From: Acetobacter nitrogenifigens DSM 23921 = NBRC 105050
Lineage (GTDB): Bacteria; Pseudomonadota; Alphaproteobacteria; Acetobacterales; Acetobacteraceae
Assembly (NCBI RefSeq): GCF_000429165.1
Contig: NZ_AUBI01000012.1
Location: 54,739 to 118,738, forward strand
Reading direction: 5' to 3'
DNA length: 64,000 nt
Shown here: piece by piece, positions 1 through 64,000 of the stretch
How positions within the stretch are numbered: the stretch's first letter is position 1
Layout of the letters: each line of letters begins with the position of its first letter
The notes under the pieces: model-generated
Databases searched by the model: none
The model's input: only the letters and a program-made list of their open reading frames with translations
What the model was told of the DNA's origin: nothing
Translations under genes and position numbers: made by a program

Positions 1-1879
1 CGTAGGATCCATATGTTCCGGGCGTGCCGCTGCTCGTTGCGACGTTCGGATTGCCCGAAATGACCACAGTGCCGAGCATCTGCTTGTCATGATAGTCGTC
101 GTAGAACATCGCCGTGTTGAGGCGTAGCCTGTGATTGAAGAATTCCGTTTTCAGACCGATCTCATACGCCAGAACCCATTCGGGTTTAAACGGTTTGATC
201 TGAACATCGGATACGGTGGTGTTGGTCGTGAATCCGCCCGGTTTCACGCCGCGCGAGATGCTTGCATACGCCAGGATATTATCCGTAGCCTGCCAGGCGA
301 GCGCGGCTTTTCCAGAAAACTGGTTGGTCAGCGCGCCTCTGGTCCCAAAGCTCGTCTCACTCATACAGGTTGCCGCGCCGTTACACCTCGCGGCCTGAGT
401 CGTCGAAGGCTGCATGTAGTATTGTTTGACCGCATCGCCAACAAGCTGACGCTCGTCGCTCTGATGCGTCAGACCGAACGTGAACTTCAGCTTGCGCGTC
501 AAATCGTAGCCTAACGTCGCATACTGGCTGAAATTTTCTTGCGGCTGATTATGCAGACTGTCTCGGAAATACCCTACGTAATCCGTAAGATCGAACCAGT
601 TGGCGCCGAAGGCCCGAACCCGATTGTAGTATAGGCCTGTCGTCCAGTGAAACCGGCCATTCAGCAGCGGCTTTCCTTCCAGGCGGATTTCTTGAGAGAA
701 GACATTCGTATTTCCTGCGAAATACGTATCGCCGGAACGGAACGCCAGGGCGTCGCGGTCGACATATTCATGTCTCTGTTGTTGAGAGAAATTACTGATA
801 CTGACCAGCTTTGCGAAATTCAGTTCGCGAGACGCCTTGAGTGTAATCCCCCACGTCACGTCATTATTCGACGGAATACTCTTGGGGTTGATGCCGATCA
901 GTTTTGCGTATTGCGGATTCAGACTCCAGCCCGTGGCGTAAATGTTCTGATCGCGCGGAGCGTTGCTGAGCGTGGAAAAATCCTGGAGCACGAAAGCGCC
1001 TGTGGCGTCCGAGCGATCGAGCGACCAGTTGCTGATCAGATCGATATTGGTCTTCTCGTCAGGCTGCCATGCAAGACGCCCTCTGATAGCGCCCATGTTC
1101 GCATTGCCAAGTTTTTGCCCCGTCACGCGATTAAAGCGAAACGCTCCCCCTTCCATGTTCAAAGCGGAGATACGGTATTGCAGATTGCTCGTGATCGGTC
1201 CGGAAACATATAACGTGGTCTTGCTGCGATCCCGGGTCGCAAGATCTTCTGTAATTCCGTAGTGAAGTTCTTTCGTGGGCGCCCGGCTTTCGATGCGCAC
1301 CTCTCCACCGGTGTCCGACAGCCCGTGAGTAAATCCTACAGGACCCGGATCCGCAGCCACGCTCTGCACATCGAACATCTGGCCGCTGCTCATGGACGAA
1401 ATCGGGTAGGCGACGTCGTCAAAGTAGGTCAACACCGACGGCATGTTGTTCTGGGTGTAATCCTGGAGACCGATGCCGCGCAGGTAGTAAGAGGGCGCAT
1501 TCGAACCGCCTTCCGTCTGCACCGTAAGGTTCGGCACAATGCGACCGAGATCCATGACGCTGTTAATATGACGCTGCGTCAACACCTCCTGATCCAGATA
1601 AGTCGCCGAGTTGGCTTCGTGCTGCTGCGCCGAAAACTTCAATACGCGATGGCGTGCCACCACGCTGACAGCTTCCGTGTCCGTTCGCACCATGGATTGT
1701 CGCTTGCGCAGCGTAGCGGGTTTTGCAGGCTGCGCCACAGCCGCAGTTCCGACGTTTACGTGCGGCGCGGCTTTTTTGTGCGTCGCAGACGCCGCGCGCA
1801 CAGCGCCACCATGAAGCGCGCATAGCGCGGTGGCCACGGAGAGCGACTTTTTCAGGTGCAATGATGAAACGCGAACCAT
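1..1879 (-). CDS. TonB-dependent outer-membrane receptor (3' end cut by window edge)
   Basis: The minus-strand frame is open from the ATG at 1879 to the edge of the window, so the C-terminal barrel strands and stop codon lie outside. GGAG sits about 7 nt before the ATG. The protein opens with a signal-peptide-like stretch (basic MVRVSSLHLKKS, then a hydrophobic run). A plug domain follows, with the typical segments RIVPNLTVQTEGG and YYLRGIGLQDY and a later GFTHGLSDTGGEVRIESR region. Beta-barrel sequence follows, including ISRGVKPGGFTTN, a well-known TonB-receptor barrel motif. Such receptors import siderophores, oligosaccharides or other scarce solutes across the outer membrane using TonB energy. 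It is transcribed in the same direction as the RpiR regulator behind it and away from the catabolic run, so it may supply that pathway; the substrate cannot be read from sequence. Confidence 0.9.
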   Translation of the reverse strand, partial: MVRVSSLHLKKSLSVATALCALHGGAVRAASATHKKAAPHVNVGTAAVAQPAKPATLRKRQSMVRTDTEAVSVVARHRVLKFSAQQHEANSATYLDQEVLTQRHINSVMDLGRIVPNLTVQTEGGSNAPSYYLRGIGLQDYTQNNMPSVLTYFDDVAYPISSMSSGQMFDVQSVAADPGPVGFTHGLSDTGGEVRIESRAPTKELHYGITEDLATRDRSKTTLYVSGPITSNLQYRISALNMEGGAFRFNRVTGQKLGNANMGAIRGRLAWQPDEKTNIDLISNWSLDRSDATGAFVLQDFSTLSNAPRDQNIYATGWSLNPQYAKLIGINPKSIPSNNDVTWGITLKASRELNFAKLVSISNFSQQQRHEYVDRDALAFRSGDTYFAGNTNVFSQEIRLEGKPLLNGRFHWTTGLYYNRVRAFGANWFDLTDYVGYFRDSLHNQPQENFSQYATLGYDLTRKLKFTFGLTHQSDERQLVGDAVKQYYMQPSTTQAARCNGAATCMSETSFGTRGALTNQFSGKAALAWQATDNILAYASISRGVKPGGFTTNTTVSDVQIKPFKPEWVLAYEIGLKTEFFNHRLRLNTAMFYDDYHDKQMLGTVVISGNPNVATSSGTPGTYGSY

Positions 1880-1954
1880 ACGTCACTCCGAGGGGATTTT
1901 AATTGCGATATCAAAACAATAACAACGCGATAGGGCTACAACGCGGCCCATCTC

Positions 1955-2815
1955 TCAACTCTTGAAGGCGAGAACGTCGATCTCCTCCATCAGGCTTTCC
2001 ACCTGCGTGAGCCTGCTCGCCACGGCGCCGCCGACGGACTGTTCGAGCAGCGACGCAAGGCAGTTCACCAACGTCATGGCCGCGCCATAACTGTCGAAAA
2101 TCCCCCTGCCCTCGACCGCGCAGCGAAGCGTCAGATTGACACCGTCATCGTTGGGCGGAGCATCGAAGTCCCCGATCTGAAGCACTTTCGCACCACGCCG
2201 CTGGGCCACACGCGCAATCCGCCCGCGGACAGGGCGCCGTCGCCGAAAGGACAACAATACGACCAGATCGTTTTCCGCAACATTCACCAGATCTTCGCCC
2301 AAAGTCATCCCCGCACGGGGAAGAAGAGCAGCGCCCTCGCGCATGAGATTGAGAATATTGTGAAGATAGGAACCAACGATCATCGAGTTACGAAAACCGA
2401 CGATCCAGATGCGGCGAGCGTCCCTGAGCATCGCGACCGCCCGCTCCAGCTTGTCGGCGGCAAGATCGTCGGCCGTGCGCGACAGGTTATGATTTTCCTG
2501 CCGCACATAGTCAGTAAAATCGTAATTGATCTTTTCATGACGTTCCGTGCTGCGAAGAGCCACAAGCGGCGACCCCATCTGCGCGCGTTCACGCGCCTGG
2601 GTGTGCGCCTGCTGATAGCTTTCATAGCCCAGACGACGAAAAAAGCGCGCCGCCGTCGGGTTCGACACCTGCGCACGCGTCGCAATTTCTCCGGCAGTAA
2701 AGCCCGAGAAATTACATTCCATCTCAAGTATGACCGCGGCGAGCCTGCGTTCGCCGACGGACAACTCGTCTTGAACGTTCATGATTCGAACCTCGATCGG
2801 GGTGTCGTTTTCCAT
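1955..2815 (-). CDS. RpiR/MurR-family transcriptional regulator (HTH + SIS)
   Basis: Two-domain regulator. Residues 1-75 form the RpiR-type helix-turn-helix (LSVGERRLAAVILEM, then TAGEIATRAQVSNPTAARFFRRLGY). Residues about 110-265 form a SIS domain that normally binds a phosphorylated sugar or related ligand (RRIWIVGFRNSMIVGSYL; NDLVVLLSFRRR). Length (286 aa) is normal for the family. A GTG at 2821 is an alternative start two codons earlier; I prefer the ATG. It lies between the TonB receptor and the amino-compound degradation genes and is divergent from the latter, so it is a plausible local regulator of both. RpiR proteins next to D-TA/RidA/M81 gene groups are a known pattern; the ligand here is unknown. 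Confidence 0.85.
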   Translation of the reverse strand: MENDTPIEVRIMNVQDELSVGERRLAAVILEMECNFSGFTAGEIATRAQVSNPTAARFFRRLGYESYQQAHTQARERAQMGSPLVALRSTERHEKINYDFTDYVRQENHNLSRTADDLAADKLERAVAMLRDARRIWIVGFRNSMIVGSYLHNILNLMREGAALLPRAGMTLGEDLVNVAENDLVVLLSFRRRRPVRGRIARVAQRRGAKVLQIGDFDAPPNDDGVNLTLRCAVEGRGIFDSYGAAMTLVNCLASLLEQSVGGAVASRLTQVESLMEEIDVLAFKS

Positions 2816-2959
2816 CCGCACTCACTTCACTTTCGGAATGAAACACATTTATCATTCCGAACACAACATGAAAAAATTATTTCGTTACGATCTTGACGAA
2901 CCGACCTCCGGCGCGGCCTGATGCGACTCCCCCTCCCAAATCAGCGTCAGTAACGCCCG

Positions 2960-3550
2960 ATGCTTTCTCCAGCCTACATAGCCCCCACCCCGGTTACCGA
3001 GGAGCAGTTTGCGCGCCCGGCCGGACCGACCGCAGCCGCTCCGGTGCGCGCAACCGTACGTGCCGGGCCGCAATACACCCTCACGTCACTCATGTCGCTT
3101 CAGGCGCTGGCGACCTCGCGCGGGTGCAATCCTCTGTTCTACAAGCAGGAAAGCGAGCGCTTCGGTCTCGGCAACATCAAGGCGTTCGGCTGCGCCCATG
3201 CGCTGCAGAAACGCGCGACAGACGACACTCAAGGGGTCTCGGTGGTCAAGGGCGAGCGCGACTGCCGCCGTGGCATCTATGTCCATGAGCATGTCACCGC
3301 CGCTCGCGCGGACGCCGTCTCCGACGCCGCCATGTGGCGCGCGCAGCAGGCGCCCGAGCGTAACGGGTGGCGCGTGACATCTGGCACGTCCCGTTCCAGT
3401 TACGGAGAGAGTCCGGGCTGGGTCATGCAGGGCTACAGCTTTATCGACGAAGAAATCCGTAACCAGACGCCCGACGCGCCGCCGACGCACGTGTTACTTC
3501 AGGCGCATATAGACGGTGAAGCAAGCCAAGTCGCCGTCTGTGTCGGTTGA
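2960..3550 (+). pseudogene. Decayed 2,3-diaminopropionate ammonia-lyase fragment
   Basis: The 196-residue frame aligns by eye with the N-terminal half of diaminopropionate ammonia-lyase (YgeX type, about 400 aa). ESERFGLGNIKAFG matches the PLP-lysine region (family ESxRFGLNAFKxLGG). NGWRV, then SPGWVMQGYSFIDEE and PPTHVLLQA, match the family order GWxVxxDT, PTWIMQGYATxxDE and PTHVxLQAGVG. The stretch between, including the TDGNHGRGVAW phosphate-binding region, is scrambled (TDDTQGVSVV), and the frame stops where the C-terminal half should begin. The enzyme normally converts 2,3-diaminopropionate to pyruvate and two ammonia. Loss of half the protein and of core motifs says pseudogene. It sits at the head of a cluster handling similar D- or N-substituted amino acids. 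Confidence 0.7.
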
Positions 3551-3739
3551 TGAACTACGCATCAACGCAACGCGTTTGAACGCTTCACTACAAACCGCCA
3601 GAACACATCGCCGCCCTTTTTGGCGACTGCGTGCCGCACAACATCAAGGAATGCACAGCGCCGAAAGATTTGGTTCGAGGCACAGAAGTTTTCGCGCGCT
3701 TCGTTCTGCGTTATAGCGAAATTTCATCGGAGCAGGGTC

Positions 3740-4654
3740 ATGACAAGAGAAATTATCATCGCCGGCGCGCAGATGGGGCCGATCGCGCGGGTCGACACAA
3801 GAGAAAGCGTGGTGGCTCGCATGACCACTCTGCTTGAGAAGGCCGCGCGAATGGGCGCGCAACTGGTCGTTTTCCCGGAGCTCGCGCTTACGACGTTTTT
3901 TCCTCGCTGGTTCATGGCGGAACAACAGGAGATCGACGTCTTCTTTGAAACGCAAATGCCAAACGAGTCGACAGAGCCACTTTTCACGCGTGCGCGGTCT
4001 CTGGGCGTGGCGTTCACGTTCGGTTTCGCTGAAAAAGTGACCGAAAATGGGATCGTCAGACGTTTCAATACGTCAGTTCTCGTCAACATACAGGGGGAGA
4101 TTGTCGCGCGTTATCGCAAAATCCACCTACCGGGTCATTCCGAACATGAGCCATGGCGCGCGTTTCAGCATCTCGAAAAACGTTATTTCGAACCAGGAGA
4201 GGGATTTTTCGAAACGACCGACCTTCTTGGCGGCCACTTCTCCATGGCCATCTGCAACGATCGGCGCTGGCCGGAAACATATCGCGAAATGGCGTTGCGT
4301 GGGGCCGAGGTCGCGACCATCGGTTACAACACGCCTCTACATTACGCGCAGGCCCCGGAGCACGACCACCTTCAGTCCTTTCATAACCACCTTTGCCTGC
4401 AAGCCGGGGCCTACCAGAACGGCCTGTGGGTCGTGGGCGTCGGCAAGACGGGCGTCGAGGAGGGTTGCGGCCTGCTCGGCCAAAGCTGCATCGTCGCCCC
4501 CACGGGTGAAATCGTCTCGATGGCCAGCACCACTGGCGACGAAGTGATCGTCGCGGCGTGCGATCTCGACCGTTGCGCGGAAATTCGCGAAAATATTTTC
4601 AATTTCGCGAAAAATCGACGCCCGGAAATGTACCCGTTGCTCAGCGCAGTATGA
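3740..4654 (+). CDS. N-carbamoyl-D-amino-acid hydrolase (nitrilase superfamily)
   Basis: 304 aa, the usual length of D-carbamoylases, and closely similar by eye to the Agrobacterium enzyme. It hydrolyses N-carbamoyl-D-amino acids to the free D-amino acid, CO2 and ammonia. The nitrilase triad is visible: Glu47 in VVFPELALTTFF, Lys127 in YRKIHLPGH and Cys172 in ICNDRRWPE. FNTSVLVN and GLLGQSCIVAPTGEIV are also family-specific. The ATG at 3740 matches the family N-terminus (MTREIIIAGAQMGPIAR); the frame is open further upstream to 3620 but without family similarity. It is the first intact gene of the plus-strand catabolic run and suggests that hydantoin-derived or other N-carbamoyl D-amino acids are among the substrates. 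Confidence 0.92.
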   Translation: MTREIIIAGAQMGPIARVDTRESVVARMTTLLEKAARMGAQLVVFPELALTTFFPRWFMAEQQEIDVFFETQMPNESTEPLFTRARSLGVAFTFGFAEKVTENGIVRRFNTSVLVNIQGEIVARYRKIHLPGHSEHEPWRAFQHLEKRYFEPGEGFFETTDLLGGHFSMAICNDRRWPETYREMALRGAEVATIGYNTPLHYAQAPEHDHLQSFHNHLCLQAGAYQNGLWVVGVGKTGVEEGCGLLGQSCIVAPTGEIVSMASTTGDEVIVAACDLDRCAEIRENIFNFAKNRRPEMYPLLSAV

Positions 4655-4859
4655 GCGCGAGCCTGCTCCGCAGCGATAAAATCGTTTTTAAATCGCATCG
4701 TCTGTTGGACGAATGGAAACTGGAGGCTAGCCTGTCGGCAGACACCGTTTATGGGAACGTCACCACGCGAGGAGCACGACGCCTTTGGCCCCTGACGACG
4801 CCAACCCCACAGACGGCCAATCCCAGACGCCAGCGCGCGCATCGCCCAGGAGCCCTGCC

Positions 4860-6203
4860 ATGACTGCGGTCCGGACATCGACACTCTCAGACTCCCTCGG
4901 CGCCGGGACGCTGCCCACAGCGACCCTCGATGCGCTTTATCGCCGGATCGATCTGCGGGTCGTGACGATACTCGCGGTTTCATATCTTCTCGACTGTATC
5001 GACCGGCTCAATATCGGTTTCGCACAACACCAGATTTCAGAGCGGATCGGCCTTACGCCACAGGATTACGGCTTCGCGGCGGGTATCTTCTTCATCGGCT
5101 ACGTGCTGTTTGAAATCCCGTCGAATTTACTTCTGCCGAAGGTCGGCGCCCGACGAACCTTCTTCCGCATCATGGTCCTGTGGGGACTGACCTCCGCCAG
5201 CATGGGTCTGATCACCAACCGCAACGCCTTCTATGTCATGCGTTTTCTACTCGGCGTCTTCGAGGCCGGGTTCGCTCCCGCCGCAATGTATTATCTGGCG
5301 AGCTGGTATCCACGCGAACGCATGGCTACTGCGATTTCGATCCAGCAGATTGCGGCGCCCATGTCCGGCGTCATCGCCGGTCCCGTGTCAGGCATGCTTG
5401 TCCAGAACATGGATCACGTCGCCGGAGTCGACGGCTGGCGGTGGATGTTCTTTCTCGAAGGTCTGCCGTCGATCATCATGGGCTTCGTCGTTTTCGCGAC
5501 GCTGCCGGACAAACCTTCCGAAGCACGGTGGCTGACGCCCGCCGAGGCCCGGATCGTCGAAGAAAACGCATCCTCGACCGGAAGCAGCCACCACGGATTT
5601 TCCGCCGTGCTGCGCGACAAAATGATCTACATCCTGTCGCTCGGCTACTTCTGCGTGATCTGCGGTCTCTACACGATCAGCTTCTGGCTGCCTACGGTCC
5701 TGCGTCAGTCAGGCGCGACCAGCGATCTTCAGATCGGATTTCTTGCCGCCATCCCGTTTTTCTGCGGAACTGTCGCCATCCTGACATGGGGACGGAGATC
5801 CGACCGCCTGCAGGAACGACGCTGGCATGGCGCCATCCCGGCTCTTCTCGCCGCGGTCGGGCTGGCGTCAATCGTCGCTACGACAGGCAGTCTGGTCGGC
5901 GCCGTAATCGCCTTGAGCGTAACGGCCATGTGCCTTTACTCCACATATCTGGTCTTCCTGTCCGTGCCTTCCGATCTTCTCAAGGGGCCGGGAGCAGCAG
6001 GCGGATACGCCCTGATCAATTCGATCGGCCTTCTTGGTGGTTTTTGTAGTCCGATCATCATCGGCCACGTCACGCAGATCACCGGCAACGTCAACGCGGG
6101 CCTGCTGACCATGAGCGGGATCGTCGCTCTTGGCGGGCTTATTTTCATCTTCGCCATTCCCGGAGGGCGCGCCACGCCAGCCGGGACGATGCCGCCGGAG
6201 TAA
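4860..6203 (+). CDS. MFS transporter, anion:cation symporter type
   Basis: 447 aa with about 12 hydrophobic segments. Residues near the N-terminus (RRIDLRVVTILAVSYLLDCIDRLNIGFA) and FEIPSNLLLPKVGARR match the ACS family of the major facilitator superfamily, which carries organic anions such as phthalate, tartrate or hexuronates. GGYALINSIGLLGGF near the C-terminus is also characteristic. AGGAG lies 8 nt before the ATG at 4860, which decides the start over an in-frame ATG at 4785. It sits between the D-carbamoylase and a second MFS gene, so it is likely an inner-membrane importer for the pathway substrate. Confidence 0.9.
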   Translation: MTAVRTSTLSDSLGAGTLPTATLDALYRRIDLRVVTILAVSYLLDCIDRLNIGFAQHQISERIGLTPQDYGFAAGIFFIGYVLFEIPSNLLLPKVGARRTFFRIMVLWGLTSASMGLITNRNAFYVMRFLLGVFEAGFAPAAMYYLASWYPRERMATAISIQQIAAPMSGVIAGPVSGMLVQNMDHVAGVDGWRWMFFLEGLPSIIMGFVVFATLPDKPSEARWLTPAEARIVEENASSTGSSHHGFSAVLRDKMIYILSLGYFCVICGLYTISFWLPTVLRQSGATSDLQIGFLAAIPFFCGTVAILTWGRRSDRLQERRWHGAIPALLAAVGLASIVATTGSLVGAVIALSVTAMCLYSTYLVFLSVPSDLLKGPGAAGGYALINSIGLLGGFCSPIIIGHVTQITGNVNAGLLTMSGIVALGGLIFIFAIPGGRATPAGTMPPE

Positions 6204-6210
6204 CGTAGTG

Positions 6211-7494
6211 ATGGCCGCCATGAGAGAGAGCCACGAAACGACGCCGGGCCAGAGCGGTGCCTCACGGTTTGGCAAGGACGCCATCCTGACTTTCGGCCTG
6301 CTGTATCTCGCGTGGTGCGTGTCCTACATGGACCGCGCGGCCATCACGTTCTCCGCGCCAGCGATGCTGCGCGACATCCATATGTCGCCGACGGAACAAG
6401 GCTTCATCGTCGGTATTTTCTACCTCAGCTACTCGTTGATGCAGACGCCCGGCGGCTGGCTCGCCGACCGCTTTGGCGCGAAGGCAGTGGTTCTGGCCGG
6501 CCTTGTCGCGTGGTCAGCCTTCACGCTCGGGACCGGGCTGGTCCAGTCTGTCGCGGCGCTGTTGGCCGTCCGGCTGCTGTTCGGCATTGGCGAAGGCGTG
6601 TTTCCCGCCGCCAGCCTCAAGGCCCTATATGACGCGGTGCCAGCCCGCGCCCGTGACAAGGCGCCGTCCGCGCTGATGTCCTCGAATTATTTCGGATACC
6701 TGATCGCGCCGTCGATTCTGCTGCCCGTGCTCGCCTGGATGGGCTGGCGTTGGACATTTTACGTGATGAGCGGCATCGGTTTCGCCACCGCGCTTCTGGT
6801 GCTCCTGCTGGCGCCGAAAGGTTCTGCTCCATCCCGCGATGCGCCTTCCGCTCCGAAAGGGGCTGGCGTCCTCAGGGCGTTGCGTCTTCCAGGCGTCACC
6901 CGGCTGATGGCGACCTGGTTCCTGATCAGCTTCATCAACAAGGGGCTGGAAAGTTGGATGCCCACATACCTTCTTCATGAGCGCGGCGTATCGCTCAAGG
7001 AAGCAGGCGTTCTTCTCACCCTGCCATATGCCGCGGCAACCATCGCCGCCCTGATTGGCGGCTGGGCGATGTCCCGCTGGTTTGCGCAACGCGAAGAACG
7101 ATTTATCTCGCTGTGCGTCGTCATCTCATGCGCGGCGCTGCTCGCCATGGCGTATTGCTCGTCCGTGCTGGCCGTCGTCGGCTTCGAGACGCTGCTCTAC
7201 TTCTTCAAGACGCTCGTGTTCGCGGCGGTCCTCTGCCTGCCGGGCCGCTTCCTGCCGCAGGACATCGCAGGCGTCGGTTACGGTCTGATCAATTTCGGCG
7301 GCCAGATCGCGGGTTTCGTGGCGCCGCCTGTGATCGGCACAGTTCTCAGCATGACCGGCAGTTACCCCGCCGCCTTTCTTACCCTTCTCGTCGCGGGCGT
7401 TCTTGCCCTCGCGCTGAACAGCGCGCTTGGCAGGTTCAAGAATCCCGCTGGAAAACTGATGACTTTCGGAGCCGACAATCATGGAACTGTGTGA
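6211..7494 (+). CDS. MFS transporter (second carrier of the cluster)
   Basis: About 427 aa and roughly 12 transmembrane segments. It has the ACS-like signatures LLYLAWCVSYMDRAAITFSAP and MQTPGGWLADRFGAKAV. GGAG about 10 nt upstream supports the ATG at 6211; the ATG at 6220 is also possible. It begins just after the preceding MFS gene stops and its last 14 nt overlap the start of the amidase gene, so the three are probably cotranscribed and coupled. It is a different protein from the first carrier rather than a recent duplicate. Two neighbouring importers plus a GntP permease in one run suggest several related substrates or an import/export pair. Confidence 0.88.
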   Translation: MAAMRESHETTPGQSGASRFGKDAILTFGLLYLAWCVSYMDRAAITFSAPAMLRDIHMSPTEQGFIVGIFYLSYSLMQTPGGWLADRFGAKAVVLAGLVAWSAFTLGTGLVQSVAALLAVRLLFGIGEGVFPAASLKALYDAVPARARDKAPSALMSSNYFGYLIAPSILLPVLAWMGWRWTFYVMSGIGFATALLVLLLAPKGSAPSRDAPSAPKGAGVLRALRLPGVTRLMATWFLISFINKGLESWMPTYLLHERGVSLKEAGVLLTLPYAAATIAALIGGWAMSRWFAQREERFISLCVVISCAALLAMAYCSSVLAVVGFETLLYFFKTLVFAAVLCLPGRFLPQDIAGVGYGLINFGGQIAGFVAPPVIGTVLSMTGSYPAAFLTLLVAGVLALALNSALGRFKNPAGKLMTFGADNHGTV

Positions 7495-8986
7495 CGCAAC
7501 TGCTGTCGAGCTGCTCGATCTTTACCGCTCCGGCGAAGCCTCCCCGGTCGAGGTGTTGCGATCCTGCCAGAACCGGACGGACAAGGTTAACCCCGCCGTC
7601 AACGCCATCGTTTGCGAAGATCGCGACGCAGCTTTGGCTTCGGCCCGCCTGGCGGAGGACGCATGGCGACGCGGCGAACCCACCGGCCCCCTTTGCGGCA
7701 TTCCCCTTGCAGTAAAAGATACGCACGTCACGGGCGGTCTTCGCACCACATTCGGCAGCCCGCAGTTTCGCGACTGGATACCGGAAAAGGATCAGAATTT
7801 CGTCGCTACATTAAGGGTGGCTGGAGCAGTGATCACCGGAAAGACCAACGTCCCCGAATGGGCGGCTGGCGCCAACAGCCGAAATCCCGTTTACGGCGCA
7901 ACAGGAAATCCATTCGATCCTGCGCTCAACGCCGCCGGATCGTCCGGCGGATCGGCGACGGCGCTCGCCTGCGGCATGGCCGCCCTCGCCACCGGCTCTG
8001 ACACGGGCGGTTCCTTGCGGAACCCCGCGGCATTTAACGGCGTCGTCGGATACAGACCATCTTCGGGGCTCCTTCCCAGCGAACGTCGCGTGCACGGCTG
8101 GTCCTGCCTGTCCTGCGACGGCCCAATGGGCCGCACCGTGGCGGACACTGCCCTTATGCTCTCCGTCTCAGCGGGCGATTTCAGCTACGACCCCCTCGCC
8201 TACACGCTGCCCGGAGAGGCTGTTCGCGCCCGGCCAGAGCGGTATTTTCCGTCAGAGCCGATTGATCTTTCGAAACTGCGTCTCGCCGCCACGGAAGATT
8301 TCGGCCATGCGCCGACCGAGAGCATCGTCAGACGCGCCTTTCGCGACAAACTGCCTGCCATAACCGCACTGTTCGCCTCCAGCGAAAACGCCGCCCCCGA
8401 CTGCTCGGGTGGTCATGAGGCTTTCGCGATCCTGCGTGCGGCGATGTTCCAGTCCACCCACGGCGAACGCTACAAAACACATTACGATCTTTTGGGGCCG
8501 AACATACGCGCAAATGTCGAAGAAGCCGCCACCTACTCACTTGTCGATTACGCCTGGGCGGCGGAGACGCAGACGAAAATCTATCGCCGGTATCAGACCT
8601 TCTTCGAAAATTTCGACATCATCGTAAGCCCTGCGATCACCATAAGCCCACGTCCATGGACCGAACTTTATCCAACCGAGATCGACGGCGTCCCGACGAC
8701 GAACTATTTCCAATGGCTCTCCCTCGCCTATCTGGTCACGTTGACAGGACATCCCTGCGTCAGCATCCCGGTCGGTGTCGACGAACGGGGCATGCCGTTC
8801 GGCCTGCAGATCGTCGGACCGCGCGGCGCCGACTCTCTGGTCCTGCAAACAGCCGCCGCCATCGAAGCAGCCTTCTCAACCTCCCCGACATTGCGCCGTC
8901 CGGTCCCTGACATTACCGCGCTCTCAACCATGCAACCTATCGCCTCGCGCCCCGGCTTCATGCCCCTGCCCGGCAGCGACGCGTAA
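7481..8986 (+). CDS. Amidase (amidase-signature family)
   Basis: 501 aa. The Ser-cisSer-Lys catalytic machinery is clear: Lys79 in LAVKDTHVTGG, the cis-Ser in AAGSSGGSATALA (about 154-155) and the nucleophile Ser178 in TGSDTGGSLRNPA. The family hydrolyses carboxylic amides to acid and ammonia. The start overlaps the MFS stop by 14 nt. Its place between transporters and the M20 amidohydrolase suggests sequential removal of amide or acyl groups from an imported amino-acid derivative. The precise substrate cannot be told; amidases of this family are broad. Confidence 0.92.
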   Translation: MELCDATAVELLDLYRSGEASPVEVLRSCQNRTDKVNPAVNAIVCEDRDAALASARLAEDAWRRGEPTGPLCGIPLAVKDTHVTGGLRTTFGSPQFRDWIPEKDQNFVATLRVAGAVITGKTNVPEWAAGANSRNPVYGATGNPFDPALNAAGSSGGSATALACGMAALATGSDTGGSLRNPAAFNGVVGYRPSSGLLPSERRVHGWSCLSCDGPMGRTVADTALMLSVSAGDFSYDPLAYTLPGEAVRARPERYFPSEPIDLSKLRLAATEDFGHAPTESIVRRAFRDKLPAITALFASSENAAPDCSGGHEAFAILRAAMFQSTHGERYKTHYDLLGPNIRANVEEAATYSLVDYAWAAETQTKIYRRYQTFFENFDIIVSPAITISPRPWTELYPTEIDGVPTTNYFQWLSLAYLVTLTGHPCVSIPVGVDERGMPFGLQIVGPRGADSLVLQTAAAIEAAFSTSPTLRRPVPDITALSTMQPIASRPGFMPLPGSDA

Positions 8987-9027
8987 TCGTTCCCTGCCCG
9001 TCAATCTGATCATCGAGGAAAACCGCC

Positions 9028-10455
9028 ATGCGTAACAGCGACGAAGTCTGGAGCCGCATCGATGAACTCGGCCCGGCGTTCTGTGATCTGTCCGACCGTA
9101 TCTGGGATCAACCTGAACTGGCCTATGGCGAGTTCGCGGCCGTCGCCGAACACGCGGCCATGCTTGAGCAGCAAGGCTTCAAGGTCACGCGCGACGTCGC
9201 CGGAATTCCCACCGCTGTAACTGGAGAGTTTGGCGAAGAAGGCCCTGTCATCGCGATTCTGGGCGAGTATGACGCGCTGCCGGGATTGAGCCAGGAAGCA
9301 GGCGTCAGCAGCCCCTCCCCCCTTCCCGGCGCAGGCTTCGGGCATGGCTGCGGCCATAACCTGCTCGGCTCCTCCGCCATGTTGGCGGCGACCGCCGTGA
9401 AGGATTACCTGAAGGCCCACGGCGTGAAAGGGCGCGTCCGTTACTACGGCTGTCCCGCCGAGGAAGGCGGCGCCGCCAAAACCTTTATGGTGCGGGAAGG
9501 CGCGTTCGACGACGTCGATATCGCCATTTCGTGGCATCCCTCCTCATTCTCAGGCGTCAATGCGCCGCGCTCTCTCGCCAACACGCGGATCGACTTCACT
9601 TTCACCGGCAAGGCCTCCCACGCGGCGGCGGCGCCTCATCTCGGTCGCTCCGCACTCGATGCGGCGGAATTGATGAATATCGGCGCGAATTACCTGCGCG
9701 AGCATATGCCGCAAAGCGCGCGGCTTCATTACGCCTATATCGACGCGGGCGGGGTCGCTCCGAACGTGGTTCAATCGAAGGTCACGATCCGTTATCTCAT
9801 CCGTTCCGAAACACTGCCGGAACTGCGCGACCTGATCGAGCGCGTTCGAAAGATCGCAGCCGGAGCTGCGATGATGACGGAAACGCAAGTATCGGAAGCC
9901 GTGGTGAGCGCGGTTTCGAACCTTATGGGAAACACGCCGCTGGAACAGGCCATGCACCGCAATTTCGAACGGTTGGGCGCGCCGCAGTTCGACGACGTAG
10001 ACCGCGCCGTGGCCAGCGAATTCGTCGCCACGCTGACCAAGGCGGATCGCCTCGCCGCCTATAACCGGATGGGGATTCCCTACGATCCGGACGCGGTGTT
10101 GTGCGACCTCATCGCGCCGCCATGCGCGGAAGGCGACGGTTCCGCCGGATCGACCGACGTCGGCGACGTCAGCTGGGCCGTTCCCACCGTGCAGGCGCGG
10201 GGCGCAACCTGCGCCATCGGCACGCAGCTTCACTCCTGGCAGATGACTGGACAGGGGAAGACCGCCCATGCACACAAAGGCATGATCCATACAGCGAAGA
10301 TCATGGCGGCGACCGCGCTCGACGCCATTCTCGATGAAAACCTGCTCACGAAAGCCAAAGCGGAGCACGCATCGACAATGGCCGTCACTCCGTATATCTG
10401 CCCCATGCCGGACTCGGTAAAGCCCCCGCTCCGCAAGGCGCCCGAAGCAGCATGA
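9028..10455 (+). CDS. M20 amidohydrolase, AbgB-like
   Basis: 475 aa. Metal-binding landmarks of the M20 family are present: LGEYDALPG, GFGHGCGHNLLGSSAM and CPAEEGGAAKTFM, then the dimerisation-domain opening TGKASHAAAAPH. The long form with AISWHPSSFSGVN is typical of the p-aminobenzoyl-glutamate hydrolase B (AbgB) group. Members remove acyl or aminobenzoyl groups from amino acids. GAGGAAAA precedes the ATG by about 6 nt. It lies in the same run as the amidase and is probably another deacylating step. Confidence 0.9.
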   Translation: MRNSDEVWSRIDELGPAFCDLSDRIWDQPELAYGEFAAVAEHAAMLEQQGFKVTRDVAGIPTAVTGEFGEEGPVIAILGEYDALPGLSQEAGVSSPSPLPGAGFGHGCGHNLLGSSAMLAATAVKDYLKAHGVKGRVRYYGCPAEEGGAAKTFMVREGAFDDVDIAISWHPSSFSGVNAPRSLANTRIDFTFTGKASHAAAAPHLGRSALDAAELMNIGANYLREHMPQSARLHYAYIDAGGVAPNVVQSKVTIRYLIRSETLPELRDLIERVRKIAAGAAMMTETQVSEAVVSAVSNLMGNTPLEQAMHRNFERLGAPQFDDVDRAVASEFVATLTKADRLAAYNRMGIPYDPDAVLCDLIAPPCAEGDGSAGSTDVGDVSWAVPTVQARGATCAIGTQLHSWQMTGQGKTAHAHKGMIHTAKIMAATALDAILDENLLTKAKAEHASTMAVTPYICPMPDSVKPPLRKAPEAA

Positions 10456-10492
10456 CCTTCGATTTTTCGACTGTTACGAACACCACATCTCG

Positions 10493-11839
10493 ATGAGCCC
10501 CGCTTATATCATCACCATCGGCGCGCTCTCGATCGCCGCCGTGCTGATCCTGATTGCCCGCTTCAGGGCGGAGCCGATCATCACCCTGTTCGGCGTCGCC
10601 GTGCTGATTGGCCTCGCCACCGGGAAGGCGCCGACCGCAGCCGTCGCTTCGTTTGAAAACGGCGCCGGACATGCGCTCGGGCATATCGCGTTCATCATCG
10701 CCTTCGGCACGATGCTGGGACGGATCGTCACGGAAAGCGGCGCTGCGGAACGGATCGCCGATACGCTGATTGCGCGTTTCGGGCCGCGCAACATCCATTG
10801 GGCGATGATGTGCATCGGCCTTCTGGTCGGGTTGCCGGTTTTCTTTGACGTGGGCTTCGTCCTGCTCGCTCCGCTGGCGTTCGTCGCCGCCCGCGCAGCC
10901 GGGCAACCGCTGCTTCTGGCGGCTCTGCCTCTTGCGTCGGGGTTGTCTATCGCGCACGCCCTCATGCCGCCGCACCCGGCGATCATGATCGCCGTGGAGG
11001 CTTATCACGCCAGCCTGCCAAAGATGCTGCTTCTGGGAACGGTGGTGATGCTGCCGACCGCCGTCCTTACCGGCCCGGTCTTCGCGCGTTTTATCGTCCC
11101 ACGCCTGCATATCCGCGGCCTGAGCTCACTGGAGGCGCAGTTTCTGGAGCGTGGCGACCGCGGGCCATTACCACCGTTCTGGCTGAGCGCTCTGGTCGTG
11201 CTGTCCCCGGTGTTGCTCATTCTCGTCGGGCAGATTGCCCGCTTCGCGCTGCCTTCCGGTATCGGGCCCTGGGTCGGGGACTTGCTCGGCTCCACGGACG
11301 TCGCGCTGGTCGCGGCGACGATTTTCGCATGCGTCAGCCTGGGGCTGGCCCGGGGCGTCGCATGGGCCGACATGGCGCACCGTCTGCACGACTGTCTGGC
11401 CCCCATCGCGTTCGTGGTGTTGCTTGTCGGCGCAGGCGGCGGCTTCGGTCGGGCGCTCATCGATTCGGGCGTCTCGGACGTGCTGACGGGACTCGCCGTA
11501 TCGTGGAAAATGCCGATCCTGCTTCTGGCGTGGGGGCTGGCGGCGGTGGTGCGACTGGCCACCGGCTCCGCTACGGTCGCAATGAGCACGGCTGCGGCGG
11601 TGCTCGCCCCCGTCGCGCTGCACACCGGTCTTGTCGCTCCAGAAGCGCTGGTGTTGGCGACCGGCGCCGGTTCGGTGGCTTTCGGACCTGTGACGGACCC
11701 GGTATTCTGGCAGATCAAGGAGTATCTGGGCATGAGCGTCGGCCAAACCCTGATCACATGGTCGGTCATCGAGACGGGCATTTCGCTCATGGCTCTGGCT
11801 GGCGCCGTCGCCTTCCAGTCGATGCACTCATTTTTCTGA
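10493..11839 (+). CDS. GntP-family permease
   Basis: 448 aa and strongly hydrophobic throughout, with 12 or more segments. AFGTMLGRIVTESGAAERIADTLI, GLPVFFDVGFVLLAPL and MPPHPAIMIA are hallmarks of the gluconate permease (GntP) family, as are ATGSATVAMSTAAA and FGPVTDPVFWQIKEYLG toward the C-terminus. The family carries gluconate, fructuronate, D-serine (DsdX) and related hydroxy- or amino-acids by proton symport. Next to a D-serine dehydratase-like enzyme, a D-amino-acid role comparable to DsdX is attractive but not proven. Confidence 0.9.
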   Translation: MSPAYIITIGALSIAAVLILIARFRAEPIITLFGVAVLIGLATGKAPTAAVASFENGAGHALGHIAFIIAFGTMLGRIVTESGAAERIADTLIARFGPRNIHWAMMCIGLLVGLPVFFDVGFVLLAPLAFVAARAAGQPLLLAALPLASGLSIAHALMPPHPAIMIAVEAYHASLPKMLLLGTVVMLPTAVLTGPVFARFIVPRLHIRGLSSLEAQFLERGDRGPLPPFWLSALVVLSPVLLILVGQIARFALPSGIGPWVGDLLGSTDVALVAATIFACVSLGLARGVAWADMAHRLHDCLAPIAFVVLLVGAGGGFGRALIDSGVSDVLTGLAVSWKMPILLLAWGLAAVVRLATGSATVAMSTAAAVLAPVALHTGLVAPEALVLATGAGSVAFGPVTDPVFWQIKEYLGMSVGQTLITWSVIETGISLMALAGAVAFQSMHSFF

Positions 11840-11864
11840 AACACACGTAACCAAGGTTCCGGTC

Positions 11865-12911
11865 ATGAACATCGACTCCCTGCCCACGCCCTGCGTCCTG
11901 ATCGACTTCGACCGCATGAAAGCCAATATCGGCCGAGCGCAGGACTACGCCACCCAGCACGGCTTTTCTCTTCGCCCGCATATCAAGACCCACAAAATTC
12001 CCGCGTTCGCCCGCTTGCAGGTCGAGGCCGGGGCAAAGGGAATTACCTGTCAGAAGCTGGGTGAAGCCGAAGTGATGGCGGACGCCGGGCTCGACGACAT
12101 CCTGATCAGCTACAATCTGATCGGCTTCGACAAGCTTGCGCGCATGACGACGCTCGCGCGGCGGATCAAACTTACCGTCGCCGCCGACAGCCTCCACACC
12201 GTCGAAGGATACAACCGCGCGGCGGAGGCGGCCGACGTTTCGTTCGACGTGCTGATCGAATGCGACACCGGCGGCGGTCGTTGCGGCGTCCAGACGCCCG
12301 AAGAAGCCGTGACGCTGGCGCAGGCCCTGCGCGGCGGGGCTCGCTTCGCCGGGTTGATGACCTATCCCGCAGCAGGAAAGACGGCAGAAATGGCGGCATG
12401 GCTCTCTGCCGCCCTCGCTGCGTTCAAGGCCGCCGACGTTCCGGTGCGCGTCGTGTCCGCTGGCGGAACGCCGGATCTGTGGAAAGCGCACACCATTCCG
12501 GGCGTGACGGAATACCGGCCCGGCACGTACGTCTATATGGATCGTTCGCAGGTCGCCGTCGGCGCGGCGAGCATGGACGATTGCGCGCTGAGCGTGTTTG
12601 CCACCGTCGTCAGCAAGCCGCGCCCCGACCGCGCCGTCATCGACGCGGGCACGAAGACGCTCACCAGCGATCTGCTTGGCATGGAGGGTTTCGGCCACAT
12701 TCCAGCCTGTCCACATGCGACGCTAAGCGGCCTCAGCGAAGAACATGGCGTGCTGCGCGCTGAATCCGGCCTGCCGGAGATCGGAGAGCGCGTGCGCATC
12801 ATCCCCAATCACGCCTGCGTCGTCAGCAACATGTTCGACACGGTTTACCTCGTGTCCGGCGAACGAGTGCTCGACGTCATGCCCGTTGCAGCGCGCGGGC
12901 GCGTGTCCTGA
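11865..12911 (+). CDS. D-threonine aldolase / D-serine dehydratase-like PLP enzyme
   Basis: 348 aa, fold-type III PLP enzyme with an alanine-racemase-like N-terminal barrel. TPCVLIDFDRMKANI and LRPHIKTHKIPAFA place the PLP lysine; ITCQKLGEAEVMADAGLDDILISYN is the barrel core; RYRPGTYVYMD-like sequence (EYRPGTYVYMDRS) and the C-terminal metal-site His-x-Cys in PNHACVVSN match the D-TA/DSD1 family. Members split D-threonine to glycine and acetaldehyde or dehydrate D-serine to pyruvate. RidA directly follows, which fits an enzyme that releases reactive enamine or imine intermediates. Confidence 0.9.
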   Translation: MNIDSLPTPCVLIDFDRMKANIGRAQDYATQHGFSLRPHIKTHKIPAFARLQVEAGAKGITCQKLGEAEVMADAGLDDILISYNLIGFDKLARMTTLARRIKLTVAADSLHTVEGYNRAAEAADVSFDVLIECDTGGGRCGVQTPEEAVTLAQALRGGARFAGLMTYPAAGKTAEMAAWLSAALAAFKAADVPVRVVSAGGTPDLWKAHTIPGVTEYRPGTYVYMDRSQVAVGAASMDDCALSVFATVVSKPRPDRAVIDAGTKTLTSDLLGMEGFGHIPACPHATLSGLSEEHGVLRAESGLPEIGERVRIIPNHACVVSNMFDTVYLVSGERVLDVMPVAARGRVS

Positions 12912-12934
12912 CCAACCAGAAAGAGGATAACATC

Positions 12935-13297
12935 ATGGTCAAGAAAATGTTCGGCTCCTCCCACGTGCCGTTGTCCCCCGCCGTCCGTGCGGGAGACTTC
13001 GTCTACATATCGGGACAGGTTCCGGTGAAGGACGGCGCGATCGTCAACGGCGACGTGCGTGTGCAGACCCAGACCGTTCTGGAAAACGTCTCAGCGGCGC
13101 TGAAGCTTGCCGGATGTGAAATGTCCGACGTCGTGAAAACGTTCGTGATCCTGACCGACAAGAAGGATTTTGCAGCGTTCAACGAAGTCTACGCCACGTT
13201 CTTTCCGTCCGAACCCCCTGCCCGCACGACGGTCGAGGCTGGCCTGATGGTCGACATCACGGTCGAGATCGAGGCGATCGCCTACAAGCCGCTCTGA
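12935..13297 (+). CDS. RidA-family enamine/imine deaminase
   Basis: 120 aa, the size of a single RidA domain. VRAGDFVYISGQVPV, a VKTFVILTDKKDFAAFNEVY segment and PPARTTVEAGLM, which holds the conserved substrate-binding arginine, identify the family. RidA hydrolyses 2-aminoacrylate and similar intermediates released by PLP dehydratases, protecting other PLP enzymes. AGAGGA lies about 7 nt before the ATG. It starts 24 nt after the D-TA/DSD1-like gene, so a dedicated clean-up role for that enzyme is a reasonable inference. Confidence 0.9.
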   Translation: MVKKMFGSSHVPLSPAVRAGDFVYISGQVPVKDGAIVNGDVRVQTQTVLENVSAALKLAGCEMSDVVKTFVILTDKKDFAAFNEVYATFFPSEPPARTTVEAGLMVDITVEIEAIAYKPL

Positions 13298-13342
13298 TTC
13301 GTCGGCAACGCCCGGCCTACGCCAAAACAGGATAGACTGCTC

Positions 13343-14824
13343 ATGAAGGTGTTCGTCGCGTCTCTGGCGACAGAGACAAACACGTTCTCCCCCGTCCCCA
13401 CCGACCGTGCGAATTTCATCGCCGCGTTCTATGCGCCGCCCGGACATCATCCGGCCACGCCAACCTTGTGCTCCGCCGTATTCCCGGCGCTGCGCGAGCG
13501 TGCGCGCGATGAAGGCTTCGAGCTTGTCGAGGGGACCGCGACATGGGCCGAGCCGGGCGGTCTGGTGCAACGCCAGACCTATGAAGCGCTGCGCGACGAA
13601 ATTCTCGATCAGCTTCGCGCAGCGGCGCCGGTCGACGCCGTCGTGCTCGGCCTGCACGGCGCCATGGTCGCACAGGGCTACGATGACTGCGAGGGCGATC
13701 TGGCGGCGCGCGTCCGCGAAATCGTCGGACCGGACGTCATTGTCGGCGCCACGTTCGATCCGCACAGCCATCTGACCCCGAAACGGGTCGAGAATTTGAA
13801 TATCCTAAACGCGTTTCTTGAATTTCCGCATACGGATTTCGTCGAGCGCGCCGAACAGGTCGTGGACCTGACGCTTCGCGCCGTTCGCCAGCAGATCAGG
13901 CCGGTCATCTCCGTCTTCGACTGCCGCATGATCGATGTTCTCCCAACCAGCCAGCAACCGATGCGGGGCTTTGTCGACAGCTTGAGCGCCATGGAGGGGC
14001 GCGGCTCTGTGCTCAGCGTATCGCTGATTCACGGATTTCTTGCCGGAGACGTGCCGGAACTCGGGGCGCGGCTTGTGGTCGTGACCGATAACGACCCGGC
14101 GGTTGGAGACCGCCTCGCCCGGGAAAAGGGTATGGAACTGTTCGCGATGCGCGGCTCCACCCGCATGACGCAACATGACATCCCCGACGCTCTGCAACTG
14201 GCGCGCGCCTGCGCTACGGCCGGCGCGGCGAAGCCCGTCGTGCTGGCCGACACGTGGGACAATCCGGGCGGCGGGGTCGCCGGAGACGGCACGCTGATCC
14301 TGCGGGCCATGCTTGACGCGGGCATGGACGATGTCGGAGTCGCCACGATCTGGGACCCTATCGCGGTCACTTTCTGCCTCGCCGCTGGCGACGGGGCGAC
14401 GATCAGGTTGCGCTTCGGCGGGAAAAGCGACCCCGGCGCGGGCGACCCGATCGACGCGTCCGTCACGGTTCTGAAAGCTGTTGATGAAGCATGGGAGAGT
14501 TTTGGCGCGAGCCGGGTTCCGCTTGGCCCGTCAGCAGTGATTCGAATCGTAGGCACATGCACCGACGTCATCCTGAACACGAACCGGACCCAGACGTTTG
14601 ACCCGGACATCTTCTCGGGCCTGGGGATCGACATCAGTCAGAAGAAATACCTTGTCGTGAAATCGACGAATCATTTCTATGCGGCGTTCAGGCCCGTCGC
14701 TTCCGAAATTTTCTACGTCGACGCTGGCACGCATTACCCCTCCGACGCGCGGCGCACTGACTACGTCAAGGTCAAGCGACCGCTCTGGCCGATCGTCGAC
14801 GACCCACATGCCGCCAGCGCCTGA
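13343..14824 (+). CDS. M81-family metallopeptidase (MlrC/microcystinase C-like)
   Basis: 493 aa. The MlrC landmarks are visible: FVASLATETNTFSPVPT at the N-terminus, VVLGLHGAMVAQGYDDCEGD, the metal-ligand segment GATFDPHSHLT, LEFPHTDF with a further histidine, and VVLADTWDNPGGGVAGDGT. The C-terminal domain ends with VKSTNHFYAAFRPVA. MlrC finishes degradation of linearised microcystin, but most homologues sit in amino-acid catabolic clusters and their substrates are unknown. It closes the plus-strand run; no terminator is obvious before the convergent HTH gene. Confidence 0.9.
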   Translation: MKVFVASLATETNTFSPVPTDRANFIAAFYAPPGHHPATPTLCSAVFPALRERARDEGFELVEGTATWAEPGGLVQRQTYEALRDEILDQLRAAAPVDAVVLGLHGAMVAQGYDDCEGDLAARVREIVGPDVIVGATFDPHSHLTPKRVENLNILNAFLEFPHTDFVERAEQVVDLTLRAVRQQIRPVISVFDCRMIDVLPTSQQPMRGFVDSLSAMEGRGSVLSVSLIHGFLAGDVPELGARLVVVTDNDPAVGDRLAREKGMELFAMRGSTRMTQHDIPDALQLARACATAGAAKPVVLADTWDNPGGGVAGDGTLILRAMLDAGMDDVGVATIWDPIAVTFCLAAGDGATIRLRFGGKSDPGAGDPIDASVTVLKAVDEAWESFGASRVPLGPSAVIRIVGTCTDVILNTNRTQTFDPDIFSGLGIDISQKKYLVVKSTNHFYAAFRPVASEIFYVDAGTHYPSDARRTDYVKVKRPLWPIVDDPHAASA

Positions 14825-14852
14825 ATTGACCATCAATTTATAAAATAGTGGG

Positions 14853-15719
14853 TCACACCTCTGCGCGCGAGCGCCTGTCTCGCTCCACGATAAGCGCGCG
14901 GATCCGATCCGCGCTGTCGCTGGTTGCCGGGTTGTAGACTATCATTCCAAGATCGGGGCGCCCGTCGATCGCAAAGTTTGAAAACTCAAGTTCAATCATA
15001 CCTATATCCGGATGATGGATACGTTTGACGCCTTCGCCATGCGAGGCGACGCCAGTTTCCTGCCACAAGGCCTCGAATTCCGGGCTCGTGCGCGACAGGT
15101 CCTCGACCAGTTGTGTAATCTCTGCATGCGCTCCCGCCCGCGCCACATCAGCCCGAAACGCGCCGACAACGAATCGCGCGACGTTGCGCCAGTCGTCCTG
15201 CGCGTTTCTAACGTGTGCATTTCCGAACATGATGCGCAGGATGTTTCTTTTCTCTCGCGGAATTTTTGAATAATCGGTCAAAAGCGCCGCTGCGGCGTCG
15301 TTCCATGCGATCACGTCCCACGTCGCAGTCTTGATAATGGTCGGACTTGTGGTGAGCGCGTCGAGAACACGTTGCAGACGGGGCGTCACTGTGTCTGTCG
15401 CCCTGTAACGCGCGGCCGGAGGACGCCCAAGACCAAGAATGAACAGATGCTCGCGTTCGCTCTCCGTCAGCATCAGTCCCGCAGCGATACGGTTGAGAAC
15501 GTCCTCTGACGGTGCGCCTCCCCGCCCCTGCTCCAGCCATGTGTACCAGGTGGGACTGATATTGGCCCGTTGGGCGACTTCTTCTCGCCTCAACCCGGAC
15601 GTACGCCTTCGCCCGCTGGCAAACCCCAGCGCGACCGGGTCCAGCCGTGTCCGGCAATTGCGTAGAAAACCGCCCAGTTTGTTCTCGTTCTCCAATGTCA
15701 CGCCGATCCTGTTGATCAT
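14853..15719 (-). CDS. HTH regulator with MmyB-like ligand-binding domain
   Basis: 288 aa. The N-terminal Xre-type HTH spans about residues 15-75 (GGFLRNCRTRLDP, RRRTSGLRREEVAQRANIS, TWYTWLEQGRG). The rest is an MmyB-like PAS-type sensing domain (IIKTATWDVIAWNDAAAALL; FEALWQETGVASHGEGVK; HPDIGMIELEFSNFAIDGRPDLGMIVYNP). This architecture is common beside short-chain oxidoreductase genes. It is divergent from the SDR gene at 15800, with about 80 nt between the starts, and probably controls it. Confidence 0.9.
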   Translation of the reverse strand: MINRIGVTLENENKLGGFLRNCRTRLDPVALGFASGRRRTSGLRREEVAQRANISPTWYTWLEQGRGGAPSEDVLNRIAAGLMLTESEREHLFILGLGRPPAARYRATDTVTPRLQRVLDALTTSPTIIKTATWDVIAWNDAAAALLTDYSKIPREKRNILRIMFGNAHVRNAQDDWRNVARFVVGAFRADVARAGAHAEITQLVEDLSRTSPEFEALWQETGVASHGEGVKRIHHPDIGMIELEFSNFAIDGRPDLGMIVYNPATSDSADRIRALIVERDRRSRAEV

Positions 15720-15799
15720 TATACCATGATAAAGTCACTACTTTTACATGATGAAAATTAGAATACGACGCGGTTGGGAGCAACAACGGAGGCTCTTTC

Positions 15800-16693
15800 A
15801 TGCGTGTATTTCTCACTGGCGCCACCGGCTTCATCGGTTCACGTATCGTCACCGAACTCCTGTCCGCCGGACATCAGGTCATCGGCCTCACGCGGTCGGA
15901 GGCTGGCGCGCGCGCGCTGGCTGAAGCTGGAGCCGAGCCACATCGCGGCGACATTGAAAACCCCGGCAGTCTGCAGGCGGGCGCGGCGAAGGCTGATAGC
16001 GTAATTCACACCGCCTTTGATCACGACTTCACGAATTTCGTCGCGAATTGCGAGAAGGACAAACGGGCCATCGAAGCGCTTGGCGCCGAACTCAAGGGCT
16101 CAAGGCGTCCATTCCTCATCACGTCGGGCACTGGCGTAGGCGCAGAGGCGCCGGGTCAACCCGCACTTGAAAGCGTCTTCAACGCCGCACACCAAAACCC
16201 GCGTGTCATTTCCGAAATCACAGGCGCGCGGCTGCTCGATGATGGAACGGACGTTCGCATCGTGCGGCTTCCGCAAGTCCATGACACGGTAAAACAGGGT
16301 CTGGTTACCCCCTACATTGCAATTTCGCGTGAAAAAGGCGTCGCCGCCTATATCGGCGAGGGTCTTAATCGCTGGCCCGCCGCCCATGTGCGCGACGTCG
16401 CGGCTCTCTACAGGCTGGCGCTTGAGAGAGGGCAAGCTGGCGAACGGTATCATGCGGTCGATGAAGAAGGCGTCACGGCGCAAGAAATCGCAACTGTCAT
16501 CGGCGCAGGTCTGGGCGTCGACGTAATCTCTCTGCCTCCCGAGCTGGCGCAACAACATTTCGGGTGGCTGGGAATGTTTATTGGAATGGATCTGGTCGCG
16601 TCCAGTGCATGGACCCGATCGCGACTAGGCTGGCAGCCAACCGGGCCTGGTATAATCAGTGATCTGACGAAGATGGACTACACGAAAATTTAG
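15800..16693 (+). CDS. NAD(P)-dependent extended/atypical SDR family oxidoreductase
   Basis: 297 aa. A Rossmann dinucleotide-binding motif opens the protein (MRVFLTGATGFIGSRIV), followed by DSVIHTAF and FLITSGTGVG. The usual Tyr-x-x-x-Lys is not in its normal form, as in atypical SDRs. RWPAAHVRDVAALYRLALE is the common C-terminal signature. GGAGG lies about 8 nt before the ATG. It is divergently paired with the MmyB-type regulator, a frequent arrangement for oxidoreductases induced by small electrophilic or carbonyl compounds. The substrate is unknown. Confidence 0.88.
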   Translation: MRVFLTGATGFIGSRIVTELLSAGHQVIGLTRSEAGARALAEAGAEPHRGDIENPGSLQAGAAKADSVIHTAFDHDFTNFVANCEKDKRAIEALGAELKGSRRPFLITSGTGVGAEAPGQPALESVFNAAHQNPRVISEITGARLLDDGTDVRIVRLPQVHDTVKQGLVTPYIAISREKGVAAYIGEGLNRWPAAHVRDVAALYRLALERGQAGERYHAVDEEGVTAQEIATVIGAGLGVDVISLPPELAQQHFGWLGMFIGMDLVASSAWTRSRLGWQPTGPGIISDLTKMDYTKI

Positions 16694-16770
16694 CACGGCG
16701 AAAAACAATTTAGATATTCATTGAAAAAATAATTAGTATAAATGCGCAAGGAAATTTGGGAATATGAGTA

Positions 16771-17361
16771 ATGTGGAAACCTTGGGTCGGACAGCATTAT
16801 GAAAAACGCAAACTTCTTATACTAGGAAAAAGTTGTTACGACTGGGTCGATTCAAGCGACGATTCACTTAAGTCTCCACAAAACGACCATCCTGTAATGC
16901 TGGTCGAAAATCAGCTTCATGAACCCGCCGAAAAAAACGGGTTCATGCTTAAACTGACGCGCGCCCTTTGCAACCAGACGTGGCCGTCACCTGAGGATCG
17001 TCAACTCGCATGGCAAAGTGTGGCGTTCACTAACTATGTTCCGGTCTCCGTAGGATATGGAGCCCGGCGCAGGCCGGCCCCTGCCGCATGGCGGCAGGCC
17101 GCCGATGAATGGCCAGATTTGTTGGAAAAACTGTCTCCGCGAAACATAATTATCCTGGGACTGAGCTTGTGGGATAATATGCCTTCCCCAAAAAACGCGG
17201 CCGGCGCGGTAGGAAAATTCCCACAACGATCCCCGGCCGTTCGCGAATATGTGACCGAGTCCGGCAACGTGACCCGGTGCTGGTGCCATTGGCATCCTTC
17301 CGCAGGGGCCTCTGCCGACTCACTCCGAGACGTTATTGCAGAAGCCGAGAATGCGGCGTGA
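16771..17361 (+). CDS. Hypothetical protein, possibly uracil-DNA-glycosylase fold
   Basis: 196 aa, not confidently recognised. Visible features: an N-terminal strand and turn LLILGKSCYDWV; a middle segment AWQSVAFTNYVPVSVGYGARRRP; NIIILGLSLWDNMP, like the strand preceding the UDG active-site loop; and WCHWHPSAGAS near the C-terminus, resembling the HPS motif of UDG-superfamily proteins. The order of these elements suits a UDG-like fold with altered catalytic positions, but this is by eye only. It follows the SDR gene by 78 nt in AT-richer DNA and converges with acdS, whose stop lies 13 nt beyond this gene's. Confidence 0.6.
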   Translation: MWKPWVGQHYEKRKLLILGKSCYDWVDSSDDSLKSPQNDHPVMLVENQLHEPAEKNGFMLKLTRALCNQTWPSPEDRQLAWQSVAFTNYVPVSVGYGARRRPAPAAWRQAADEWPDLLEKLSPRNIIILGLSLWDNMPSPKNAAGAVGKFPQRSPAVREYVTESGNVTRCWCHWHPSAGASADSLRDVIAEAENAA

Positions 17362-17374
17362 GGCGTTACTTTAT

Positions 17375-18391
17375 TCAGCCGTTACGGAACGTGTAGCTAT
17401 ACCCGTTGATCGCAGGCGCACCGCCCAGATGGGCGTAAAGCACCTTCGCGCCTTTCGGAAAGAAGCCGGTCTTCACGAGGTCGATCATCCCCTGCATCGA
17501 CTTTCCTTCATAAACCGGATCCGTGATCATCGCTTCGGTCTGCGCCGCAAGGCGCATGGCCTCAACCGTTTCCTTCGACGGCACGCCGTACGCCGGATAT
17601 GCGTAATCTTCCATCAGGATCACGTCGTCGCCGGCGATCTCCGGCCCGTCGACCAGCGCGGACGTCTTCTGCGCAATGTCGAGAACCTGAGCCTTCACCG
17701 GTCTTGGCGTGAAAGACGCGTCGATGCCGATCACTTGGCGCGCACGGCCGTCATCGGCGAAGCCAACCAGCATCCCTGCGTGGGTCGATCCGGTCACTGT
17801 GCAGACGACGATGAAGTCGAACTTGAAGCCCAGTTCGGCTTCCTGCGCCCGGACTTCCTCCGCGAAACCGACATAACCGAGGCCGCCGAATTTGTGGACA
17901 GAAGCCCCGGCCGGAATGGCGTAAGGCTTGCCGCCTTTCGCTTTCACCTCATCCAGAGCCTGCAACCAACTGTCGCGGATGCCGACGTCGAAACCTTCAT
18001 CGACCAGTTGCGAATTGGCGCCCATAAGGCGCGTCATCAGGATGTTGCCGACGCGGTCGTAAACCGCATCGTCATGCGGCACCCAGCTTTCCTGAATCAC
18101 ATGGCACTTCATGCCGATCTTGGCGGCGACCGCCGCGACAAGACGCGTGTGATTCGACTGCACGCCACCGATGGAGACCAGGGTGTCGGCGCCGGAAGCG
18201 ATGGCGTCAGGTACGATGTATTCCAGCTTGCGGAGCTTGTTTCCGCCCATGGCGAGGCCCGAGTTGCAATCTTCACGCTTGGCGTAGATCTGCACGTCGC
18301 CGCCGAGGCGCTCGGTCAGACGCGGCAGGAATTCGATTGGCGTCGGACCGAAGGTGAGCGGATACCGCTCGAAGCGGGACAGGTTGAGCAT
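17375..18391 (-). CDS. acdS: 1-aminocyclopropane-1-carboxylate deaminase
   Basis: 338 aa, the family length. It cleaves ACC, the plant ethylene precursor, to 2-oxobutyrate and ammonia with PLP. PLP lysine lies in [10 protein letters not shown] (Lys52) and the nucleophile region in [17 protein letters not shown]. The residues that separate true ACC deaminase from D-cysteine desulfhydrase appear right: Glu in [12 protein letters not shown] and Leu in [14 protein letters not shown]. It is divergent from an Lrp-type regulator, the classic acdR-acdS arrangement, across an AT-rich gap of about 155 bp. This suggests contact with plants. Confidence 0.93.
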
Positions 18392-18548
18392 TTCGAAGCC
18401 TCGTGTTTGCTTGAACCCGCAAATTTATGGCAGAAACGAGATGAAATGTGCTTTCAAAATATCATGAAATTTTTTACAAAAAGCTCGTAAAATAATAAAT
18501 TATGTCGATAAGTGATAAATTATATCGTAAAAAGTGGAACAATCTTTC
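18392..18548. promoter_or_regulatory. acdS-acdR divergent promoter region
   Basis: A 157-bp, very AT-rich gap between the divergent acdS and acdR starts, in otherwise GC-rich DNA. In characterised acdR-acdS systems the Lrp-type regulator binds here and ACC-dependent activation acts from this gap. No exact box could be assigned by eye. Confidence 0.5.
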
Positions 18549-19013
18549 ATGCCTGAAGACCTTGATCGAACCGATCGCCGTATCCTGCGTCTGCTTCAAA
18601 AGGATGGTCGCATGGCGAACGCCGATCTGGCCCGCAAAGTGAATATAAGCGCCGCCACCTGCCACCGGAGGACGCAGCGCCTGTTTGAAGCCAACTGCAT
18701 TCGCGCCGTGCGGGCGCAGGTCGCGCCTGACGCGGTCGATCTCTCGACGCTCGCAATTGTAGGTGTGGTCCTGGACCGCTCCACGTCGGACAGTTTCGCC
18801 GCATTTGAGCAGGCGGTCCGCGAAACTCCGGAGATTCTGGACTGCCACCTGGTCGCCGGAGATTTCGACTATTTTCTGAAAATTCGCGTACGAGACATGG
18901 AGCATTTTAACCGACTGCACGCCACGCGCCTTATTGTGCTGCCGGGCGTGCGTCAAACGCGAACGTTCTTCGTCATGAAGGAGGTCGTCGATAACAGGCC
19001 GCTCGATATTTAA
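18549..19013 (+). CDS. acdR: Lrp/AsnC-family regulator of acdS
   Basis: 154 aa from the ATG at 18549 (GGAA about 9 nt upstream); an in-frame GTG at 18534 lacks a ribosome site. The N-terminal AsnC-type HTH is clear (LDRTDRRILRLLQKDGRMANADLARKV, then ISAATCHRRTQRL). The C-terminal RAM ligand-binding half contains DCHLVAGDFDYFLKIRVRDM. Lrp-type AcdR proteins activate acdS in response to ACC. The divergent placement next to acdS makes the assignment strong. Confidence 0.88.
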   Translation: MPEDLDRTDRRILRLLQKDGRMANADLARKVNISAATCHRRTQRLFEANCIRAVRAQVAPDAVDLSTLAIVGVVLDRSTSDSFAAFEQAVRETPEILDCHLVAGDFDYFLKIRVRDMEHFNRLHATRLIVLPGVRQTRTFFVMKEVVDNRPLDI

Positions 19014-19085
19014 AGGCCCGTCAGCAGTTACGGCGGGACATCGACGCGGCAAGAACGGCTACTGCACCAGAGCGTCATGCGAGAA

Positions 19086-20303
19086 TCAGTGAAACCGCAC
19101 GCTGGAATCTGTGCTGCGTTCCAGCCGAGGCTCGCCTCTCACCGACAGCAGGAACAGCAACAGCCCCATAATTGCGATACCGCCTCCGGCCCAACCAGTA
19201 GCGGCGTAACCAAACCCGGAAGCCAGCACGAAAGCGCCCACCCACGCCCCCAACGCATTGGCGAGGTTGAACGCCGCGTGGTTCATGGAAGCCGCCATGG
19301 TCTGCGCATCACCCGCGACTGCCATCAACCGCATCTGCATCGCCGGCCCCAGCGCGATTGTGCCACCGAGCAAGAAGATAATGATCGTAACGGACCAGAG
19401 ATGGGGCAATGCGAACGCAAAAAGCGACAGGGTGACGACGTTCCAGATGAACGCGCCGATCGTGGCCCCAAGCGGATTACGATCAATGGCGCTGGCCCCG
19501 ACATAGGCCCCCACCACCATGCCCACGCCCCAGAGCCCCTGGAACAGAGGGATGCTCCATAGCGGCACGTGCGTAACATGCAGCAGCGCGGCGGAGACAT
19601 AAGTGTAGACGCAAAACATCCCGCCGGTGCCGAGCATCACCACGCCCAGCACGTACCATATCTGCTTACGGCCGAACGCCCGCAGTTCGCCAAGCAAAGA
19701 ATGCCCCGGTCGGGGGTCGTCACGCGGAATGAAGCGCCAGATCATGAACGCCGCGATCAGGGCGATCGCCCCCACCAAAAGGTAGGCGACTCTCCAGCTC
19801 AGATACTCGCCCATCAAACTCGCCAAAGGCGCGCCAACCACGTTGGCGAAAGTCAGCCCCGCGAACACATGCCCAACCGCCTTTCCGCGCCGCCCCTCCG
19901 CCACCAGACTGGCGGCGGTCAACGCGCTGCCTCCGAACAATGTGCCATGCGGCAAGCCTGCCAGAAAACGCCAGAATTCGAGGGCGCCAACGCTATGCGC
20001 CAGCGTCCCCAGAATATTGGTCACGGCGAACCACAGGGTGAGCAGGATCAGGGCCTGTTTGCGCGACATGCGCGCGGACGCCAGCGAAATAATCGGCGCA
20101 CCGACAACCACGCCCATGGCGTATGCGCTGACGATGTTGCCGCATTGCGGAATCGAAGCGTCCATCGAGCGCGCGACGTCAGGCAGCAGCCCCATCATCG
20201 CGAACTCGCCGGTGCCTATGCCAAAGGTCCCTACAGCGAGGGAGAGAATCGGCAAGGCGTGGCCCGTCGTCGTCTGGCCCTGCTTCACTGCGGAAGCCGT
20301 CAT
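19086..20303 (-). CDS. MFS transporter, DHA1 (AraJ-like) family
   Basis: 405 aa from the ATG at 20303, which has GGAG 6 nt upstream; an ATG at 20315 is less well placed. About 12 transmembrane segments. AVGTFGIGTGEFAMMGLLPDVA and the motif-A region SARMSRKQALI followed by FLAGLPHGTLFGGSALTAASLV are typical of the DHA1 efflux group (sugar, arabinose or drug exporters). MNHAAFNLANALGAWVGAFVL near the C-terminus is a family signature. Likely an exporter; substrate unknown. A related exporter is encoded at 31600-32769. Confidence 0.9.
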   Translation of the reverse strand: MTASAVKQGQTTTGHALPILSLAVGTFGIGTGEFAMMGLLPDVARSMDASIPQCGNIVSAYAMGVVVGAPIISLASARMSRKQALILLTLWFAVTNILGTLAHSVGALEFWRFLAGLPHGTLFGGSALTAASLVAEGRRGKAVGHVFAGLTFANVVGAPLASLMGEYLSWRVAYLLVGAIALIAAFMIWRFIPRDDPRPGHSLLGELRAFGRKQIWYVLGVVMLGTGGMFCVYTYVSAALLHVTHVPLWSIPLFQGLWGVGMVVGAYVGASAIDRNPLGATIGAFIWNVVTLSLFAFALPHLWSVTIIIFLLGGTIALGPAMQMRLMAVAGDAQTMAASMNHAAFNLANALGAWVGAFVLASGFGYAATGWAGGGIAIMGLLLFLLSVRGEPRLERSTDSSVRFH

Positions 20304-20469
20304 TCCTCTCTCCATCCTGGTTGCAAAAAGCGTCTGTACCGCTACGAACTAAAACTGCGGCGTTGCGCATACGTTCCGATAACCGCCCGGCTCCGCCATC
20401 GTCGACGCAGCGGGCGCCAGTAAAATCGACGATTCATTGGCCTCACCTGTCGGGACACCCCATATCCTC

Positions 20470-21558
20470 ATGACCCCATCCCCGTCCAACAACGCTTCGA
20501 CGCCGCAGGGCGAATCTGGAAGCGAAGCCACCGTCAGCATAAGCAGAATGCTGCGCCTCACCTTGGTCGCAGCTGCGATCATGCTTGCAATCTGGCTCAT
20601 CGGCGACGTGCTGATGGTCGTATTCGCCTCGGCCCTCTTCGCCGTGGTGCTGCACGGGCTCGCACGAGTTCTGGCGCGCCGCACGAAGCTTCCTCATGGC
20701 GCGGCGCTGGCGCTCGTCACCCTCGGACTGCTGCTCATTCTGGTCACGGTAGGCTGGACAAGCGGTTCCGATATCGCAGCCCAGTTTTCGAAACTGCGCG
20801 ACGCTCTGGTCACACAGGCCTCGGCGCTGCGCGGTCAACTGGAAGCCTGGCCGCAGGGACGAGTGCTCATTCAGTATCTGCCTCAGTCGATGGGCGGATC
20901 TCAGGGCAGCAGCTTCGAATCGCTTAGCACCCGCATCGCCGGTTCGATGACCGGTTTTCTTGGATCTGCGTTCGGCGCGCTTGGCACAATCGCCGTCGTC
21001 GTGATCGCCGGTCTTTATTTCGCCGCCGATCCATCGCTCTACGCCAACGGCATTCTACGCCTTGTCCCTCTTCAATGGCGCGACAAAGGCCGTGAAGTGA
21101 TGATCGCCGCCGCTGACACGCTTTGGGCGTGGGTCGCAGGCCAGGCGCTCGACATGGCTGTGGTGGGGCTGTTGTCCGGCTTCGGGCTGTGGCTGATCGG
21201 CGTGCCCCTCGCCTTCGGATTGGGCTGCCTCGCAGCGCTCTGTAATTTCATCCCGTATATTGGAGCGATCATGGGCGCCGTGCCCGCCCTGCTCCTCGCG
21301 CTTTCGCTGGGTCTGCGTGAGACGGCGATGGTCGCGGCTCTTTACGCGGTCGTACAATTCTTCGAGGGTAACGTCATGGCGCCCCTGATTCAGCGTCATG
21401 CCGTGAAGATGCCGCCGGCCGTGACAGTGCTCTCGCAGACATTGTTTGGCGGGATCTTCGGTTTTCCCGGCCTGATGCTCGCCTCCCCTCTCACGGCGGC
21501 CCTGCTTGCAGTCGGCGACCGGCTGACGCCCAAACTGGACGAGAAGGAACGTATATGA
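20470..21558 (+). CDS. AI-2E family transporter (PerM/YdiK type)
   Basis: 362 aa. Hydrophobic segments at about 20-60 and 70-90, a soluble middle stretch (SKLRDALVTQASALRGQL) and then the conserved C-terminal membrane part: GLLSGFGLWLIGVPLAFGLG, FIPYIGAIMGAVPALLLALS, and EGNVMAPLIQRHAVKMPPAV. This is the UPF0118/AI-2E transporter family, whose members include the AI-2 exporter TqsA and Na+/H+ antiporters. A TTG at 20437 would extend it by 11 residues. The stop is directly followed by the next gene, so the two are probably cotranscribed. Confidence 0.88.
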   Translation: MTPSPSNNASTPQGESGSEATVSISRMLRLTLVAAAIMLAIWLIGDVLMVVFASALFAVVLHGLARVLARRTKLPHGAALALVTLGLLLILVTVGWTSGSDIAAQFSKLRDALVTQASALRGQLEAWPQGRVLIQYLPQSMGGSQGSSFESLSTRIAGSMTGFLGSAFGALGTIAVVVIAGLYFAADPSLYANGILRLVPLQWRDKGREVMIAAADTLWAWVAGQALDMAVVGLLSGFGLWLIGVPLAFGLGCLAALCNFIPYIGAIMGAVPALLLALSLGLRETAMVAALYAVVQFFEGNVMAPLIQRHAVKMPPAVTVLSQTLFGGIFGFPGLMLASPLTAALLAVGDRLTPKLDEKERI

Positions 21559-22044
21559 ATGCGCGTACCGCGACCGACGCATAAATTTACTGCGGCCATC
21601 CTTCTGACGCTGGGCGGCGCGTCTCTCGCTGGATGTGAGATGACGCCGGAGCAACTCGATTACGCATGCATGCAGCAAAAGCCCGACAACCAGCTGCTTC
21701 GCGAACCGACTCTGGAGCACTTCATCCAGGGCTGCGGTCTCGATTACTACACCGACGTCACCGGCAGGATTAAGCTGCACTACACGCCGCCGCGCGGGGA
21801 CGGGACCCTGCCGGTCGTCGCCGCCTCATCCTTCGCGGTCAGCGAGCCCGGCGGTTCGCACGGGCGCGTGTGGTATCTGTGCATGCCCGTACCGATTTCG
21901 GTGGCCGACAGCCAACCTTCGGCGTCCCCCACGGCGACGCGCACGAATCAGGCCGTCTGCCGTTACGCAGGAAGCGGGGAGAAAAGGCTGAATCTCGTCT
22001 ACGATCAGGACGACGCCGCCAAATACGATCCTCTCAAGTGGTGA
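21559..22044 (+). CDS. Hypothetical lipoprotein
   Basis: 161 aa. An N-terminal signal peptide with lipobox (ILLTLGGASLAGC, Cys26) indicates a lipid-anchored envelope protein. The mature part has several further cysteines (ACMQQK, QGCGLDYY, WYLCMP, AVCRYAG) that could form disulphides. No domain was recognised. AAGGA lies 8 nt before the ATG and the gene starts at the base after the stop of the AI-2E-type permease, suggesting translational coupling. Confidence 0.8.
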   Translation: MRVPRPTHKFTAAILLTLGGASLAGCEMTPEQLDYACMQQKPDNQLLREPTLEHFIQGCGLDYYTDVTGRIKLHYTPPRGDGTLPVVAASSFAVSEPGGSHGRVWYLCMPVPISVADSQPSASPTATRTNQAVCRYAGSGEKRLNLVYDQDDAAKYDPLKW

Positions 22045-22361
22045 AACTTTCGCCATAGGCGCCCCCCGAGGCGAATGTGTTTGACAAGCATTGTCCGATA
22101 GATGCTTGATGGCGTCACTAATGATACGCTGGATCAGGCGACGTCGTGAGACGCTGGCCTGAAGGGCTCCAAAGCGGCAGTGGGCTGCCCACACCCGTTG
22201 GGAGCCATACAGACACGAATCTTTCCTGCCCCGGAACCAAGGTGATGAGCTGGCGCATGGATCGGCGCTGGAGCGATGGAAAGCGCCGGGAGCAATTCCG
22301 GGCGGCCTGATCATCAGTTTCTGGTGCCAATCCGAGTAATTTCCGGGCGGGGTTTATCTGC
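22045..22361. other. Intergenic stretch without a recognisable gene
   Basis: 317 nt between the lipoprotein and the glycosyltransferase. Minus-strand frames here (for example 21826-22314) show no family motifs and overlap the lipoprotein gene. No tRNA, clear terminator or IS end was found. Confidence 0.5.
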
Positions 22362-23567
22362 ATGACACGGCTGCGGCCCCAACGCGCTTTAACGGAAAAT
22401 TCGATAATCCGCACTCGCACTCAACCAGTTTCCTGCACATCTCGTGCAATCCGCCCCTGGAGAAACCTCTCCGTCAACGGCAAGTTCCTGTCGGGATACC
22501 TGACAGGCGTTCACAGGGTTGGGCTCGAACTCAGCCGCGAACTGGGCGAACGCGCCGAGGAGATCGCAGAAATCGTCGGCGGGGGACCGCTCTTCCGCAC
22601 GCCGGGACGAGACCACCCGGCGTGGATAAACAGCTCCATTCCCACCTCGGGCATGTCGGCGCGTGGCGTATCGGGGCAAGTGTGGGAACAGGTGACGCTG
22701 CTTCGACAGTCACGCACAGATCTGCTTCTCAACCTGTGCAATCTTGGTCCAGCGCTGCATCCCGCGATGATCACCATGATCCACGACGCGCAGACCTTCA
22801 TAACGCCGGAATCCTATACGACAGGGTTCGGGCGGTTCTATCGCGCGCTGCTTCCGGCTCTGGGACGACGCAGCCTGCGCGTCCTCACGGTTTCGGATTT
22901 CTCCGCGCAGGAACTGGCCCGATGGGATGTGGCGCCGACAGAACGCATCCGGGTGATACCGAACGGCGTAGATCACGTTCTACGCGTCAGACCCGATCGA
23001 AATGTGCTGCGAAGGATCGGGGCGCGACCATTTGTGCTCGCTCTCGCCAGTGCGCAACGACACAAGCGGATCGGCACGCTGATCCGTGCTTTTTCAGATC
23101 CCCGTCTGGCGCATCTCGACCTGATTCTGTTCGGCCCCGCCTCCCCTACCGATTTTGCGCGTTCCGGACACCCGCTGCCGCCCAACGCGCGCTGCCTCTC
23201 ATTCGTGTCCGACGAAGAAGTGCGTGCGCTGATGGAGGCTGCGCTATGCTTCGCCCTCCCTTCAACAACCGAAGGGTTCGGCCTCCCCCCGCTGGAGGCG
23301 ATGCTGATCGGATGCCCCGCCATCGTCAGCCGCGCGGGCGCGCTTCCTGGCCTTTGTGGCGAGGACGTCCTCTACGCCTCGCCGGACGACCCCGGAGAAT
23401 GGGTGGAGGCGATCCGGCGCCTTGCCGACGACCCGGAGATGCGCCGGCACCGAGCTGCAGTCGGACGCCGGCGGGCTGCGCGATACACATGGCGACACGC
23501 GGGCGACGCCCTGATGGCCGTATTGCGCGAAGTCAGTGACGAACGACGCAGCGCGACGACCCCTTAA
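22362..23567 (+). CDS. Glycosyltransferase, GT4-type (family 1 group)
   Basis: 401 aa. The first 32 residues show no similarity and the true start could be later; conservation begins near NGKFLSGYLTGVHRVGLEL, a common opening of these enzymes. GT-B features: MITMIHDAQTF, LTVSDFSAQELARW and RIRVIPNGVDH, and the donor-site segment STTEGFGLPPLEAMLIGCPAIVS with the E-x7-E pattern. It transfers a sugar from a nucleotide-sugar donor to a polysaccharide or lipid acceptor on the inner face of the membrane. No polysaccharide operon surrounds it; def follows on the same strand. Confidence 0.88.
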   Translation: MTRLRPQRALTENSIIRTRTQPVSCTSRAIRPWRNLSVNGKFLSGYLTGVHRVGLELSRELGERAEEIAEIVGGGPLFRTPGRDHPAWINSSIPTSGMSARGVSGQVWEQVTLLRQSRTDLLLNLCNLGPALHPAMITMIHDAQTFITPESYTTGFGRFYRALLPALGRRSLRVLTVSDFSAQELARWDVAPTERIRVIPNGVDHVLRVRPDRNVLRRIGARPFVLALASAQRHKRIGTLIRAFSDPRLAHLDLILFGPASPTDFARSGHPLPPNARCLSFVSDEEVRALMEAALCFALPSTTEGFGLPPLEAMLIGCPAIVSRAGALPGLCGEDVLYASPDDPGEWVEAIRRLADDPEMRRHRAAVGRRRAARYTWRHAGDALMAVLREVSDERRSATTP

Positions 23568-23676
23568 AACCACCCGCGCAACATGCGAGATCAGCGCGCG
23601 GAGCGAATACACAGAAGATCACGACGGTCCGGTCGCCACTGGTCAATCCCGCTCAGGATCGCTACATCGCCTCCCT

Positions 23677-24228
23677 ATGAATGAAGCCGATTTCTCCGGG
23701 GCCGCCGCAACGGCGCAGGCGACCCCCATCCTGATCGCGCCCCAAGCCGTGCTTCGCCAGAAAGGCCGGGTGGTGCGCCCGGAAGATATGGCGGCGCTCC
23801 GCGAGGGTCTGCCGGGAATGTTCGCCGCGATGTATCAGGCGCCCGGCATCGGCCTCGCCGCGCCACAGATCGGGATCAGCATGCGCTATGCGATCGTCGA
23901 CCTCGGTGAGGAAGACGCGCGCGAACCGATCGTGCTGATCAATCCCGAAATCATCTCCGAAAGCGAAGTCCTTCACTCCCGCGAGGAGGGTTGTCTTTCG
24001 CTGCCCAACCAGTACGCCGAAGTCGTGCGGCCGGAAGCGGTGCGCGTGCGCTATACGTCTCTGGCGGGAGAGCAGATCGAACGCGACGTGGACGGCCTGC
24101 TCGCGACATGCATCCAGCATGAGATCGATCATCTCGACGGCGTGCTATTTGTCGATCACCTGTCCGCACTGCGCCGCAATATGATTCTGCGCCGCCTCGC
24201 CAAGGAACAGAAAGCTAAACGCGGCTGA
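23677..24228 (+). CDS. def: Peptide deformylase
   Basis: 183 aa. All three motifs are present: GIGLAAPQIGI, EEGCLSLPN (metal Cys) and QHEIDHLDGVLF (HExxH metal site and catalytic Glu). It removes the formyl group from nascent N-termini. The frame is open back to 23536, but the ATG at 23677 gives the family length. It heads def-fmt-truA, a conserved order in alphaproteobacteria that joins removal and addition of the formyl group. Confidence 0.95.
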   Translation: MNEADFSGAAATAQATPILIAPQAVLRQKGRVVRPEDMAALREGLPGMFAAMYQAPGIGLAAPQIGISMRYAIVDLGEEDAREPIVLINPEIISESEVLHSREEGCLSLPNQYAEVVRPEAVRVRYTSLAGEQIERDVDGLLATCIQHEIDHLDGVLFVDHLSALRRNMILRRLAKEQKAKRG

Positions 24229-24315
24229 CGCATCGGCGCCCGCGGATCACGATAACACCAGGCCGACACCACCCGCCGCCAGTCCGACCAGCGTCCAGTC
24301 AGGAGACCTTGCACC

Positions 24316-25245
24316 ATGCGCATAGCCTTTATGGGCACTCCCGACTTCGCCGTGCCCGCGCTCCATGCGCTGCATGACGCCGGACATGAAATCGCCGCCG
24401 TCTATACTCAGCCCCCTCGACCGGCCGGTCGAGGGCAGGCGCTCCGCGCGTCGCCAGTTCAACTGGCGGCTGAGGCGATGGGGCTTGAGGTGCGTAGCCC
24501 CTTAACCCTCAAGCGCGACGCCGAGGCAAGGCAGGCATTTGCGGCGCTCGACCTCGACGTCGCCGTTGTGGCGGCTTACGGCCTGATTCTGCCTACCGAC
24601 ATGCTCGCGGCGCCGCGCTTGGGGTGCCTCAACATCCACGCCAGCCTACTTCCGCGCTGGCGCGGGGCTTCGCCGATCCAGAGCTCCATTCTTGCAGGAG
24701 ACAGCGAAAGCGGCGTCACCATCATGCAAATGGAGGCAGGCCTCGACACCGGCCCCATGCTGCTCCGCGCCTCAACCCCGATCACCGGCGACACGACAGC
24801 GACGACGCTGCATGACGCGCTCTCTGCTATGGGCGCGCGTCTGATCGTTCAAACTTTGCGCGAGATGCCGGGCGCCGTCGTCCAGACGGAAGACGGCGTC
24901 ACTTACGCCGCACGTCTGACGCGCGAGGACGGACGCATCGACTGGACACGCACCGCCGCCGAAATCGACCGGCAGGTCCGGGCGTTGACCCCTTGGCCGG
25001 GCGCGTTCACGACTCTGGACGGCGTTGTCGTGAAGATCGGCGAGGCGAAACCGGCTCCCTTCCCCGACGGCGTTTCGGCGGCGCAGCCGGGCGAGGCGCT
25101 CGACGACCACTTGACGATCGCCTGTGGCGACGGGCGGGCCTTGCGTCTGCTGCGCATCCAGCGCCCCGGACGCGGCATGATGGACGCTGGCGCCTTTCTG
25201 CGCGGGCAGCCGCTTCCAGCGGGCGCGCGCCTCGGGACACATTGA
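24316..25245 (+). CDS. fmt: Methionyl-tRNA formyltransferase
   Basis: 309 aa. [19 protein letters not shown] at the start, the catalytic Asn-His in [18 protein letters not shown] and the Asp in GLDTGPML define the formyltransferase domain. The C-terminal tRNA-binding domain follows from about residue 205. It formylates Met-tRNAfMet using 10-formyl-THF. AGGAG is about 9 nt upstream of the ATG. The stop overlaps the truA start by one base. Confidence 0.96.
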
Positions 25246-26090
25246 TGACGGCGCCCACAGACGCCGTTGAAACGTCGCCCGACATTCAGCGCTGGGCGGT
25301 GCTACTGGAGTACGACGGAGGTGCGTTCGTCGGCTGGCAGCGGCAGGCGAACGGCGTCTCGATACAATCCCTTCTCGAAGACGCAGCTTCTCGCCTAAGC
25401 GGCGGTCGCGACGTCGCCAGCGTGACTGCCGGACGCACGGACGCTGGCGTCCACGCCAGCGGACAGGTGGCTCATCTCGATTTCCCCGGTTCCCTGCAAC
25501 TGAACCCGCGCGCAGTGCGGGACGGGCTGTCGTTTCACCTGAAACCGCATCCCGTCGCCGTGCTGGACGCGGCGCCGGTCTCGCTTGACTGGAATGCTCG
25601 CTTCTCGGCCCTGAACCGCCGCTATCGCTACCGCATTCTCAACCGGTCGACGCGACCGGCCCTCGACGCCGGACAGGTGTGGCACGTCAAGTTCCCGCTG
25701 GACGCCGACGCCATGCGCCGGGCCGCGCAGACGCTGCTCGGGCGGCATGATTTCAGCACGTTCCGCGCGTCGAGTTGTCAGGCGAAAAGCCCGCTAAGAA
25801 CGCTTGATCGTCTGGACGTGCGCCGCGATGGCGAGATGATTCTGTTTGAGGTCGAGGCGCGATCCTTTCTGCATCATCAGGTCCGCAATCTCGTTGGGAC
25901 GCTTCAGATGGTCGGCTGCGGACGTTGGCCGGAGGAACGGGTGCGGCAAGCGCTCGACGCCCGCGACCGGAGCAAGGGCGGTCCGACTGCGCCGCCCGAC
26001 GGTCTCGCCCTGACCGGCGTAGGATACGAGCCGGATCCGTTCGCCGTCGCTGGCGCGAATATCCGTAGCAAGACGCTCGACGCCTCGTGA
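25245..26090 (+). CDS. truA: tRNA pseudouridine(38-40) synthase
   Basis: 281 aa. The catalytic aspartate lies in VTAGRTDAGVHASGQVAHLDF. LLEYDGGAFVGWQRQ at the start, RFSALNRRYRYRILNRS and SFLHHQVRNLVGTLQMVG are family signatures. It makes pseudouridine in the anticodon stem-loop. The ATG at 25245 overlaps the fmt stop as TGATG; an open frame back to 24993 lies inside fmt and is not used. Confidence 0.95.
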   Translation: MTAPTDAVETSPDIQRWAVLLEYDGGAFVGWQRQANGVSIQSLLEDAASRLSGGRDVASVTAGRTDAGVHASGQVAHLDFPGSLQLNPRAVRDGLSFHLKPHPVAVLDAAPVSLDWNARFSALNRRYRYRILNRSTRPALDAGQVWHVKFPLDADAMRRAAQTLLGRHDFSTFRASSCQAKSPLRTLDRLDVRRDGEMILFEVEARSFLHHQVRNLVGTLQMVGCGRWPEERVRQALDARDRSKGGPTAPPDGLALTGVGYEPDPFAVAGANIRSKTLDAS

Positions 26091-26489
26091 TATAAGGACC
26101 GTCAGGTTCTTCACAGCGCCGCCCCCCCCGCAGGAGCGCCTCCGACCTTCCACGCCTGCAAGCAGCCATTTTGGGCGCGCGACTGGCCTCCACCTTCGAA
26201 ATCCCTGCCGCCCGGTCGCCATAGTTGCAAAGAGGCGTGAGGATCGCGGCGGCGCGTGATCGAGATCCTGCTTTACGCAGGCGCCGGATCAGGAGGCGTC
26301 CGGAATCCCCGCGATCAGCTCACAGCCGCATCAGGCCATGTGCGCGCGCTTGCGCCGCAGGGCGCATTGCGCCAAAGGAAACGACACTCAATTCGCACCG
26401 GGGCGGTCTTTTCGCCTCTCATCCAGCGGCCAGCCTCCCCGTCCTGACGGAGACCGGTCAGCCAATGGCAGGGGCTCGAACGCACCGCA
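26091..26489. other. Intergenic stretch before hpnN
   Basis: About 400 nt without a convincing gene; short frames on both strands show no similarity to known families. The hpnN promoter probably lies here. Confidence 0.5.
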
Positions 26490-29084
26490 ATGATCTCGTC
26501 AATTCTGGGCAGCTTCATCGTCACATGCGCCCGACGCGCATGGATCGTCCTTCTGGTGTTCCTGCTGCTCGGTTCCGGGGCCGTATGGGTCACCATGACC
26601 CATCTTGGCGTCACGACCGACACCAGCAAGATGCTCTCTGACAAGTTGGCCTGGAAGCAGAGGTCGGACCGGCTGAGCAAGCTGTTTCCCCAGAAGGACG
26701 ATCTGCTCGTCGCCGTGATCGAGGCCAAGCTGCCTGAAGAAGGACGCGCGGCCGCTCGCGAGCTGGCGGCGCGGCTGTCGACCGACCATACGCATTTCAA
26801 TTACGTGCGGCTGCCTGACGACAATCCCTACCTGAACCGCAACGGGTTGATGTTCCTCGACCCCAAACCGCTGGAGAAGGTTCTGGACGACACCGTCGCC
26901 GCGCAGCCATTCCTCGGCGCGCTCGCCGCCGATCCTTCGTCGCGCGGCCTGTTCGATGCGCTCGGCCTGATCGCCGAAGGAGTCAAGCGCGGACAGGCCA
27001 ATCTGAAAGGCTTTCAGTCAGCGCTCGACGGGTTCGCAGGCAATCTTGAAGCCGCCGCCGACGGGCGTCCGCAACTGCTGTCCTGGCAACAACTGCTCGC
27101 TGGCGGGCTGAGCGATCTCTCCGGCCATTACCAGTTCGTCATTACACAGCCCAAGCTCGACTACGGCTCTCTCCAGCCGGGCGGAGAACCGTCCAAGGCC
27201 ATGCGGGACGCCGCCAACGCTCTGGAGTTCGTCAAGTCGGGCGACGCGCATGTGTACATCACCGGCGAAGTGCAGATCGACGACGAGGAATTCGCGACCG
27301 TAGCGCAGGGGATGGTCGCCGGCCTGCTCGGCTCCCTCGCCCTCGTCACGCTCTGGTTGATGCTGGCCGTGCGTACATGGCGCATCATTGCGCCCATCGT
27401 GATCACGCTTGTCATGGGTCTTCTTCTCACGACCGGCTTTGCGGCTATCGCCGTCGGCACGCTGAACCTGATCTCCGTCGCCTTCGCCATTCTCTTTGTC
27501 GGTATCGCGGTGGATTTCGCCATCCAGTTCTGCGTGCGCTTTCGAGGACAGCACCCGACAGCCCGTGGCGAAGCCGGAATCGAGGAAGCGCTGCTCTTCA
27601 CCGGGCGAGAGACCGGGCACCAGATTCTCGTTGCGTCTCTGGCCACTGCCGCCGGGTTCCTGGCCTTCACGCCCACCGCTTTCGAGGGCGTGGCCCAACT
27701 AGGGCTGATTGCAGGCGTCGGCATGATCGTCGCGTTCGTCTGCACCGTGGCCCTGCTGCCCGCGCTGCTGCGTATTTTCCAGCCGCGCGTGGACCTGCCG
27801 CTTATGGGATATCAGCAGCTTCGTCCCCTCGATCAGGCCATCCGCCGCTGGCGCGGGCCAATTCTGGGACTGTTCGGCGCGCTCGCCGCGCTCGGCCTGT
27901 TTCTGGCCCCGCACCTGAGCTTTGACGGTGATCCTCTGCATACAAAAGACCCGCATTCCGAGGGTATGCGGACGTTGCATCTGCTGATGAGCAATCCGAT
28001 GTCGTCGCCATACAGCGCGGAATATCTCGCCCCCAATCTCAACGCGGCGAAGACCATGGCGGGCAAGTTCTCCACCCTGCCCGTGGTGCACGACGCGATG
28101 TGGCTCGGCTCTTATGTCCCGGACGATCAGGACACGAAGCTGGCGCTGATTGCGGACGCTGCGCAGATTCTGCTGCCGACGATCGTCGTCCCCAATCCCA
28201 AGCCGACGCCCGACGCAGCAGCCATCCGCGCCTCCGCGCAGGCGACCGCCGCGTCCCTGGGCGAAGTGACGGGGAATCTCGACGCGAAAGACCCGTTGCG
28301 ACGCATCCAGGCGGCCCTCGCGAAGCTGGCGCAGGCGAACGACGATCTGCTGCTGCGGACCAACGCCGCCCTTGTCCGTTTCCTGCCTACACAATTGCAG
28401 ACGCTACAGGACGTTCTTTCTGCAACGCCGGTGACGATCAAGGACGTGCCTGCGGAAATCACCAGAGACTACCTGCTGCCGGATGGACGGGCGCTCGTCG
28501 AGGTTCACCCGAAGGGCGTGATGTCCAACACCGGCGCCCTGCACAAATTCGTCACTGCCGTACAGCAGGTCGAACCCGAAGCCGCCGGCTCCGCCATCGA
28601 CATCGTCGAAAGCGCACGCACGATCGTGCACTCGTTCATTGTCGCGGCCGTCTCGGCGTTCGTAATGATTGCCGTCATCCTGTTCGGCGCGTTGCGCCGC
28701 GTGCTCGACACCGCACTGGTGCTGGCGGCGCTGGCGATGTCCGCGTTGATGACGCTGATCCTGATCGTATGTGTTCCGGAGACTCTGAACTTCGCCAACA
28801 TCATCGCGCTGCCGCTGTTGCTGGGCGTTGGCGTGTCGTTCAACATCTACTTCGTGATGAACTGGCGGTCCGGCGTGAAGGCGCCGCTCTCCTCCCCCAC
28901 TGCGCGCGCTGTCGTATTCTCCGCGTTCACGACGGCGACGGCGTTCGGTTCGCTGGCCCTGTCGCACCACCCCGGAACCGCCAGCATGGGCCGCCTTCTG
29001 CTGCTTTCGCTTGCCTGCACACTGGCCGCGACGCTGTTTTTCATCCCGGCGCTTTTGCCCAAACGCCCGATCGACGATCACTGA
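26490..29084 (+). CDS. hpnN: Hopanoid-transport RND protein
   Basis: 864 aa MMPL/RND permease. An N-terminal membrane segment (WIVLLVFLLLGSGAVW) is followed by a large periplasmic domain, five membrane segments from about residue 275 (VAGLLGSLALVTLWLML through IVAFVCTVALLPALL), a second periplasmic domain, and a final membrane block (SFIVAAVSAFVMIAVILFGA through TLAATLFFIPALLP). LLLGVGVSFNIYFVMNWR and VGIAVDFAIQFCVRFRGQ match HpnN. HpnN moves hopanoids from the inner to the outer membrane. Other hpn genes are not in the window. Confidence 0.92.
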   Translation: MISSILGSFIVTCARRAWIVLLVFLLLGSGAVWVTMTHLGVTTDTSKMLSDKLAWKQRSDRLSKLFPQKDDLLVAVIEAKLPEEGRAAARELAARLSTDHTHFNYVRLPDDNPYLNRNGLMFLDPKPLEKVLDDTVAAQPFLGALAADPSSRGLFDALGLIAEGVKRGQANLKGFQSALDGFAGNLEAAADGRPQLLSWQQLLAGGLSDLSGHYQFVITQPKLDYGSLQPGGEPSKAMRDAANALEFVKSGDAHVYITGEVQIDDEEFATVAQGMVAGLLGSLALVTLWLMLAVRTWRIIAPIVITLVMGLLLTTGFAAIAVGTLNLISVAFAILFVGIAVDFAIQFCVRFRGQHPTARGEAGIEEALLFTGRETGHQILVASLATAAGFLAFTPTAFEGVAQLGLIAGVGMIVAFVCTVALLPALLRIFQPRVDLPLMGYQQLRPLDQAIRRWRGPILGLFGALAALGLFLAPHLSFDGDPLHTKDPHSEGMRTLHLLMSNPMSSPYSAEYLAPNLNAAKTMAGKFSTLPVVHDAMWLGSYVPDDQDTKLALIADAAQILLPTIVVPNPKPTPDAAAIRASAQATAASLGEVTGNLDAKDPLRRIQAALAKLAQANDDLLLRTNAALVRFLPTQLQTLQDVLSATPVTIKDVPAEITRDYLLPDGRALVEVHPKGVMSNTGALHKFVTAVQQVEPEAAGSAIDIVESARTIVHSFIVAAVSAFVMIAVILFGALRRVLDTALVLAALAMSALMTLILIVCVPETLNFANIIALPLLLGVGVSFNIYFVMNWRSGVKAPLSSPTARAVVFSAFTTATAFGSLALSHHPGTASMGRLLLLSLACTLAATLFFIPALLPKRPIDDH

Positions 29085-29193
29085 AGCCAGTCGATTCAAA
29101 AGCAAAGGGCCGCCCGACGCGCAGGCGCCGAGTTCGAACTGACACGCGACGGGAGCAAGTTTTCCGCTCCCGCCTACAAGGCGGAGGATCGAT

Positions 29194-29865
29194 ATGACTG
29201 AGAGCGACCGGTTCCACTCGTATGTCCCGGCCGAAGGACATGGCCTTAAACATGATCCGTTCAACGCGATCGTCGGACCCCGCCCGATCGGCTGGATCTC
29301 GACGCTCTCCCCGGACGGCGCTCCCAATCTCGCGCCCTACAGTTTCTTCAACGCCTTCAACTATACGCCGCCCATAATCGGCTTCTCCAGCACCGGATGG
29401 AAAGACACGGTGGCGAATATCGAGAAAACCGGCGAGTTCGTTTGGAACCTTGTCAGCCGCACTCTTGCAGAGCGTATGAATGTCACGTCAGCCGCCGTTC
29501 CGCGCGGCGTCTCGGAATTCGCGCTCGGCCATATACGGTCAACGCCGTCAGACGTCGTCCGCCCGGCGCGCGTGGCCGACAGCCCGGTACAGTTCGAATG
29601 CCGCCTTACGCAGATAGTCCAGTTAAAGGACGTGGATGGGCGCGCGATCGAGACGTGGATGACGTTCGGCGAGGTGGTGAAAGCGCATATCCGCGCCGAT
29701 CTGCTCGTCAACGGCATCTACGACACGACGCGCGCAGGGCCGGTCCTGCGCGCGGGAGGCCCCGCCGATTACTACGAGATCAGAGCCGATGCGCTGTTTC
29801 GGATGCAGCGCCCCCAAGGCGATGAATTGGCCCGTTTGATCGCCGAACAGGAAACCGCAGATTGA
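29194..29865 (+). CDS. Flavin reductase family protein
   Basis: 223 aa with the split-barrel FMN-binding domain: FNAIVGPRPIGWISTLSPDG, NLAPYSFFNAFNYTPP and KDTVANIEKTGEFVWNLVS are typical of the DIM6/NTAB-type flavin reductases. DVDGRAIETWMTFGEVV is the later strand. These bind FMN and either reduce free flavin or act as oxygenase-like enzymes. GGAGG precedes the ATG by about 6 nt. It stands alone between hpnN and an EEP-like protein, so no partner can be named. Confidence 0.88.
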   Translation: MTESDRFHSYVPAEGHGLKHDPFNAIVGPRPIGWISTLSPDGAPNLAPYSFFNAFNYTPPIIGFSSTGWKDTVANIEKTGEFVWNLVSRTLAERMNVTSAAVPRGVSEFALGHIRSTPSDVVRPARVADSPVQFECRLTQIVQLKDVDGRAIETWMTFGEVVKAHIRADLLVNGIYDTTRAGPVLRAGGPADYYEIRADALFRMQRPQGDELARLIAEQETAD

Positions 29866-30008
29866 TAACGCCGACCGGTTACGGCTACTCTTCAGATCGG
29901 AACATGATCGAGCTTTAAGGCCGGTGAACACGTAATTCGCGGCGACGCCCGTGGCTGGTCAACAGGCCCGCAAACGCGCCAATGCGCGACAGGAAACGGG
30001 AATATCCA

Positions 30009-31127
30009 ATGCCGATCATTGCGTATCAATCCTTCAACGCCAACGCCAGGACGGTCGTCCCATTCAATTACGACTCGATGCTCAACCAGCATTTTACGCG
30101 CAATACGAACGACAAGGTGACTCAAGGCAAACATTATTCGCTGCAGCTGCCCGTTACCCCGGACAACTGCATGAGCGAGGCCGTAATTGGGCCAGCGAAT
30201 CTGGTGCGGGTCAAAAAACTGCCTGCGGCAAGCTCACGCAGAATCGCCAAGGAAAAGGCCCAGCCCCGTGCGATTTTCGGGGAGCATGTCGCGCAGATAT
30301 GGCAAAATTGCATTCGTCGGATGGGGCAACTCAAGCCTGACATACTGGTTTGCGGCGAGCTTTACGCCCCCGCCAATCTTCCGACCCGAAACGCCGCAGT
30401 TTCACCAGACAGCCAAATAGCGACACGGGCGTTCAAATCTCTGAACCCGGAAAAACCCAATTCCTATTACAGATCGTGCAACACTTTCACAGCATTTTCT
30501 GAGGTCGGAGCCAGATCGCAGGAAGTCGCCAGCGGCTATGGATTTGTCGTCTACAAGCTCGATGACCTGATCGTAGCGTTTGTGCATGTTCCAAACGACA
30601 AATGCGACAATGAGCAAGCGATGGTGACGTTTTACAAAGGCGTCGCGCAAGCTGCGAAATCTGTCTTCCTCGACGTCGTCGTCGGCGACACGAACCAGCC
30701 CTCTCCCGATTTTACTCGACGTGTTCTCAATATCGCCTTTGGCGAGAAACAGCAGTACACAAACGCCATGGCTGCGGACATCGAGGCCAGACGCCTGACC
30801 ACCATCGACACTCTGGTAAGCGATGGGGATCCAAGGAATGGAGGTTCGGTCTCACCCGCCGTGAGAGCAGGCACCAACAGCAACTCTCAGGAGATGTACG
30901 ACGTCGCGGTGTTTCGAGGAGCTGCCGTCGGCGTCGTCGACGCTTTCTACATCTCGCAATCGGCCACGGGCGTCACCGTCACCGACCATTGCGGTATATG
31001 CGTTAATTTCTCCAAAAAAGTTTACGGCAATGCGACGGCGCCTCGCCAGCCTCTCAAACGAACGCTGTCTCAACAGAACGGCGCGGCGAAAAGATTTAAG
31101 CCGAACAATGGCAGTTGCAGATCATAA
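30009..31127 (+). CDS. Endonuclease/exonuclease/phosphatase (EEP)-superfamily-like protein
   Basis: 372 aa from the ATG at 30009; an ATG at 29982 would add nine residues. Not a recognised family, but EEP landmarks occur in order: an Asn-containing first strand IIAYQSFNANAR, KPDILVCGELYAP with the metal Glu, DLIVAFVHVPND, FLDVVVGDTNQPSPDF (family GDFN) and VTVTDHCGICVNF (family SDH). These are the metal and catalytic residues of DNase I-like enzymes. No signal peptide. The C-terminal tail is basic, with KR, nine residues, then KRFK, like a bipartite nuclear-localisation pattern. A terminator follows at 31198. Confidence 0.65.
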   Translation: MPIIAYQSFNANARTVVPFNYDSMLNQHFTRNTNDKVTQGKHYSLQLPVTPDNCMSEAVIGPANLVRVKKLPAASSRRIAKEKAQPRAIFGEHVAQIWQNCIRRMGQLKPDILVCGELYAPANLPTRNAAVSPDSQIATRAFKSLNPEKPNSYYRSCNTFTAFSEVGARSQEVASGYGFVVYKLDDLIVAFVHVPNDKCDNEQAMVTFYKGVAQAAKSVFLDVVVGDTNQPSPDFTRRVLNIAFGEKQQYTNAMAADIEARRLTTIDTLVSDGDPRNGGSVSPAVRAGTNSNSQEMYDVAVFRGAAVGVVDAFYISQSATGVTVTDHCGICVNFSKKVYGNATAPRQPLKRTLSQQNGAAKRFKPNNGSCRS

Positions 31128-31197
31128 ATCCGGACGTTCGATCCAAGAATTTGGCCCTATGACTGACCGGCGCCGGGTGGAACAGGCTCGCCGCGCA

Positions 31198-31237
31198 GAC
31201 GCCTCATGATTCAGAGGCCGCTAGGCGTCGCTTTTTT
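31198..31237 (+). terminator. Rho-independent terminator after the EEP-like gene
   Basis: GACGCCT (31198-31204) can pair with AGGCGTC (31223-31229), followed by GC and six T. A competing inner stem GCCTC/GAGGC lies within. It is about 70 nt after the stop of the EEP-like gene. Confidence 0.7.
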
Positions 31238-31338
31238 CCGCCCCCTTACCTCTTCGGATCGTAACCGGCCGCCTGATAGACGGCTTCACTAAACAATGGA
31301 CAACGCACCACAAGGTCGCCCATTCAAGGACACCCGGA

Positions 31339-31620
31339 ATGACCGCCTCTGCCCCGCGGATCGCGATCCGTTACTGCACACAATGCAACTGGCTTCTCCG
31401 CTCCGGTTGGATGGCGCAGGAGCTACTGTCTACTTTCGGGCAATCACTCGGCGAGGTGGCGCTGATCCCCGACACGGGAGGGCGCTTCGAGATCACCATC
31501 GATGACGTGGTGATCTGGGAGCGCAAACGTGACGGCGGTTTTCCCGGACCTAAAGAACTGAAGCAGCGCGTGCGCGACCTGATCGCACCCGACCGGGATT
31601 TAGGCCACGTCGACCGCTGA
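31339..31620 (+). CDS. SelT/SelW/SelH (Rdx)-family protein
   Basis: 93 aa thioredoxin-like protein. RYCTQCNWLLRSGWMAQELL carries the family Cys-x-x-Cys, followed by a FEITIDDVVIWERKRDGGFPGPKELKQRVRD segment in which WxRKxxGGFP is diagnostic. Bacterial members have cysteine rather than selenocysteine, as here (both are TGC). A redox role is presumed. Its last 21 nt overlap the end of the convergent MFS gene. Confidence 0.9.
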   Translation: MTASAPRIAIRYCTQCNWLLRSGWMAQELLSTFGQSLGEVALIPDTGGRFEITIDDVVIWERKRDGGFPGPKELKQRVRDLIAPDRDLGHVDR

Positions 31621-32769
31621 GCGACTGCCGCCACGCGACCGTCCTGCCCAGACTAACGCCAACCCAACCAAAGTCAGCGCCGCCCCGGCGTAAGAGACCG
31701 CCGGGAAGCCCAGTCCGGCCGATAGAACTGCGCCGCCAAGAGCCGCGCCGAGCGCGTTGCCCATATTGAACGCGCCTATGTTGATCGAAGACGCCAACCC
31801 CGGAGCTTCGTGAGCCGCCTGCATCACGCGCATCTGTAACGGCGGGACCAGAGCGAATGTTGCAGCGCCCCACAGCAAGATCGCAATCGTTGCGCCAACA
31901 TGCGTCAGCGCCGCCCAAGGCAGCGCCAGCATGATCACCCCCAGACCAACGAGAAACAGGGTGGTGCTGCGCGTCAAATCCCTGTCGGCCATTTTCCCGC
32001 CAATGGCGTTACCGATGCTGAAGCCCACGCCCACCAGCGCCAGCATCGCCGTGATGAACATATCTCCTGCTCCCGTCACATGCGCCAGCACCGGGGCGAT
32101 ATAGGTGTAGAGCGTAAACATGGCTCCAGCGCCCATGACCGTGGTCGCCAGCGCGCGCAGCACCTCCGGCCTGACAAGCACACGGAGTTCCTGCCTGACG
32201 GCAGGCATTTTGCCCTCGCCGCCTGCCGGCAGAGCGAGTTGCGTCATCGCCATCGCCAGCACGCCAAGCCCTGCAGTGGCGCCGAACGCCATACGCCAGC
32301 CGATTGCCTCGCCGACCCAGGTCGCCGTCGGCACGCCGAAGATATTGGCGATCGTCAGCCCCATGAACATGCTGGCGATCGCGCTCGCTCGGCGCGCGGG
32401 CGCTACAAGACTGGCGGCCTCAATCGAACCGAGGCCGAAAAACGCGCCGTGCGCCAGGCTCGTCACCACACGGGCAATGAGCAGCGTGTCGTATCCCGGC
32501 GCCAAAGCGGACATGACGTTGCCGACGGTGAACACCCCCATCAGCGCCACCAGAGACGCCTTACGCGGAAACCGGGCCAGCAGCAGCGTCACCACGGGCG
32601 CGCCCGCCATCACGCCGAGCGCGTAGGCCGTCACCAACATTCCCGCAGCAGGGACCGAGACATGAAGATCCGCCGACAGCACGGGCAGGAGACCCATGGG
32701 CGAGAACTCTGTCGTGCCGATGCCGAACGCACCCACCGCCAGAGCCAGAAGGGCGAGGCGTGTATTCAT
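31600..32769 (-). CDS. MFS transporter, DHA1 family
   Basis: 389 aa from the ATG at 32769, preceded by AGGAG at about 11 nt; a longer frame to 32916 has no membrane sequence. LALLALAVGAFGIGTTEFSPMGLLPVLS and VVTSLAHGAFFGLGSIEAASLV match AraJ-type exporters, and INIGAFNMGNALGAALGGAVL is the late signature. About 12 membrane segments. Similar in kind to the 19086-20303 protein. An exporter of sugars or drugs is likely; the substrate is unknown. Confidence 0.9.
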   Translation of the reverse strand: MNTRLALLALAVGAFGIGTTEFSPMGLLPVLSADLHVSVPAAGMLVTAYALGVMAGAPVVTLLLARFPRKASLVALMGVFTVGNVMSALAPGYDTLLIARVVTSLAHGAFFGLGSIEAASLVAPARRASAIASMFMGLTIANIFGVPTATWVGEAIGWRMAFGATAGLGVLAMAMTQLALPAGGEGKMPAVRQELRVLVRPEVLRALATTVMGAGAMFTLYTYIAPVLAHVTGAGDMFITAMLALVGVGFSIGNAIGGKMADRDLTRSTTLFLVGLGVIMLALPWAALTHVGATIAILLWGAATFALVPPLQMRVMQAAHEAPGLASSINIGAFNMGNALGAALGGAVLSAGLGFPAVSYAGAALTLVGLALVWAGRSRGGSRSAVDVA

Positions 32770-33388
32770 GTCGTCGATGTCTCCTGAACGATGCGGCTCT
32801 GCGCGACCAGCGCGTGGGACGACGCGCCTACGTTGATCGTAACCAATGGCGGAGCAAACTGAAACCCCGGCGGAACTTTGGGCTCGCCTCAAAGTGAGCG
32901 CCTGTAGAGGCTTCAATAGAAAACAGCCAAGCCTGAGAGATAATATCAGTTTTTAAAAATACACTCTTGCATGAAATAGTTTTGTCAAAAAATCCGCTGC
33001 GCACACAATGATGCGGCCACTTAATGCAGAATTAGAATCATTTCACGGGCGCTTCAAAGAACATATTTCAAAAAATAAAATCACAGCACTATGATAAACA
33101 ACTCGGCTGCACGTATTGACGGAATTCTCTACTTTTACAAAAATGATTTTTTACACAATACGATTTAGGTAAATATAAACAAAAAACGGCAACGCCCCAA
33201 AAGAACACAGATTTTTATATTCGAGAAAAAATAAGCCCCACGTGAGATTATGATCACAACAAATTTAAACAACATCGAAGCTTTCGGGCGCAAGCGCCCT
33301 CATGCCAGGAAACCAATCCATACCATCTCTTGTCGAAAGGCGTGCGCCGCGGAGCACCTTCTGCAGCGCCCCAAAGCCGCATGCAATT
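32770..33388. other. AT-rich intergenic region
   Basis: About 620 nt, strikingly AT-rich from 32935 to 33280 against a GC-rich background, with no convincing gene. A hairpin GGGCGC-AA-GCGCCC lies at 33286-33299, downstream of the ABC-F gene on the minus strand; it lacks a proper T tract, so terminator status is uncertain. The AT-rich part may reflect acquired DNA or a promoter. Confidence 0.5.
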
Positions 33389-35011
33389 TCACTCATGAAG
33401 CCCCGGCGCTTCGCGTCCGGTCCGCGCCACATATTCTGTATAACCACCGTCATAGCGATGAATACCCTCGGGGGTCAGTTCCAGCACACGGTTCGAGAGG
33501 GCGGCCAGAAAATGACGGTCATGCGACACGAACAGCATCGTCCCATCGTAATCCGATAGCGCTGAGATCAACATTTCCTTTGTGGCGATGTCGAGATGGT
33601 TCGTCGGTTCGTCGAGCACCAGAAAATTCGGCGGGTCATAAAGCATCAGCGCCATCACCAGCCGCGCCTTTTCTCCGCCCGACAGAACGCGGCAACTCTT
33701 GTCCACGTCATCGCCAGAAAATCCAAAACCGCCAGCAAGCGCTCGCAAGGATCCCTGCCCGGCCAGCGGAAACGCGTCGTTTAGAGTCTCGAACACCGTC
33801 CTGTCGCCGTCGAGAAGATCCATGGCGTGCTGCGCGAAGTATCCCATTTTCACGCTGCCGCCGAGCGTCACCGTACCGGCATCAGGTTCCGTCGTGCCCG
33901 TCACCAACTTCAGCAAAGTCGATTTACCAGCACCATTGACCCCCAGCACGCAGCACCGCTCCTGCCGCCGAATCAGCAGGTCCAGCCCCTGATAGATGAC
34001 GCGATCACCGTATTTTTTGTCCACGCCACGCATGTTTGCGACAGCGTCGCCAGAGCGCGGCGCTTGCGGAAAAGTGAAAGACAGTGTCTGACGCCGTCTC
34101 GGCGGCTCGACGCGGTCAATCTTGTCCAGCTTCTTCACCCGGCTCTGGACCTGCGCCGCGTGGGACGCACGCGCCTTGAACCGTTCGATAAATGCGACTT
34201 CCTTCGCCAGCATCGCCTGTTGGCGATCGAACTGCGCCTGCTGCTGCTTTTCATTCAGGGCGCGCTGCTGCTCATAAAATTCGTAGTCGCCGGTAAAACT
34301 GGTAAGAGCGCCTCCGTCGATCTCGATAACCTTGTTGATGATCCGGTTCATGAAGGCCCGGTCATGCGACGTCATCAGCAACGCGCCGTCGTATCCCGCC
34401 AGAAACTGCTCCAGCCAGATCAGGCTTTCCAGATCGAGATGGTTGCTAGGCTCGTCAAGCAACATGACATCCGGCTTCATCAGCAGGATGCGCCCAAGCG
34501 CCACCCGCATCTTCCATCCGCCGGACAACCGACCGACGTCTCCATCCATCATCGTCTGGCTGAATCCCAGACCGTGCAGAACCTCCCGCGCACGACCGTC
34601 AAGAGCGTATCCGCCCAGTTCCTCGAACCGGGCCTGCACCTCCCCGAAGCGCTCGAGAATGGCGTCCAGTTCGTCGAACCGCTCAGGATCAGCCATCGCG
34701 GCTTCAAGTTCCGCAAGTTCGGCGCCGATCTCCGCGACGGGTCCCGCCCCATCCATCACCTCGGCGACCGCGCTCCGGCCTGCCATTTCGCCAACGTCCT
34801 GGTTAAAGAACCCGATCGAGACGCCCCGATCGGCCAGAACCTGCCCCTCGTCGGGCTCTTCCTGCCCGGTGATCAGCCGAAACAGCGTTGTCTTACCGGC
34901 GCCATTCGGTCCAACAAGTCCTACTTTCTCACCTCTCTGCAGCGCTGCAGTGGCTTCGACGAAGATGACACGGTGGCCATTGTGCTTACTGATGTTGTCG
35001 AGACGGATCAT
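33389..35011 (-). CDS. ABC-F family ATPase
   Basis: 540 aa with two nucleotide-binding domains and no membrane segments. First domain: Walker A GPNGAGKTTLFRLI, signature RLSGGWKMRVALGRIL, Walker B VMLLDEPSNHLDLES. Linker of about 80 residues rich in charged helix (QQAQFDRQQAMLAKEVAFIERF). Second domain: Walker A GVNGAGKSTLLKLV, signature VLSGGEKARLVMALML, Walker B LVLDEPTNHLDI. ABC-F proteins act on the ribosome E site (translation rescue, antibiotic protection, EttA/Uup-like roles). The ATG at 35011 begins MIRLDNISKH, the expected first strand. Confidence 0.92.
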   Translation of the reverse strand: MIRLDNISKHNGHRVIFVEATAALQRGEKVGLVGPNGAGKTTLFRLITGQEEPDEGQVLADRGVSIGFFNQDVGEMAGRSAVAEVMDGAGPVAEIGAELAELEAAMADPERFDELDAILERFGEVQARFEELGGYALDGRAREVLHGLGFSQTMMDGDVGRLSGGWKMRVALGRILLMKPDVMLLDEPSNHLDLESLIWLEQFLAGYDGALLMTSHDRAFMNRIINKVIEIDGGALTSFTGDYEFYEQQRALNEKQQQAQFDRQQAMLAKEVAFIERFKARASHAAQVQSRVKKLDKIDRVEPPRRRQTLSFTFPQAPRSGDAVANMRGVDKKYGDRVIYQGLDLLIRRQERCCVLGVNGAGKSTLLKLVTGTTEPDAGTVTLGGSVKMGYFAQHAMDLLDGDRTVFETLNDAFPLAGQGSLRALAGGFGFSGDDVDKSCRVLSGGEKARLVMALMLYDPPNFLVLDEPTNHLDIATKEMLISALSDYDGTMLFVSHDRHFLAALSNRVLELTPEGIHRYDGGYTEYVARTGREAPGLHE

Positions 35012-35443
35012 TGAGCCTCAGGCGCAGGGGACGATCAGGAACGGGAGCGCCCTTATTACCCACGCCCGAGCCGCCGTAAACTGCGGTGAGGTCGGCAGAC
35101 GACATCACACATGAGATGGGACGCCCGCCAGCACATTAACGGCAATAATGGCCGGTCGGGCTGCGTTTCCTCTACGCTTATGCCCCGTTTTTTGGGATAG
35201 ACGATGAAGTTTTCTGCTATCTGGATTGCAGGTATGAGCGTGTGAGCGCAACGGTCACATCCAAAGGCCGCACATCGTCAGCGTTTGAATTTTGTTAACA
35301 TGTTTTCGATCAGATGACGTTATTCAGAAAAAGCATGACCATCCTAAGCTCAGAGCCCTTTTGGAAAATCGGTTTTTGGGTTTTTAGAGTGTCTGGCTTG
35401 TGACTCAGGCTATGGCTATGGACGCCAGAGCAGAGAGGCCGGA
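35012..35443. other. Intergenic stretch before the IS relic
   Basis: About 430 nt between the ABC-F start and the IS relic. No gene was recognised. The ABC-F promoter is expected near 35012-35100, and the former left part of the IS may occupy the end of this stretch. Confidence 0.4.
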
Positions 35444-35752
35444 TGGCCGACATCACACGCAGGACGAAACGTGATCCGCCTGACCTGACCGATGAAGAAT
35501 GGGCGCGCATTGCCCCCCCCTGATGCCGCCTGCGAACCGGCGTGGCCGGAAATGGTCAACCGATTTTCGTGAGATCATCAATGCGCCGCGCTATCTTGTT
35601 CTTTCCGGCTGCGGCAGGGAGATGCCACCGGTTCATTTTGGTCCCCGGCGGGCCGTCTATTGGTGGTTCAGCAGGCTGACGCGTCGTTTTTTCTGTTCCA
35701 GGCCATTCATGATGTCTGCCTGATGCTCGATCGCGAGGCGGCAGGACGTGAT
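35444..35752 (+). pseudogene. IS5-family transposase, 5' fragment with frameshifts
   Basis: The fragment starts MADITRRTKRDPP and continues LTDEEWARIAPP, the N-terminus of IS5-type transposases. A run of eight C at 35513-35520 shifts the frame; the second frame continues LMPPANRRGRKWSTDFREI, then SGCGREMPPVHFGP and VYWWFSRLTRRF. A further shift gives FLFQAIHDVCLMLDREAAG. Only about the first 90 of some 250-280 residues remain; the sequence then changes abruptly to phage-related DNA at about 35753. It is an inactive deletion remnant. Confidence 0.85.
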
Positions 35753-35890
35753 CCTGACCATGCTTCGCGTGCCACAGAAGGCCACGGACTCGAAAGCGCC
35801 ATGCACTGGTTGGATCAGGAACTGGACCTATGGGCAGCCTCCATCATGAAAGCGCAGAAGAAATGAGCCCCATGCAATCCGCAGCCATAT
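35753..35890 (+). pseudogene. Diverged relic copy of a prophage early-operon segment
   Basis: DNA here matches 40551-40701 inside the 16-kb element: both open with GATCCTGACCATGCTTCGCG and both reach AATCCGCAGCCATAT. The relic encodes GLESAMHWLDQELDLWAASIM, against GLERAIHWLGRELDLRAAAIM in the intact gene, with an internal deletion of about a dozen bases. It lies 300 bp outside the left att site, fused to the IS fragment, so it records an earlier related element at this locus. Confidence 0.8.
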
Positions 35891-36191
35891 AGGCCGCGCG
35901 CTTCGGATTGGTCAGCAAGTCACGGTATCCTCGTTGCACCTTCACGCCGAGGCTACGCCGCACATAGCGCCTCCACGACGTCCGGACCAATATGCTGCAT
36001 TTCAGGTTGAAGCGACTGGAGCAGAGATACATGACTGTCGAATTTTAGCGCGCTTATAGACGATCAAGAATCGTATCTCAGCGCGTCTCTTTGAGCCCCA
36101 CAATGTCGACCTGCAAGATGGGCAGCGTGATCGCGGCGCATCAAAAACCTGCATTTAGGTGGCTGATTTTATTGGTAAATTTCGGTTTATT
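35891..36191. other. Remnant DNA left of the att site
   Basis: 300 nt with no intact gene. A 62-codon minus-strand frame (35844-36032) overlaps the relic and is not recognised. Probably residual mobile-element DNA. Confidence 0.4.
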
Positions 36192-36215
36192 TGGCGGAGG
36201 GGATGGGATTCGAAC
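36192..36215. repeat. attL: attL: 24-bp copy of the tRNA-Ser 3' end
   Basis: Exact 24-bp match to 52286-52309, which covers the CCA end, discriminator base, 3' acceptor strand and T-arm of tRNA-Ser(GCU). The rest of the tRNA is absent here. This is the expected scar of integrase-mediated insertion into a tRNA 3' end; the integrase gene starts 142 bp to the right. Confidence 0.9.
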
Positions 36216-36356
36216 ATGCGACTCACAAGAAATCACAACGCATCGCGAATCGGCAGATTATATAATAATCAATCAAGTCTCGCTTCTCTGGACTACACAC
36301 CAAAACTCATGTAAGCGCAGTCTTTAAGAGGGACACGAAGAAGGACAAACAAGGCT

Positions 36357-37562
36357 ATGAGTCGGCTCGCACCGCACCGCCTGACAGCACGACAAGTCGC
36401 CGCACACAAGGACGGCGACCTCGCTGACGGTGGCAACCTCTGGCTCGTGGCGCGGGGTAATTCACGGATCTGGACAATTCGCTACACCTCACCCACCAAC
36501 AGCAAACGCCGCGAAATGAGCCTCGGGTCCGCTTACGACATCGGGTTAGCTGAAGCCCGTACGCTAGCCACAGACGCTCGTCGCCTCGTCAATCAAAGGA
36601 TTGACCCACTCGAACAGCGCCGGACCGAAGACAGCGCCCGCAAGCAGGAAGCGGGGCTCAGTTTCCGCGCCGTGGCTGACCGCTATATCGAATCACAGAC
36701 GCCGGGCTGGCGAGATCCACGCGCCGCCTCGATCTGGTCCGCGTCCCTTGAGCAGAATGTTTACGGCTTCTTTGGCGATAAGCCAGTGGCTATGGTCGAT
36801 ACATCAGACGTAGAGAGCGTGCTGAAGCCGATCTGGACAGAGAAGACGGAGACCGCAACCCGCATCCGTGGCCGGATAGAGCGCATTCTCGACTATGCCC
36901 GCGCACAAGGCTGGCGCTCAGGAGAGAACCCGGCCCGGTGGCGTGGCCATTTGTCGGCGATCCTCGCGCCTCCATCGAAGGTGGCCAAGGTCGAACATCA
37001 CGCCGCAATCGATCGGAAAGATATCGCTCGCGTCATGGCCGCACTGGCGACGTCTGGCGGCATTGCCGCAAAGTCCGTCCGCTTCGCCTGCCTGACCGCC
37101 GCCCGTTCCGGTGAAGTTCGTAGCGCCACCTGGGGAGAGATCGATCTCGGCGCGAAGGTGTGGACCGTTCCGGCTCACCGCATGAAGACCGGCAAGGAAC
37201 ACCGCGTTCCGTTGTCCGATGGCGCTGTAGCTATCCTGCAGGAAGTGCGGCCACTTCGGGACGAACGACACGGCGATCTCGTGTTCCCTGGCCAGCGCGC
37301 CGGTAAGCCGCTCTCGGACGTGGCGCTGTCGAAGGCCCTTCACATCGCCGCCGGGACGAAGGACGTCACCGTGCATGGCCTGCGATCCACGTTCCGCGAC
37401 TGGGCGGCTGAAGAGACGGATTACCCCCGCGAGGTCGCCGAGATGGCGCTGGCGCACGCCATCAGCAACAAGGTCGAGGCCGCTTATCGTCGTGGGGATC
37501 TGTTCGAGAAGCGGCGGGAGATGATGGGGGCGTGGGCAGAGTCCATGACAAGGCAAAAATAG
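36357..37562 (+). CDS. int: Tyrosine recombinase integrase
   Basis: 401 aa, P4-type integrase layout: N-terminal DUF4102-like arm-binding part (residues 1-90: RLTARQVAAHKDGDLADGGN), a core-binding part (about 100-200) and the catalytic domain. Catalytic residues: Arg250 in LTAARSGEV, His340 and Arg343 in VHGLRSTFRDW, His367 in LAHAISNKVEAAYRR and the nucleophile Tyr377. It should insert and excise the element at the tRNA-Ser 3' end; attL is 142 bp upstream. AAGG lies near the start. Confidence 0.95.
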   Translation: MSRLAPHRLTARQVAAHKDGDLADGGNLWLVARGNSRIWTIRYTSPTNSKRREMSLGSAYDIGLAEARTLATDARRLVNQRIDPLEQRRTEDSARKQEAGLSFRAVADRYIESQTPGWRDPRAASIWSASLEQNVYGFFGDKPVAMVDTSDVESVLKPIWTEKTETATRIRGRIERILDYARAQGWRSGENPARWRGHLSAILAPPSKVAKVEHHAAIDRKDIARVMAALATSGGIAAKSVRFACLTAARSGEVRSATWGEIDLGAKVWTVPAHRMKTGKEHRVPLSDGAVAILQEVRPLRDERHGDLVFPGQRAGKPLSDVALSKALHIAAGTKDVTVHGLRSTFRDWAAEETDYPREVAEMALAHAISNKVEAAYRRGDLFEKRREMMGAWAESMTRQK

Positions 37563-37888
37563 GTTACAGGTATCACCCCGCAGAGGCCCAAAAGATCCTC
37601 GTCCGCGTTACCCACCGGGCTGTGGAGCGGTATTCTGAGAAGTGGCACGGTCTACTAATATAAGCTTGTCGTTAACTTTACCTTGTTTCTCTTGGCTTGG
37701 CGTGATTGAGAGCGCATTCTGCGGTATACACTTGGGTCGACTCACTTCTTCTCGCCCTCGGCTTGCGCTCTCGCATTGCACTTGGGCGCAACCATGAGGC
37801 TGGTGGTGTCGAAGCTGATAAAGGTTGTAGTGAGGGTAAAGTGACAAACGGGGCGAAAGCGATGAGCAGCGTAAGAAGGGAAACGGCT
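37563..37888. other. Gap between integrase and DprA-like gene
   Basis: 326 nt. The DprA frame is open back to 37706 but without family similarity, and a minus-strand frame at 37608-37847 looks spurious. A promoter for the two cargo genes is expected here. Confidence 0.4.
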
Positions 37889-38614
37889 ATGGCGCGTAAA
37901 CCTCGCTACTCGCCACCAGATACACCCCACGAAGTCGACCTCTTATCGCTGGTCGAGCGGACTAAGAGGCCTTTCAAGAATGACAGGCAAATAGATTTCC
38001 TGCGTCCAACCGGCGCCTCAAAGAATGCCGGTGTCAATGTTTTTTATGCTGGCGAGCTTTCGGTCCTGAACTTTCCCTGCGTATCGATCGTCGGAACGCG
38101 GGAGGTGTCCGAAGGCGGCTTTTTACGCGCGCACCGTCTTGCACGTCAGCTCGCCGAAGCTGGCGTCACGGTAGTGAGCGGGTTGGCTAGAGGCGTTGAT
38201 ACTGCCGCGCTGACCGGCGCGATTAAACATAAAGGTCGTGTTGCGGCCGTTATTGGAACGCCGTTAGCAAAGGCCTATCCTGCGGAAAACGCGTGCCTTC
38301 AGGAACATATTTGGCAAGATCATCTACTGCTGTCTCCCTTCGCCGAAGGGGAGGCCGTATACCGTAGCAATTTCCCAAAGCGAAACCGAGTGATGGCTGC
38401 AATATCTGATGCTACTGTGATTGTTGAGGCATCAGACACCTCTGGCACTCTGCATCAGGCGGCAGAATGTCAGCGCCTTGGTCGCTGGCTCTTCATTATG
38501 AAGTCTGTAGTCGACGATCCTAGATTGACTTGGCCATCAAAATTTTTAGGTCATGAAAAAACTCACATTCTAGAAAACACTCACGATATTGTTGAAAGAA
38601 TCGACCATGCCTAA
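37889..38614 (+). CDS. DprA/Smf-like Rossmann (SLOG) protein
   Basis: 241 aa from the ATG at 37889, with AAGAAGGG about 9 nt upstream. It is a single DprA-type domain without the usual N-terminal SAM-like or C-terminal winged-helix parts. Landmarks: VSIVGTREVSEGGFLRAHRLA, TVVSGLARGVDTAALTGA, VAAVIGTPLAKAYPAEN, NFPKRNRVMAAISDATVIVEA and SGTLHQAAECQRLGRW. DprA loads RecA on single-stranded DNA in transformation; single-domain relatives belong to the SLOG nucleotide-binding superfamily. It overlaps the next gene by 8 nt and sits between integrase and repressor, a common cargo position, so it is probably not a competence gene. Confidence 0.87.
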   Translation: MARKPRYSPPDTPHEVDLLSLVERTKRPFKNDRQIDFLRPTGASKNAGVNVFYAGELSVLNFPCVSIVGTREVSEGGFLRAHRLARQLAEAGVTVVSGLARGVDTAALTGAIKHKGRVAAVIGTPLAKAYPAENACLQEHIWQDHLLLSPFAEGEAVYRSNFPKRNRVMAAISDATVIVEASDTSGTLHQAAECQRLGRWLFIMKSVVDDPRLTWPSKFLGHEKTHILENTHDIVERIDHA

Positions 38615-39281
38615 TATTAAAGTTCACTCTTTGATTTCATATCCGTCTTACGAAGAATGCGGTGCCTCATTTAGACAAGTCGATTTCGATTGTATGAAGC
38701 TTGTCAAATGTTACAAGGGAAATGTGATAAATGGCTTTCTAACTCTATCAGTTAACAAGGTAAATCGTAAGTATTACCAAAAAGACTCTGAAGATTTAAT
38801 CAACCTTGTCAATAATTCAATCGCCCGGATGATAGAAAATATTTCAAAATACGCAGTAACACTCGTTCCTGTTCCTAATAGCAATGCGACAATTGCGAAT
38901 AAAGAACCTTTCCGAACCCAACTATTAGCCTTACAAATTAGCCAAATTTTGGCGAATGGCTCCCAAGTGCAACCTTGCCTAAGGTGGCGCACCCCAGCTG
39001 GTTCAGCTCATAAAGATGGCACGTCCCGAGATCCACAAATTCTCGAAGCGAACCTTGAATTAGAATCTCTTCCAACGAACCCAGTGATACTCTTTGACGA
39101 CGTGCTGACTTCGGGCGGCCACATTAGGGCATGCGCGAGGAAGCTAAGAAATGCTGGGATATCTGTGGACCATGCGTTCACCGCCGCAAGAACCGTCTGG
39201 CAACCTGCGGACACCATGATTTCTGTTGAAGATAGAGATTACTCTTTAGACGATCCCGTGATCACATGGGACCAGTTTTAA
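38607..39281 (+). CDS. ComF-like phosphoribosyltransferase
   Basis: 224 aa from the ATG at 38607, inside the end of the DprA-like gene (8-nt overlap). The PRPP-binding loop is VILFDDVLTSGGHIRACARKL, near residue 160, with two acidic residues and the T-S-G-G turn. YAVTLVPVPNSNA resembles the first strand of ComF-type proteins. The ComF zinc-finger cysteines are not evident. Base composition is much richer in A+T than the neighbouring genes, pointing to separate acquisition. PRTases transfer to or from phosphoribosyl pyrophosphate; the substrate is unknown. It probably works with the DprA-like protein. Confidence 0.85.
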   Translation: MPNIKVHSLISYPSYEECGASFRQVDFDCMKLVKCYKGNVINGFLTLSVNKVNRKYYQKDSEDLINLVNNSIARMIENISKYAVTLVPVPNSNATIANKEPFRTQLLALQISQILANGSQVQPCLRWRTPAGSAHKDGTSRDPQILEANLELESLPTNPVILFDDVLTSGGHIRACARKLRNAGISVDHAFTAARTVWQPADTMISVEDRDYSLDDPVITWDQF

Positions 39282-39499
39282 TTAATAGACTGGCCTGCGC
39301 GTCTAATCCCGTGCGTCAACTCGCGGATGTGACCCTTAACCATATACCACTCCCTGACACGATCCATGTCGTCGTCATCCATGAAGCCGACGATTCGGCG
39401 GTGTGCTATCTCTTCTGCCTCAGCACCGAACAGCCGCAGCAGTTCAATTGCCGCAGCCTTCGGGTCGATCGGTGCCCGCCCTTCAGGAAAATCAGTCAT
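39278..39499 (-). CDS. Small hypothetical protein of the element
   Basis: 73 aa, MTDFPEGRAPIDPKAAAIEL then acidic helices (FGAEAEEIAHRRIVGFMDDDDMDRV). A strong AGGAGG lies about 9 nt before the ATG at 39499, which supports translation and sets the start within a longer frame. Its end overlaps the end of the convergent phosphoribosyltransferase gene by 4 nt. The helical pattern resembles small alphaproteobacterial prophage proteins of unknown function. Confidence 0.65.
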   Translation of the reverse strand: MTDFPEGRAPIDPKAAAIELLRLFGAEAEEIAHRRIVGFMDDDDMDRVREWYMVKGHIRELTHGIRRAGQSIN

Positions 39500-39573
39500 C
39501 GTTTGGTAGCCTCCTATCTCACATACGAGATCCGAACCCGGCAACGCCTGTGTCTCACTTAAATCGCTTCATC

Positions 39574-39813
39574 TCAGCCCCCCTTCCTCAACCTAACCCC
39601 TGCCCCACCGCCATTCTCAGCTATGAACTCAACGCCTGCGGTCTCTAAGGCTGTGCGGATGGCGGAGAGGGTGGCTGCTCTGGGGGAAACAACGTCGGTT
39701 TCAACCCGCACGAGAGTGCTCTTTGGGACGCCGCTTTTTTCAACGAGATCGTCTCTCGTCCAATCAAGCAGCCCGCGAGCTGCCCTGATCTGTGACGCCT
39801 TAATGGTATCCAC
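39574..39813 (-). CDS. Xre-type HTH regulator, probable element repressor
   Basis: 79 aa, single helix-turn-helix domain: IRAARGLLDWTRDDLVEKSGV, then PKSTLVRVETDVVSPRAATLSAI. No sensing domain. It is divergent from the compact early operon across a 131-bp gap with palindromes, so it is the likely repressor, possibly working with the S24-like protein encoded at 40121. Confidence 0.85.
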   Translation of the reverse strand: MDTIKASQIRAARGLLDWTRDDLVEKSGVPKSTLVRVETDVVSPRAATLSAIRTALETAGVEFIAENGGGAGVRLRKGG

Positions 39814-39853
39814 AATATCATTCCACTTGCACTATACGGGCAACAGTGACATT

Positions 39854-39879
39854 GTGAGTCTCACTTCGCAATAGCGAAG
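39854..39879. promoter_or_regulatory. Two abutting palindromes in the repressor/early-operon gap
   Basis: GTGAG-T-CTCAC (39854-39864) shares its last base with CTTCGC-AATA-GCGAAG (39864-39879). Both lie between the divergent repressor start (39813) and the early-operon start (39945), where operators are expected. Confidence 0.5.
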
Positions 39880-39944
39880 GCGACTGGAAGTGGAGCTTGC
39901 ACCCTCCACAACCAGCCTAACCACAAACCGAAGGTAACTCGGCA

Positions 39945-40124
39945 ATGGCTGAACACGCCCTTAGCGTACGGTCTCGACCCCGTACAAGCACTTTCTCGAC
40001 TCTCGCCCGGTATGCGGGCTCAATCATTATAGCCCCGGCTATATTGTTTGCCGTGCTGGCGGGCATCGCCACACCCGATCCGGTCGCGTCCGGCCATGCT
40101 CTTCGTCTGGAGGCAGTTCGATGA
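39945..40124 (+). CDS. Small single-span membrane protein
   Basis: 59 aa. A basic N-terminus (SVRSRPRTSTF) is followed by one hydrophobic span (YAGSIIIAPAILFAVLAGIA). GAAGGTA precedes the ATG by about 8 nt, and the stop overlaps the next start as ATGA. First gene of the early operon. Small phage membrane proteins of this kind often act in superinfection exclusion or regulation, but nothing here proves that. Confidence 0.6.
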   Translation: MAEHALSVRSRPRTSTFSTLARYAGSIIIAPAILFAVLAGIATPDPVASGHALRLEAVR

Positions 40125-40492
40125 GCGCCCTCACACTTGCCTCCACGTCCAAAGCCCGAGGGATGAGCGATTTAGCGATCCTGAGGATCGAGACCAATAA
40201 TATGTACCCCGAGTTCAGGCGGGGGGATGCCTGCTTATACAGGCCAGACCTCAACACTTTCACTTATGACGCCTGCTATGTGGTCCGTTATCTCGACGCC
40301 CTTAACGTCTATCGCGCGCAGTCGGTCGGAAACGGCAGGGTGCTTATGAAGATGGATCATATGCACGCGTCAGAGCAGACGATCTCACGGGACGCCTTCA
40401 ACAATATCTGCGGCGGTCTGGTCGTTGGCCGGGTGAATATTCTTGACGAGCGCTATATCGACCTCTGGGGCAACGGGAGGGTGTCGGCATGA
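40121..40492 (+). CDS. S24/LexA C-terminal-like protein lacking the catalytic serine
   Basis: 123 aa without an HTH. LRIETNNMYPEFRRGDACLYRPD matches the S24 peptidase entry, where the family has a serine before Met-x-Pro; here it is Asn (NNMYP). The lysine region (NVYRAQSVGNGRVLMKMD) also departs from the family. GGLVVGRVNIL is the closing strand. It looks like a non-cleaving dimerisation or ligand domain, perhaps a partner or anti-repressor for the small HTH protein. Both ends overlap neighbours as ATGA. Confidence 0.65.
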   Translation: MSALTLASTSKARGMSDLAILRIETNNMYPEFRRGDACLYRPDLNTFTYDACYVVRYLDALNVYRAQSVGNGRVLMKMDHMHASEQTISRDAFNNICGGLVVGRVNILDERYIDLWGNGRVSA

Positions 40493-40677
40493 CCGAAGCC
40501 GCACGCACCGCCATTCGCAAAGCGTCTGATGACGTGGCTGATATCGCCCTGATCCTGACCATGCTTCGCGTGCCGCAGGAGGTGACGGACTCTCACGGAC
40601 TGGAAAGAGCCATACACTGGCTGGGTCGGGAACTCGACCTACGCGCAGCCGCCATCATGGAGGCGCAGGAAGGATGA
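40489..40677 (+). CDS. Small helical protein of the early operon
   Basis: 62 aa, predicted mostly helical: ASDDVADIALILTMLRVPQ, then GLERAIHWLGRELDLRAAAIM. Not a recognised family. Overlaps both neighbours by 4 nt. A decayed copy of its second half lies outside the element at 35753-35890, showing that the family occurs in more than one element at this locus. Confidence 0.65.
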   Translation: MTEAARTAIRKASDDVADIALILTMLRVPQEVTDSHGLERAIHWLGRELDLRAAAIMEAQEG

Positions 40678-40961
40678 CCCCCATTCAATCCGCAGCCATA
40701 TCCGCCACAGCCTCAGATCGTCGCGCATTGCGTCTGGACCCTGAAGGCATCGCCCTCAGCACCCCGACAGTAGCAGCCGAGTTCGATCGGTGGCGCAGGG
40801 CGTGGACCCGCGCATGGACCGGACAAGCCAGATCGAGGCGAGACCTGATCGCCCGCGCACGGCTGGCAATCGCTGATCCAAACATCATGGACCATGACGA
40901 AACCCAACGGCTCGCCCGCGACGTGCTGGCCGTGCTTGGCGCAGGAGGGAGGCGCGCATGA
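40674..40961 (+). CDS. Hypothetical early-operon protein A
   Basis: 95 aa, basic and helical. Begins MTPIQSAAISATASDRR and ends with RSRRDLIARARLAIADP and ETQRLARDVLAVLG. Shares its MTPI start and its C-terminal pattern with the next gene, so the two are probably distant duplicates. ATGA overlaps at both ends. Confidence 0.6.
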   Translation: MTPIQSAAISATASDRRALRLDPEGIALSTPTVAAEFDRWRRAWTRAWTGQARSRRDLIARARLAIADPNIMDHDETQRLARDVLAVLGAGGRRA

Positions 40962-41269
40962 CCCCCATCGAACGCAGAACCCGCCGCGCGCTGGCGATGG
41001 ATCGCAACCGGGACCGGATGCACTACGAGGCCGACAGCGACGGAACCATAAGCCAGACGGAGCGGGCGCTTGTCTGGAACCGCTCGCAGCGCATCACGCA
41101 GCGCATCCGACAAGAGCGGCAGGGTGTGGCGACCACGCGCGCACGAACGCTTGCTGACCTGAAGCACAAGGCGCGGCTGACGCTGGAATACCTCTATTCG
41201 GAGGCCGACGACGATGCGCTGGCCGCTAGCCTTTGCCGCGACATTCTCGCCATGCGGGAGCGTCACTGA
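40958..41269 (+). CDS. Hypothetical early-operon protein B (paralogue-like)
   Basis: 103 aa, charged and helical: MTPIERRTRRALAMDRNRDR at the start; RTLADLKHKARLTLEYL and ASLCRDILAMRERH at the end mirror the previous protein. Function unknown. Its stop overlaps the next start as TGATG. Confidence 0.6.
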   Translation: MTPIERRTRRALAMDRNRDRMHYEADSDGTISQTERALVWNRSQRITQRIRQERQGVATTRARTLADLKHKARLTLEYLYSEADDDALAASLCRDILAMRERH

Positions 41270-41496
41270 TGGGACGACCTCGCAAGCCTTGGGAGGCTGA
41301 CGACGTTAACCGGCTGGTTAAGATGCGACGGGCCGGGAGGACGTGGCGTGAGATCGGGGCGTCTTTGGGCAAGCCTCACATATCTTGCTCGCGATACGGC
41401 ATCGAGGTTTTGCGTCTGCCCGCAGGCTGGGCGACGCCGCGTGAAGTGGTGATGGCAAATCGCAGAAAGGTATCGGGCCAATGCGGACTGTCGTAG
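41269..41496 (+). CDS. Small HTH-like DNA-binding protein
   Basis: 75 aa. MGRPRKPWEADDVNRLVKMR, then AGRTWREIGASLGKPHISCS, resembles GcrA- or homeodomain-like HTH segments with an AT-hook-like GRPRKP start. Likely a small regulator of the early operon. Confidence 0.65.
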   Translation: MGRPRKPWEADDVNRLVKMRRAGRTWREIGASLGKPHISCSRYGIEVLRLPAGWATPREVVMANRRKVSGQCGLS

Positions 41497-41592
41497 GATC
41501 GTTGTCGGCGGGGATAGGCTGGCCCCCGAACGTCGGAACTCCGCTCCGGCTTCCTCGCCACGTTTTTTGCGGGCGTGTAGCGGAGACGCAGT

Positions 41593-42132
41593 GTGACAAC
41601 AGAAAATGGCGACTCGGACAATCCTCTTCTGTTGTGGGTGAAGTTATTCCGTACGCTCGAAAAACAGGCCATCGACCAAGACGGGAAGCTGGTCATCACG
41701 GAATCTGTTTCGCTTCCTGCCGACCTCGCGAATTACCTCCTCAAGGCCTCTTTCAATATGCAGGCGCTCAGTTGGGGAGAGTTGCCGCAGGAAGATCTGA
41801 CATCGGATTGGCACGTACGCCGGAGTCAGATTCCAGAGGCAGACCGAAAGATCGGCACAACCGCCGCAGGAAAGCTGGTCAAGGAAGCGCTATCGCTGCA
41901 CTCAGGAAAGGGCGCGGGAACAGGTCCGTTTGCAGAAATGAAGCGCCTGGCAAAACTAAATGCGATTTACACACTCCAGCAGGGACTCACTCGATCTGGA
42001 ATGACGGACGCTGGCGTGCGCAAACGGGTCCAAGAAATTTACAACATCGAATCCGAACAGGCCCGCGATCTCATAGAAAGCGCCCTCATTCAGTTTGGCG
42101 AGACCTCCGAGAATTCGCCGCGAGAGAGTTAA
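41593..42132 (+). CDS. Hypothetical phage protein
   Basis: 179 aa from a GTG at 41593 with GGAGA about 9 nt upstream. Mixed helical protein: VSLPADLANYLLKASFNMQ, IGTTAAGKLVKEAL and GVRKRVQEIYNIESEQARDLI. No family recognised. Follows a 96-nt gap after the HTH gene and closes the first early block. Confidence 0.55.
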   Translation: MTTENGDSDNPLLLWVKLFRTLEKQAIDQDGKLVITESVSLPADLANYLLKASFNMQALSWGELPQEDLTSDWHVRRSQIPEADRKIGTTAAGKLVKEALSLHSGKGAGTGPFAEMKRLAKLNAIYTLQQGLTRSGMTDAGVRKRVQEIYNIESEQARDLIESALIQFGETSENSPRES

Positions 42133-42137
42133 AACAT

Positions 42138-42156
42138 ACTTTCTCCCGTAGAAAGT
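42138..42156. promoter_or_regulatory. Inverted repeat after the first early block
   Basis: ACTTTCT-CCCGT-AGAAAGT, 6 nt after the previous stop and about 95 nt before the AlpA-like start. The T tract is short, so it may be a weak terminator or an operator. Confidence 0.4.
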
Positions 42157-42249
42157 TTACGCAGCTTATTCGTTTTATATATTTGGGCCTTACGTGTTTT
42201 CTTCCTCTCAGCCGCTCACGACAACAAAAGCGGCGCAGGGAGGAACGAT

Positions 42250-42444
42250 ATGACGACTGACTCGAAGGGCCGCCGTTTCTACCGCCGGGAAGAAATCTGG
42301 CGTGAAACGGGCCTGAGCCGCGCAACCGTGGATCGGCTGATCGCTGCCGAGAAGTTCGTGAAAATCAAAGTCGGACGGAACACGCTGATTACAGCGGAGA
42401 GCTACCAGCGGTGGATTGATTCGCTGAAGCCGGAAGCCGCCTGA
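42250..42444 (+). CDS. AlpA-like HTH/excisionase-type protein
   Basis: 64 aa: RRFYRREEIWRETGLSRATV, then RLIAAEKFVKIKVGRNTLI, the MerR/AlpA-type winged-helix layout. Such proteins act as excisionases or as activators of integrase or replication genes in prophages and satellites. AGGGAGGA lies just upstream. It stands in front of the replication genes, as in many satellites. Confidence 0.75.
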   Translation: MTTDSKGRRFYRREEIWRETGLSRATVDRLIAAEKFVKIKVGRNTLITAESYQRWIDSLKPEAA

Positions 42445-42580
42445 AACGCAAAACGCTGCCCGCGATTAGCAGACAGCGCCAGCAAAAGAACTCTGTTCGA
42501 AACGGACCCAACACCCGCTTCATAGAGTCCTGACTGGCGTTCTGTCCAGACAAATCGCGGCAGCACATGGAGAAATGTGT

Positions 42581-42778
42581 ATGCCGAGCCTTAAAAAGCG
42601 CGGGCGCCCGACGTGCGTCTGCATGCGGAGTCCTGTACCCCGCCTGATCCTCCTGAGTGACGCCCGTTCACCGGATGGCGAGCCACGCGCTGCCCTGCTT
42701 ATGCCGGGTTCGCGTCTGCCCGTCGTGTTCCCGTCCATCGCTGCCGCAAGCGCAGCAGCGCGGGAGGCACGGGCATGA
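42581..42778 (+). CDS. Small hypothetical protein
   Basis: 65 aa, basic: MPSLKKRGRPTCVCMRSPVP, then ARSPDGEPRAALLMPG. GGAG lies 8 nt before the ATG at 42581 (an ATG at 42575 is too close to it). Overlaps the next gene as ATGA, so it belongs to the replication operon. Confidence 0.5.
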   Translation: MPSLKKRGRPTCVCMRSPVPRLILLSDARSPDGEPRAALLMPGSRLPVVFPSIAAASAAAREARA

Positions 42779-43116
42779 GCGACGACATCTCTCCGTCGTG
42801 CCGCGATGGCATGAACATGCTCGGCAACATGTCTCTTCAGGGATATGCAGCGCCGCAACTCATCCGGATTGGTCAGGCCTGGGTTGATCGCCACGATCCC
42901 GGCGGCGATCCCCTGATCAACGCTGGAACGATCGCTATCGCAGCGCTGATCCGTGAAGCATATGACCAGTCAGGTTTACCATATGCTCGCCTCGTGGCTA
43001 ACCTGTTCGCAACATGCGTGAAAGAGGAACTTGATTTCGCACGCCTGCGCGACCGTACCGACCGCGAGCAGGCGACCGGCAGCAAGACAAAGAAACGGAA
43101 GGCGCGCGCAGCATGA
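42775..43116 (+). CDS. Hypothetical replication-operon protein
   Basis: 113 aa: helical middle (LRIAALIREAYDQSG-like: TIAIAALIREAYDQSGLPYA), a strand ARLVANLFATCVKEELDFAR and a lysine/arginine-rich tail (KTKKRKARAA). Not recognised. Four-base overlaps at both ends place it with the primase. Confidence 0.6.
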   Translation: MSDDISPSCRDGMNMLGNMSLQGYAAPQLIRIGQAWVDRHDPGGDPLINAGTIAIAALIREAYDQSGLPYARLVANLFATCVKEELDFARLRDRTDREQATGSKTKKRKARAA

Positions 43117-43928
43117 GCGCCGCCCTCAAAACCGTATCTGACAGCCCTGTAGCGCTGGAAGCCGCCCGTCTCGCCTCTCGTGGCCTGACAGTCTTTCCCT
43201 GTCACGAGGACAAGCGCCCAACATGCAAATGGGGAGACTTGGCCACCAGTTCTCCGGATGACGCGCTGATGCTGTGGCGCACATACCACGGCGCACTGAT
43301 CGGCGTCGTCACCGGGCGCTCTTCCAACATCGTCGTGCTGGATCTCGATCTTCAGCATCCGACCGCCGATGAGTGGTATGGCGAGCATTGCACCCGCCTG
43401 CAGGGACACCGCATGCACCGGACCCGCTCCGGCGGCCTGCACGTCCTGTTCAAGTACCGGTCCGGTGTGACCAACCGGAATCCCCGCGGAACAGACGGGC
43501 AAAAGACCGTTGGTGTCGATATGCGCGGCGAAGGCGGTTACATCATCTGGTGGCCCGCCACCGGGCTTGAGGTGATCGACAACATCCGTCCCCAGCCCAT
43601 GCCCGCATGGCTCGTCGAGATGGTCACCCCGCCGCCTGCGCCAAAAGCGGACCTCGCGAAGATCGAGAACGGCCTGCGCGACGCCGACAGGTATGTGGCG
43701 GGGGCCGTTCGAGCCGCAGTCGCTTCCGTCGCGTCGTGCCGGGAAGGCGGGCGCAACCACACACTGAACGCCGAGACCTACGCCCTGGCGCGCTTTATCG
43801 CGAGCGGGCATCTCACGACCAGCGACGTCGCCGCAGCGATGGCCGCCGCCGCCATGCAGGCCGGTCTCGACAAATCCGAAATCGAGAAAACAATCGCCTC
43901 GGCGCTCCGGGCAAGGATGGCCGGATGA
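43113..43928 (+). CDS. Primase-polymerase (bifunctional DNA primase/polymerase domain)
   Basis: 271 aa. The Prim-Pol fold is indicated by GLTVFPCHEDKRPTCKWGDLA, GVVTGRSSNIVVLDLDLQ with the metal-binding Asp-x-Asp, GLHVLFKYRSGVTN, and VDMRGEGGYIIWWPA. The C-terminal part (residues 190-271) is helical, as in primase C-terminal domains. It primes, and may extend, DNA for element replication. Coupled by overlaps to the protein before and the helicase after. Confidence 0.9.
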   Translation: MSAALKTVSDSPVALEAARLASRGLTVFPCHEDKRPTCKWGDLATSSPDDALMLWRTYHGALIGVVTGRSSNIVVLDLDLQHPTADEWYGEHCTRLQGHRMHRTRSGGLHVLFKYRSGVTNRNPRGTDGQKTVGVDMRGEGGYIIWWPATGLEVIDNIRPQPMPAWLVEMVTPPPAPKADLAKIENGLRDADRYVAGAVRAAVASVASCREGGRNHTLNAETYALARFIASGHLTTSDVAAAMAAAAMQAGLDKSEIEKTIASALRARMAG

Positions 43929-45142
43929 ACGGACCTGTAAACTTTGATGCTGCCGTCGCAGCCGGTTTAAGGCAGGCTGAGCAACGCGCCACCGTGGCGC
44001 AAACTGCAACGCCGCTTCTGATCGATTGCGACGACTGGGACGAGGCCGACATCGCGCCCCGCCCGTGGGTGGCGCCCGGCATGCTCCTGCGCGGCGCGGT
44101 CACAGTCGTTGTCGGCGAACCCGCAGCTGGCAAGTCGATGCTCATGGTCGGCTGGGCGACGTCGCTGGTGCTTGGCCGCGAGTATGGCCGGATGAAGCCG
44201 GTAAAGCCCTGCACCGTCCTGACCTACAACACGGAGGACGACCGCGACGAACAGCGCAGGCGCTTCTCGGCGCAGTTCCGCTCGATCGGCTGCACGCCTG
44301 CCGACATGCACGGGCGACTGTTCAGGGTCAGCACCGAGAGTATCGGCACGTTGCTGTCAGCACCCCGTGAAGCCGGAATGTCCGAGACAGCCGCCATGCA
44401 GCAGCTTGAAGCGTTGATCCGTGAGCACAGGCCGGACGTGATCATGCTCGATCCGCTCGTGGAGCTTCACGAACAGGAGGAAAACGACAACACGGCCATC
44501 CGTGCGGTCATGGCGCGCTTCCGCAGCCTGGCCATGCAATACGAGATGGCGGTTGTCCTACTGCACCACACGCGGAAGGGATCAGCAGGCATCGCAGGCA
44601 ATCCCGACATCGCACGCGGCGCTACAGCCATCACCGGCGCGGCTCGCATCATGCTCACGGTCTCGGTCATGACTGAGCAGGAGGCGGAAGGTTTCAGCAT
44701 CAAGCCTGACCATCGCAGGTATTTCTCGCGTGTCGACGGAGCCAAGATCAACGCAGCGCCCATCGGTAAAGAGGAATGGTTCGAACGCCAGTCATACGAA
44801 CTCGACAACGGCGACCACACCGCCGCGATGCTGCCATGGACCCCGCCTGAGGATAGCGTCACGCTGACGCAGAAGATTGATATCGAGGCAGGTATCGCCA
44901 AGGGATCGTCAGAAGGACCGTGGAGCCCCAAACTCTCAAACGACACCCGCTCCATCCGCCGCCTGTTCGTCGAGCACGGGATTACCTCAGCAAAGGCGCA
45001 GAAGATGGCGCTGGATCACCTGCTGGCGTCTGGATGCACTGTCGAGACGTTCAGGAGGTCCAACAACGGAAAGGCACAAGGTATTCGGAACTCTGAGGGG
45101 CAACCGGCAACGGCAAAATGGGTGCAGGAGGATGGGGTATGA
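43925..45142 (+). CDS. RecA-like replicative helicase (RepA/AAA_25 type)
   Basis: 405 aa. Walker A VVGEPAAGKSMLMVGWA near residue 65, Walker B DVIMLDPLVEL near 178, and MAVVLLHHTRKGSAG, the RepA-type sensor segment. The C-terminal 100 residues contain an HTH-like stretch (ITSAKAQKMALDHLLASGC). Typical partner of Prim-Pol proteins in prophage replication. The start overlaps the primase stop by 4 nt. The repeat cluster at 45142-45255 begins at its stop codon. Confidence 0.88.
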   Translation: MNGPVNFDAAVAAGLRQAEQRATVAQTATPLLIDCDDWDEADIAPRPWVAPGMLLRGAVTVVVGEPAAGKSMLMVGWATSLVLGREYGRMKPVKPCTVLTYNTEDDRDEQRRRFSAQFRSIGCTPADMHGRLFRVSTESIGTLLSAPREAGMSETAAMQQLEALIREHRPDVIMLDPLVELHEQEENDNTAIRAVMARFRSLAMQYEMAVVLLHHTRKGSAGIAGNPDIARGATAITGAARIMLTVSVMTEQEAEGFSIKPDHRRYFSRVDGAKINAAPIGKEEWFERQSYELDNGDHTAAMLPWTPPEDSVTLTQKIDIEAGIAKGSSEGPWSPKLSNDTRSIRRLFVEHGITSAKAQKMALDHLLASGCTVETFRRSNNGKAQGIRNSEGQPATAKWVQEDGV

Positions 45143-45255
45143 TCCGTGTATCTTCCGTGCAAGATCCGTGCACGGATGGATCTCGGAACCCTATAGGGGA
45201 ATAGACCATCCGTGCGGTCTATTCACCCGTGCAGGTTCCGTGCGTGATCCGTGCA
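45142..45255. repeat. 11-bp-phased repeat cluster, probable replication origin
   Basis: Seven copies of a 9-bp unit close to ATCCGTGCA start at 45142, 45153, 45164, 45208, 45225, 45236 and 45247. Spacings are 11, 11, 44, 17, 11 and 11 bp. ATCCGTGCACGGAT (45164-45177) is a perfect palindrome, adding an inverted copy, and the fourth unit sits in the loop of a TAGACC/GGTCTA hairpin (45202-45221). The position directly after the helicase gene suggests initiator-binding iterons. Confidence 0.75.
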
Positions 45256-45870
45256 AAATCAGTTACCCGGAAATTCCAGACAACTGAAATCCAACTCCCT
45301 TAAGCGACGATCTCACCTTTGGCAGTTTGCTGCCGCTCGCCCCAAAGCGGGGCAAAGGTATGGCTGTAACAGCAACACCTGATCGATGATTTTTAGGGGG
45401 CTGTGGAGAGCCAAAACTTTCTCCTCCCCTCCCCTCAGAAATTGTCCGCACATTTCAAAAACATCGAATTTTCTGCGCTCTGGTGGCCAGCAACGCGACA
45501 GAATTTTCCGCAAAACTTTTACTTGCGCCGATGCCTTTCAGAGACCGCGCTCCGATCTGGTTTCCCGCTTCCTCTCATCTTTAAGAGGGACATCATGGTG
45601 GACATGAAATCCGAACCTATAATTTAACGGCAGAAATCAGCCGATATCTCGCGTTGATCGGTGTCTACAGGAGCAACCGAACCCCGCACGTTCATATCGA
45701 CGCCAATTCTGCGGAAAAATATTCAATTTATTTTCCTCAAATAAATGATGCTCATTAGAACTCTAAACGACTCGCATATACTCACACTCAGATCACACAT
45801 CACGAATACAACAGGTATGTTGTTGAATACGTTCTTGAACACCCCGAAACACCCATGGTACGAATACCAT
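45256..45870. other. Non-coding gap between replication and packaging modules
   Basis: About 615 nt, more AT-rich than the flanks. Short frames (for example 45386-45607) have no recognisable protein. It may hold the rest of the origin and the late promoter. Confidence 0.5.
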
Positions 45871-46230
45871 ATGAAGCGCATAAACCCCTATTCTCGCCCC
45901 GATGCGGTGGCGAAACTCGACGGAAGGTCGAAAGAGGCGCGGCTGGTCAAAGAGACGCGCCGGGAACTGCTCGCGCATCTCGGCAAGAAGCCGACTGTCA
46001 CCCAGATCGCCCTTGTCGAACGGGTGGCGTGGATACGCCTTCACCTATCGCTGCTCGACCGCAAGATGGCAGGAACGGCCCCCGGTGAGCGTGACGCACG
46101 GCAATACCTCGCGTGGACGAACACCATGGCGAAGCTGCTGACCCGCCTTGGTCTCGACCAGCCTGAGCATGACGTCGCGCCGATCCCCAGCCTCGACTCC
46201 CTTCTCGCCAGCCGCAGGGCCAGCGCATGA
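45871..46230 (+). CDS. Probable small terminase subunit
   Basis: 119 aa from the ATG at 45871; the frame is open to 45745 but the upstream part looks non-coding. Sequence: RPDAVAKLDGRSKEARLVKE, then VTQIALVERVAWIRLHLSLLD and ARQYLAWTNTMAKLLTRLGL, the helical layout seen in phage proteins directly before large terminases. It overlaps the large subunit gene by 4 nt. Identity rests mainly on position. Confidence 0.6.
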   Translation: MKRINPYSRPDAVAKLDGRSKEARLVKETRRELLAHLGKKPTVTQIALVERVAWIRLHLSLLDRKMAGTAPGERDARQYLAWTNTMAKLLTRLGLDQPEHDVAPIPSLDSLLASRRASA

Positions 46231-47642
46231 GCGAGATCAGCATCCTCGACGCGATGCACGATCCCGCCCTGTTTGGCGAAGAGTTCACAGACGCCTCATG
46301 GGACGCATGGAAAGCGTTTCTGGCGGCGCTGCTGGCCCTCCCGGCGACAGAGACGCAGGCGGAGCTTATTCGGGCCTGCACAGGGCGTCTCGACCTTCCC
46401 GTCTCCCCGTTCCGACGCGCCGCCCTGATCTGTGGCCGTCGCGCAGGCAAGAGCCGCATGCTCGCCCTGCTCGGAACGTGCCTCGCGACCCTGCGTGACT
46501 ACCGTTCCCACCTGTCGGCTGGCGAGGTCGCTACTGTCGGCATCATCGCCGCCGACCGCAGGCAGGCCCGAACCATCTTTCGCTACGTGCGCGGCCTGAT
46601 CAATTCAGTTCCCGCCATCGAGGCTGAAGTCACCAGCGAGACGAACGAGACCATCGAACTCGGCAAACGTCGGGTGGTGATCGAGATCGGGACCGCCAGC
46701 TTCCGAGGAACGCGCGGCTACACCTACGCCGCCGTGCTGTGTGACGAGGTGGCGTTCTGGCGCGACGACACCGGCGCGAACCCGGATGAGGAAATCATCA
46801 CCGCCTTGCGCCCCGGCCTTGCGACCATCCCCGGCTCGATGCTCCTGCTAGCGTCCTCTCCCTACGCCCGCCGTGGCGTGCTGTGGAAGACCTTCCGCAA
46901 GCACTACGGGCAGGAAGCCGCGACGACGCTGGTGTGGAAAGCAAGCACGCGGACCATGAACCCCTCGTTCGACGAACAGGAAGAGCGCGAGGCTTACGAG
47001 GAAGACCCGGAGAAAGCCTCCGCCGAGTATGGCGCGGAGTTTCGGTCTGACATCGCCTCGTTCGTCACGCCCGAGGTTGTGTCGGCCTGCACTGCCCCTG
47101 GCCGGTTTGAACTGCCGTTCATCCGGGGCGTCCGCTATCGGGCCTTCTGCGATCCCAGCGGCGGCTCGTCCGACAGCTTCACGCTCGCCATCGCCCACGA
47201 ACAGGGCGACATCACGGTTCTCGATTGCGTCCGCGAGATCAAAGCCCCCTTCTCTCCCGACGCCGCAACGCGGGAGATGGCCGACACCATCAAGTCCTAC
47301 GGGCTGAAGTCAGTCACCGGAGACCGTTACGGCGGCGAGTGGCCGCGTGAACGCTTCAGGGTGCACGGCGTCAATTACCACCTGAGCGAAAAGGATCGCT
47401 CGGGCCTCTACCTCGAAATGCTGCCCAAAATGAACGCGGGCAAGGTCGAGTTGCTGGATCTCAAGCAGATCGAACGTCAGTTCTGCGGTCTGGAACGCAG
47501 GACAGCCCGCAGCGGCAGGGATTCAGTCGATCATGCCCCCGGTGGCCATGACGACGTAGCCAACGCCATCGCGGGCGTCATCGTCTCAGCGTCGACCAGA
47601 AAGCCGATGCGCTTCACCGCCGCCGACATAGCGCGAATATGA
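46227..47642 (+). CDS. Phage terminase large subunit
   Basis: 471 aa. ATPase: Walker A CGRRAGKSRML (residues 69-79) and Walker B AAVLCDEVAFW near 170, followed by SMLLLASSPYARRGVLW. Nuclease domain: FCDPSGGSSDSFTLAIAH, VTGDRYGGEWPRERF and the late acidic GGHDDVANAIAG. It cuts and pumps DNA into procapsids. Normally a portal gene follows; here a DUF2213-like gene begins at once. Confidence 0.93.
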   Translation: MSEISILDAMHDPALFGEEFTDASWDAWKAFLAALLALPATETQAELIRACTGRLDLPVSPFRRAALICGRRAGKSRMLALLGTCLATLRDYRSHLSAGEVATVGIIAADRRQARTIFRYVRGLINSVPAIEAEVTSETNETIELGKRRVVIEIGTASFRGTRGYTYAAVLCDEVAFWRDDTGANPDEEIITALRPGLATIPGSMLLLASSPYARRGVLWKTFRKHYGQEAATTLVWKASTRTMNPSFDEQEEREAYEEDPEKASAEYGAEFRSDIASFVTPEVVSACTAPGRFELPFIRGVRYRAFCDPSGGSSDSFTLAIAHEQGDITVLDCVREIKAPFSPDAATREMADTIKSYGLKSVTGDRYGGEWPRERFRVHGVNYHLSEKDRSGLYLEMLPKMNAGKVELLDLKQIERQFCGLERRTARSGRDSVDHAPGGHDDVANAIAGVIVSASTRKPMRFTAADIARI

Positions 47643-47668
47643 CCCACCACACTCAGGAAAGAAATAAA

Positions 47669-48511
47669 ATGGCAAGGTCTCTCTCGTCCCTCGGGGGCAG
47701 GCGCGTGTCGCTCGCGTATGACCGCTCCGTGCGACGAGTGGACAAGGACGGACACCTGTTCGTCGAGACATGCACGCTGTCGTCCGCCGTGATCTCGGAA
47801 TACTGGGGCTGGGAAATTCCCGACGCTGGCCGTCTGGGGTTCGAGCCTGACCGCATGTATCGCCTCTATCGCGACGCGGACGCGCTCAGGGCGTCGGCTG
47901 ACACGCTGAACGGCAAGCCGATCATGATGGAGCACATCACGTCGACCGCCGACGCCCACCCGAAAGATCAGGTGATTGGCGCTGTCGGTTCCGATGTGCA
48001 TTTCGATTTCCCCAGACTGGTCGGCTCTCTCAGCTTTTGGGCGCCAGAGGCGATCTCCGCCATCCAGTCCGGAAAGATGCGGTCTGTTTCGGCGGGATAC
48101 CGCTATCGGGCAATCCGTGAAGCCGGGTTCCTGAACGGCGAACCCTATGACGGCGTCATGACCGACATCCACTTCAACCACCTCGCTCTCGTGGCGGCTC
48201 CGCGCGTGCCGGACGCTGTCATTGGCGATTCCCTCCCCTCCATGGATTTCAAAAAAATGGCCACTGATCTCGAAAACATTATTCAGGAACGCATGGACTT
48301 CCTCCGCGATCCTTCCAGCGCCCCCGACCGGGAGCAGTTCAACGCCAGTTGGCTCGCCAAACTGGATGCAGCCCTCGGCGTGAGCGCCCCTGAAACGGCC
48401 ATGGACCGCCGCCCCGCGGTGCGCGGCCTGTCGTCGAATACCGGCTGGCGTTCCAGCACAACGCCCCTAGCTGGCGTGCTCGCCCCTGCCTCGCGCATCA
48501 AGGTTCTCTGA
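47669..48511 (+). CDS. DUF2213-like phage protein (probable head maturation protein)
   Basis: 280 aa from the ATG at 47669 (AGGAAAG about 8 nt upstream); an ATG at 47639 overlaps the terminase stop. Landmarks of the family: LSSAVISEYWGWEIPD, MMEHITSTADAHPKDQVIGAVG, and SGKMRSVSAGYRYRAIREAG followed by HFNHLALVAAPRVPDAVIGDS, where the His resembles the catalytic site of capsid proteases. In related phages this gene lies between portal and major capsid, neither of which is recognised here. Confidence 0.8.
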   Translation: MARSLSSLGGRRVSLAYDRSVRRVDKDGHLFVETCTLSSAVISEYWGWEIPDAGRLGFEPDRMYRLYRDADALRASADTLNGKPIMMEHITSTADAHPKDQVIGAVGSDVHFDFPRLVGSLSFWAPEAISAIQSGKMRSVSAGYRYRAIREAGFLNGEPYDGVMTDIHFNHLALVAAPRVPDAVIGDSLPSMDFKKMATDLENIIQERMDFLRDPSSAPDREQFNASWLAKLDAALGVSAPETAMDRRPAVRGLSSNTGWRSSTTPLAGVLAPASRIKVL

Positions 48512-48513
48512 TT

Positions 48514-49230
48514 ATGACCGCCTATCAGAACGCCCGCGCCCGTCTGGGTGAATTGAATACGGACATTGCTCGCGTCGAAAGCGACATCGCCAAACTGTCG
48601 GACCTTCGCATCGAAAGCCGCTGCCAGCAGGACGCAGCACAGAAAGCGAAGGACGAGGCTGAGGACTATCTCCACTGCCAGAAATCCATTCTTGCCGTTC
48701 GTCAGGTGGACGAGATGCTTGGCTGGGACATGAAAGAAGCGCCCGAGATAGCGAAAGCTGAAGCCGCAATCAGCAAGGCGCAGGAACAGATTGACCAGTG
48801 CGACGCCCGCCGCACTGAGATCATTCGCCGACAGGATGAGTTGCAGGACAGGCTTACGATGCTCCAGCATGACCGGCGGAGCGCCATCGCTACGGTTATC
48901 GAAGCCAGCCCGGTTTACGCCAGCCTGATCGAGGAAGCCGTTACCCTTGAGCAGCGGTTTATTCAGATCACCGGAGAGTTGCGGTCTCTGCACAGTCTGG
49001 GCGTCCCTGACGGACTGGAACGTGGGCCATTTCCGAAAACATGGCCTATTGCAGCGCAGATGCTCGGGTCGCGTTGCGGTAACGACCGGTCCCGCATTCA
49101 GGTGTCCGCGCCTATCGTGACTTCGGAGGCGTGGCTCACCATGGCGTCAGCTTTGAGCGCGAACCACCTTGCTCCGCTTCCTGGAGAAAAAACGCCAGCA
49201 AAGCGCGGTCTGTTTTCTGGGGCGCGGTAG
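48514..49230 (+). CDS. Coiled-coil phage protein
   Basis: 238 aa. Residues about 1-150 are a long charged coiled coil (LNTDIARVESDIAKLSDLR; AEAAISKAQEQIDQCDARR), the C-terminal 80 residues are not recognised. A scaffold or structural role in head assembly is suggested by position after the DUF2213-like gene, but the usual major capsid gene does not follow. Confidence 0.65.
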   Translation: MTAYQNARARLGELNTDIARVESDIAKLSDLRIESRCQQDAAQKAKDEAEDYLHCQKSILAVRQVDEMLGWDMKEAPEIAKAEAAISKAQEQIDQCDARRTEIIRRQDELQDRLTMLQHDRRSAIATVIEASPVYASLIEEAVTLEQRFIQITGELRSLHSLGVPDGLERGPFPKTWPIAAQMLGSRCGNDRSRIQVSAPIVTSEAWLTMASALSANHLAPLPGEKTPAKRGLFSGAR

Positions 49231-49370
49231 TGGCGAGGAACAAGGGGGAGGCTATGCCGGGCCTCCCCCTTCCCGAACCAGAAGGCACGTCCAACACATA
49301 TCACGAGGCGCAGAAGGGCACCAGTCTTTTCGGCTCGATTCCCCGACGCATGCTTTATGAAAGCCAATAG
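49230..49370 (+). CDS. Very small ORF in the late region
   Basis: 46 aa from a GTG overlapping the previous stop (TAGTG), or 38 aa from the ATG at 49254 preceded by GGGGGAGG. Proline-rich: MPGLPLPEPEGTSNTYHEAQ. No family. It fills the gap between the coiled-coil and gp10-like genes. Confidence 0.35.
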   Translation: MARNKGEAMPGLPLPEPEGTSNTYHEAQKGTSLFGSIPRRMLYESQ

Positions 49371-49373
49371 AAT

Positions 49374-49916
49374 ATGGCAATGAAATCCACAGGCGGCCCC
49401 GGTTGGGAAGCCGCTATCGCCGCACTTCAAAAGAAAGTGGCGCAGGGCGCTCACGTCAACGTTGGCTTCCTGTCAGGAGATGAGGAAAGCAAGCAGGAGA
49501 TCCCCCCAGCCACGATCGCGGCTTTCAACGAGTTTGGAACCGCGACATCTCCGCCCCGGCCATTCATGCGAAACGCCATCGCTGAGAACAAGGATGACTG
49601 GCCGAAGCAGATGGCTGCTGCGCTCTTAGCGACGGATTACGACGTCGAGAAGGCGCTCGGAATGGTCGGCGAAAAGATAAAAGACCAGATTGTCAAAGAA
49701 ATAGAATCATTTACCGAACCCGCGAACTCCCCTTTGACCAGCCTTCTGAAAGACCGATTCCCTGTTCCTGACAGGATGACGGTCGCGGATGTCTGGAAGG
49801 CGATGAGGGACGTTAGGGAGGGTGCAACCGCGCCTCCAGGAAAACCCCTCATCTGGTCGGGGCAGATGAGAGATTCCGTCGCATTCGAAGTGAAGGATGG
49901 ACCAAGTGAGGATTAG
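49374..49916 (+). CDS. HK97 gp10-like / tail-completion phage protein
   Basis: 180 aa. AAFNEFGTATSPPRPFMRNAI is the well-known signature of gp10-type and related neck/tail completion proteins, with HVNVGFLSGDEES before it and a helical middle. The C-terminal KPLIWSGQMRDSVAFEV also occurs in this group. Likely a virion assembly protein between head and tail. Confidence 0.7.
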   Translation: MAMKSTGGPGWEAAIAALQKKVAQGAHVNVGFLSGDEESKQEIPPATIAAFNEFGTATSPPRPFMRNAIAENKDDWPKQMAAALLATDYDVEKALGMVGEKIKDQIVKEIESFTEPANSPLTSLLKDRFPVPDRMTVADVWKAMRDVREGATAPPGKPLIWSGQMRDSVAFEVKDGPSED

Positions 49917-49943
49917 GAAAAATCTTATCGGGAGGATCCAATA

Positions 49944-50675
49944 ATGGCCATGACCACAGTTGCCCAACCCGTGACGGCGAACGTCATCGCGGGCTCTGGC
50001 GTCCCGAAGCTCTGGTCCACCGTCATCACGTCGGCGGAAGCCGTCGCGTCGGTGGAACTCGACACGCTCCTGCAATCCTATCTGGTGCAGAACGCATCTT
50101 CGCAATGGGGTCTGTTCGATTCAAGCAACAGCGCCGTCATCACGTCGGGCCGCGTGCGCGCGATTGATATGCGCGTTGGATATCAGGTCACGGACGCTCC
50201 GCAAGAGAACGGCGCGTTCATGTCCTATAACAAGGTGAAACAGCCACGGCAGATCATGCTTGAAGTGCTGTGCGATGGCTCGACGATGAGTTATGGCGAC
50301 ACGAGCGCGATTGACAATCTCGTCTCGACGTTCACGACCGGAGCGACAGGCGGATCGACAATCCGAAAAAGGTTCCTCGCCGCGCTCGAAGCGCTTGTCG
50401 CTAACACGACGCTCTATACGGCGACGACCCCTGAAGCGACCTACCCGAACATGAACGTGGTCGGATACTCCATCCGGCGCGCGGCAGATCGGGGGCTGTA
50501 TCTGCTGTATGCGGATATCATGCTGCAAGAAATAAGGCTTACTGCCGTGAGCCGTAAAGCTACAGCGGCTCAAGAGCCAAGCGGCGAGACGCAGCAGAAC
50601 AGCGGCAACGTTCAGACGCAGGCTTTGAGCGACGCTCAGGTGGCCGCCTTCGCCCAGGGCGCAGGCTTATTTTGA
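49944..50675 (+). CDS. Dit-like phage tail/baseplate protein
   Basis: 243 aa. KVKQPRQIMLEVLCDG, RKRFLAALEALVANTTLYT and MNVVGYSIRRAADRGLYLLY, then ADIMLQEIRLT, are the conserved stretch of the distal-tail (Dit)-like group of myovirus-type baseplates. The C-terminus is a Gln-rich low-complexity tail. GGGAGGA precedes the ATG. No tape measure gene precedes it as would be usual. Confidence 0.65.
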   Translation: MAMTTVAQPVTANVIAGSGVPKLWSTVITSAEAVASVELDTLLQSYLVQNASSQWGLFDSSNSAVITSGRVRAIDMRVGYQVTDAPQENGAFMSYNKVKQPRQIMLEVLCDGSTMSYGDTSAIDNLVSTFTTGATGGSTIRKRFLAALEALVANTTLYTATTPEATYPNMNVVGYSIRRAADRGLYLLYADIMLQEIRLTAVSRKATAAQEPSGETQQNSGNVQTQALSDAQVAAFAQGAGLF

Positions 50676-50717
50676 AATTCACCGCTTTTCCATCCATGAT
50701 TTGCCGGGACACAAAGC

Positions 50718-51668
50718 ATGACTGATTCCAGCTTCACGAAAAAGAAACTAAAAATTTCCTTTGATATCGTCGACAACGGATTCAACGGAGGCGATGAAAC
50801 ATTGGATATTCTGGGGCACCGCGTCTCATGCCAGATCGAGAATGCAGCCTTCGAAAGCGGCGTCACGTGCGCGCTGCGTATCGAAGGTATGCATCTCTCC
50901 GATATGAACAGGCTCTCCACACTTCAGGCCGGGTTCGTGCAGCAGAGCCAAAACAGCGTCACCGTTCTTGCGTCAGACGGCGGCCCATATCAGGCAGTAT
51001 TTTCAGATGGCGTTGTCGAAGCCTTTATTGATTTCAGTGGAGCGCCGAACATCGCTTTCGTAGTCATGGCGCAGACCATGGCGATCCCGGCAGCAATGAA
51101 GATTTCGACGACCTCCTTCAAGGATAGCGTTGCTGTCGCCGACATCATGAAGACTATCGCAGATAAAGCCGGTCTGACGTTCCAAAATAACGGCGTCACT
51201 CAGGTTCTCGCTGGCGGCGTTTATTACGAGGGAACGGCGGCGATGCAGATGCAGGCCGTGGCTGCCGCTACCCGCATCACCTATTGCGTCGCCATGAATG
51301 TGCTTTCGATCTGGCCCGAGCAGGTCAAGGCTGACAGCGCGCAGGTCGAGATATCCGCCGACAATGGCATGATGGGATATCCGGCGTATTCGCAATATGG
51401 CGTTTCGGTGCGGACGCTGTTCAACAGCAGCATAGGCTTCCACACGACAATCAAGCTGGACAGCAAATATTCACCGGCAGCGTGGGTGAACAATTACGGG
51501 CAGTTGAACGGCCTGTCGAAGACCGCGCTTCACTCGCCATCGAATGGCGTATGGGTTGCGATCAAGGTTCAGCACGACCTTCAGTCGGAAACGCCGGGCG
51601 GATTGTGGACGACACTTATAGAGGCGGCGCGACCTGACTTCGCCGGGTTGGTGGCGTATGCCGTCTGA
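50718..51668 (+). CDS. Baseplate hub-like phage protein
   Basis: 316 aa. A beta-rich protein: SFDIVDNGFNGGDETLDILG, then CALRIEGMHLSDMNRLSTLQ and IDFSGAPNIAFVVMAQT, resembling hub (gp27-like) proteins that follow Dit-like genes. ADIMKTIADKAGLTFQNNGV is the typical Ile-Ala-rich domain. Overlaps the resolvase gene by 11 nt. Confidence 0.6.
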   Translation: MTDSSFTKKKLKISFDIVDNGFNGGDETLDILGHRVSCQIENAAFESGVTCALRIEGMHLSDMNRLSTLQAGFVQQSQNSVTVLASDGGPYQAVFSDGVVEAFIDFSGAPNIAFVVMAQTMAIPAAMKISTTSFKDSVAVADIMKTIADKAGLTFQNNGVTQVLAGGVYYEGTAAMQMQAVAAATRITYCVAMNVLSIWPEQVKADSAQVEISADNGMMGYPAYSQYGVSVRTLFNSSIGFHTTIKLDSKYSPAAWVNNYGQLNGLSKTALHSPSNGVWVAIKVQHDLQSETPGGLWTTLIEAARPDFAGLVAYAV

Positions 51669-52197
51669 ACCATGTCGTGCATCAACCCGGCCAGTCATCG
51701 CGATCGATCCCGGCATCACAGGCGCCATCGCCGTGCTGAACGACCGTGGCGGGCTGATCGAAATTCTCGACATGCCGACAAGCGTGGTCACGGTCTCTGG
51801 TAAGGTCCGCAACGTCGTGTCTGCGCCGCTTCTGGCGACCATGATCCGCGCGCACGATCCGTCAGAGGTGTGGCTTGAGAAGGTGAACGCGAGGCCGGGC
51901 GAAGGACCGGCGGGCGCATTCTCATTCGGACGCGGCGTCGGCGTGATCGAGGGCGTTGTCGCCACGCTGGGCCTGCCTCTTACTACCGTGATCCCGGCAG
52001 TTTGGAAGAAGGCCATGCGATGCCCTGCCGACAAGGACGGGGCGCGGACGCGGGCCATGCAGCTTTTCCCGACCAGCGCCGACCTGTTCAAGCGGAAGAA
52101 GGATGACGGACGGGCCGAGGCGGCGATGCTGGGACGGTTCGCTTTGGGGCTGGGCGAACAGAATCGCACCTCACGAGCGCGCTCGAATGCTCCCTAA
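51658..52197 (+). CDS. RuvC-like Holliday-junction resolvase
   Basis: 179 aa. RNase H-fold catalytic acids: Asp in VIAIDPGITGAIAVL, Glu in VWLEKVNARPGEGP, and the acidic pair in FKRKKDDGRAEAAMLG. Phage RuvC-like enzymes trim branched DNA before packaging. It is the last gene before attR, in an unusual place among tail genes. Confidence 0.88.
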   Translation: MPSEPCRASTRPVIAIDPGITGAIAVLNDRGGLIEILDMPTSVVTVSGKVRNVVSAPLLATMIRAHDPSEVWLEKVNARPGEGPAGAFSFGRGVGVIEGVVATLGLPLTTVIPAVWKKAMRCPADKDGARTRAMQLFPTSADLFKRKKDDGRAEAAMLGRFALGLGEQNRTSRARSNAP

Positions 52198-52285
52198 AGC
52201 GCAATCCGTATGAGGGACAACATACAGGACGCAATTTTTTCAATCGCAGCAACTTGTTGATTTATAAAGAGAATATGGGTCGCTC

Positions 52286-52309
52286 TGGCGGAGGGGATGG
52301 GATTCGAAC
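52286..52309. repeat. attR: attR: 24-bp core within the tRNA-Ser 3' end
   Basis: Exact direct repeat of 36192-36215. It forms the 3' end of the intact tRNA gene, as expected when an integrating element restores the tRNA it enters. Confidence 0.9.
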
Positions 52310-52377
52310 CCACGATACGCGGTTAAGCGTATAACGGTTTAGCAAACCGCCGCCTTCAGCCTCTCGGCCACCCCTCC
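52286..52377 (-). tRNA. tRNA-Ser(GCU)
   Basis: Reverse strand: acceptor GGAGGGG pairs with CCCCTCC, discriminator G and encoded CCA. D-arm GGCCGAGAGGC, anticodon loop TTGCTAA giving GCU, a long variable arm typical of serine tRNAs, and T-arm with GGTTCGAATCC. The 3' end serves as attachment site. Confidence 0.96.
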
Positions 52378-52501
52378 GCGTAGCGAAGCGTCACGCAGAC
52401 ACTGTCGCAGCGCCCGTAGCTTTAGAAGCTTACATTCGCTCCGTCAAACCCCCAACGGACGATACGTCAGAAATTACCTCCGCTTGCGAAGGCCTAACCG
52501 G

Positions 52502-53023
52502 GTGGAGACTGCCATTACTCCTCCACAAAGGTTATTCGAACATTCATATCGAATCCTTTTCCCCGGGGACACAGGTGCCTCCACCGAACAGGATAAAAGG
52601 AACTTACGGTTGAACTACTTCTTTCAGGGATGGATCGGGTTGCTTCTCGAAAACGGGAACGAGGTGACGACGCCCGGATACGCCCGCATTCCCACGACTT
52701 TTCAGGCTCTTGGCGGCGGCAACGAAACGCGCGCCGACACCCAACCAGTGTTTAACACCGCCACTGCCACACTGCCCGTATGCGCGCGTCTGGGATTATT
52801 CTCATCGGTTTCCGGGCTCGATCCGGCGGCGATCTCCTGGCCTATCGCATGCTGGTCGCCCGTTGGGATCGGCGCCTCTTATGTGGTTTCGGCCGATGAC
52901 GCCCACTTGATCCTGGACCGCTCGACACCATGGCAAAATGGAGCCCAGATTGGTGTAACCGCAGCAGGTCAGCCAGTTTATGTAGCTCCCAATACGACAC
53001 TGATTGCTGGGACAGCCGTTTAG
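52502..53023 (+). CDS. Phage virion-type protein upstream of tRNA-Ser, possibly truncated
   Basis: 173 aa from a GTG at 52502 (or a TTG at 52484); no ATG suits. LNYFFQGWIGLLLENGNEVT, TTPGYARIPTTFQALGGG and VFNTATATLPVCARLGLFSS, then ILDRSTPWQNGAQ, follow the pattern of small phage tail or decoration proteins (GYARxP, then a lightly conserved beta fold). It lies outside the att-bounded element, on the 5' side of the tRNA, and is divergent from it. It may be a relic of another prophage. Confidence 0.55.
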   Translation: METAITPPQRLFEHSYRILFPGDTGASTEQDKRNLRLNYFFQGWIGLLLENGNEVTTPGYARIPTTFQALGGGNETRADTQPVFNTATATLPVCARLGLFSSVSGLDPAAISWPIACWSPVGIGASYVVSADDAHLILDRSTPWQNGAQIGVTAAGQPVYVAPNTTLIAGTAV

Positions 53024-53555
53024 TAGCGACACGATAGAAGCGGTTCAACTCATAACCAATTGTGAATTGCCCCTATAAGCAATAGACGCGCCGTGATGAT
53101 ATTGAGCGCCATTCCTTTGATACTCCAATTGCCACCCGACAGGACAAGCACGCCGCCTTGACACTGGGAAAACAAGTCAAACGACGTCGGCACGCCACCC
53201 AGCATGATCACACTGCGAGCTTTGTCATAACAGCGGTTGAAATATTACATCCCCAAGTCTACCTGTATCGCGAGAAATCGAAACACACTCGGAATTCGTT
53301 CAATACGAAGAAAAATAAATTTTATCAAAAATAGATCAAAAAAAATTCCAACAAGTATATCGTCTGCATTATTTCTCGAAATCAACGCCTATATAAATTT
53401 TTTCGTAAAGTGATCCAACCCGTCGATGACGCCAAAATTACACAAATAATGTTCCTCAAAACTTTTCTTATGATACAGTAATTATTTAAAACAAATTTTA
53501 ATTACAACAAATTCCAGAAATTCATTTTTACAAGTCATCGATAATAAAAATTCAC
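53024..53555. other. AT-rich intergenic region
   Basis: About 530 nt, very AT-rich from 53270 on, with no gene recognised on either strand. Probably decayed mobile DNA. Confidence 0.5.
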
Positions 53556-54623
53556 TCAAGAGTTCAGATGTTGAAACTGAATAGCGCTAGGTAAACACAG
53601 ATCAACAACCAACCCTTCAGAGTGCCAGGTCCGATTGATCGTCCCGCCAGCAGACCGCACAATACGATCTATCATTTCGCTCCCAAACCCCTCAGATTTG
53701 GGGGACGTTGAAATTTTCGGCCCCCCCACTTCAAGCCATGTCATGTCCAGCGACTGGTTTTCCGCAACACACCGAACAGTAACCTGCCCCCCGTCACTGC
53801 CAAGGGCTCCGTATTTCACAGAATTTGTAGCAAGTTCATGCAAGAACAATGTCAGCGTCGTCATCATGACGTTGCGCAGCAAGGCGTCTCCACCGACAAC
53901 CGAACAGCGGCTTCCATAAGGACGCAACACAGAATTGACAAGGGAATGCACCCCGATCACCGTTACATCAGCGTCCGCCACACTCCTGTCCGCAAAAGCT
54001 GCGTCCGTGGCGCGCGACAGCGCCTCGAGTTTCTCCCGAAGAATACACGTAGCGTCCTCCGGCGCGTCTTCGGCGGCAGCCTCTTTCTCTGCAATAACAA
54101 TGAGGCCGGACACAACGGAAAAAAGATTTTTCACACGGTGACGCATCTCTTTTGATAATAATTTTTCTCTCTTGATAGATTCTTCCACCTCCCACTCAAG
54201 TATCGTCTTCTCTGTCACATCTCGAGACACACAAAGAATGAACTGCACGCCGCCAGACGAGTCCATGACAGGCGTCAGCAAATTATCCCAATATTTTGTG
54301 CCTTCCGCGGACTCGCTCTTTCCGTGAAAGCGGGCGTTTTCCCCGCTAGCCGCCCTGCCAAGCGCCACCAGTCCAGACTGATGAACGTCCTCTGGCAGCA
54401 GTGGTATCCAGGGCATTCCAAAACCGGAGTCCTCTGCAACGCCCAAAGCCAGGCAGCCCGCTCTATTCATCATCAACAGGCGGCCGCTCACAGATATCAT
54501 CTTGATGCAATCGGGCGTCGCGTCGAGCATCGCCTTTTGCAGAATCAATTGAGACAAATCAGGGGGCGTCGGCAAGACGCCAGGGAAGACGACCGACCCG
54601 CAAGCCTCGACAGGCGTTTCCAT
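53556..54623 (-). CDS. HWE-type sensor histidine kinase with PAS domain
   Basis: 355 aa from the ATG at 54623, which has GGAGAAAAG about 8 nt upstream; the frame is open to 54740. A PAS domain covers about 30-150 (LDATPDCIKMISVSGRLLMMN; VQFILCVSRDVTEKTILEWE). The phospho-acceptor His is in KEMRHRVKNLFSVVSGL, the N-box in LFLHELATNSVKYGALG, and LDMTWLEVGGP contains the W-x-E of the HWE class. No membrane segment and no partner response regulator nearby: an orphan, soluble sensor. Confidence 0.9.
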   Translation of the reverse strand: METPVEACGSVVFPGVLPTPPDLSQLILQKAMLDATPDCIKMISVSGRLLMMNRAGCLALGVAEDSGFGMPWIPLLPEDVHQSGLVALGRAASGENARFHGKSESAEGTKYWDNLLTPVMDSSGGVQFILCVSRDVTEKTILEWEVEESIKREKLLSKEMRHRVKNLFSVVSGLIVIAEKEAAAEDAPEDATCILREKLEALSRATDAAFADRSVADADVTVIGVHSLVNSVLRPYGSRCSVVGGDALLRNVMMTTLTLFLHELATNSVKYGALGSDGGQVTVRCVAENQSLDMTWLEVGGPKISTSPKSEGFGSEMIDRIVRSAGGTINRTWHSEGLVVDLCLPSAIQFQHLNS

Positions 54624-54755
54624 GTCGTCTTTTCTCCAGTCGGCGCATAGAATGATTGTCACCGGTAGCACAACGGGGTGATCATCTTCAATCATTGGCT
54701 TAATCTGCGGGGATGGCTGAAACGTAGCAGGCTCCCACATCGAAGCGCCAAAGCG

Positions 54756-55007
54756 TCAGGCCCTTTTCACCAACCCCTCTGTTGAAATCTGCCATAAGCG
54801 ACAGCATTCAGTGTTCAAGACGAATTCGCGTCCCACTTCACACGGCGCCAAAACACCACCTAATGAATTGATATCGTTCAGAAATATGGCGCACAGCAGC
54901 TTGCTGCCTGACTTTTGATCCCGATAATTTCCAAAAACGCAAGCCTCGTTAAAATAAAAACACGAAATTTCTATAGAAAAATTTATCTCGCCAACAGCGG
55001 GCGTCAC
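54756..55007 (-). CDS. Short hypothetical protein, weakly PilZ-like
   Basis: 83 aa. LLCAIFLNDINSLGGVLAPC and EVGREFVLNTECCRLWQIS resemble the D-x-S-x-x-G and following strand of PilZ (c-di-GMP-binding) domains, but the N-terminal RxxxR motif is not present. Located just upstream of the HWE kinase on the same strand. Could also be a chance frame. Confidence 0.35.
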   Translation of the reverse strand: MTPAVGEINFSIEISCFYFNEACVFGNYRDQKSGSKLLCAIFLNDINSLGGVLAPCEVGREFVLNTECCRLWQISTEGLVKRA

Positions 55008-55146
55008 CTAATATTACGGGGCAACAATTCAACGCGCCGATAAATAACAATACCCCCCAGAAAATCTTAAAATTTACTACACCCGCAAAAACTCTTTGCG
55101 CATTAGCAAAGAAGCAACAAAGTTTCAGAAGAATCCTGTCATCATA

Positions 55147-55599
55147 TCAATCTTCTTTCGCTTGCGCGGCGGCTGATCTAATGGCGCGAGCCATCGCCTC
55201 GACACCATTTCCCCGATTAGTTGACAATGCCTGCACCAATCCCAAGTCGCTCAAAAACGCCGGCTGCGTCGCAAGAATTTCTTCCGGATCCCGACCTGAA
55301 TAAACACGCAGCAGCAGCGCCACCAACCCGGAAACGATCGCCGCATCCGACGCGCCCGCAAAGAACATCCGGCCGCTAGAATCGACGTGCGCCTCCAGCC
55401 AGACCTGACTCTGGCACCCGGGAACGCGGTGCGCATCATCCGTCCAGTCACCAGGAAACGGCGGCAATTTCCGTCCGAGTTCGATGATATACTGGTACCG
55501 ATCCATCCAGTCGTCGAAAAGCGCCAGTTCGTCGCCTATCGCCTCAATAGCCTCAGACGCGGTATCGTCGACCGGACGAACGAAAGGATCCCCGCTCAC
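55147..55599 (-). CDS. sufE: SufE-family sulfur-acceptor protein
   Basis: 150 aa. The persulfide cysteine is in [35 protein letters not shown] and [26 protein letters not shown] complete the family pattern. It takes sulfur from SufS for Fe-S assembly. Four-base overlap with hslU at its start. Other suf genes are not in the window. Confidence 0.93.
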
Positions 55600-56912
55600 A
55601 GGATGAACCGGCTTAAATCGCTCTTGTTCGCCAGCGGCGCGACACGCTCCCGAACAAGCGACGCGTCGACGCGTACAGTGTCCCCTTTGCGCTCGGACGC
55701 CGTGAACGACACATCCTCCAGCAGTTTTTCGAGCACCGTAGCAAGGCGACGCGCTCCAATATTTTCGACGCGCTCGTTCACGTCGGCCGCAAGTTCAGCC
55801 AGCGCATCGATAGCGTCATCGGCGAACTCAAGCGTAACGCCCTCTGTACTCAGAAGGGCCGTGTACTGCTTCAGCAACGAATGCTCCGGCTCGGTCAGGA
55901 TGCGGCGAAGATCATCACGCGACAGAGGCGCAAGTTCGACCCGAATCGGCAATCGCCCCTGAAGTTCAGGCAACAGATCAGACGGCTTGGCCAGATGAAA
56001 CGCGCCCGACGCGATAAACAGGATGTGGTCAGTCTTCACCGCGCCGTATTTGGTCGAGATCGTCGTTCCTTCGATCAACGGCAAAAGATCGCGCTGCACG
56101 CCTTCGCGCGAAATGTCGCCCCCACGTACGCCGCTCTCAGATGAGCGCGCGCAAACCTTGTCGATCTCGTCAAGAAACACGATCCCGTTGTCCTGCGCGT
56201 TCTGTACGGCTTCGCGGGTGAGCGCTTCCGTATCCAGAAGCTTGTCCGCTTCTTCACGAACGAGCAACTCCCGCGCCACGGGGACTTTCAGGCGGCGTTG
56301 CTGCGGCGCCCTGCTCATCAGATTTTTCATGAGGTCGTTGAAGTTCACGACACTGCCCGGCTGCATGCCGGGCATCTCCGCCCCGCCGCCTGCCGAGATC
56401 GGGTCGGAAACAGCGATCTCGACTTCCTTTTCTTCCAGAACGCCGTCACGCAACATCTTGCGAAACTTCGATTTCGTCTCGGCTGACGCGCTCTCGCCCA
56501 CCAGAGCGTCCACGAGCCGGTTTTCCGCGGCATCTTCCGCGCGAGCCTGCACATCACGTCTGTGCACATCGCGGAGCATATTGATCGACGCCTCGACGAG
56601 ATCTCGAATGATGCTCTCGACGTCACGCCCGACATAACCGACCTCGGTGAATTTGGTCGCCTCGACCTTCAGAAAGGGCGCCTGCGCGAGCTTGGCCAGA
56701 CGGCGGGCGATCTCGGTCTTACCGCACCCGGTCGGACCGATCATCAGAATGTTCTTCGGCACCACCTCTTCGCGCAGAGCGTCTGGAAGCTGGCTCCGGC
56801 GCCACCGGTTACGCAGCGCAATCGCCACAGCCCGCTTTGCGTCAGTCTGCCCGACGATGAACCGATCAAGCTCCGCAACCGTTTCAGATGGCGAGAAATG
56901 AAGGACGCTCAT
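55596..56912 (-). CDS. hslU: HslU, ATPase of the HslVU protease
   Basis: 438 aa. Walker [17 protein letters not shown] near 55, Walker [16 protein letters not shown] near 255, and the pore region [20 protein letters not shown]. The family-specific I-domain lies between. The ATP-driven unfoldase feeds substrate to HslV. hslV and hslU overlap by 4 nt, as in many alphaproteobacteria, with sufE after. Confidence 0.96.
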
Positions 56913-57499
56913 CGCGTGGCTCCTTCTTTGCCAGACAGCACCTCAAGAGTGACCGAATGGTTGGTGTACACGCAAATATCGCCAGCAATCTTCATGGCGC
57001 GCCGAGCGATCTCGCTGGCGTTCAAATCCTCGACCGTCATCAGGGCACGGGCGGCCGACAGCGCATAATTACCGCCGGAGCCTATGGCGATGATCCCGCC
57101 CTCGGGTTCAAGCACGTCGCCATTGCCCGTCAGCGTGTAGGAATGCGAACCATCAGCCACCGCCATCATGGCTTCCAGTCGGCGCAGGTAGCGATCAGTG
57201 CGCCAATCCTTGGTCAACTCCACGCAGGCCCGCTCCAGCTGATTCGGATACCGCTCAAGTTTCGCCTCAAGACGCTCCAGCAGCGTGAAGGCGTCTGCTG
57301 TAGCTCCAGCAAAGCCAGCCAAAATCAAGCCGTTGGGGCCGATCCTGCGCACCTTGCGGGCGTTTCCCTTGACCACAGTGTTACCGAGCGTAACCTGCCC
57401 GTCGCCCGCCATGGCGACTTCATCGCCGCGGCGCACGCATAAGATCGTCGTTCCGTGCCACCCCACCGGGTCGTGGGGCGTCGTCTGATGAGTGTTCAT
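56909..57499 (-). CDS. hslV: HslV, peptidase of the HslVU protease
   Basis: 196 aa. [23 protein letters not shown] contains the mature N-terminal threonine (first Thr of TTIL) after a short propeptide; [44 protein letters not shown] and [14 protein letters not shown] are family signatures. A proteasome-like threonine protease. First gene of hslV-hslU-sufE. Confidence 0.96.
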
Positions 57500-57735
57500 G
57501 GACGTATGAAATAGGGCTTCGCGAGAGGATCACAAGAGGGGGACTTTTTGTGAGAAGCATTCTGGATAAATAGCCAACACGGCCCAATAGGAAATCAGCC
57601 GAAGTCCGTGATTGAACTTAGAACCAGGCACAGCCTAATTGCAAAAACGCAAACAACGTTGCACGATACGGACCTCCTAATCAGGTCGCCTTTCTATCGT
57701 CCACACACTGAAATCATGAAAATAACAGATAAATT

Positions 57736-59313
57736 ATGTATGTATTTTTCAATAAATCCCACGAAAAACCTTCAAAAAGTGCAGAAAAATATTCTCTATT
57801 ATTAGGATTTTTCCTTCTGGTAGTCTTATATACCAGCGCATATTGGTCCAACCCCTATGTTCCCTGGCTCAGCAGAAGTCGCCCAGCAGAGTGGTGGCTA
57901 TGGTTCGACCAGTCGCACTATTGGGCGTCAACATTAGCCCTCGCTCATGGCGACCTTCGTCCTGATCAACACTGGTATCCTTTTGGTTACGCTCTGCTCG
58001 GTGCGCCATTCGTATGGCTCGGACGACAAGTGTATTTTTTGCCAGATCTCGCGTGCCTGCTTCTCACCGCTCGTGGATTCATCAGCTTTACACAGACATG
58101 CGGTATCACTCGCACCTCGGCGATGCTGTTGTTTTTGCTCGGAACATGCGGCAGCCAGTCCATCCGTTCGGCATGGGCGGAGCCATGGAACACGACATTA
58201 GCCGCCGCCCTCATATGGAACGCACTTGCACTGTCCGCACACGAAATCTGGACTGCCAGCAACCACACCCCTCCCCCAGCAGCGGCCAGAGGAGCGTTCA
58301 GCCTCGCGCTGCTCGGCGCGATACTTGCCTTTATGCCCGTAACGCGTCCCACTGACGCAGTAATCGCTGCGCCGCTGCTGATTATTACACTTGCCGCGCT
58401 CTTGCTACAATGCGAAAACATTACACAGAAAATCGTACGCTCCCTTGCATTGATTGGCGGCGCCTTGCTTGCCGGGACTGCGAGCGCGGCCTTATATCTT
58501 GCTATTTATGGTCTTCATCCAACCCAATATATGACCGAATCGCGCAGCATGGGCTTCCACCTCGAAGGTCTCGGTTGGAAGACTTACATGTTGCTTCTAA
58601 CGCCGCGCCCCTGGTTTCCCTATGGCTCAGGCCTGCTGGAGCGCCTCCCATGGATCGCTCCTGGTCTAGCCGGATTGCTCGTCACGCCCTTCGTAGCTGA
58701 GCGGCACGGAAAATGGGCCCTCGTACTGCTCAGTATTCTTATCGTGGGCTACTCCCTGCTATTTTTTTCTTATGTAGACCTTATTCCCACCGGCCTCTGG
58801 CGCTATAACAATGTGCATTATTTCAAGTGGATGCTGCCCGGTCTCGCGTTACTCGGCTTCATTGCCTGTCGCGCACTGACCGGAGCAAGCTGGAAGCTCG
58901 TGGCAGCGACGTTCGTGGGCGTTTATCTGGTCACCTGCATCCGGATCCTTCCCTATCGCACAATGCCTGACGCAGCGCCGATATGGATGGTTCAGAAGTC
59001 CGAACCTCCCCCATCTTGGCCCGACGCCTATTTTGAACACAGCGTTCTTTACGATAATCAGCACGCATGGCGTAACATCAACGACTTCCGCGCAATGCCT
59101 GACTCTCAAGGTGATCGCTGGATCGCATTGCGGGCACCTTTCTCCGGCGTCGTACGACGCGAGCACATGCAAGGTGGACATGCAGTCGCAGGCACCGAAA
59201 TGCTTCAAGATACGCCCAACAACGAACTATATTGGGGTATGCACATCGGCTTCCGTCTCGACGCATGCTGGCTGCCGCCTTACGCTTGCTCCAGAAAAGA
59301 CCCGAAGCCATAA
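57736..59313 (+). CDS. Multi-pass membrane protein, GT-C glycosyltransferase-like
   Basis: 525 aa with about 10-12 hydrophobic segments and a C-terminal soluble region from about residue 420. WWLWFDQSHYWASTLALAHGDL after the first membrane span is like the acidic loop of GT-C enzymes (Asp followed by Tyr/Trp), and TRPTDAVIAAPLLIITLAAL is typical of the family. It would use a lipid-linked sugar on the periplasmic face. The gene is more AT-rich at its start than the flanks and no neighbouring cell-wall genes exist, so the role is open. Confidence 0.7.
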   Translation: MYVFFNKSHEKPSKSAEKYSLLLGFFLLVVLYTSAYWSNPYVPWLSRSRPAEWWLWFDQSHYWASTLALAHGDLRPDQHWYPFGYALLGAPFVWLGRQVYFLPDLACLLLTARGFISFTQTCGITRTSAMLLFLLGTCGSQSIRSAWAEPWNTTLAAALIWNALALSAHEIWTASNHTPPPAAARGAFSLALLGAILAFMPVTRPTDAVIAAPLLIITLAALLLQCENITQKIVRSLALIGGALLAGTASAALYLAIYGLHPTQYMTESRSMGFHLEGLGWKTYMLLLTPRPWFPYGSGLLERLPWIAPGLAGLLVTPFVAERHGKWALVLLSILIVGYSLLFFSYVDLIPTGLWRYNNVHYFKWMLPGLALLGFIACRALTGASWKLVAATFVGVYLVTCIRILPYRTMPDAAPIWMVQKSEPPPSWPDAYFEHSVLYDNQHAWRNINDFRAMPDSQGDRWIALRAPFSGVVRREHMQGGHAVAGTEMLQDTPNNELYWGMHIGFRLDACWLPPYACSRKDPKP

Positions 59314-59727
59314 GTGAAAATTTCCGCACCCCGTGAGCGGAGACAGAGATTTTTCATTGAACACCGGATCAGAGGAAAAACTTCAAACCCTTACCTATTC
59401 TATTGGACATATCCCATTCAATCACCCCTCATTGAATGGGATATCCTCAGCGTCGGCAACACATAGGTTCACGCGGGCATCAACGTGAACAAACGACGCA
59501 AAACGCAAACAATCTTCTATCATGAAAAGATATTTATCATCATGCGAAGGCGGATTCTACCAAACTGCACGCTACGCAGATGCAAGCTCGGATAACCAAA
59601 ATAGCTAACCAACAGAAGCCAATCTTTCGACCTGCGATTATAATACGATAGCGTGAATTATCTATCTCAAAATTCATCCGATTTTACAGCAAGCATCGCA
59701 ACTCACAGCACAAAATGACAGGCTCCC
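59314..59727. other. Intergenic region with a 14-bp perfect hairpin
   Basis: About 410 nt without a gene. ATATCCCATTCAAT (59409-59422) and its exact complement (59431-59444) flank an 8-nt loop. No T tract follows on either strand, so this is not a standard terminator. Confidence 0.6.
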
Positions 59728-60354
59728 TCACGCCGATTGCGCCGCCCGCGCCACCAAATTCAACGCCATCGCCAGCATCGTCACCCCGACCACGCAGTCG
59801 AGCACCCGCCACGCCGTGGGTCGCGCCAACACCGGAGCGAGAACGCGTGCGCCATACCCCAACGAAACGAACCATACCAGGCTGGCCAACGCGGCTCCCA
59901 CGACGAACGCGGGGCGGGCGTCAACAGGCTGGGCCGAGCCCGCAGCGCCCATCAGCAGCACAGTGTCGAGATACACATGAGGGTTCAGGAACGTAAACGC
60001 CGCCGTTCTGGCCAGAGCCTTGCCCAGCGGCAACGGCGGCGCGCCATCGGCGTCCATGCCACCGGAGCGGATCGCCCGACGTAGGGCCGACAGACCATAC
60101 CACGCCAGAAAAGCCGCCCCACCGTACGTCATAAAGCTGAGCATCGCCGGAGCCACGTGGACCAGCGCGCCGATGCCGCTCACGCCGAGGCTGATCAAGG
60201 CTGCGTCGCAGATCGTGCAGAAAAGAATGATCGGCCCCACATGATTGCGACGCAGTCCCTGCTGCAGCACGAACATGTTCTGGGCGCCGATCGCGGCGAT
60301 CAGCGAACAGGACAACGCGAAACCGGCCAACCCGGCGGACGACAATGAAGACAT
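59728..60354 (-). CDS. LysE/ArgO-family amino-acid exporter
   Basis: 208 aa from the ATG at 60354; a TTG at 60378 is an alternative since GGAGG lies only one base from the ATG. Six membrane segments: ALSCSLIAAIGAQNMFVLQQGLRR is the LysE motif, and AAFTFLNPHVYLDTVLLMGAAG the late one. Exports basic amino acids (arginine, lysine, canavanine). Divergent from an ArgP-type activator. Confidence 0.92.
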   Translation of the reverse strand: MSSLSSAGLAGFALSCSLIAAIGAQNMFVLQQGLRRNHVGPIILFCTICDAALISLGVSGIGALVHVAPAMLSFMTYGGAAFLAWYGLSALRRAIRSGGMDADGAPPLPLGKALARTAAFTFLNPHVYLDTVLLMGAAGSAQPVDARPAFVVGAALASLVWFVSLGYGARVLAPVLARPTAWRVLDCVVGVTMLAMALNLVARAAQSA

Positions 60355-60426
60355 GCCTCCGTGTGGCGTTCTGCACAAAGAAAGTAAAACTTGATTTTCT
60401 TAACCAAATGAAGATTTTCTAAATTC
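60355..60426. promoter_or_regulatory. Exporter-regulator divergent promoter
   Basis: A 72-bp AT-rich gap between the LysE-type and ArgP-type starts, where the regulator is expected to bind. No box was defined. Confidence 0.45.
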
Positions 60427-61341
60427 ATGCTCGACTACCCAGCCCTCTCCGCCATGGCCGCCGTCATTCGTGAAGGAGGCTTCGAACGCGCAGCCGAACG
60501 GCTCCGCATCACCCCTTCCGCCGTGTCGCAACGGGTCCGCAGCCTCGAAGAGAAACTCGGCGCCGTGACCATCGTGCGCGGCAAACCATGCGCGCCCACC
60601 GAACTCGGGGCGCTACTATGCGCGCATCTCGACAAGGTCAGACTGATGGAGAACGATCTGGCGGCGCAGTTGCCGCTGGGCGCAGTCGCACTCTCCGAAA
60701 GCGCCGTCACACTCGGGATAGCTGTCAACGCGGACAGCCTGGCGACCTGGTTTCCCGACGCTCTGGCCCGCTTCACCGCATCAACCAGCGTTCTGGTGGA
60801 CCTCAAACTCGACGACGAAGCCCACACAGCGCAACGCCTGCGCTCCGGCGAAGTTCTGGCGGCCGTGACGGCCGATCCCGATCCTGTACAGGGGTGTCAG
60901 ATCACGCAACTCGGCGCATTACGCTACGTCGCATGCGCAAGCCCCGCCTTCGCGGCGCGCTATTTCCCGAACGGCGTGACGCCCACCGCTCTCGCAGAAG
61001 CGCCAGTACTTCGCTTCGACCGTCGCGACGCCCTCCTGACCCGGTGGATGCGCGCCGCATGCGGGGGCGAGCCGTCCGCTCCGACTCATTGGGCTCCATC
61101 GACCGCCGCTTTCGTCGACCTCGCGATGATCGGTGTGGCGTGGAGCCTGAATCCCCTGCCCCTCGTCCGTCCACATCTGGCGGACGGACGCCTGATTGAC
61201 CTCGCCCCCGGCCAGGAAATCGACGTGCCTTTGTATTGGCAGGCAGCCCGACTTGAAGCCAGCGCCCTGCGACGCCTCACCGACGCGGTACGGACCGCCG
61301 CCGCGCTGTCTCTCGAACCTCCGGCTTCAAGCCGTCCCTGA
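60427..61341 (+). CDS. ArgP/LysG-type LysR-family regulator
   Basis: 304 aa. The LysR HTH: YPALSAMAAVIREGGFERAAERL, then ITPSAVSQRVRSLEEKLG and PTELGALL. The ArgP group is marked by this exact start pattern. The C-terminal effector domain follows. It activates the neighbouring exporter in response to basic amino acids, as in Corynebacterium LysG-LysE. Its end overlaps the convergent acyltransferase by 15 nt. Confidence 0.92.
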   Translation: MLDYPALSAMAAVIREGGFERAAERLRITPSAVSQRVRSLEEKLGAVTIVRGKPCAPTELGALLCAHLDKVRLMENDLAAQLPLGAVALSESAVTLGIAVNADSLATWFPDALARFTASTSVLVDLKLDDEAHTAQRLRSGEVLAAVTADPDPVQGCQITQLGALRYVACASPAFAARYFPNGVTPTALAEAPVLRFDRRDALLTRWMRAACGGEPSAPTHWAPSTAAFVDLAMIGVAWSLNPLPLVRPHLADGRLIDLAPGQEIDVPLYWQAARLEASALRRLTDAVRTAAALSLEPPASSRP

Positions 61342-62490
61342 CTGCGGAATACGCGCCCCGCTGCGCTCCTGAACACGTACCAGCGCGGACCGGAGACGAC
61401 GATTAAGCGGCTCCGAATACCAGCGCGATATCAGCGCAGCCAACCCGGAGGCCGCGATCATGAAAAACGCCAAAAGCGCGAGCTTTTCGTCTCCATGCAC
61501 GCTGGCTGGCGGCCACACCGACCGCATCAACCCCAGGACAACAAGATGAAACAGGTAAAGTTCGTAGCTCTGTCGCCCGAACCATTCGACGCAACGTAGC
61601 ACGCCGTTGCGCCGGACAAGCGGCCCCTGCGGGTGCGCGTCACCCGCCAACAGCAGAAAGCCTGCAAACAGCGCCATAAGCGTCACGCCATACACATTGG
61701 TCGCACCTATCGATTTCCATAAATAGAGAGAGACCATCGCAGCTATGACCACAGGCTGCGCGATGCGCGCCACCTGCTCGTCGAGCCTGCGACCACGCGC
61801 CAGAAGCGCCGTGCAGCATCCGATCGCGATTCCGTCGAACGACGCAAAATAGGCGAAGAGGAATCCCCCCTCGTCCCCCTGATGATACAGACGATAAACC
61901 GGCCCCGCCACGATCACCGCCAGCCACACGCCCACAATCCATCGCGTGTCGCGCAGCAGGCGGGCAAGCAGCGGAAACGTCAGATAAAACACCTCTTCCA
62001 CCGACAGCGACCACAGCACGCCGAGCGGGTAATTGACCCACCCCATATGGCCAATCAGAACATTCATCCAGAAAGTCAGCGCCGCGAGGTTCACCAACCA
62101 TCGGGAAACCGGTTCATGCGTCGCCGGATCGTGGCTGCCGAAGATGGTCACCCCGGACGCATCCAGTCCGTTGACGATAAGCAAAAGAAGCAAAAGGCAG
62201 GGAACGATGCGCGCGATCCGCAGCCCGTAAAAAGAGCGAACGTCGGTCCGGGGCAATGTCCCCCAGCGCTTTTCCGAGTTCGATGTTATTAGAAAGCCCG
62301 AAATGACAAAAAATATCGTCACTCCATAATTGCCGTTCCGCGCCACAGCCCGCACGAAATCGGGCAAAAGCCATCGCCCCAAAGCCGTGTCGGGAAGATG
62401 ATACGCGATGTTGAAATGATGCAGCAGAACGAGAAGGATCGAGACGCCGCGTAAAAGATCAACGCGTCGATTGCGAACGCCGAGAGTCAT
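61327..62490 (-). CDS. Acyltransferase family 3 membrane protein
   Basis: 387 aa, about 10 membrane segments. The family entry RRVDLLRGVSILLVLLHHFN carries the catalytic-type His; GNYGVTIFFVISGFLITS and PLGVLWSLSVEEVFYLTFPLL are diagnostic. Adds acetyl or other acyl groups to polysaccharides or lipids. It stands alone here. Confidence 0.93.
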   Translation of the reverse strand: MTLGVRNRRVDLLRGVSILLVLLHHFNIAYHLPDTALGRWLLPDFVRAVARNGNYGVTIFFVISGFLITSNSEKRWGTLPRTDVRSFYGLRIARIVPCLLLLLLIVNGLDASGVTIFGSHDPATHEPVSRWLVNLAALTFWMNVLIGHMGWVNYPLGVLWSLSVEEVFYLTFPLLARLLRDTRWIVGVWLAVIVAGPVYRLYHQGDEGGFLFAYFASFDGIAIGCCTALLARGRRLDEQVARIAQPVVIAAMVSLYLWKSIGATNVYGVTLMALFAGFLLLAGDAHPQGPLVRRNGVLRCVEWFGRQSYELYLFHLVVLGLMRSVWPPASVHGDEKLALLAFFMIAASGLAALISRWYSEPLNRRLRSALVRVQERSGARIPQSGTA

Positions 62491-62837
62491 CGCGTCGGTC
62501 TTTCTGGTGAGGGTCTGAAGCCCGAAACGGGATAAAAACTGCTCAGGTCATCCTTTGCAGAGGGAATGGGCAAAAAAACGATCACACCGTTTTGCGAAGA
62601 CGAAAGTTCTTCCCCTCTCTCCAAAGCGGTATCCATGACGCAAAAATAGATTTCCGACACCCGCCGCCCGGTCATTTGTCCAATAGATTTAGGTTATGGC
62701 CAGAGACAGAACTGTCAATCGCCCCATTCAAGATCACACCAAGGTCAATATATTTTTCCACATGAGAACCTCGTCTCAACAGATTTCGTTCTCAAATATG
62801 CACACCCAATAAAGAGAATTTACCGCTGGGCGAACCG

Positions 62838-63500
62838 TCAGAAAATGCCGCGGCTCTGTTCCACTTCTATTTCGGCGCCCTGGCACCAGGTTGTAATAAT
62901 CCAATGCGCCTGAAAGAGCTGATCCAGATCCACTTCAATATCGTCGAATGGCCGACCATCTTTCGTGTGTGGATAGCGGAAGCGTTCCGCCAACGGATCG
63001 AAATATTGCACCTCAGCGATCATAGTCTGCACGCGTCGAGCAAGATCGTCATTGTCACAATATCCGAGCGTCGCGCGCTCCCGAAGTAATCGGCTGAACA
63101 ATTTGTTCAGATCATGACCGAGACTGCCTCTCAGTTCGCCAGCAGTGTATGCGATGGCTGATTTAATGTGAAGTTCTACGCTTTGCCGCCAGAGCATCAG
63201 AAGCGGCCTTTGGAGAGCGCTCATTGAACGGTCGGCCTGAGCGCGATCCCACATTTCCTCGAATCCCCGTTCAAAGCTGTAGGCAAGAAACTCCCAAGAA
63301 TCTGAGATCGGGTTGTCTGGCCTCTGTCTCAGGAATGACCGAAGCTCCGGCTGCAAGTCCATGCATTGTTCAGCCAACGAATCACGACGTTCAAACGACA
63401 CTGCGCTTCGCATCCCACGAAATTCCCGATTGATCGGGAGTCTGACTCGATGGGCGTGCAATAGCTTTTCCCGTCTCAGGAACGGGCCAAACCAGACCAC
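62838..63500 (-). CDS. Hypothetical HEPN-like protein
   Basis: 220 aa from a GTG at 63500. Later ATG codons exist. Helical core: LLMLWRQSVELHIKSAIAYT, then GHDLNKLFSRLLRE and FDPLAERFRYPHTKDGRP, a pattern shared by HEPN-type domains (acidic helix, GHDL, RYP). The RxxxxxH in RQSVELH may or may not be an active-site motif. No antitoxin-like partner is next to it. It lies beside an IS at the window edge. Confidence 0.5.
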   Translation of the reverse strand: MVWFGPFLRREKLLHAHRVRLPINREFRGMRSAVSFERRDSLAEQCMDLQPELRSFLRQRPDNPISDSWEFLAYSFERGFEEMWDRAQADRSMSALQRPLLMLWRQSVELHIKSAIAYTAGELRGSLGHDLNKLFSRLLRERATLGYCDNDDLARRVQTMIAEVQYFDPLAERFRYPHTKDGRPFDDIEVDLDQLFQAHWIITTWCQGAEIEVEQSRGIF

Positions 63501-63666
63501 CGTAACTAGGTGACCAACTGCGGCGGCAAGATTGTAACTCTAAGGATGGGATGTAAACTCTCTCTCCACTTAATACTCTGATCTCAATGGTAGACGATAG
63601 CTGCGTGAATCGGACACGCCGTCTATCTCCAGCCCATTGATGAGTAGCGCGCCAGGCACGATTCAA

Positions 63667-64000
63667 CTAGGTCCCGTTGACAAAAGATCCAATCCAGAGC
63701 CTTGCTGCGGCGATATTGAGGAAACTTATGAAGGACAGGGCGGTCTTGTCGTAGCGGGTCGCAATGCGGCGCATCTGCTTGAGGTGGTTGAACATCCGCT
63801 CGATGCGGTTGCGGTCCCTGTAACGTCGCCAGTCTGTTTTCTGTGGAACACTGCGGCCTTTTCGTGAGGGAATAACCGGCAGGATCCCGTGGATCAGCAG
63901 GTCCTGGCGGAAACTGTCGCTGTCATAACCCCGATCGGCCAGCATGGCCCTGGGGTTTGGAGCCGGAAGTTCCAGCAGGGCAGTTACGGCTTTATAGTCC
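63667..64000 (-). CDS. IS5-family transposase, C-terminal part (5' end outside window)
   Basis: Minus-strand frame open from the window edge to the stop at 63667, at least 110 aa. MLADRGYDSDSFRQDL, then RYRDRNRIERMFNHLKQMRRI with the last acidic DDE residue, and AARLWIGSFVN, are typical of IS5-group transposases (DDE). Whether the copy is intact cannot be told. Confidence 0.9.
   Translation of the reverse strand, partial: DYKAVTALLELPAPNPRAMLADRGYDSDSFRQDLLIHGILPVIPSRKGRSVPQKTDWRRYRDRNRIERMFNHLKQMRRIATRYDKTALSFISFLNIAAARLWIGSFVNGT
63667..64000. mobile_element. IS5-family insertion sequence, partial
   Basis: Only the transposase 3' part is in view. The terminal repeat must lie just left of 63667, but it could not be defined without the other end. 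Confidence 0.7.

Follow-up and report, generated by a model that had tools for sequence, protein, structure and literature searches.

Introduction

A gene pair from a P2 hotspot coding for a DprA homologue and a phosphoribosyltransferase (PRTase) protects E. coli against T7 and lambda, and DprA homologues are the antitoxins of the shosTA, syrTA and rqlHI systems (PMC9122126). In RqlH the toxicity lies in the PRTase domain, but the PRTase alone is insufficient, and the DprA-like RqlI restrains RqlH and co-precipitates with it (PMC4670107). A review describes ShosT as having both PRTase and pyrophosphatase activity, with disturbed purine metabolism as the effect, ShosA as DNA-binding and T7 Gp0.7 as a trigger (PMC12593503, citing Pu et al. 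2025), and ShosTA has been reported in a Pf phage (PMC11878078); each of these sources is cited here as far as its excerpted text goes.

Here we describe a pair of this kind in a 64,000-nucleotide stretch of Acetobacter nitrogenifigens DNA, referred to throughout as the window. The pair is of a minimal ShosTA type and is cargo of a 16-kb element with phage-type genes that is integrated at a tRNA gene. We consider it likely to be a toxin-antitoxin unit directed against phages, its PRTase being predicted to poison the nucleotide pool and DNA unless restrained by ShosA.

A ShosTA-like gene pair

The first gene (37889-38614, + strand) codes for a 241-aa single-domain DprA homologue resembling ShosA, the predicted antitoxin or sensor, and the second (38607-39281, + strand) for a 224-aa ShosT-like PRTase, the predicted toxin. 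The two overlap by 8 nt at 38607-38614 (+ strand), where ATGCCTAA contains both the shosT start and the shosA stop. To the left lies a tyrosine integrase gene (int, 36357-37562, + strand; phrog_1 integrase, E 1.3e-51) and to the right, on the opposing strand, a helix-turn-helix (HTH) repressor-like gene (39574-39813, - strand; phrog transcriptional regulators, E 1.5e-4), with, on its shosT side, an 88-aa ORF with a TTG start that converges with shosT (39278-39544, - strand) and has no PHROG or Pfam match. The G+C content falls from 0.63 in int to 0.52 in shosA and 0.43 in shosT before rising again to 0.59. The DNA immediately upstream of shosA shows no site resembling a sigma-70 promoter; alphaproteobacterial promoters may differ from that pattern.

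Among the PADLOC models matched by the first protein the best is ShosA (PDLC03961, E 5.5e-64), with PsyrA at E 3.2e-27. The second protein is a distant match to the ShosT model PDLC03962 (E 3.3e-13, 48 bits). The long ShosT model PDLC03012 matches a long ShosT in a genus relative (L138, below) but does not match the second protein at E <= 1. Judged by these profiles the pair is a minimal form of the already catalogued ShosTA type. PsyrTA identity was rejected, the protein being a 224-aa PRTase with no helicase domain by Pfam.

Both reading frames are intact. The acidic PRPP-binding loop of ShosT, VILFDDVLTSGGH, is preserved, and its acid pair DD is present in 27 of 28 sequences, the loop being altered in one clade member (L004). 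The invariant residues K37, P90, R141 and D165 are kept in ShosT, as are G69, R71, SGLA at 97-100, and FP and RN at 162-166 in ShosA. The predicted folds are those of DprA and a PRTase, with DprA nearest to ShosA and ComF nearest to ShosT. Foldseek alignments of ShosT had low TM scores and VIA re-alignment was relied on for that reason; judged by Z in this structural re-alignment, ShosT and housekeeping PRTases are equally good matches.

These results bear out much of a sequence-only reading of the window, which had described a single-domain DprA-like gene overlapping a PRTase gene by 8 nt, placed the pair between integrase and repressor, and noted that the PRTase gene is much richer in A+T than its neighbours; its G+C content is 43%, versus 63% in int. 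It had also guessed at a conflict or defence unit and suspected that similar pairs might already be catalogued, and it was right on both counts, since the pair matches the ShosA and ShosT models of PADLOC-DB.

Related pairs and their divergence

ShosT is a poor probe. As sole query it found nothing in viral contigs and nothing in plasmids, its genus matches apart from itself were weak (18-30 bits) and were not taken as evidence, and a word-based search of 5.8 billion proteins recovered four relatives besides itself among 176 candidates, against 6721 matches for ShosA among 7996 scored candidates in the same database (the best 120 of these listed). Related loci were therefore gathered with ShosA alone as query, giving 15 loci in genome contigs and 10 in virus contigs, 52-67% identical to it. 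Wider ShosA relatives occur in 237 plasmid records and 37 phage records, with the partner gene inspected in five cases.

A PRTase gene lies directly 3' of shosA in 24 of the 25 related loci, and the remaining record (L027) ends at the end of shosA; another record with the same ShosA sequence (L015) does carry the PRTase. Four of the PRTases (L007, L015, L019, L026) were missed by automatic start calling and read by hand, several PRTase starts are approximate, and L023 duplicates L009. The other two genomes of the class that have the clade, G040 and G299, also have an adjacent PRTase (4855-5559 of L139, profile E 2.6e-38, and 2195-2890 of L078, E 7.2e-76, respectively), although these may be organisms counted already.

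Compared across the 24 non-redundant pairs, ShosA proteins are on average 56.9% identical and ShosT proteins 25.9%, and the two identity matrices correlate (Mantel r 0.76, p 1e-4). We conclude that the two genes are passed on as a unit and that the toxin diverges far more quickly than its partner. The exception is a locus in a virus contig (L018, 458-1894), where the ShosA is 67% identical to that of the window, the closest fetched, and the PRTase merely 21% identical; that PRTase scores 135 bits on the ShosT model versus 48 for the window ShosT, and its sequence suggests a likely partner exchange.

The carrier element

Satellites of the PICI and cfPICI kind are small tRNA-integrated elements with an integrase, a regulator, a primase and packaging genes. 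The element in the window has this gene content. It is bounded by a 24-bp exact direct repeat, TGGCGGAGGGGATGGGATTCGAAC, of which the left copy (36192-36215) reproduces the 3' end of tRNA-Ser(GCT) and the right copy (52286-52309) lies in the 3' end of the tRNA-Ser(GCT) gene itself (52286-52377, - strand, by ARAGORN), the integration target. The two copies are the only ones in the window even at five mismatches (+ strand scanned), and they enclose 16.1 kb. Beyond integrase and repressor the element carries, all on the + strand, an excisionase-like gene (42250-42444; phrog_66, E 1.2e-8), a Prim-Pol primase-like gene (43113-43928; PF09250, E 9.5e-19), a RepA/DnaB-like ATPase (43925-45142; phrog_25693, E 1.5e-117; phrog_906 primase, E 9.7e-27), the terminase large subunit (46227-47642; phrog_2, E 3.4e-25; Pfam Terminase_6N at E 2.6e-4, just under cut-off) and a head maturation protease-like gene (DUF2213, 47639-48511; phrog_2229, E 5.9e-71; PF09979, E 1.2e-33). 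These are followed by Neck1/tail completion-like (49374-49916; phrog_222, E 1.1e-37), Dit-like tail protein (49944-50675; PF21821, E 3.5e-10) and baseplate hub-like (50718-51668; phrog_196, E 8e-46; PF22759, E 8.8e-14) genes, and by a RuvC-like Holliday junction resolvase (51658-52197; phrog_1770, E 2.7e-32).

Of the 21 element ORFs compared with PHROGs and the 10 compared with Pfam, none was recognised as coding for a portal, major capsid or tape measure protein; this set covers part of the small ORFs and includes several of no family, the largest of 238 aa. We therefore regard the element, on its recognisable genes, as satellite-like or a reduced prophage. A complete prophage is not supported, yet the Neck1, Dit-like and hub-like genes of tail type are present.

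The right-flank gene has a match in five other genomes of the genus, and in the two of these with 90-91% protein identity, G431 and G429, no empty tRNA-Ser(GCT) site was found. In G431 the site is occupied by DNA with an integrase that is 29% identical, and in G429 by DNA resembling the right end of the window element. The left flank of the window (35749-35890) resembles part of the element itself (40550-40701; 83% over 108 bp plus an exact 25-mer), and this repeat may be left over from an element that occupied the tRNA site before.

Sibling elements and their cargo

Places that match the integrase at E <= 1e-60 number 38 and fall in 27 of the 49 genus genomes (own included). We sampled 18 stretches from 15 of these genomes, of which 17 surround integrases and one a terminase, together with the ShosA loci of G008 and G040; neither ShosA nor ShosT has a match in any of the 18 stretches at E 1e-5. 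Ten stretches (L120-L122, L124-L126, L128, L129, L131 and L133) run into a tRNA gene, and in nine of them (all except L128) a repeat is found at both ends, enclosing an element of 8.8-16.3 kb at tRNA-Ala, -Tyr or -Asn. One whole contig (L123, G035:C169, 14168 bp) is taken up by a single sibling element whose two ends are identical over 51 bp; such a contig could stem from an excised or circular copy, or from an assembly interrupted at the repeats. Members of this tRNA-integrated family (L120-L133, about 9-16 kb) have a common integrase, often primase and terminase genes and a RuvC-like right end, and variable cargo between integrase and repressor. The family was not found described in titles and abstracts of the open-licence literature on satellites, including those of acetic acid bacteria and Alphaproteobacteria.

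The repressor forms the conserved right border of this cargo slot. Ten siblings match it at 44-83% identity along 71 or more of its 79 residues, and L128 has a 19-residue match. Across 12 elements with int and then a repressor, the window included (L134, with its other genes the opposite way, was left out), the interval measures 0.8-4.3 kb and its contents differ. It holds ShosTA in the window, a PIN_10 gene and its partner in L121 and L125, a Gp49/HTH pair in L128 and L132, and HTH/M78 peptidase genes like capH/capP in L124, which may instead be a phage regulator. In L133 (1893-4916) a ParA-like ATPase is accompanied by an HNH endonuclease (PADLOC HNH, E 6.9e-19) and by a protein of 189 aa with no family match; L126 has a Mob_Pre piece in the slot (one ORF scanned), and L130 two proteins with no Pfam match. 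By domain, toxin-antitoxin-like or defence-like genes occupy 7 of the 12 slots, the ORFs of L122 and L131 falling outside the scan. The integrase of L127 is 95% identical to that of the window, and its cargo (3179-4656) is two genes for proteins of 284 and 208 aa (G+C 0.35 and 0.42) with no Pfam or PADLOC match, which are candidate new defence genes.

The position of the pair bears on the main alternative, a plain toxin-antitoxin addiction module that serves to retain the element in the chromosome, any phage defence being a by-product. The pair adjoins the integrase, as the Gp49/HTH and PIN-type pairs do in siblings, and this role would suit the antitoxin activity of DprA homologues in shosTA, syrTA and rqlHI; against it, the characterised DprA and PRTase pair does protect against phages (both from the excerpted text of PMC9122126). 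Stabilisation and defence are compatible with each other, and we consider stabilisation with only incidental defence possible, though rather unlikely. That the pair is decayed or co-opted and has lost toxin activity, for example regulating replication of the element through single-stranded DNA binding, seems to us quite improbable: the element does look incomplete and ShosT is divergent, but both frames are intact and overlapping and keep their invariant residues.

Relationship to competence DprA

The genome has a separate full-length dprA elsewhere (a 421-aa frame). A DprA match is present in 37 of 37 genus genomes (own included), with a member of the ShosA clade only in that of the window; the next-best genus match to ShosA, the G008 locus, has E 5.7e-43. 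Across the class the clade is found in 3 of 385 genomes at E <= 1e-40. ShosA scores 145.8 bits on the DprA equivalog model TIGR00732, under its cut-off of 191.15. Among the integrase matches listed, a tyrosine integrase lies within 10 kb on the same contig for at least 6 of 15 ShosA copies versus 0 of 15 other DprA copies (Fisher p 0.017), many contigs being short and 'none on contig' counted as no. The ShosA copies come from the 15 genomes behind L003-L017 and the other DprA copies from 14 genomes (two in G435, none in G434, and two weak G446 matches left out); integrases on contigs with no DprA were partly left out, which leaves the distances unaffected.

We compared 24 ShosA proteins with 17 canonical DprAs of the genus and class relatives, own included, the latter drawn from 28 candidate loci after 11 with a minus-strand match were left out. 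The ShosA clade keeps G69, R71, SGLA, D104, YP, and the F, P, R and N of FPxRN. In 14 columns both groups are conserved with differing residues, and further columns are conserved in ShosA alone. The main switched blocks (DprA residues in parentheses) are GTP at 123-125 (AGG), HQ at 189-190 (IT) and W215/F219 (G/L). The ShosA-only residues A, E, C and Q at 192-195 come right after HQ, giving a clade-specific loop TLHQAAECQ. In alignment, R115 and K202 of S. pneumoniae DprA, which we take to be DNA-binding positions, correspond to R71 and R159 of ShosA.

Both proteins resemble competence factors, with DprA and ComF as nearest folds, but the separate dprA, the rarity of the clade, the switched columns, the sub-threshold equivalog score, the enrichment near integrases and the PRTase adjoining ShosA in every related locus save the cut one make it very improbable that the pair is an accessory aiding DNA uptake or recombination by element or host, and competence function was rejected as unlikely. 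The sequence-only reading had preferred a two-gene cargo unit, possibly anti-phage, to competence; the PADLOC matches, the separate dprA and the enrichment near integrases support it, and the rare adjacency of homologues that it had named as refuting is not what the related loci show. Its further suggestion of nucleotide signalling as such is not supported, the published E. coli ShosTA mechanism being that of a nucleotide-pool and DNA-damage toxin in the excerpted text of PMC12593503.

Fold relatives of ShosA include SLOG/LOG proteins, some with AMP bound. Where the window ShosA has SGTLHQ, E. coli ShosA (8zva) reads SGTSHT, and for this reason the His of the loop may be common to ShosA proteins. 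From the fold shared with SLOG/LOG proteins we hypothesise that the loop would bind nucleotide. The LHQAAEC loop varies little or not at all within the clade, and since it sits above the nucleotide pocket of the SLOG fold, ShosA could perhaps be a nucleotide-gated inhibitor. A wider reading joins this to an undescribed family of 9-16 kb tRNA-integrated satellites with the integrase-repressor slot as a defence hotspot, and to a third, minimal ShosTA type made up of a fast-diverging PRTase-only toxin and a nearly fixed single-domain DprA, in which ShosA may sense the toxin product or a phage-altered nucleotide pool and not merely recruit DNA repair. As a whole we regard this reading as doubtful.

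Proposed mechanism and significance

Our preferred reading, an anti-phage toxin-antitoxin unit, builds on the family assignments, the fixed adjacency, the intact PRPP loop, the predicted folds, the borders of the element and the variable slot, all of which were observed. By analogy with the characterised systems, the ShosT PRTase would poison the nucleotide pool and DNA, and ShosA would neutralise it. Phage replication or takeover (T7 Gp0.7 in E. coli) would tip the balance, and the infected cell would stop growing or die ahead of phage release. The benefit to the element would be a host closed to rival phages. We infer that toxicity would here come from the PRTase domain alone because the window ShosT has no counterpart of the E. 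coli N-terminal region; with that region absent and a match as distant as 48 bits, the published activities may not transfer.

ShosTA identity is in itself unsurprising, and the interest, which is moderate, comes from the variant, the toxin-antitoxin asymmetry and the cargo slot. The variant suggests that ShosTA-type defence is reducible to one Rossmann-fold protein and a bare PRTase, and would allow the toxic chemistry to be studied free of the E. coli N-terminal region, testing which activity kills. Conserved ShosA, fast-changing ShosT and their fixed pairing together provide a set of natural variants in which the interface of toxin and antitoxin can be mapped, and the sibling comparison points to a cargo slot in a genus-wide element family as a place to seek further defence genes.

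Comparison with known systems

Canonical DprA and ComF have folds in common with the window pair, but the window ShosA is shorter at both ends than canonical DprA (frames of 354-516 aa) and has clade-specific residues. PsyrTA and RqlHI likewise combine a DprA-like antitoxin with a PRTase toxin domain; there the PRTase (509-690) is fused to a RecQ-like helicase, whereas no such fusion occurs in the window.

The solved chains of E. coli ShosT (8zvc/8zvd) have 412-424 residues, about 174 of them before the PRTase domain, whereas the window ShosT is PRTase only; it aligns to residues 175-375 only of 8zvc by VIA re-alignment and does not have the extra N-terminal, HAD-annotated region of long-form ShosT. 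The E. coli ShosA chains (8zva/9vzo) have 318-331 aa, and at the N terminus the window ShosA falls about 70 residues short of them. In the Pf phage PfAC02a, ShosT, annotated as HAD hydrolase/PRTase, stands ahead of ShosA, whereas the window has ShosA first. Phage 10W has a gene for a 424-aa 'hypothetical protein' beside a DprA-like gene.

Closer in organisation are Burkholderia phage Mana, Pseudomonas phage Riah and the Sphingobium plasmid pNIN1, with the same gene order and a PRTase of 201-225 aa, and in Mana the pair is near the phage integrase. Their ShosA proteins are 46-47% identical over about 70-77% of the window query and longer, at 282-311 aa, known there from annotation product names alone. 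In a genus relative (L138, G008:C218, 523-4430) two ShosTA forms stand in tandem, a DprA-like protein of 332 aa with a 217-aa PRTase, then one of 336 aa with a 415-aa ShosT. These match the ShosT models at E 1.3e-47 and 7.9e-82, the long ShosT has a weak HAD match (HAD_2 at E 0.0042, below cut-off), and the L138 PRTase scores 161 bits on the model that gives the window ShosT 48 bits. From the tandem and the named short pairs it follows that the short ShosT model of PADLOC already covers the PRTase-only kind. Judged by protein length and domains, the single-domain ShosA clade is a further reduction beyond PRTase-only ShosT. What is new here is this minimal ShosTA form, the asymmetric divergence of ShosA and ShosT, and the carrier element with its variable cargo slot.
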